18,960 nucleotides of DNA, taken from positions 1 through 18,960 of the forward strand of contig JAVCCG010000124.1 in assembly GCA_030765605.1 (NCBI GenBank), given 5' to 3'. The translations under genes were made by a program, and so were the position numbers. The notes below the pieces were generated by a model, which was not told where the DNA came from, searched no databases, and saw only the letters and a list, made by a program, of their open reading frames with translations. Below, piece after piece: positions 1-18,960 of the stretch (position 1 is the first letter of the stretch; the number at the start of each line of letters is the position of its first letter). The DNA comes from Candidatus Alcyoniella australis (GTDB lineage Bacteria; Lernaellota; Lernaellaia; JAVCCG01; Alcyoniellaceae).

Positions 1-507
1 CAGCACGATCGTGCTGTGCAGATCGCTGGGACCCAGAAGCTCCACTCCGCCGGGAAACGGCGGCTTGAGAATCACGGACATCAGCTCCGTGTTTTGCTGG
101 TCGCTCTCGATGACGTAGTCCACGTCGAGCAGCAAAGTCAGCCGATGCCGCGAGCCCGGCGCCAGGTCGCCCGGGTCGAGCGCAGCCTCGACGCGTTGCG
201 GCTGATAGCGCGGCACGCTGACCGAGCCCAGCGCGTTATCGTCGATCAGCAGGCGCGCGCCCCCGGAGATGACGTTGACCGGTGCGTTGAAGAACAGCTC
301 CTCGATCGGCTCCGAGCCTTGGGGCACCGCGACCTGCAGCTCGAGACGGATGCTCATCCCCGGGTCGTTTAGCACGTATTGCACGTCCGCGGATTCGATT
401 CGCAGCTCCGCGGTCTGGGCCGCTGCAACCGACGCGCAGAGCAACAGCAACGCCGCTGCCAATAACAGCGCGGCTGTGAATCTCGCAGGCAAGCGCCGGA
501 ATTTCAT
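1..507 (-). CDS. Secreted protein of unknown function, 3' end cut by window edge
   Basis: The reverse strand is open from an ATG at 507 down to base 1, giving 169 residues with no stop, so the C-terminus lies outside the window. A signal peptide is clear: basic start (MKFRRLPARF), a long Ala/Leu core and a likely Ala-x-Ala cleavage site near residues 28-31 (SVAAAQ). The mature part is hydrophilic and looks beta-rich (for example LRIESADVQYVL and SIRLELQVAVPQ), like a periplasmic or outer-surface beta-sandwich domain, but I do not recognise a family. A weak Shine-Dalgarno sequence (GAGGG) sits 3 bases before the ATG. It lies downstream of the SDR gene on the same strand, separated by 97 bases that hold a repeat copy, and may have its own promoter. 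Confidence 0.75.
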   Translation of the reverse strand, partial: MKFRRLPARFTAALLLAAALLLLCASVAAAQTAELRIESADVQYVLNDPGMSIRLELQVAVPQGSEPIEELFFNAPVNVISGGARLLIDDNALGSVSVPRYQPQRVEAALDPGDLAPGSRHRLTLLLDVDYVIESDQQNTELMSVILKPPFPGGVELLGPSDLHSTIVL

Positions 508-514
508 CGCCCTC

Positions 515-543
515 AATCTACGGTGACTTTGCTGAGGATTCAA
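515..543 (-). promoter_or_regulatory. Candidate sigma70-type promoter for the secreted-protein gene
   Basis: Read on the minus strand, TTGAAT (543-538), a 17-base spacer and TAGATT (520-515) match the -35/-10 consensus 4/6 each. The expected start point falls at about 508, directly before the ATG at 507, which would make a leaderless transcript. The spacing is right but the matches are modest, so a chance match is possible. Confidence 0.3.
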
Positions 544-558
544 TCCAGATAATGAATG

Positions 559-609
559 AGCCGCGGGCGGCTTGTACGTCGCAGTAGAACCCTCATATCC
601 CAGGCTAGC
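559..609 (+). repeat. Short partial copy of a dispersed intergenic repeat, with hairpin
   Basis: It begins with a perfect 6-bp inverted repeat (AGCCGC-GG-GCGGCT, 559-572). It then shares blocks with the copy at 15246-15405: CTTGTA (571-576), GCAGTA (581-586) and CCCT (590-593), in the same order and with similar spacing. Its end, ATATCCCAGGCTAGC (595-609), differs at one of 15 bases from 2861-2875 in the long copy. The stop codon of the minus-strand SDR gene (605-607) lies inside this end. The hairpin could instead help end SDR transcription, but no T-tract follows it on either strand. Confidence 0.55.
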
Positions 610-1564
610 TGAACTCGACCCGTCCCGTGGGATTGAATCCCAGCACCTTGCGCGCTTTGGCCGTATCGAGCAGGCAGGAATATTTCATCCGGTCGGCGTC
701 GACCGAATAGTAGTAGTCGGTCATTCCCAAGGTGCGTTGCAGGCGGTTGATCGGACCCAGCAGCGGCGCGGGCATGCTCACACAGCTCGAGCCGTTGAGC
801 TCGGCAAAGGTGGTGATCGGCGCGGTGTCGTTCCCACCGATGTTGAAGATCCCGCGGACTTTGGCTTTGAAGATCGCCAGCCGTAGCGACTGGATCACGT
901 CCTTCATGTGAATCAGGTTGATCATCGGGTTGAACCCGAGGGTCTTGAACACCAGCTTGGAATCGAAGTAGGAGTTGAGCTGCCCGCTGATGTTGCGGCC
1001 GATGATATTGCTCACGCGCAGCACGACGATGTTGATCCGCTTGTCGTCCATGTACGAGCGGCAGATCATGTCGGCGTCCACGCGGTCTTTGATCCACTGG
1101 TCGGCGCCCGTGTCGAAGTTCAGGTCGGCGTTCTCGTCGAGCAGGATTGGATTGTGCGGCCGCAGCTTGTAGACCACGTCGGAGCTTTTAAAGATAAACT
1201 TGTTGATGCCCTTGGTCTTGAGGCACTGCTCGATCAAGGCCTTGGTGCCCAGTACGTTGAGCGCGTGAATGTCCTCGCCGCGAATCGGGCGATTGTTGAA
1301 CGCCAGGTGGATTACGGTGTTGATTCGCGAGGTTTTAAAGCGCCGACTGAGGAACAGGTTGCGCAGTTCGCGCTTTTTGAGAATGTTGAGCTGCTTGTAC
1401 ACGAAGCGCTCGGGATCCAGGTCGCGGAAGTAGTAGGGCCGCTCCTCCTGGGCCGCGCCGAAGACCACGCCCACGCGCTTGTCGTTGTACAAGTGCAGGG
1501 CCAGCTGGCGCCCTATTGAGCTGGTGACACCGGCAATCAAGACGTTTCTCTTGTCAGCTGCCAC
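605..1564 (-). CDS. Extended-SDR, NAD-dependent epimerase/dehydratase-like protein with altered active site
   Basis: 319 residues, near the usual length for extended short-chain dehydrogenases acting on nucleotide sugars or related substrates. The Rossmann start is GVTSSIG (12-18), with Ser15 where the family usually has the middle Gly. Later landmarks are HLAFN (86-90), SSDVVY (127-132), VLRVSNIIG (181-189), HMKDV (219-223), FNIGG (240-244) and the C-terminal pattern DTAKARKVLGFNP (300-312). The catalytic YxxxK appears as DQWIK (155-159), so Lys159 is kept but the Tyr is not seen; the protein may bind nucleotide without normal catalysis. The start is GTG with a strong AAGGAGG site upstream. 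It begins 10 bases after the acyltransferase stop, so the two are probably one operon. Substrate unknown. Confidence 0.85.
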   Translation of the reverse strand: MAADKRNVLIAGVTSSIGRQLALHLYNDKRVGVVFGAAQEERPYYFRDLDPERFVYKQLNILKKRELRNLFLSRRFKTSRINTVIHLAFNNRPIRGEDIHALNVLGTKALIEQCLKTKGINKFIFKSSDVVYKLRPHNPILLDENADLNFDTGADQWIKDRVDADMICRSYMDDKRINIVVLRVSNIIGRNISGQLNSYFDSKLVFKTLGFNPMINLIHMKDVIQSLRLAIFKAKVRGIFNIGGNDTAPITTFAELNGSSCVSMPAPLLGPINRLQRTLGMTDYYYSVDADRMKYSCLLDTAKARKVLGFNPTGRVEFS

Positions 1565-1574
1565 GATCCCCTCC

Positions 1575-2501
1575 TTAATTAACCCGCTGCATCAGGCGTT
1601 GTCGGTTGGGGTCCATCTCGTGCGCCAGGCCGAAGATCGACTCGCGCTCCTTGAGTCCCTCGTCGATCATTCGTTGGACCGTGAGCTGTACGCGTTCGGC
1701 GAGCATTCGGACCTTCTCGGGGTCATCGATCGTTTCCGCGCCGTACTCCTCGTAGAGCTTGATCGGCTCGCCGTAGTAGATATGGTACTTGACCGGCAGG
1801 GGGACGATCCCCAACGGGCCGATCCAGGGGAAGAGCGGAGTAATCGGGAAGTAGGGGAAGCGCAACGCCCTGGCCAGCGGTTTAAAGTCGTAGAGCATCG
1901 GCGCCTGCTCCTCGGCGCCGATCACGGCCGTGGGTATAATCGGAGCCTTGAAGCGCAGGGCGAGCTCGACGAACCCGACGTTGAACGGCAGCAGCTTGTA
2001 GCGCTGGTGAAACAGCTTGCCCGTGCCGCGCGCTCCCTCGGGGAACACGGCGACCATCTCTTCGTTCTCCAGCAGTACCTCGAAGTTGCGCAGGTGACCG
2101 ACCATCTGGCCGACGCGGTAGAACAACGTGTTGACGAACGGCAGGAATCCCATGAAATTGTCGACCATCGCACGCATCGTCCGCGGCGGATCGAGTTCCT
2201 TGATTAGGTCCACGCCGATCATCGCAGCGTCGATGGGCAGCACGCCCGAATGGTTGGGTACGATGATTGCTCGCCCTTTTTTCGGCACGTTGGCGTGCCC
2301 ATGGCTCTCAACGCGGAACCACTTGTCGTAGATGAATTTCGACACGGCGTAGGCCAGGATCGCCGCCTCGCGCTCCATGCCGAATTGGTCGTAACCAAAT
2401 CCGATGTCGTTGATTTTAATATCCTGCATCCGCGCGCTCTCTTCTTTACCGAGCAAACGTTCGGCGAGCTTGGCGGCCAGGAAGCGCTGGCGTTTATTCA
2501 T
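1575..2501 (-). CDS. PlsC-like lysophospholipid acyltransferase family protein
   Basis: 308 residues. The acyltransferase blocks are in order: NHSGVLPID (83-91), a longer-spaced version of the family's HX4D catalytic motif; FPEGARG (153-159), the glycerol-phosphate binding block; and PIIPTAVIG (187-195). The family transfers acyl chains from acyl-CoA or acyl-ACP to lysophospholipids or similar acceptors at the inner membrane; the exact acceptor is unknown here. Hydrophobic stretches around residues 116-134 and 218-236 suggest membrane association. The ATG at 2501 is preferred over the in-frame ATG at 2564 because GAGGG lies 5 bases before it, and because the upstream ATG would overlap the -10 box. 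It leads the minus-strand unit with the SDR gene, consistent with lipid or envelope metabolism. Confidence 0.88.
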   Translation of the reverse strand: MNKRQRFLAAKLAERLLGKEESARMQDIKINDIGFGYDQFGMEREAAILAYAVSKFIYDKWFRVESHGHANVPKKGRAIIVPNHSGVLPIDAAMIGVDLIKELDPPRTMRAMVDNFMGFLPFVNTLFYRVGQMVGHLRNFEVLLENEEMVAVFPEGARGTGKLFHQRYKLLPFNVGFVELALRFKAPIIPTAVIGAEEQAPMLYDFKPLARALRFPYFPITPLFPWIGPLGIVPLPVKYHIYYGEPIKLYEEYGAETIDDPEKVRMLAERVQLTVQRMIDEGLKERESIFGLAHEMDPNRQRLMQRVN

Positions 2502-2531
2502 CGAGCCCTCACAATCGCATGAAATATTGAT

Positions 2532-2541
2532 CAGTATACTG
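2532..2541. promoter_or_regulatory. 10-bp perfect palindrome in the acyltransferase leader, possible operator
   Basis: CAGTATACTG is a perfect palindrome about 12-21 bases downstream of the start point predicted from the 2560-2589 promoter. A second small dyad, CTATG-CAT-CATAG (2554-2566), overlaps the -10 box. Both could be repressor sites, but no regulator is encoded nearby. Confidence 0.3.
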
Positions 2542-2559
2542 CTATTACCTGCACTATGC

Positions 2560-2589
2560 ATCATAGAAGCGCGGCACAGAGACAGTCAA
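2560..2589 (-). promoter_or_regulatory. Sigma70-type promoter for the acyltransferase-SDR unit
   Basis: On the minus strand, TTGACT (2589-2584), an 18-base spacer and TATGAT (2565-2560) match the -35/-10 consensus 5/6 each. The predicted start near 2553 gives a leader of about 50 bases that holds the GAGGG ribosome site of the gene starting at 2501. This is the best promoter in the window. Confidence 0.6.
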
Positions 2590-2593
2590 GGTT

Positions 2594-2881
2594 CCGGCTT
2601 TGAGCCGGGCGGCAACGCTTGCGTACTTCTCTGGTCGTTGCTCAACGCTTCGATAAAGTCGCGGAGAGCATCGTATAGCAATGTGCATGGTTCGCTCGTG
2701 TGCCATGCGGGCACCTACAAGGTGCCAGCTCCAAGCTGGCTCCTGCTGTATCGATTACCAACGATCCAATCCACGTCGCGGGGAAGGTGGTTGAATTACG
2801 CGGATGGTCCGCTTGCGAGAGATGCTCCAGCTCCAAGCTGGCGTTGACGAAGGCGCGCGAATATTCCAGGCTAGCAAACAG
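2594..2881 (+). repeat. Long copy of a dispersed intergenic repeat, with hairpin-rich insertion
   Basis: It fills most of the 402-base gap between the divergent genes at 2501 and 2904, in which I see no convincing gene. The left part has the hairpin CCGGCT-TTG-AGCCGG (2594-2608), the block GGCAACGCTTGCGTAC (2611-2626) and the dyad CGTTG-CT-CAACG (2636-2647). The middle has ACCAACGA (2757-2764), CCACGTCG (2771-2778) and AAGGT (2784-2788). The right part has CGTTGACGAA (2842-2851), GAATA (2859-2863) and CAGGCT (2867-2872). Each block recurs in the same order at 15246-15405. About 110 extra bases, rich in hairpins, lie between the left and middle parts here. Confidence 0.65.
2710..2841. repeat. 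Cluster of short REP-like hairpins inside the long repeat copy
   Basis: There are four perfect inverted repeats, each with a 3-base loop: GGCACCT-ACA-AGGTGCC (2710-2726), GCCAGCT-CCA-AGCTGGC (2724-2740), GCGGA-TGG-TCCGC (2800-2812) and CCAGCT-CCA-AGCTGG (2827-2841). The second and fourth share a 15-base core. On the reverse strand they read CCAGCT-TGG-AGCTGG, close to the CCGGCT-TTG-AGCCGG hairpin at 2594 and the GAGGCT-TTG-AGCCTC hairpin at 15246. No T-tract follows any of them, so they are not classic terminators. Confidence 0.6.
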
Positions 2882-2903
2882 TTATCAGTACACAGGGAGG
2901 AGC

Positions 2904-3908
2904 ATGTCGGCCCAAGGCACAATGCGGCGCAATATCCTGATCGGGGTCGTGCTCGGCGCGCTGGTATTTCTGGGAGTGATCGTCTATTCGGGACGTTCGG
3001 AGCTGATCGACGCCCTGGGCCGTTTCCATCCGGCGCTGTTTTTGGCTCTCGTGGCGCTGAGCTTCACCAACTACCTGTTCCGCTTCGCCAAATGGCACTA
3101 CTACCTGGGACAGCTCAGAATACGCATCACCGTGGGCCGCAGTCTGGTGGTTTTCCTCTCGGGACTGGTGATGACCATCAGTCCGGGAAAGTTCGGCGAG
3201 GTGATCAAGAGCTATTTTCTCAAGCAGGTGACCGGAACGCCGATCAGCGTCTCGGCTCCGATCGTGATCGCCGAGCGGCTGACCGACTTCTTCGCCCTGC
3301 TGATTCTCGCCGGATTGGGATTTCTCTACCTGACGGCCTCGAGCTACCGCTTGGCCGCGGCCATTGTCATGGCGCTGCTGGTGGCGGTGGTGCTGGTGAT
3401 CGGCAACCGGCGCTTGAGCCTGTGGCTGATCGGGCTGCTCGAACAGTTCGGGCCGCTACGCATGATCGGCGACAAGATTCGCACGGCCTACGAATCGACC
3501 TATTTTCTCACGCGATTGCACCGCCTGTTGGTCGCCACGCTGCTCAGCGTAATGGCCTGGGCCTGCGAGTGTGCGGGATTCTGGATTGTGCTGCGGCAAT
3601 TGCGCGAGCACGCCAGCGCGCTGTCCGCGACCTTCATCTATAGCCTGGGCACGATCTTCGGCGCGATCAGCCCCGGCGGGCTGTTCATCACCGAGGGCAC
3701 GATGCTGGCGATGCTGCAGAACTCGACGCTGATGTCCGGCGTGCCGCTGACGCCGGGGGAGGCCGGGGCCGCGACGATCGTGATCCGTTGCGCCACCCTC
3801 TGGTTCGCCGTGGTGCTCGGTGCGCTGATTCTGATGGTCAAGCACGGCACGTTCAGCCGCGCGGCCCGGGATCTGGAGCACGACAACCAATCGCCGGGGG
3901 AGGGATGA
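2904..3908 (+). CDS. UPF0104 / flippase-like (LPG synthase transmembrane-domain family) membrane protein
   Basis: 334 residues, mostly membrane-spanning: helices near 11-28, 43-58, 80-92, 120-145, 152-167, 208-230 and 295-312. Family marks are SPGKFGEVIKSYFL (93-106), AERLTDFF (123-130), ISPGGLFITEG (255-265) and the late Arg-containing helix TIVIRCATLWF (291-301). This is the transmembrane half of MprF-type lysyl-phosphatidylglycerol synthases; lone versions are often found beside glycan or lipid genes and are suspected flippases. There is no soluble aminoacyl-transfer domain. The start at 2904 is set by GGGAGGAGC directly before it; a longer in-frame reading runs into the repeat. The stop overlaps the next ATG (ATGA), so it leads a four-gene unit. 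Confidence 0.88.
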   Translation: MSAQGTMRRNILIGVVLGALVFLGVIVYSGRSELIDALGRFHPALFLALVALSFTNYLFRFAKWHYYLGQLRIRITVGRSLVVFLSGLVMTISPGKFGEVIKSYFLKQVTGTPISVSAPIVIAERLTDFFALLILAGLGFLYLTASSYRLAAAIVMALLVAVVLVIGNRRLSLWLIGLLEQFGPLRMIGDKIRTAYESTYFLTRLHRLLVATLLSVMAWACECAGFWIVLRQLREHASALSATFIYSLGTIFGAISPGGLFITEGTMLAMLQNSTLMSGVPLTPGEAGAATIVIRCATLWFAVVLGALILMVKHGTFSRAARDLEHDNQSPGEG

Positions 3909-5419
3909 TGCGCCTACGCACAACGGTTCTGCTGCTGACGTTCGCGCTGCTTTGCGCCGGCTGCGCCTACGGCAATTACTTTCTGCCCGACAAGAGCCTC
4001 AACTATTCGCCGATACCGGACAAGTTCCGCAGCACGGTCGGTGATGGCTGGTACCACTACCAGTTAAAACCGGCCTCGTCGATTAACGACTCGGTGTCGC
4101 AGAACATGATCGACGACCGATGGTACGGCTCGGTTCGCCACCCCAGGGCCACCAACCGCGTATTGGCGGCGCGCGGCAAGTACCTGTGGTTCGTGCCTCG
4201 CGCCAAGGGACTCAGCGGCAAGTCCGGAGTGGTGCAGATCGACACCGAGACCCACGAGGCTCGGCTGCTGGGCGAGTTCAGCGTGGACCTGCCCTCGGAC
4301 CGCGTAAACCGCGTCAAGGCGCGCAACGACGGCACGGTCTGGATCGGCACCAACAGCGGCGCGATGAACTTCGATCCGCAGCTTGGCCGCGGCACGACCT
4401 TCGACGACTGGATGACCTTTGATCAGCGCGGGGGCGGCCTGGAGCGCGATTACCTGCTGTTCAGCACCACGCCCAGCGTGCTGGACATTGACGAGTCCGG
4501 GCACACGATTCTTTTTGCCACCGGCGACCTGTTCGCCTTTGACCAGAAAAAAGTGCGCTGGCGACGCTTCGACGAGACCTACGACGCCCATCAGACCGAC
4601 CATCGCGAGGACCGCCGCCGCTATCGGAAAAAGGTCAGCTACACGATCACCACCCGCGATGGCAAGAAGAAGACCCGCCGGGTGACCCTCGAGATTATCG
4701 AGATTCGCGAGTACGTTGATTACCAGATGCGCTCGCGCGGCAAGCGCGACATTGTCTCGGACACGATCTTCGAGGTGCTGGGCACGGCCGAGGACATCTG
4801 GATGCTTACCCAGCAGGGGATCAGCCAGTACAACATCCCGAGCAAGACCTATCGCAGCCATATCAAGCAACATTCATTGTGGCGCGAGTCCGAGAGCTGC
4901 GAGGATTACCACGACCCCTCGGACACCTGCGTGCGCAAGATTTACCGTCGCGAGCGCTACGACTATCCGGGCACCGCACCGCTGCTGGACGTGGCGGCCA
5001 GCTGCGCCGCGGCGGACGAACGCGGCCGGGTCTGGTTCGGTTTCGGCGGGACGATCGACTCGATGGGGCGCAGCCGGGGCGGCGCCGGGCTGATGTACTT
5101 CAGCAACGGTCGCTGGCAACAGGTCGACAGCGGGCCGGTCTCCGGCAAGCGGGTGACCGATCTGTTGAGCTATAAGCAGCGGCTGTTCGTGGCCACAACC
5201 CAAGGCGTGTTCGTGCGTCGCGACAACGGATCGTCCGCAAGCTGGGAGCAGATCAGGATCGACAAGAACCGGAGTTTCTCCGACGTGCTCGACATCGAGC
5301 TCGACGATCGCGGAGTGCTGTGGGTCGCCACGCCCGAGGGCGTGTTCGGCAAGCGCGTGATCCAGGGGCCGATCGATTGGCCCAAACCCGGCGAGACGAT
5401 CCGCATGCCCGGATTCTGA
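3905..5419 (+). CDS. Beta-propeller lipoprotein with two-component-regulator-type blades
   Basis: 504 residues. The N-terminus is a lipoprotein signal with the likely lipidated Cys20 in LLCAGC; position -3 is Cys where Leu is usual, so the lipobox is slightly off. Several blades of the two-component-regulator propeller type are visible: DGTVWIGTNSGAMNF (142-156), EDIWMLTQQGISQYN (296-310), GRVWFGF (374-380), QRLFVATTQGVF (425-436) and RGVLWVATPEGVFGK (469-483). A very basic insertion (about 218-282) and a short Cys-containing segment (Cys332, Cys342) interrupt the repeats. No kinase or output domain is present, so it is probably a surface or periplasmic scaffold. The start ATGATG follows GGGGGAGGG and overlaps the upstream stop by 4 bases. 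Its partner or ligand is unknown. Confidence 0.82.
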   Translation: MMRLRTTVLLLTFALLCAGCAYGNYFLPDKSLNYSPIPDKFRSTVGDGWYHYQLKPASSINDSVSQNMIDDRWYGSVRHPRATNRVLAARGKYLWFVPRAKGLSGKSGVVQIDTETHEARLLGEFSVDLPSDRVNRVKARNDGTVWIGTNSGAMNFDPQLGRGTTFDDWMTFDQRGGGLERDYLLFSTTPSVLDIDESGHTILFATGDLFAFDQKKVRWRRFDETYDAHQTDHREDRRRYRKKVSYTITTRDGKKKTRRVTLEIIEIREYVDYQMRSRGKRDIVSDTIFEVLGTAEDIWMLTQQGISQYNIPSKTYRSHIKQHSLWRESESCEDYHDPSDTCVRKIYRRERYDYPGTAPLLDVAASCAAADERGRVWFGFGGTIDSMGRSRGGAGLMYFSNGRWQQVDSGPVSGKRVTDLLSYKQRLFVATTQGVFVRRDNGSSASWEQIRIDKNRSFSDVLDIELDDRGVLWVATPEGVFGKRVIQGPIDWPKPGETIRMPGF

Positions 5420-5426
5420 GACGACG

Positions 5427-6407
5427 ATGTTCGCAAAGGACGACCGCGCCGGCAAACCACGACCGTGGTACTTCTACTTTGGCGCGTTGTTTTTCTCGCT
5501 GATCCTGACGCTGCTGATCATCGAGCTGATCGTGGGCCTGCTCAGCTGGGCGGTCTATGAGCGCCCCGACTTCGCGGGCATGCAAATCGGCGTCAGCGGA
5601 CCCGATTCGACGCTGATCATCTGCCTGGGCGATTCACACACTTACGGCGTGGGCGCGCCCAAGGGCCGCGACTATCCAACGACACTCGAGCTGGTGCTCA
5701 ACGAGCGCGCGGGCATGCAGGGCTTTGCGGTGCTCAACCTGGGCCAGCCGGGGCACAACAGCTCCGACGCCTTGCTCGAGTTGGAGAGCTTCATCGAGCA
5801 GTCGCCGGTCAAGCCCGACCTGCTGGTGCTGTGCGTGGGCAAGAACAATATGAACTCCCTACGCAACGCCTCGATTTTGCCCGAGCACGTGCGCGAGATG
5901 TCGCTGCCCGAACGACTGGATTACATGCTGGCCCACTCCGGCGCCTACCGCATCTCGAAGATGACGATCCAGCGCTTTCGCGAGCTGCGCGCGGACCGCG
6001 ATCCGCGGGTGGACGACCAGAACTTTAACTACGGCCAGTTCGTGCCCACCCGGCGCGAGCCGTTCCTCTACCAATGGGCGCTGCAGGACTATCGCACCGC
6101 AGCTGACCGCTGTGCCCAGCTGGGCACCACGCTGGTGATGATGAACTATTGGGAGCCGTTCGGTTTCGTCGATCGGGCGATGCGGCTGGTGGCCGACGAG
6201 AACGACAACGTGTTTTTTGTGAACCAGAACTTCCCGATCGCCGGCATGCCGGCCTATGCCAACGCCCTGATCTCACACCCGGACATGCATCCCAACGAAC
6301 GCGGCTACTACCGCATCGCCAAGCGCCTGGCCGCGATTTTAATCGAACAGGGTCTTGTCCACCTGCCGGATGAACGCGGGCCCGCAAACGCCGATGAGCC
6401 CCTTTAA
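5427..6407 (+). CDS. Membrane-anchored SGNH/GDSL-family hydrolase
   Basis: 326 residues. One N-terminal transmembrane helix (about 17-42) anchors a domain that should face the periplasm. SGNH blocks are GDSHT (68-72, nucleophile Ser70), the Gly block LGQPGHNS (105-112), the Asn block GKNN (138-141) and the catalytic pair in DMHPNERGY (Asp286, His288). Such enzymes are esterases or O-acyl transferases, often acting on cell-wall or exported polysaccharides. It begins 7 bases after the propeller-lipoprotein stop and overlaps the next gene, so it is part of the same unit. The ribosome site is weak (GAGACG), suggesting coupling to the upstream gene. The substrate is inferred only from context: a surface glycan. 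Confidence 0.87.
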   Translation: MFAKDDRAGKPRPWYFYFGALFFSLILTLLIIELIVGLLSWAVYERPDFAGMQIGVSGPDSTLIICLGDSHTYGVGAPKGRDYPTTLELVLNERAGMQGFAVLNLGQPGHNSSDALLELESFIEQSPVKPDLLVLCVGKNNMNSLRNASILPEHVREMSLPERLDYMLAHSGAYRISKMTIQRFRELRADRDPRVDDQNFNYGQFVPTRREPFLYQWALQDYRTAADRCAQLGTTLVMMNYWEPFGFVDRAMRLVADENDNVFFVNQNFPIAGMPAYANALISHPDMHPNERGYYRIAKRLAAILIEQGLVHLPDERGPANADEPL

Positions 6408-7956
6408 TCCGATTCTGCGAAGACTGCTGATCGCGGTCGCGCTGACCCTGGCGCTGTTCATGCTCTACTCGCGGCCGCTGTGGCCCGGGGCGCAGTATCG
6501 CCAACAGGTCGCGGCGATGAGCGACGGGCATTTCCATGTGGCGGCCGTGATCTTTCAAGGCGAGCGCTCCGGTTTGTACCAGCTCAAGTACGGCCCGGGC
6601 GCATATCTGCTGGATTGGCTGCCGTTGCGGTCGTTGGAGTTGCTGACACCGGGCAACTTGACAGGACGCGAGTTGATCGCCGCGAGGATGCTCGGCTGCG
6701 CCTGGCTGCACTGCCTGCTGGCCGCGTTGTGCGCGCCGCTGCTCTATCTCCTGCTCAGGCCGCGTTGGGGCCTGCGGCGCTCGCTGCTCGCCGCGGCGCT
6801 GCTGGGCATCCACCCGGCACTGGCGTCCCATGCCCTGAGCATCGACGTCAACGCGCCGTTTCTGTTCTATACGCTGCTCAGCCTGGTGAGCCTCGAGCGC
6901 TTGAACCGCAGCGGATCGTCGGCCTGGGCCGCGGCTCTGGGACTGTTTTCGGCCTGCGCGTTTTGCACCAAGGAGTTGTTCGGTTGGGCGATGCTCGCCT
7001 ATCCGTGGTTGATCTACGCCGGGGCCAAGGCGCGTGGTCGGCCGCTGTCATTCGTTGCACATGGCTCGCTGGCCCTGGCGGTGTTCGGCGGTGCAGTGGC
7101 GCTGCTGAGCCTGGTCTGGATCGATCCGCAGATCTACTTCAGCCATTTGCAGCGCTATCTGTCGGGCGATCCGGACTCGCTCTCCTGGGCCTATTGGCAT
7201 CAGGGACAGCAGCCGCTGTACACGCTACCGCTGCTGCTGCCCTGGGCGCTGGTGCGAGCCTGCAGCTCGCTGGCCCTCTCGCTGCTGGCGCTGGGCGGAA
7301 TTTGGTTTGTGGTCGGCGCGCGGCGAACGCGTCTGCCCGAGCTGGCCTGGCCGCTGTTGATCTACATTTTGGCCGTACCTCTGCGCATCGGGCGGCTGGA
7401 TTACCCCTACCTGCTGCCCGTGCTTCCGCTGTGCGTCGTTGCCGCCGCGCTGCTGGTGCACGAGCTCTCGGGTCTCGGGCGCAGACTGCCCGCGGTTCTG
7501 GCAAGAGCCGTGTTGGTCGCCGCGATCGCGGCGCTGGTTGTCCAGACGCTGCTGGTCCAGGCGCTGATCACGCCGCAGGTGCCCCAGCGTCTGGACCAGC
7601 TCGTCGGCCGCCAGGGGGCTGAGCCGACACTGTTGAACAGCCTACGCTCGAATCAATGCGAGCAGGTCTCAGGGCTGCCGCGGATCGACGGTACGCAAAG
7701 CCAGCGTCCGGCGCAGCTGCTGGTTCCGGCGTTGGAGGCAAGCAGCCGCGGGATAGATCCACAAGGGCGCGAGATGGAGCGTTTCCCCGCTCTGGCCCTG
7801 GGTTGGGAGGGTTATCGTTTGGAACGCAGGATCGAGCGCCGCACCCCGGGCTGCCTGCAAGGGGGGCGGATCAGCGCGGCGTTGTACACGTTTTGGTTCT
7901 GCGAAGAGGGGTACTACTTATTTTCGCGCAGCGCGGGCTCGAGCTTCGTCAGGTAG
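6394..7956 (+). CDS. Polytopic GT-C-type (ArnT/PMT-like) glycosyltransferase
   Basis: About 520 residues with 10-11 predicted membrane helices (first at 11-26, last near 369-391) and a soluble C-terminal tail of about 130 residues. The layout fits family-39/ArnT-like transferases, which move a sugar from a polyprenyl-phosphate carrier on the periplasmic side. Supporting features are an acidic first external loop (Asp44), GPGAYLLDW (68-76), SHALSIDVNAPFLFY (145-159) and RLDYPYLLPVLPL (334-346). Sequence divergence leaves donor and acceptor open. ATG 6394 is chosen but ATG 6370 is also possible; neither has a clear ribosome site. Both overlap the SGNH gene, implying coupling. The 3' end runs 43 bases into convergent rfbD. 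Confidence 0.75.
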   Translation: MSPFNPILRRLLIAVALTLALFMLYSRPLWPGAQYRQQVAAMSDGHFHVAAVIFQGERSGLYQLKYGPGAYLLDWLPLRSLELLTPGNLTGRELIAARMLGCAWLHCLLAALCAPLLYLLLRPRWGLRRSLLAAALLGIHPALASHALSIDVNAPFLFYTLLSLVSLERLNRSGSSAWAAALGLFSACAFCTKELFGWAMLAYPWLIYAGAKARGRPLSFVAHGSLALAVFGGAVALLSLVWIDPQIYFSHLQRYLSGDPDSLSWAYWHQGQQPLYTLPLLLPWALVRACSSLALSLLALGGIWFVVGARRTRLPELAWPLLIYILAVPLRIGRLDYPYLLPVLPLCVVAAALLVHELSGLGRRLPAVLARAVLVAAIAALVVQTLLVQALITPQVPQRLDQLVGRQGAEPTLLNSLRSNQCEQVSGLPRIDGTQSQRPAQLLVPALEASSRGIDPQGREMERFPALALGWEGYRLERRIERRTPGCLQGGRISAALYTFWFCEEGYYLFSRSAGSSFVR

Positions 7957-8774
7957 CACTCCAGCGCCTCGCGCCAGGGGCGCAACGGCCCGCCCAGGGC
8001 CGCGGCCAGCCGATCGCAGCATAGTTCGCTGTTGGCCGGTCGCGGGGCTTTGCGCGGCATTTGCGATGATTTTACCGGCCGGATTGTGATGTTGATTCCG
8101 AGAATCTCGCAGCAGGTTTTGGCCGCCTCGTACCAGGTGGTGACGCCGGAGTTGGTGGCGTGGAACAGGCCCGAGCGGCCCGATCGGCACAGCTCGAGAA
8201 TCGCCGCGGCCAGGTCGTTGGAGAGCGTGGGCGTTCCGCGTTGGTCCTCGACCACCGACAGCTCGCCGCGCTCGCGGGCCAGGCGGACGATGGTGCGGAA
8301 GAAGTGCCCTCCGTCCGGGCCGTAGAGCCAGGCTGTGCGTACGATCGTCGCCCGTTGGCCAAGCACCGACAGCGCGGTTTCTCCGGCGAGCTTGCTGCGG
8401 GCATAAGCTCCCAGGGGCTGCGGCCGGTCGTCCTCGCAATAGGGGCCGGGCTTGGTTCCGTCGAAAACATAGTCGGTCGAGATGTGCAGCAGTCGCGTCG
8501 AGCGCTCGGCCAGGGCCGCGGCCAGCACCCGCGGGCCCTGGGCGTTGACGCGCATCGCGGCATCGGGCTGATCCTCGGCCTGGTCGACCGCGGTGTAGGC
8601 CGCACAGTTGATCACCCACTGCGGATCGAAGCGCAGCGCCGCCTCGACCGATTGCGGGTCGGTGATGTCGACCTCGGGAAGATCCATGGCGCACAGCTCG
8701 TGTCCGTGAGCAGCGAACGCCTCGACCACGCGGCGTCCGAGCATCCCATTACAGCCCAGTACCAGGCAGCGCAC
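7914..8774 (-). CDS. rfbD: dTDP-4-dehydrorhamnose reductase
   Basis: 286 residues, the normal length. It catalyses the last step of dTDP-L-rhamnose synthesis, the NAD(P)H reduction of dTDP-4-dehydrorhamnose, in the cytoplasm. Key sites are GCNGMLG (7-13, nucleotide binding), CAAYTAVDQAE (57-67), STDYVFDG (99-106), the catalytic YARSK (124-128) and DQRGTPT (177-183), all classic for RmlD. The start is GTG, 2 bases after the rfbB stop, with GAGG just before it, so it is translated with rfbB. The last 43 bases overlap the convergent glycosyltransferase gene. The other pathway genes (rfbA, rfbC) are not in this window. Confidence 0.96.
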   Translation of the reverse strand: MRCLVLGCNGMLGRRVVEAFAAHGHELCAMDLPEVDITDPQSVEAALRFDPQWVINCAAYTAVDQAEDQPDAAMRVNAQGPRVLAAALAERSTRLLHISTDYVFDGTKPGPYCEDDRPQPLGAYARSKLAGETALSVLGQRATIVRTAWLYGPDGGHFFRTIVRLARERGELSVVEDQRGTPTLSNDLAAAILELCRSGRSGLFHATNSGVTTWYEAAKTCCEILGINITIRPVKSSQMPRKAPRPANSELCCDRLAAALGGPLRPWREALECYLTKLEPALRENK

Positions 8775-8776
8775 CC

Positions 8777-9799
8777 TCAGTCGGCCTCGGCCAGGCGTCG
8801 GCCGTACCAGGCGTCATAGAAGCGCTCGTGCTCGCCGCTGATGATCCGCTTGCACCAGTCCAGGTTGTTGCGGTACCAGTCCACGGTGCGCGCGATCCCC
8901 TCGGCGAAGTCGACCTGCGGCAGCCAGCCCAGCTCGCTTTCGATTCGACTGGAATCAATGGCGTAGCGCCGGTCGTGCCCGGGCCGGTCGGTCACGCGTT
9001 TGATCAGCGACTGAGGCTTGCCAAGGGCGCGCAGGATCAGTTGCGTGATCTCGATGTTGGTGCGCTCGTTGCCTCCGCCGACGTTGTAGACCCGGCCGAC
9101 CTCTCCGCGTTCGAGCACCAGTTCCAGCGCCCGGCAGTGGTCGTCGACGTGGATCCAGTCGCGCACGTTCTTGCCGTCGCCGTACAGCGGCAGCGGTTTG
9201 TCGTCCATGGCGTTGAGCGTGAACAGCGGGATCAGTTTTTCGGGAAACTGGTGCGGCCCGTAGTTGTTCGAGCAGCGAGTGATCATCGCCGGAAAGCCGT
9301 GGGTGCGCACATAGGCCTGCACCAGCAGGTCGGCGGCGGTCTTGCTCGCGGAGTAGGGGCTCGAGGGATCCAGCGGCGTTTCTTCGGTGAACAGCCCCTC
9401 GGGGCCCAGGCTGCCGTAGACCTCGTCGGTGCTGACCTGAACGTAGCGCTTCACGCCGTGACGCAGCGCCGCTTCGAGCAGCACCTGGGTGCCCAGCACG
9501 TTGGTGCGCACAAATTCGGCGGCGCTGTGGATGCTGCGATCCACGTGGCTTTCGGCCGCCAGGTGCAGCACCGCGTCGATATTGGATCCCAGAACCCGGT
9601 CGACGCACTCGGGATCGCAGATGTCGCCTCTGACGAACTCGATGCGGTCGCCTTCGACCAGATCGCGGATCGTCTCGAAATTACCGGCGTAGGTCAGCTT
9701 GTCGAGCACAACCGGACGCAGCTCGGGGCGGTTTGCACAAAGGTGGCGCACCAAGTTGCTGCCGATGAATCCGGCTCCGCCGGTGATCAGTATGCGCAT
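8777..9799 (-). CDS. rfbB: dTDP-glucose 4,6-dehydratase
   Basis: 340 residues, the family's usual length. It converts dTDP-glucose to dTDP-4-keto-6-deoxyglucose, the second step towards dTDP-rhamnose and other deoxysugars. Visible motifs are GGAGFIG (7-13), LAAESHVDRS (80-89), STDEVYG (123-129, with the catalytic Asp-Glu pair), YSASK (149-153) and NNYGPHQFPEKLIP (178-191). The ATG at 9799 is set by a strong GGAGGT at 9804-9809; upstream in-frame starts give sequence unlike the family. It is first gene of a two-gene unit with rfbD and is transcribed divergently from the TPR lipoprotein gene. A rhamnose donor would suit the surface-glycan genes next door, though no rhamnosyltransferase was identified. 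Confidence 0.97.
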   Translation of the reverse strand: MRILITGGAGFIGSNLVRHLCANRPELRPVVLDKLTYAGNFETIRDLVEGDRIEFVRGDICDPECVDRVLGSNIDAVLHLAAESHVDRSIHSAAEFVRTNVLGTQVLLEAALRHGVKRYVQVSTDEVYGSLGPEGLFTEETPLDPSSPYSASKTAADLLVQAYVRTHGFPAMITRCSNNYGPHQFPEKLIPLFTLNAMDDKPLPLYGDGKNVRDWIHVDDHCRALELVLERGEVGRVYNVGGGNERTNIEITQLILRALGKPQSLIKRVTDRPGHDRRYAIDSSRIESELGWLPQVDFAEGIARTVDWYRNNLDWCKRIISGEHERFYDAWYGRRLAEAD

Positions 9800-9816
9800 C
9801 GTTACCTCCGGCCGAC

Positions 9817-9845
9817 AATATAAACGTCTGGGCACCGCCTGGTAA
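9817..9845 (-). promoter_or_regulatory. Candidate promoter for rfbBD
   Basis: On the minus strand, TTACCA (9845-9840), a 17-base spacer and TATATT (9822-9817). The -35 matches 4/6 and the -10 matches 5/6. The predicted start near 9810 puts the ribosome site (9804-9809) at the very 5' end of the message. Confidence 0.4.
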
Positions 9846-9913
9846 AGATCGTTGCAACATCGCGGCGGGTTTGGGTGTCGATAAAGTGATGCTCGACGCA
9901 GATCGCGTGGGGC

Positions 9914-9919
9914 TATATT
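9914..9919 (+). promoter_or_regulatory. Candidate -10 element for the TPR lipoprotein operon
   Basis: TATATT stands out in otherwise GC-rich sequence, 8 bases before an AGGAGA ribosome site. The best -35 partner (TCGACG, 9893-9898) has a short 15-base spacer, so the promoter assignment is tentative. Confidence 0.33.
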
Positions 9920-9940
9920 TATCAACAGGAGATCTGCGCT

Positions 9941-9982
9941 ATGGACAGCGAACGCGGGATGCCGATACCATGCACGGCATGA
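9941..9982 (+). CDS. Possible 13-codon leader peptide coupled to the TPR lipoprotein gene
   Basis: ATG at 9941 is preceded by AGGAGA (9927-9932) at an ideal 8-base spacing, the best ribosome site in this leader. It encodes MDSERGMPIPCTA and stops at TGA 9980-9982, which overlaps the ATG (9979) of the lipoprotein gene as ATGA. The lipoprotein start itself has no good ribosome site, so translation may reach it through this short reading frame. There is no run of one amino acid, so amino-acid attenuation is not indicated. It could be chance; conservation in relatives would decide. Confidence 0.4.
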   Translation: MDSERGMPIPCTA

Positions 9983-11796
9983 AATTCGGCAAACCAACGA
10001 CGATTTTATTGGTGCTCGGATTGCTCGCATTGGGCGGCTGCGCCCTACGCGGCCATGAGCCGATCGATTACCAACCTGCGGATGCAACCGCTGCGGAACC
10101 GGAGGACCAGGAAGCGCAGCAGGCGCAAGATCTGCGCAATCAGTACCTGCAATTCCTGCGGGAGATGAACCGCATCGACCGCGATTTCAAGTCGTACTAC
10201 AGCTACTCGCTGGCCCAGTGGGCGATGATGGGCGGGGACGTCGTGGCCGCGCGCCGCTTGCTCGAGGAGTCGGCAGCCGGCGCCGAGCCGGGGACTTTTC
10301 CCTATCTCGAGCTGGCCGAGGTCTGCCTGACCCTGGGCGACTTTCAGTGCGCGATGACCAACGTTGAGCGCACTTTGCAAGATAATCCGAACGATCTACG
10401 GGCGCTGATGGCCTTGGCCGGACTGTCCGAGGCCATGGGCGATCGCGACGCCGCGCTCGAGGCCTACGATCGCTGCACCCGGATCGATCCCACACAGACC
10501 GACTGTCGGCTCTATCGCGCCGAGCTGCTGGTGGACATCGGAGAACTCGAGCAGGCCTTTGACGAGTTTGAGTCGCTGTTGCGCGAAGATCCGGGGCATA
10601 CCCAGGCGCGGCTGCTGTTGGCGCGGGTGTGCATGCTCACCGGCCGCGAACAGCGCGCCGAGCTCGAGTTCCTGACCGTACTCCAGCAGCGGCCCGGAGA
10701 TCTGGCCGCGGCACTGGGCATGGGACTGCTGTGCGAGCAGCAGGGTGATGTGCAGCGGGCGCTGGAGTACTACCAGATCGCCCTTACCGCCGATCCGGGC
10801 AACCGGATGTTGCGCGAACGGGTGATCCTGCTGCTGGTCGAGCTGGGACGCGCCGAGGATGCGTTGCAGCAGGCCGATCGGATCAGGACCATCGACGCGG
10901 ACGAGCACGCTTGGCGCATCACCCGGGCGATGATCATGTTTCACGTCGAACGCTACGACGAGGCCGAGAGCTTGTTGCGCGTGGGCCTGGAGCAGCAGCC
11001 GGACGACCAATACGCGCGGCTGTTGCTGGGCAACGTGCTGCTCAACCAGCGACGTCCCGAGGAGGCCCTGGAACATCTTGAGCAACTTGCGCAGGACTCG
11101 GATTATTACATCGACGGCCTGGCCTCGCAGGTCGAGGCGTTGCGCATGCTCAGGCGCTGGCCCCAGGCGCTGGAGACCTCGCGCGAGGGACGCGCGGCTC
11201 AACCGGACAACGACTACTGGCTACGCTCCGAAGCGATCGCGCTGGCCGGGCTGGAACGCTACGAACAGTCCGAGGAACTGCTGCGTCAGGGTATAAGCCG
11301 CAATCGACGCAACGCCGAATTGATCTACACCCTGGCGTTGGTGCTCGAGGAGCAGCAGCGCAGCGACGAAGCGTTACGCCAGATTAAAAAAGTACTGCGC
11401 CTCGATCCGGAGAATGTCAGCGCGCTGAACTTCCTGGGCTACAGCTATGCGGAACGCGGCGAGAACCTCGATCAGGCCGAGGCTGCACTGATCAAGGCCG
11501 ATTCGCTGCGGCCCGACGACGGCTACATCATCGACTCGCTGGGCTGGGTGTTTTACAAGCAGGGCCGCTTCGAGCAGGCTTTGCAATACCTCGAGCGCGC
11601 CGTGCAACTGGCGCCCAACGAGCCGGTGGTTCTGGGTCACCTGGGCGACGTCTATTCCGAATTGGGCCGCAATCAACAGGCGATCGATGCCTACCGCCGG
11701 GCGCTGCAGTCCGACCCGGAGCCCGACCAACGGCAGGAGCTGATCGATAAGCTTCGGGGCCTGGGCGCGCAGATCGACGCGGACGGAGGCTTGTGA
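9979..11796 (+). CDS. Tetratricopeptide-repeat lipoprotein
   Basis: 605 residues from the ATG at 9979. The signal peptide ends in LALGGC with lipidated Cys21. From about residue 108 to 590 the protein is a run of TPR-type helical pairs, for example LAEVCLTLGDFQCAMTNVER (112-131). The end carries the pair DSLGWVFYKQGRFEQALQYL and HLGDVYSELGRNQQAIDAY, which recurs in outer-membrane TPR proteins. It is probably a periplasm-facing scaffold for envelope assembly. ATG 9970 is an alternative start; neither start has a good ribosome site, and coupling to the short upstream reading frame would explain this. It overlaps the LolB-like gene by 4 bases (GTGA), so the two are probably linked in function. 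Confidence 0.88.
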   Translation: MKFGKPTTILLVLGLLALGGCALRGHEPIDYQPADATAAEPEDQEAQQAQDLRNQYLQFLREMNRIDRDFKSYYSYSLAQWAMMGGDVVAARRLLEESAAGAEPGTFPYLELAEVCLTLGDFQCAMTNVERTLQDNPNDLRALMALAGLSEAMGDRDAALEAYDRCTRIDPTQTDCRLYRAELLVDIGELEQAFDEFESLLREDPGHTQARLLLARVCMLTGREQRAELEFLTVLQQRPGDLAAALGMGLLCEQQGDVQRALEYYQIALTADPGNRMLRERVILLLVELGRAEDALQQADRIRTIDADEHAWRITRAMIMFHVERYDEAESLLRVGLEQQPDDQYARLLLGNVLLNQRRPEEALEHLEQLAQDSDYYIDGLASQVEALRMLRRWPQALETSREGRAAQPDNDYWLRSEAIALAGLERYEQSEELLRQGISRNRRNAELIYTLALVLEEQQRSDEALRQIKKVLRLDPENVSALNFLGYSYAERGENLDQAEAALIKADSLRPDDGYIIDSLGWVFYKQGRFEQALQYLERAVQLAPNEPVVLGHLGDVYSELGRNQQAIDAYRRALQSDPEPDQRQELIDKLRGLGAQIDADGGL

Positions 11797-12587
11797 ATCC
11801 GCAACGGGTTCGGCGTTGGGCGCTGTGGGCCGCGCTGTTGTTGTTGCTCACGGCGGGCTGTGCGACGCGCGGCGTTGCGCCGCCGGACCTTAAGGCGGGG
11901 GTCGATGGTGCGACGCTGCTCGAGGGCATGGCCCAGCGCAGCGCGGAGCTCAATACGCTCAGCGTCTGGGGCGTGGCCACCTATCGCCGCGGGTCCCAGC
12001 GTGGATTCGCCAATTTCGCGGTTCACCTCGGCGCAGGCGGCGAAATTCGGCTGGAACTGCTCGATCCGCTGTACATGCCGGCAATGGTTCTGGTCCAGGC
12101 GCACGATTCGATTCAGGTCTTCGACGTGCACTCCAACGTACTCTACAGCGGACCGCCGGGGCCGCAGGTACTCGAGCGGCTCGCCGGACTTCCCCTTGAT
12201 CCGCGGCTGCTTTTCCCGGCGTTCAGCGGGCGGCTCAAGGGCCGCGACGGTGCGATCGAGCTGCTGGAGGGGCCGGATGCGGGCCGCGCTGTGCGCCAGG
12301 GTAGACTCAGCGGGATCGTCGACAGCAGATCTTACCTGTTGACAAACTTTGAGTTTGATCTATATGAAGATGGCTCAAAGGCGAACGTCACGCTCGAGCG
12401 GTTAGATCAGACGGACGGTATGCTATTGGCCGGGCTGATAGTATGCAGCGGATATGCTGGAACCGACCGGGCGGAGCGATTCTCCGTTGAGCTGACCGTG
12501 GAGACGGCGCGTCCCAATCCGGAGCTGGACGATTCGATTTTTGTGCTCGATCCGGGACCGGACACGACATTGCGCGACCTGCGTTGA
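11793..12587 (+). CDS. LolB/DUF4292-like outer-membrane lipoprotein
   Basis: 264 residues. The N-terminus is a lipoprotein signal with LTAGC and Cys23. The body resembles LolB-type lipoprotein carriers: an early segment ELNTLSVWGVATYRRG (52-67), alternating beta strands (FANFAVHL and EIRLELLDP) and then VFDVHSNVLYSG, as expected for an open beta-barrel cradle. LolB receives lipoproteins and inserts them in the outer membrane. This relationship is inferred from pattern and from the common pairing with a TPR lipoprotein gene; identity is low, so DUF4292 is an equal label. The start is GTG, with GGAGG three bases before it, inside the last codons of the TPR gene. The next gene follows after 19 bases. 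Confidence 0.68.
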   Translation: MNPQRVRRWALWAALLLLLTAGCATRGVAPPDLKAGVDGATLLEGMAQRSAELNTLSVWGVATYRRGSQRGFANFAVHLGAGGEIRLELLDPLYMPAMVLVQAHDSIQVFDVHSNVLYSGPPGPQVLERLAGLPLDPRLLFPAFSGRLKGRDGAIELLEGPDAGRAVRQGRLSGIVDSRSYLLTNFEFDLYEDGSKANVTLERLDQTDGMLLAGLIVCSGYAGTDRAERFSVELTVETARPNPELDDSIFVLDPGPDTTLRDLR

Positions 12588-12606
12588 AACTGCGAGAGGA
12601 GGCCCG

Positions 12607-13293
12607 ATGCCCAACGACAAACGCCTAGGCGAGATGTTGGTCGAAAGTGGACAGATCACCCAGCTCCAATTCGACTCGGCGATGGCGGATCAGCGTTCCT
12701 GGGGCGGCAACCTGGGCCGCAACTTGGTGCGCATGGGGGCGGTGAGCAGGGCGCAGTTGGTCGATTTTCTGGCTCGTAAAATCAACGTACAGAAGATTGA
12801 TTTTCTACACACCACGGTCAACGAAGATGCGGTCAAGCTCATTCCGCGCGAGGTATGTTGGAGGTTCAAGGTGCTGCCGATCGTGGCCAAGGCCAGCACC
12901 GCGAAAAAGGGTCTGCTGCTGGCGATGGCCGATCCGTCCGACCTCGAGGCGATTGAGCAGGTCGAGTTCCTCACCGGCTATCGGGTGACGCCGGTGGTCG
13001 GCGACGAGGAGCAGATCGAGAAGATCATCGAACACTGCTACAGCTCCGATGGTTATCGCTCGTGCCAGAATGGCGAGTGTCTGCACGAGATGATCGACCT
13101 CAAGCCCGCGGCGATCGACCTGCCGGACGAGGAACAGATCGTGATCATGACCGATCACGGCGAGGAGAAGGTGATCCAGAAGGACGACCGGATGGTCGCC
13201 TTTCGCGGTCTGCGGGCCCTGGTCGACCTGTTGATCGAGAAGGGCATCGTTACCCAGGAAGAGTTCCGCGATCAGCTTGCCAAGACCGAATAG
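12607..13293 (+). CDS. Stand-alone MshEN (GspE N-terminal) domain protein, possible c-di-GMP sensor
   Basis: 228 residues, with no ATPase domain. Two tandem 22-24-residue motifs of the MshEN type are visible: RLGEMLVESGQI then FDSAMADQ (6-29), and LGRNLVRMGAVS with LVDFLARK (36-58). In MshE such tandem motifs bind cyclic di-GMP. A second part (about 74-145) has the pattern IPREVCWRFKVLPI, LLLAMADPSDLEAIEQVEF and VVGDEEQIEKIIEHCY, typical of the rest of the GspE/PilB N-domain. The C-terminal segment RALVDLLIEKGIVTQEEF is helical. The start is set by AGGAGG 4-5 bases upstream. It sits between the lipoprotein pair and ABC ATPase genes; its target is unknown. Ligand binding is inferred from the motif only. 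Confidence 0.8.
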   Translation: MPNDKRLGEMLVESGQITQLQFDSAMADQRSWGGNLGRNLVRMGAVSRAQLVDFLARKINVQKIDFLHTTVNEDAVKLIPREVCWRFKVLPIVAKASTAKKGLLLAMADPSDLEAIEQVEFLTGYRVTPVVGDEEQIEKIIEHCYSSDGYRSCQNGECLHEMIDLKPAAIDLPDEEQIVIMTDHGEEKVIQKDDRMVAFRGLRALVDLLIEKGIVTQEEFRDQLAKTE

Positions 13294-14308
13294 CGCCATT
13301 TCAACGCCAGCCGATTCCCGGCCGCAAACCCTGCGTATCCGGCGCCTGACCACCGAACTTCGTTCGCAAGGCGGGCTGCTGAGCATTGTGGACAACGTAT
13401 CGCTGAGCATCGAGCGTGGTTGCGCGCTGGGGCTGGTGGGCGAATCGGGCTGCGGCAAGAGCCTGCTGGCGCGCAGCGCCCTGGGACTTTTGCCGCGCAG
13501 GCTGTTCAAGGTCAGCGGCAGTGTGCGCCTGGGCCAAAGCGAACTGATCGGCATGCCGCGCAGGCAACTGCGCAAGGTGCTGGGCAGTCGCGCGGCGATG
13601 ATCTTCCAAGAGCCCGCCGCTGCCATGGATCCGGTCTATCCGGCGGGAGACGCGGCCTACGAGGTGTTGCGACGACACGGCGGCCTGGGTCGCGTTGACT
13701 CGCGACGGCGCGTGGCCGAGCTGTTCGCCCAAGTCGGGATCGACGATCCGCTCAAACGTGCGGCGCAGATTCCCTCGCGCCTTTCCGGCGGCATGCGCCA
13801 GCGCGCGTTGATCGCCTCGACCCTGGCCGCGGACGTCGAGCTGCTGGTGGCCGACGAGCCGACGACCGCCCTGGACGTGACGATCCAGGCGCAGATTCTG
13901 GCGTTGCTCAATCGCCTGCGCCGCGACCGCGGAACCTCGCTGCTGCTGATCACCCACGATTTGGGCGTGGTCGCCGCGACCTGCCAGCGGGTGGCGGTGA
14001 TGTACGCCGGGCGGATCGTGGAACACGGCGCGGTGGGCGAGATCTTCAGCCGGCCGGCCCATCCTTACACGCGGTTGCTGCTGAAAGCGCTGCACGCCAC
14101 GCAACAGCGCGACATTCAACGTCTCGAGGGCATTCCCGGCAACGTGCCCGACCCCTCGGACTATCCAACGGGCTGTCGGTTTCACCCGCGCTGTCCCGAG
14201 CGTTTCGCGGTCTGCGATTCGCAAGTACCCCAACAACTGCCGATCCCGGGCCGCAACGGCTGGGCCGCCTGCCATCTGTACGACTCGAGCCTTCGGGGTA
14301 AATCATGA
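13277..14308 (+). CDS. Oligopeptide/dipeptide ABC transporter ATPase, OppD/DppD type
   Basis: 343 residues. It has a Walker A GESGCGKS (55-62), Q-loop at 111, signature LSGGMRQR (169-176), Walker B LLVADEP (189-195) and H-loop His227. The C-terminal oligopeptide-transporter domain holds Cys300, Cys306, Cys313 and Cys332; related ATPases carry a [4Fe-4S] cluster at such a motif. It powers import of peptides or other solutes such as nickel or sugars. The likely start is TTG at 13277, inside the last 17 bases of the MshEN gene; no other good in-frame start precedes the domain, and the ribosome site is weak. It overlaps the next ATPase gene (ATGA). No permease or binding protein is in the window. 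Confidence 0.9.
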   Translation: MPRPNSAISTPADSRPQTLRIRRLTTELRSQGGLLSIVDNVSLSIERGCALGLVGESGCGKSLLARSALGLLPRRLFKVSGSVRLGQSELIGMPRRQLRKVLGSRAAMIFQEPAAAMDPVYPAGDAAYEVLRRHGGLGRVDSRRRVAELFAQVGIDDPLKRAAQIPSRLSGGMRQRALIASTLAADVELLVADEPTTALDVTIQAQILALLNRLRRDRGTSLLLITHDLGVVAATCQRVAVMYAGRIVEHGAVGEIFSRPAHPYTRLLLKALHATQQRDIQRLEGIPGNVPDPSDYPTGCRFHPRCPERFAVCDSQVPQQLPIPGRNGWAACHLYDSSLRGKS

Positions 14309-15255
14309 GCGCGGCGCTGCTCGATCTGCGGCAGGTGAACAAGACCTTTTTTTCCCGCGACAAGGTGTTGCGCGCGGTGCGCGACGTTTCGTTGCAGGTC
14401 CCGGCGCAAAGCACCGTGGGGCTGGTCGGCGAGTCCGGCTGCGGCAAGAGCACTTTGGGACGGCTCAGCGTGGGCCTCTACCAACCAGACGACGGCGAAG
14501 TGCTGTTCGACGGCCTACGGCTGGCCGATCAATCGCGCCGTGGGCTGCGCGCGTTGCGTCGACGCTTCCAAATGGTGTTCCAGGATCCGCAGGCCGCGCT
14601 GAGTCCGCGGATGAAGGTCGGCGCCCAGGTCAGCGAGGCGATGGCGGTCCACGGCATGGGCGGCACGCGCATCGAACGCCGCGAACGTACGCTCGAGCTT
14701 TTCCAACGGGTCGATTTGGCGCCCGAGCTCTACGCACGGCTGCCCTTCGAGCTCAGCGGCGGCCAACGCCAACGCGTGCTGATCGCCCGCGCCCTGGCCA
14801 CGGAGCCGGACCTGCTGGTCAGCGACGAGCCCGTGGCCAGCCTCGATCTGTCGATGCAGGCCCGCGCCCTGCGCCTGATCGCCGACCTGACCGCAGAACG
14901 CGGCATGGCGCATCTGTTGATCAGCCACGACATCCGCGTGGTGCGGCTGCTGGCCTCCTGGGTGCACGTGATGTACGCTGGGCGGATCGTGGAGCGCGGC
15001 CCGCTGCCGCAGACATTGGACCAGCCGGCCCACCCCTATACCGTGGTGCTCACCGCCTCGGTCCCCGGGCTTGAGCCGCGGATGATCTTCGATCCGCCGT
15101 TGGGCGAGGGCGATGTGGCGGCCGCGCCGGAGATCGGCTGCCCGTTCTATCCGCGCTGCGATCGACGTTTGCCCAAGTGCGCAAAGGGCGAGGTCCCCGA
15201 GTTCGCGGTCGATGGCGAGTCCTCAGGACGCATGGCTCGCTGCTGGAGGCTTTGA
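14305..15255 (+). CDS. Oligopeptide/dipeptide ABC transporter ATPase, OppF/DppF type
   Basis: 316 residues, partner of the preceding ATPase; the two form a heterodimer in this transporter class. Walker A GESGCGKS (43-50), Q-loop in VFQDPQAALSP (91-101), signature LSGGQRQR (150-157), Walker B LLVSDEP (170-176) and H-loop His208 are all intact. A C-terminal Cys set (Cys279, Cys285, Cys292, Cys313) matches the metal-cluster motif of the family. The ATG overlaps the upstream stop by 4 bases, with GGGGTAA just before it. The stop codon (15253-15255) lies inside the first hairpin of the intergenic repeat copy. This is the last gene of the long plus-strand unit that begins near 9941. Confidence 0.92.
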   Translation: MSAALLDLRQVNKTFFSRDKVLRAVRDVSLQVPAQSTVGLVGESGCGKSTLGRLSVGLYQPDDGEVLFDGLRLADQSRRGLRALRRRFQMVFQDPQAALSPRMKVGAQVSEAMAVHGMGGTRIERRERTLELFQRVDLAPELYARLPFELSGGQRQRVLIARALATEPDLLVSDEPVASLDLSMQARALRLIADLTAERGMAHLLISHDIRVVRLLASWVHVMYAGRIVERGPLPQTLDQPAHPYTVVLTASVPGLEPRMIFDPPLGEGDVAAAPEIGCPFYPRCDRRLPKCAKGEVPEFAVDGESSGRMARCWRL

Positions 15256-15405
15256 GCCTCGGCAACGCTCGCGTACCGCGCTGGTCGTCGACCAACGAGC
15301 CGCCCCGCGTCGTGTAAGGTTTCGGTGGGCCTTCTTGTATTTGCAGTACCCTGAGCGCCTCGTTGACGAACCGTCGTGAATAATTCAGGCTGGTAGAATC
15401 AACAG
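15246..15405 (+). repeat. Copy of the dispersed intergenic repeat between ATPase and iron-sulfur genes
   Basis: This copy covers nearly the whole 163-base gap. It opens with the hairpin GAGGCT-TTG-AGCCTC (15246-15260), then GGCAACGCTCGCGTAC (15261-15276), ACCAACGA (15291-15298), CCGCGTCG (15305-15312), AAGGT (15316-15320), CTTGTA and GCAGTA (15334-15348), CGTTGACGAA (15361-15370), GAATA (15378-15382) and CAGGCT (15385-15390). All but the CTTGTA/GCAGTA pair are shared in order with 2594-2881; that pair is shared with 571-586. Stem bases of the first hairpin differ from the other copy yet still pair. I see no gene and no T-tract terminator here. Confidence 0.65.
15391..15399 (+). promoter_or_regulatory. 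Candidate extended -10 promoter for the iron-sulfur protein gene
   Basis: TGG directly followed by TAGAAT (5/6 to the -10 consensus) gives an extended -10. A -35 at normal spacing is not evident; the conserved TTGACG at 15363 is about 25 bases upstream, too far. The GAGGAG ribosome site at 15407-15412 follows closely, so the leader would be very short. Confidence 0.38.
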
Positions 15406-15418
15406 CGAGGAGCGAACT

Positions 15419-16246
15419 ATGCGCAGCAGGCCCTGGGACGATCCGTTGGACAAACGTTGGAAACATCAGAAGGGGAAGGTACGCGAGGTCGTGCTTGAGC
15501 GCTACGCCCCGTGCGAACCGGCGGTGATGGAGCAGATCTACAACTTTCTACTGCTCGAAGAGAAGTTCCCATTGGAATTGGTGCACCGCGTGATTGATCG
15601 CATGGCCTCGATCAGCGCGGCGACCACGGTAATGACCTACGAGGAGATCGTGCAGTTCGTCCAGGATTTGCCCGACGATTACATAATCGCCTGCGGGCCG
15701 TGCGCCTGCCGACTGCATACGGCCGAGATGTTGGGCCCCGACGCGCGCGATTTACCGGGCGGAAAGCTCGATTATTGCCGCCAGACTCCGCTTAACGTCG
15801 ACATCCAGGTCGCGGTCAGCGGCGAGAAGTTCGCCAAGCTCGAGACCTATGAGGTGATCAGCAAGCAGCAGTTGCTGGACCTGGAAAAGCAATGTTTCGA
15901 GATGGGCCTGGTCTCGAATATTTACCAGATGCTCGACGGCGAGTCCGGCATCTGCCACTGCTCGTCCGCCACCTGCGTGCCGCTGATGGCCAACAAGGCC
16001 CTGGGCGGTGGCTCGACCGTGATCCGGCGCGGGCGCTTTGTGCCGCAGCTCGATCTTGAGCGCTGTGCAGGGCACGGCGCGTGCGTGACGGTCTGCCATT
16101 TCGACGCGCGCAGTATTGTGACGCGTGGGGGGCGCGAGGTCTCGCAGCTCAATGCGGCGCAGTGTCGCGGCTGCGGACTGTGCGCCGCGGTCTGCCCGGA
16201 GGACGCGATCTCAATGCGCGAGCGCGGGAGCAAATCCGAGCGTTGA
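15419..16246 (+). CDS. Iron-sulfur protein with C-terminal two-cluster ferredoxin domain and unusual Cys-rich N-terminal region
   Basis: 275 residues. The C-terminus is a bacterial-type ferredoxin domain: Cys216, Cys222 and Cys226 in the first motif and CRGCGLCAAVCP (249-260, all four Cys) in the second. In the first motif the second Cys is replaced by His219 and the Pro after the last Cys is also His. Upstream are further clusters of Cys, CGPCAC (92-97), Cys120 and CHCSSATC (179-186), which probably bind another metal centre and recall 4Fe-4S proteins with CxCR and CNCC-type motifs. There is no signal peptide or membrane helix, so it is probably cytoplasmic electron transfer. GAGGAG lies 6 bases before the ATG. 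It lies 62 bases before the aldolase gene; any shared pathway is unproven. Confidence 0.78.
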   Translation: MRSRPWDDPLDKRWKHQKGKVREVVLERYAPCEPAVMEQIYNFLLLEEKFPLELVHRVIDRMASISAATTVMTYEEIVQFVQDLPDDYIIACGPCACRLHTAEMLGPDARDLPGGKLDYCRQTPLNVDIQVAVSGEKFAKLETYEVISKQQLLDLEKQCFEMGLVSNIYQMLDGESGICHCSSATCVPLMANKALGGGSTVIRRGRFVPQLDLERCAGHGACVTVCHFDARSIVTRGGREVSQLNAAQCRGCGLCAAVCPEDAISMRERGSKSER

Positions 16247-16271
16247 AGCACCCATCGGCGTGTGCTAGTTT
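16243..16271 (+). promoter_or_regulatory. Weak candidate promoter upstream of the LsrF-like gene
   Basis: TTGAAG (16243-16248), a 17-base spacer and TAGTTT (16266-16271), matching consensus 4/6 and 3/6. Spacing is correct but the -10 is poor; read-through from the iron-sulfur gene is equally likely. Confidence 0.22.
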
Positions 16272-16308
16272 GCACTCGCATTTGTACATTGGAAAACGGA
16301 GGTTGAGC

Positions 16309-17100
16309 ATGGACTGGGGAATGAAAAACCGCCTGTCGCGGATCATCAATCCGAAGACCGGGCGTTGCGTGATGTTGGCCGTGGACCACGGCTATTTTCT
16401 CGGACCCACGTCCGGCCTGGAGAGCCCGGCCAAGCTGCTCAAGCCGCTGCTGCCCCACGCCGACGCGCTGATGATCAACCGCGGCATGCTGCGCACCTGC
16501 GTGGACCCGGGCTCCGACGTGCCGATCGTGCTGCGAGTTTCCGGCGGGACCAGCGTACTCAACGAGCTGTCCAACGAGGGGATCACCGTCGACTTCGAGG
16601 AGGCGGTGCGGCTCAACGTCAGCGCCGTGGCGCTCTCGATTTTCGTGGGCGCCGATTTCGAGCGCCAAACCCTGCTGGGCCTAAGCGAGCTGGTCAACCT
16701 CGGCGAGAAATACGGCATCCCGGTGCTGGCCGTGACCGCCGTGGGCAAAGATATGGCCCGCGACGTGCGTTACCTCTCGCTGGCCTCGCGCATTGCCTCG
16801 GAGCTTGGCGCGCACATCGTCAAGACCTACTACTGCGAAGATTTCGAGCGCATACCCGCCACAGTGCCCGTGCCGGTGGTGATTGCCGGCGGTAAGAAAA
16901 TCGGCGAGATGCAGGCCCTGGAGCTGGCGTACAACGCCATCAACCGCGGCGCGGTGGGCGTGGACATGGGACGCAACATTTTCCAGTCCGACAGCCCGCT
17001 GGGCATGATCAAGGCGGTCAAGGCCATCGTGCACAAGAAGGCGACCCCGGCCCAGGGCTTCGAGATCTACTCCAAGTACCTGGCCAAGCAGGCGGACTAA
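16309..17100 (+). CDS. lsrF: LsrF-like class I aldolase/thiolase (DeoC/FbaB/LsrF superfamily)
   Basis: 263 residues. It matches E. coli LsrF as I remember it along most of its length: DWGMKNRLSRIINPKTG (2-18), AVDHGYFLGPTSGLE (24-38), RVSGGTSVLNELSNE (76-90), TAVGKDMARDVRYLSLA (143-159), VKTYY (171-175, Lys172 likely Schiff-base lysine), VIAGGKK (191-197) and GVDMGRNIFQSD (217-228). LsrF processes phosphorylated autoinducer-2, cleaving 3-hydroxy-5-phosphonooxypentane-2,4-dione with CoA. The protein lacks LsrF's N-terminal extension of roughly 30 residues; a strong GGAGG ribosome site supports the short start. No lsrK, lsrR or Lsr transporter is nearby, so a different sugar-phosphate substrate is quite possible and the symbol marks homology only. 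An alcohol dehydrogenase gene begins 5 bases downstream. Confidence 0.87.
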   Translation: MDWGMKNRLSRIINPKTGRCVMLAVDHGYFLGPTSGLESPAKLLKPLLPHADALMINRGMLRTCVDPGSDVPIVLRVSGGTSVLNELSNEGITVDFEEAVRLNVSAVALSIFVGADFERQTLLGLSELVNLGEKYGIPVLAVTAVGKDMARDVRYLSLASRIASELGAHIVKTYYCEDFERIPATVPVPVVIAGGKKIGEMQALELAYNAINRGAVGVDMGRNIFQSDSPLGMIKAVKAIVHKKATPAQGFEIYSKYLAKQAD

Positions 17101-17105
17101 GCCCG

Positions 17106-18140
17106 ATGGACGGCTCGATGCGCGTGGCGATGTATTACAACAATGCCGATGTGCGTGTCGAGTCGCAGCCGATCCCCAAACTTGGACCGGGCGAGATGCT
17201 GGTGCGCGTGCGCGCCTCGGGCATCTGCGGCTCGGACGTGATGTTCTGGTATCGCCGCCACAAGGTGCCGCTGGTGCTCGGTCACGAGATCGCGGGCGAG
17301 ATCGTGCAGCTTGGACCGGGCGTCGAAGGCTGGCAAGTCGGTGAGCGCGTGGCCGCCTCGCACCACGTTCCGTGCAACACCTGCCACTACTGCCGTCGCG
17401 GCATGCAGACCACCTGCGACACGATCCGTTCTACGACCTTCGACCCCGGCGGCTTTAGCGAATACGTGCGCCTGCCCGCGATCAACGTCGATCGCGGCAC
17501 CTACCGCCTGCCCGAGTCCGTGAGCTTTGAGGAGGGGACGTTTGCCGAGCCCGTGGCCTGCGCATTGCACGGCAACCGTAGGTCGCAGATGCAGATCGGC
17601 GACACCGTGCTGGTGCTCGGCTCGGGCATTGCCGGGCTGCTGCACATCCACTGCGCGCGCGCATTGGGGGCCGGGCTGATCGTGGCCACGGACATCAACG
17701 ATTATCGCCTCTCGACTGCAATGAACTTTGGCGCGGACCACGCGTTGAGCGCGGACCAGCTCACACCCGAGCTGCTGCGCGAGCTGAACAACGGCCTGCT
17801 GGCCGACGTGGTGATTATCTGTGCGAGCGCGACCTCGGTTTTCGAGCAGGCGCTGCAATGCCTGGAGCGCGGCGGAACGCTGCTGGTATTCGCTCCCACC
17901 GGCCCGGACGTAAAACTTCCGCTGGACTTCAACGAGATTTTTTGGCGCACCCAGCGCACAATTACGACCTCCTACGCTGGCGCGCCCGCGGACCACATCC
18001 GGGCGCTGGAGCTGATCCGCGCCGGGTCGTTGCGCGTGTCCGAGATGATCACCCACCGCCTGCCCCTGGAGCGCTCCCAAGAGGGCTTCGGCCTGGTGGA
18101 GCGCGGCGACGAATCAATCAAGGTCATCATCGAGCCTTAG
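17106..18140 (+). CDS. Zinc-dependent medium-chain alcohol/polyol dehydrogenase
   Basis: 344 residues, typical of the threonine/sorbitol dehydrogenase branch. Catalytic zinc ligands are Cys41 (GICGSD), His60-Glu61 (GHE) and probably Glu148 (AEPVAC). The structural zinc site is CNTCHYC plus Cys104 (90, 93, 96, 104). The nucleotide-binding site is GSGIAG (172-177), with Asp196 at the end of the second strand, which favours NAD over NADP. It oxidises a secondary alcohol or polyol; the substrate cannot be read from sequence. It starts 5 bases after the lsrF-like stop, so the two are one transcript and may act in sequence on a sugar-like compound. ATG 17106 is used; ATG 17118 is an alternative. 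Neither has a clear ribosome site. Confidence 0.9.
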   Translation: MDGSMRVAMYYNNADVRVESQPIPKLGPGEMLVRVRASGICGSDVMFWYRRHKVPLVLGHEIAGEIVQLGPGVEGWQVGERVAASHHVPCNTCHYCRRGMQTTCDTIRSTTFDPGGFSEYVRLPAINVDRGTYRLPESVSFEEGTFAEPVACALHGNRRSQMQIGDTVLVLGSGIAGLLHIHCARALGAGLIVATDINDYRLSTAMNFGADHALSADQLTPELLRELNNGLLADVVIICASATSVFEQALQCLERGGTLLVFAPTGPDVKLPLDFNEIFWRTQRTITTSYAGAPADHIRALELIRAGSLRVSEMITHRLPLERSQEGFGLVERGDESIKVIIEP

Positions 18141-18165
18141 ATAAGCGTTCTGTTTCCGCCCGCCG

Positions 18166-18195
18166 TTGTTTTCCTTGCCCGCGATCTGATATAGC
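18166..18195 (+). promoter_or_regulatory. Candidate promoter for the acyl-CoA dehydrogenase gene
   Basis: TTGTTT (18166-18171), an 18-base spacer and TATAGC (18190-18195) preceded by TGA, giving an extended -10 character. It lies in the 104-base gap before the gene and would give a leader of about 40 bases. Confidence 0.33.
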
Positions 18196-18244
18196 TCAAT
18201 CGTTCTCCAAAACATTTCACGCCCAATCGGATGAGGGTGAGTTT

Positions 18245-18960
18245 ATGGACCTCGAGCACTACGAGCTGTTGCGCGACGATCTGTACGAGGAAGAGCACAA
18301 GATCTACCGCCAGGCGTTCCGGCGCTTTTGCGAGATTGAGATTGTGCCGTTTCAGGAGCAGTGGGACGAGGACGGCTGCGTGCCGCGCGAGCTGTGGACC
18401 AAGGCCGGGGACAACGGTTTTCTCTGCCCGCAGGTCGACGAGAAGTACGGCGGTCTGGGCGCGGACTTCCGCTACGCGGTGATCAACATCGAGGAGCTCT
18501 CGCGCATTGGCCACACCGGGTTCTTCATCACCTTGCACAACGACGTGGTCGTGCCCTACATCGAGGCCTTCGGCTCCGAGGAGCAAAAGCACAAGTGGCT
18601 GCCGCGCTGCATCTCGGGCGAGGCGATCACTGCCGTGGACATGACCGAGCCCGGCACCGGCTCGGACTTGGCCGCGATCCGCACCACGGCCATCCGCGAC
18701 GGCGACGAGTGGGTAATAAACGGCCAGAAGACTTTCATCTCCAGCGGCCTGCTTTGCGATTTGGCGATTGTCGCGGCCAAGACCGACCCCAAGGCCGACC
18801 CGCACTCGGGGATCAGCCTGTTCCTGGTGGAGGCCGACCGGTCGGGGTTCGTCAAGGGCAAGAAGCTGCGGAAGATCGGCATGCACTCCCAAGATACGGC
18901 AGAGCACTTCTTCGAGGACTGCCGCATTCCGCTGGACAACATTCTCGGCGATGAGAACGC
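18245..18960 (+). CDS. Acyl-CoA dehydrogenase, 3' end cut by window edge
   Basis: 238 complete codons are present, roughly the first 60% of a normal 380-residue enzyme. It has the N-terminal helical domain, with the usual EEHKIYRQAFRRFCE-type start (16-30), then the middle beta domain with the flavin and substrate signature VDMTEPGTGSD (131-141) and VINGQKTFISSG (157-168), and GMHSQDTAEHFFEDCRIP (212-229). The enzyme is a cytoplasmic FAD protein that oxidises acyl-CoA to 2-enoyl-CoA, passing electrons to ETF. The catalytic Glu lies outside the window. The start ATG 18245 follows GAGGGTGAG; the ATG at 18231 is out of frame. Chain-length preference cannot be judged. It is separated from the alcohol dehydrogenase by 104 bases with a possible promoter. 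Confidence 0.93.
   Translation, partial: MDLEHYELLRDDLYEEEHKIYRQAFRRFCEIEIVPFQEQWDEDGCVPRELWTKAGDNGFLCPQVDEKYGGLGADFRYAVINIEELSRIGHTGFFITLHNDVVVPYIEAFGSEEQKHKWLPRCISGEAITAVDMTEPGTGSDLAAIRTTAIRDGDEWVINGQKTFISSGLLCDLAIVAAKTDPKADPHSGISLFLVEADRSGFVKGKKLRKIGMHSQDTAEHFFEDCRIPLDNILGDEN

Follow-up and report, generated by a model that had tools for sequence, protein, structure and literature searches.

Intergenic repeats in Candidatus Alcyoniella australis: scars of a probable IS1380-type MITE with a conserved single-strand fold and of a REP/BIME-like hairpin mosaic

The common explanation for small intergenic repeats is that they are MITEs in decay, with nothing but their ends to define them. The stretch of DNA analysed here (18,960 nucleotides from Candidatus Alcyoniella australis, hereafter the window) carries three such repeats, copies A (2594-2881), B (15246-15405) and C, and raises the question of what they are and how they came to lie there. 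The initial annotation regarded them as a single family of at least three related copies, expected to occur many times in the genome and to lie at gene borders, and offered a non-autonomous mobile element, a structured RNA or an mRNA-processing site as possible identities.

The repeats themselves are real. Copies A and B hold the same blocks in identical order, and their local alignment scores 83, compared with 46.8 +/- 6.1 in 1000 dinucleotide shuffles (maximum 69), so that the block alignment is not reproduced by shuffled sequence. Copy C taken by itself aligns with A or B no better than shuffles do (206/1000 and 74/1000 of which reach its scores against A and B), which is the one point in favour of a chance product of GC-rich intergenic DNA. 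Nevertheless, copy C is matched by a profile of the family termed T below that was made from other copies (nhmmer E 6e-6); thus, its kinship is real, but runs through another part of the repeat material than that shared by A and B. Further copies abound in the genome, as had been anticipated, with 54 matches to A and 45 to B, 296 GCTTKGAGC hairpin cores (89 in the reversed control) and 137 occurrences of the T terminus AGCCCGGATTATTCATGA (1 in the control). These counts, together with the profile matches and matches in other genomes, contradict and have already refuted the chance explanation, whose probability is practically nil. The idea of one family with three copies, on the other hand, had to be abandoned, since profiles split the supposed family in two. 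At the loci of the A and B matches, too, two distinct and unrelated repeat families, H and T, were recognised, which are frequently joined into H/T composites. The features in the window are as follows.

Copy A, 2594 to 2651, plus strand: left half of an H module, end hairpin CCGGCTTTGAGCCGG followed by GGCAACGCTTGCGTAC (covariance model R1, 38.8 bits, E 1.9e-7).
Copy A, 2657 to 2726, minus strand: right half of an H module, inverted, end hairpin GGCACCTACAAGGTGCC (R1, 45.3 bits, E 6.5e-9).
Copy A, 2774 to 2842, minus strand: second right-half H module, end hairpin CCAGCTCCAAGCTGG (R1, 56.9 bits, E 1.7e-11).
Copy A, 2842 to 2874, minus strand: probable remnant of a T left end, a weak match to the T profile (nhmmer E 0.78) that ends at the expected CTAG (2871-2874).
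Copy B, 15245 to 15312, plus strand: H module, hairpin GAGGCTTTGAGCCTC (R1, 69.1 bits, E 3.3e-14).
Copy B, 15328 to 15393, minus strand: left half of T, terminus AGCCTGAATTATTCA, with CTGG occupying the target position (T profile, nhmmer E 4.9e-12).
Copy C, 536 to 608, plus strand: decayed right half of T, GCAGTAGAACCCTCAT..CCCAGG, ending in CTAG at 605-608 (nhmmer T profile, E 6.2e-6 over 536-597).

In sum, copy A comprises a full H dimer (2594-2651 with 2657-2726), another right-half H module and what is probably the end of a T. Copy B represents a T::H composite in truncated, half-copy form, and copy C retains the right half of a T element. Model R2, built for T, finds no complete element in the window, as expected of half-copies, which the local profile does detect. 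The placement at gene borders was confirmed, as was the overlap of two copies with stop codons: the TGA of the gene upstream of copy B (15253-15255) lies within the hairpin CTTTGAG, and the CTAG target site of copy C supplies the TAG (605-607) of the minus-strand gene 605-1564. Copies A, B and C would be intergenic scars of two repeat families, and we consider it likely that these are T, an IS1380-type MITE with a strand-specific fold, and H, a REP/BIME-like repeat.

Family H, in which short hairpins and palindromes are combined into a mosaic, is REP/BIME-like. Its module begins with a hairpin of the form stem-CT-TNG-AG-stem' and then CAAAACTCGCG or CATGGCACGCG, after which come a GGTCGT..ACGACC stem and CCGCGTCG; the stem types are interchangeable, while the TNG loop is fixed and a palindrome follows the tail. 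Half-modules are found alone, in tandem, or paired into inverted dimers of ~130 bp. When copies were gathered by their tail, without regard to hairpins, 106 of 131 had perfect 4-bp stems, compared with 28 after shuffling, and four stem types dominate (GCAC, GCGG, CCGG and GCAG). The hairpin stem also covaries in a pre-selected alignment, in which pairing had been a selection criterion. Of 145 genomes searched, H is present only in its own, where the number of matches is a lower bound. A third palindromic module, AAAGATCG..CGATCTTT, adjoins H modules at five loci (L058, L192, L196, L200 and L201) as part of 143-155 bp mosaics.

Family T is a palindrome of ~180 bp with termini CCCGGATTATTCATGA. 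Full copies in the window's own genome (G000) measure 180-182 bp, carry terminal repeats of ~24 bp, and are too short for a transposase gene. Conservation of the flanks drops sharply after four bases, with the consensus CTAG, and the left and right four-mers are identical in 25/66 copies, against a shuffled mean of 14.8 (0/2000 shuffles as high). The edge of conservation and the matching four-mers together place the core terminus at CCCGGATTATTCATGA, with a 4-bp target duplication, and past mobility of T is well supported. Minimal derivatives of 30-40 bp, which contain scarcely more than the two termini, were observed at L177 (1501-1530), L180 (1501-1540) and L184 (1483-1518), and in another genome, G214, two T copies directly adjoin head to tail (L303, 7664-8019).

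The ends of T point to the IS1380 family of insertion sequences. In genome G341 a near-identical terminus lies just past the C-terminus of a PF13701 transposase (E 4e-10), and in G293 another precedes an N-terminus whose 12 residues look IS1380-like by eye; both transposases are fragments at contig ends. A complete IS1380 element of a Nostoc plasmid has related ends, CCCGGATTTCTCAC, which agree with T at 12/16 terminal bases, and a matching duplication; no intact IS1380 element with the exact T termini was recovered. PF13701 is absent from G000 and from G060, and a fragment is found in G061, where it was rejected as the partner of T because no matching termini surround it. An autonomous T in the window's own genome was likewise rejected, as there is no PF13701 and, among the 100 terminus sites listed, no widely spaced pair. 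Since T termini flank IS1380 fragments elsewhere while the own genome has no PF13701, T is probably an orphaned MITE. An IS1380-type transposase, since lost from the genome, would have inserted it in trans at CTAG-like sites with a 4-bp duplication. The suggestion of a non-autonomous mobile element therefore holds for the T part of the repeats, through its target duplications, IS1380-type termini and the missing transposase. In the literature on IS1380 MITEs, and under the T terminus string, we found nothing describing an IS1380-derived MITE of this kind.

T is not confined to its own genome. When genome contigs were searched for exact matches, the terminus turned up in one Acidobacteria MAG and one Proteobacteria MAG, and with at most one mismatch it occurs in 13/386 genomes. 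Model R2, trained solely on own-genome copies, detects T in 9/17 chosen genomes (G000, G060, G061, G155, G201, G211, G214, G279 and G378), an Acidobacteria and a Proteobacteria MAG among them, with best E values of 1e-14 to 1e-23 in the eight besides G000. Among the same 17, it finds no T in two relatives of the same class, nor in six genomes that have the terminus only. The phyla that can be named are those of the two MAGs and the window's own lineage. A DNA search of plasmids found no T, and viral contigs held no T terminus. Across genomes the length stays near 180 bp while the interiors scarcely align. Two variants of 266 bp in G061 (L161 and L163, both 1253-1518) contain a common extra internal segment; outside its own genome, too, T may carry short cargo.

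In some copies T and H have been joined. The same H module sits at an identical internal site of T in four full composites (L033, L037, L259 and L288), of which that at L259 has CTAG on both flanks. Three half-copies, namely window copy B, L032 and L034, have the same T/H junction (copy B therefore shares its junction with L032, L033, L034, L037, L259 and L288) and end just past the H hairpin. As the simplest account, T would have captured H once, and the composite would then have been copied. That the three half-copies (copy B taken as 15226-15402) stop at the same point may reflect descent from a single ancestor or an end that arises repeatedly.

The interior of T is one long imperfect hairpin, which is much more stable from one fixed strand. 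The mean strand gap is 13-25 kcal/mol in all 9 genomes, and in 24/24 copies the preference falls on that same strand, whether RNA or DNA parameters are used. On the stable strand of 11 copies (that of G201 having been reoriented accordingly) the mismatches comprise 86 A·G and 1 C·T. Since copies within one genome are kin, neither these nor the other counts of copies represent independent events. This excess of A·G over C·T is the strong signal, G·T exceeding A·C only mildly in the stem (74:43). Random flips of mismatch polarity seldom yield the energy gap of T, an exception being the copy from G214 (P 0.12). G·A-type internal loops, such as ga/ga and ga/gca, are recurrent, as is an apical hairpin near GGCGUAC..GUACGUCGAG. 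In a five-lineage alignment both sides have changed in 37/61 pairs, and the covariation score is 0.452, compared with 0.173 in shuffled and <=0.114 in slid versions; the alignment is sequence-based, the structure was derived from that same alignment, and part of the pairing stems from the element being an inverted repeat. A sequence profile of the own-genome interiors, with termini removed, barely detects those of other genomes (best E 0.005).

Conservation of the T fold is thus strongly indicated. The base sequence turns over between genomes by compensatory change, with the hairpin being kept, and a sequence that changes while its fold stays points to an undescribed function of that fold. We suppose that the fold acts in a single strand, be it a small RNA made separately or ssDNA that arises when the element is replicated or transposed, and not as a signal for mRNA processing. 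Of the structured RNA suggested at the outset, the structure stands, through the strand-specific fold and the cross-genome covariation, and action as RNA is a prediction. Rfam gave no match in the window and none in 5 T/H loci at E<=1, and just two sub-threshold matches to microRNA families in 5 further T/H loci; a known RNA family was rejected as the identity of T or H for want of a curated match. Our best reading is that T is an IS1380-type MITE with a conserved single-strand fold of putative function. Beyond this we propose tentatively, at somewhat less than an even chance, that T represents a class of mobile structured nucleic acids that has yet to be described. Such an element would be a single-strand fold of fixed length (~180 nt), marked by G·A internal loops and a conserved apical hairpin; selection would act on the fold itself, in the form of small RNA or ssDNA, and IS1380-type transposition would have carried it from one bacterial phylum to another.

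Rather unlikely, in our judgement, is that T is nothing more than an IS1380-derived MITE, whose interior would be the decaying palindrome of one ancestor and whose strand preference would reflect ancestral mismatches without function. Bacterial MITEs commonly fold as long stem-loops (PMC10969869), MITEPye1 being an example (PMC11578231), the copies of T in one genome are of common ancestry, and their orientation to genes is unbiased. Neutral decay, however, is expected to break pairs and to randomise mismatch polarity, whereas length, strand preference, G·A loops, apical motif and pairing have all been retained through an almost complete turnover of the interiors between genomes.

Two further explanations appear improbable to us. 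In one, T is co-transcribed with a neighbouring gene and acts in mRNA processing or stability, like NEMIS/Correia or ERIC. With genes taken from a simple codon-usage caller rather than an annotation, not one of the 106 intact copies from the nine genomes falls within a predicted gene, many are located <100 bp from stop codons, and in co-directional gene pairs of the own genome sense outnumbers antisense by 11:4 (8:1 and, after removal of nested pairs, 11:3 in two other counts), which hints at such a role. The lean is the opposite in G214 (3:14), and the hint is gone when the nine genomes are pooled (27 sense, 33 antisense); an orientation unbiased over nine genomes argues against a general mRNA-processing role, and so against the processing site of the initial annotation. 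In the other, the strand-specific hairpin is recognised as ssDNA by an HUH enzyme of the Y1/RAYT-like type, with both T and H as RAYT substrates. The genome does encode one RAYT-like Y1 protein, its only such transposase gene (PF01797, E 8e-9; L154 1351-1923, at C95:13478-13834 of G000), H is hairpin-ended and often dimeric, like the REP dimers described in PMC3733652, and the folding preference of T persists with DNA parameters. Yet the 4-bp target duplications and IS1380 termini of T are unlike HUH transposition, no H or T copy lies beside the RAYT-like gene (the nearest H found is ~4 kb off), and the foot of the H hairpin has neither a GTAG nor a CGTC tag, CAAAACTCGC-type tails following the stem and the 5' flank being variable. 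RAYT mobilisation of H was rejected on this ground of a single Y1 gene without adjoining H.

Our preferred reading, an IS1380-type MITE with a conserved fold, matters beyond this locus. Across distant genomes T keeps its interior fold, its length and its folding strand while its bases change, which suggests selection on the fold. It thereby offers a testable case for the frequent hairpins among bacterial MITEs, with R2 as a search model for tracing T-like elements. If the fold acts as RNA or ssDNA, T would be a mobile carrier of functional structure; if it does not, T would clearly illustrate that covariation within palindromes need not signify function.

Both families resemble known systems and depart from them. 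Like REP, BIME and REPIN sequences with their RAYT, H forms high-copy short hairpins, inverted dimers and clusters, has stem variants with complementary changes, and resides in a genome with one RAYT-like gene; it differs from the GTAG and CGTC superfamilies in its TNG triloop, CAAAACTCGC tail and long inner palindromes, and has no tie to a RAYT locus. T resembles IS1380-family insertion sequences (PF13701, DDE_Tnp_1_4) and IS-derived MITEs in its termini CCCGG..TTCA and shares with them the CTAG-like 4-bp duplication, and with IS-derived MITEs its intergenic location, the lack of a gene of its own and presumed mobilisation in trans. In contrast to these, its genome has no partner transposase, and T copies have more in common than termini, namely a strand-specific interior fold and a near-constant length across distant genomes. 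NEMIS/Correia, ERIC and QMITE2 are, like T, intergenic palindromes of 100-200 bp with a very stable predicted hairpin. They have documented effects in transcripts (PMC10969869), whereas T has no gene-orientation bias and possesses a fold that covaries across several genomes.
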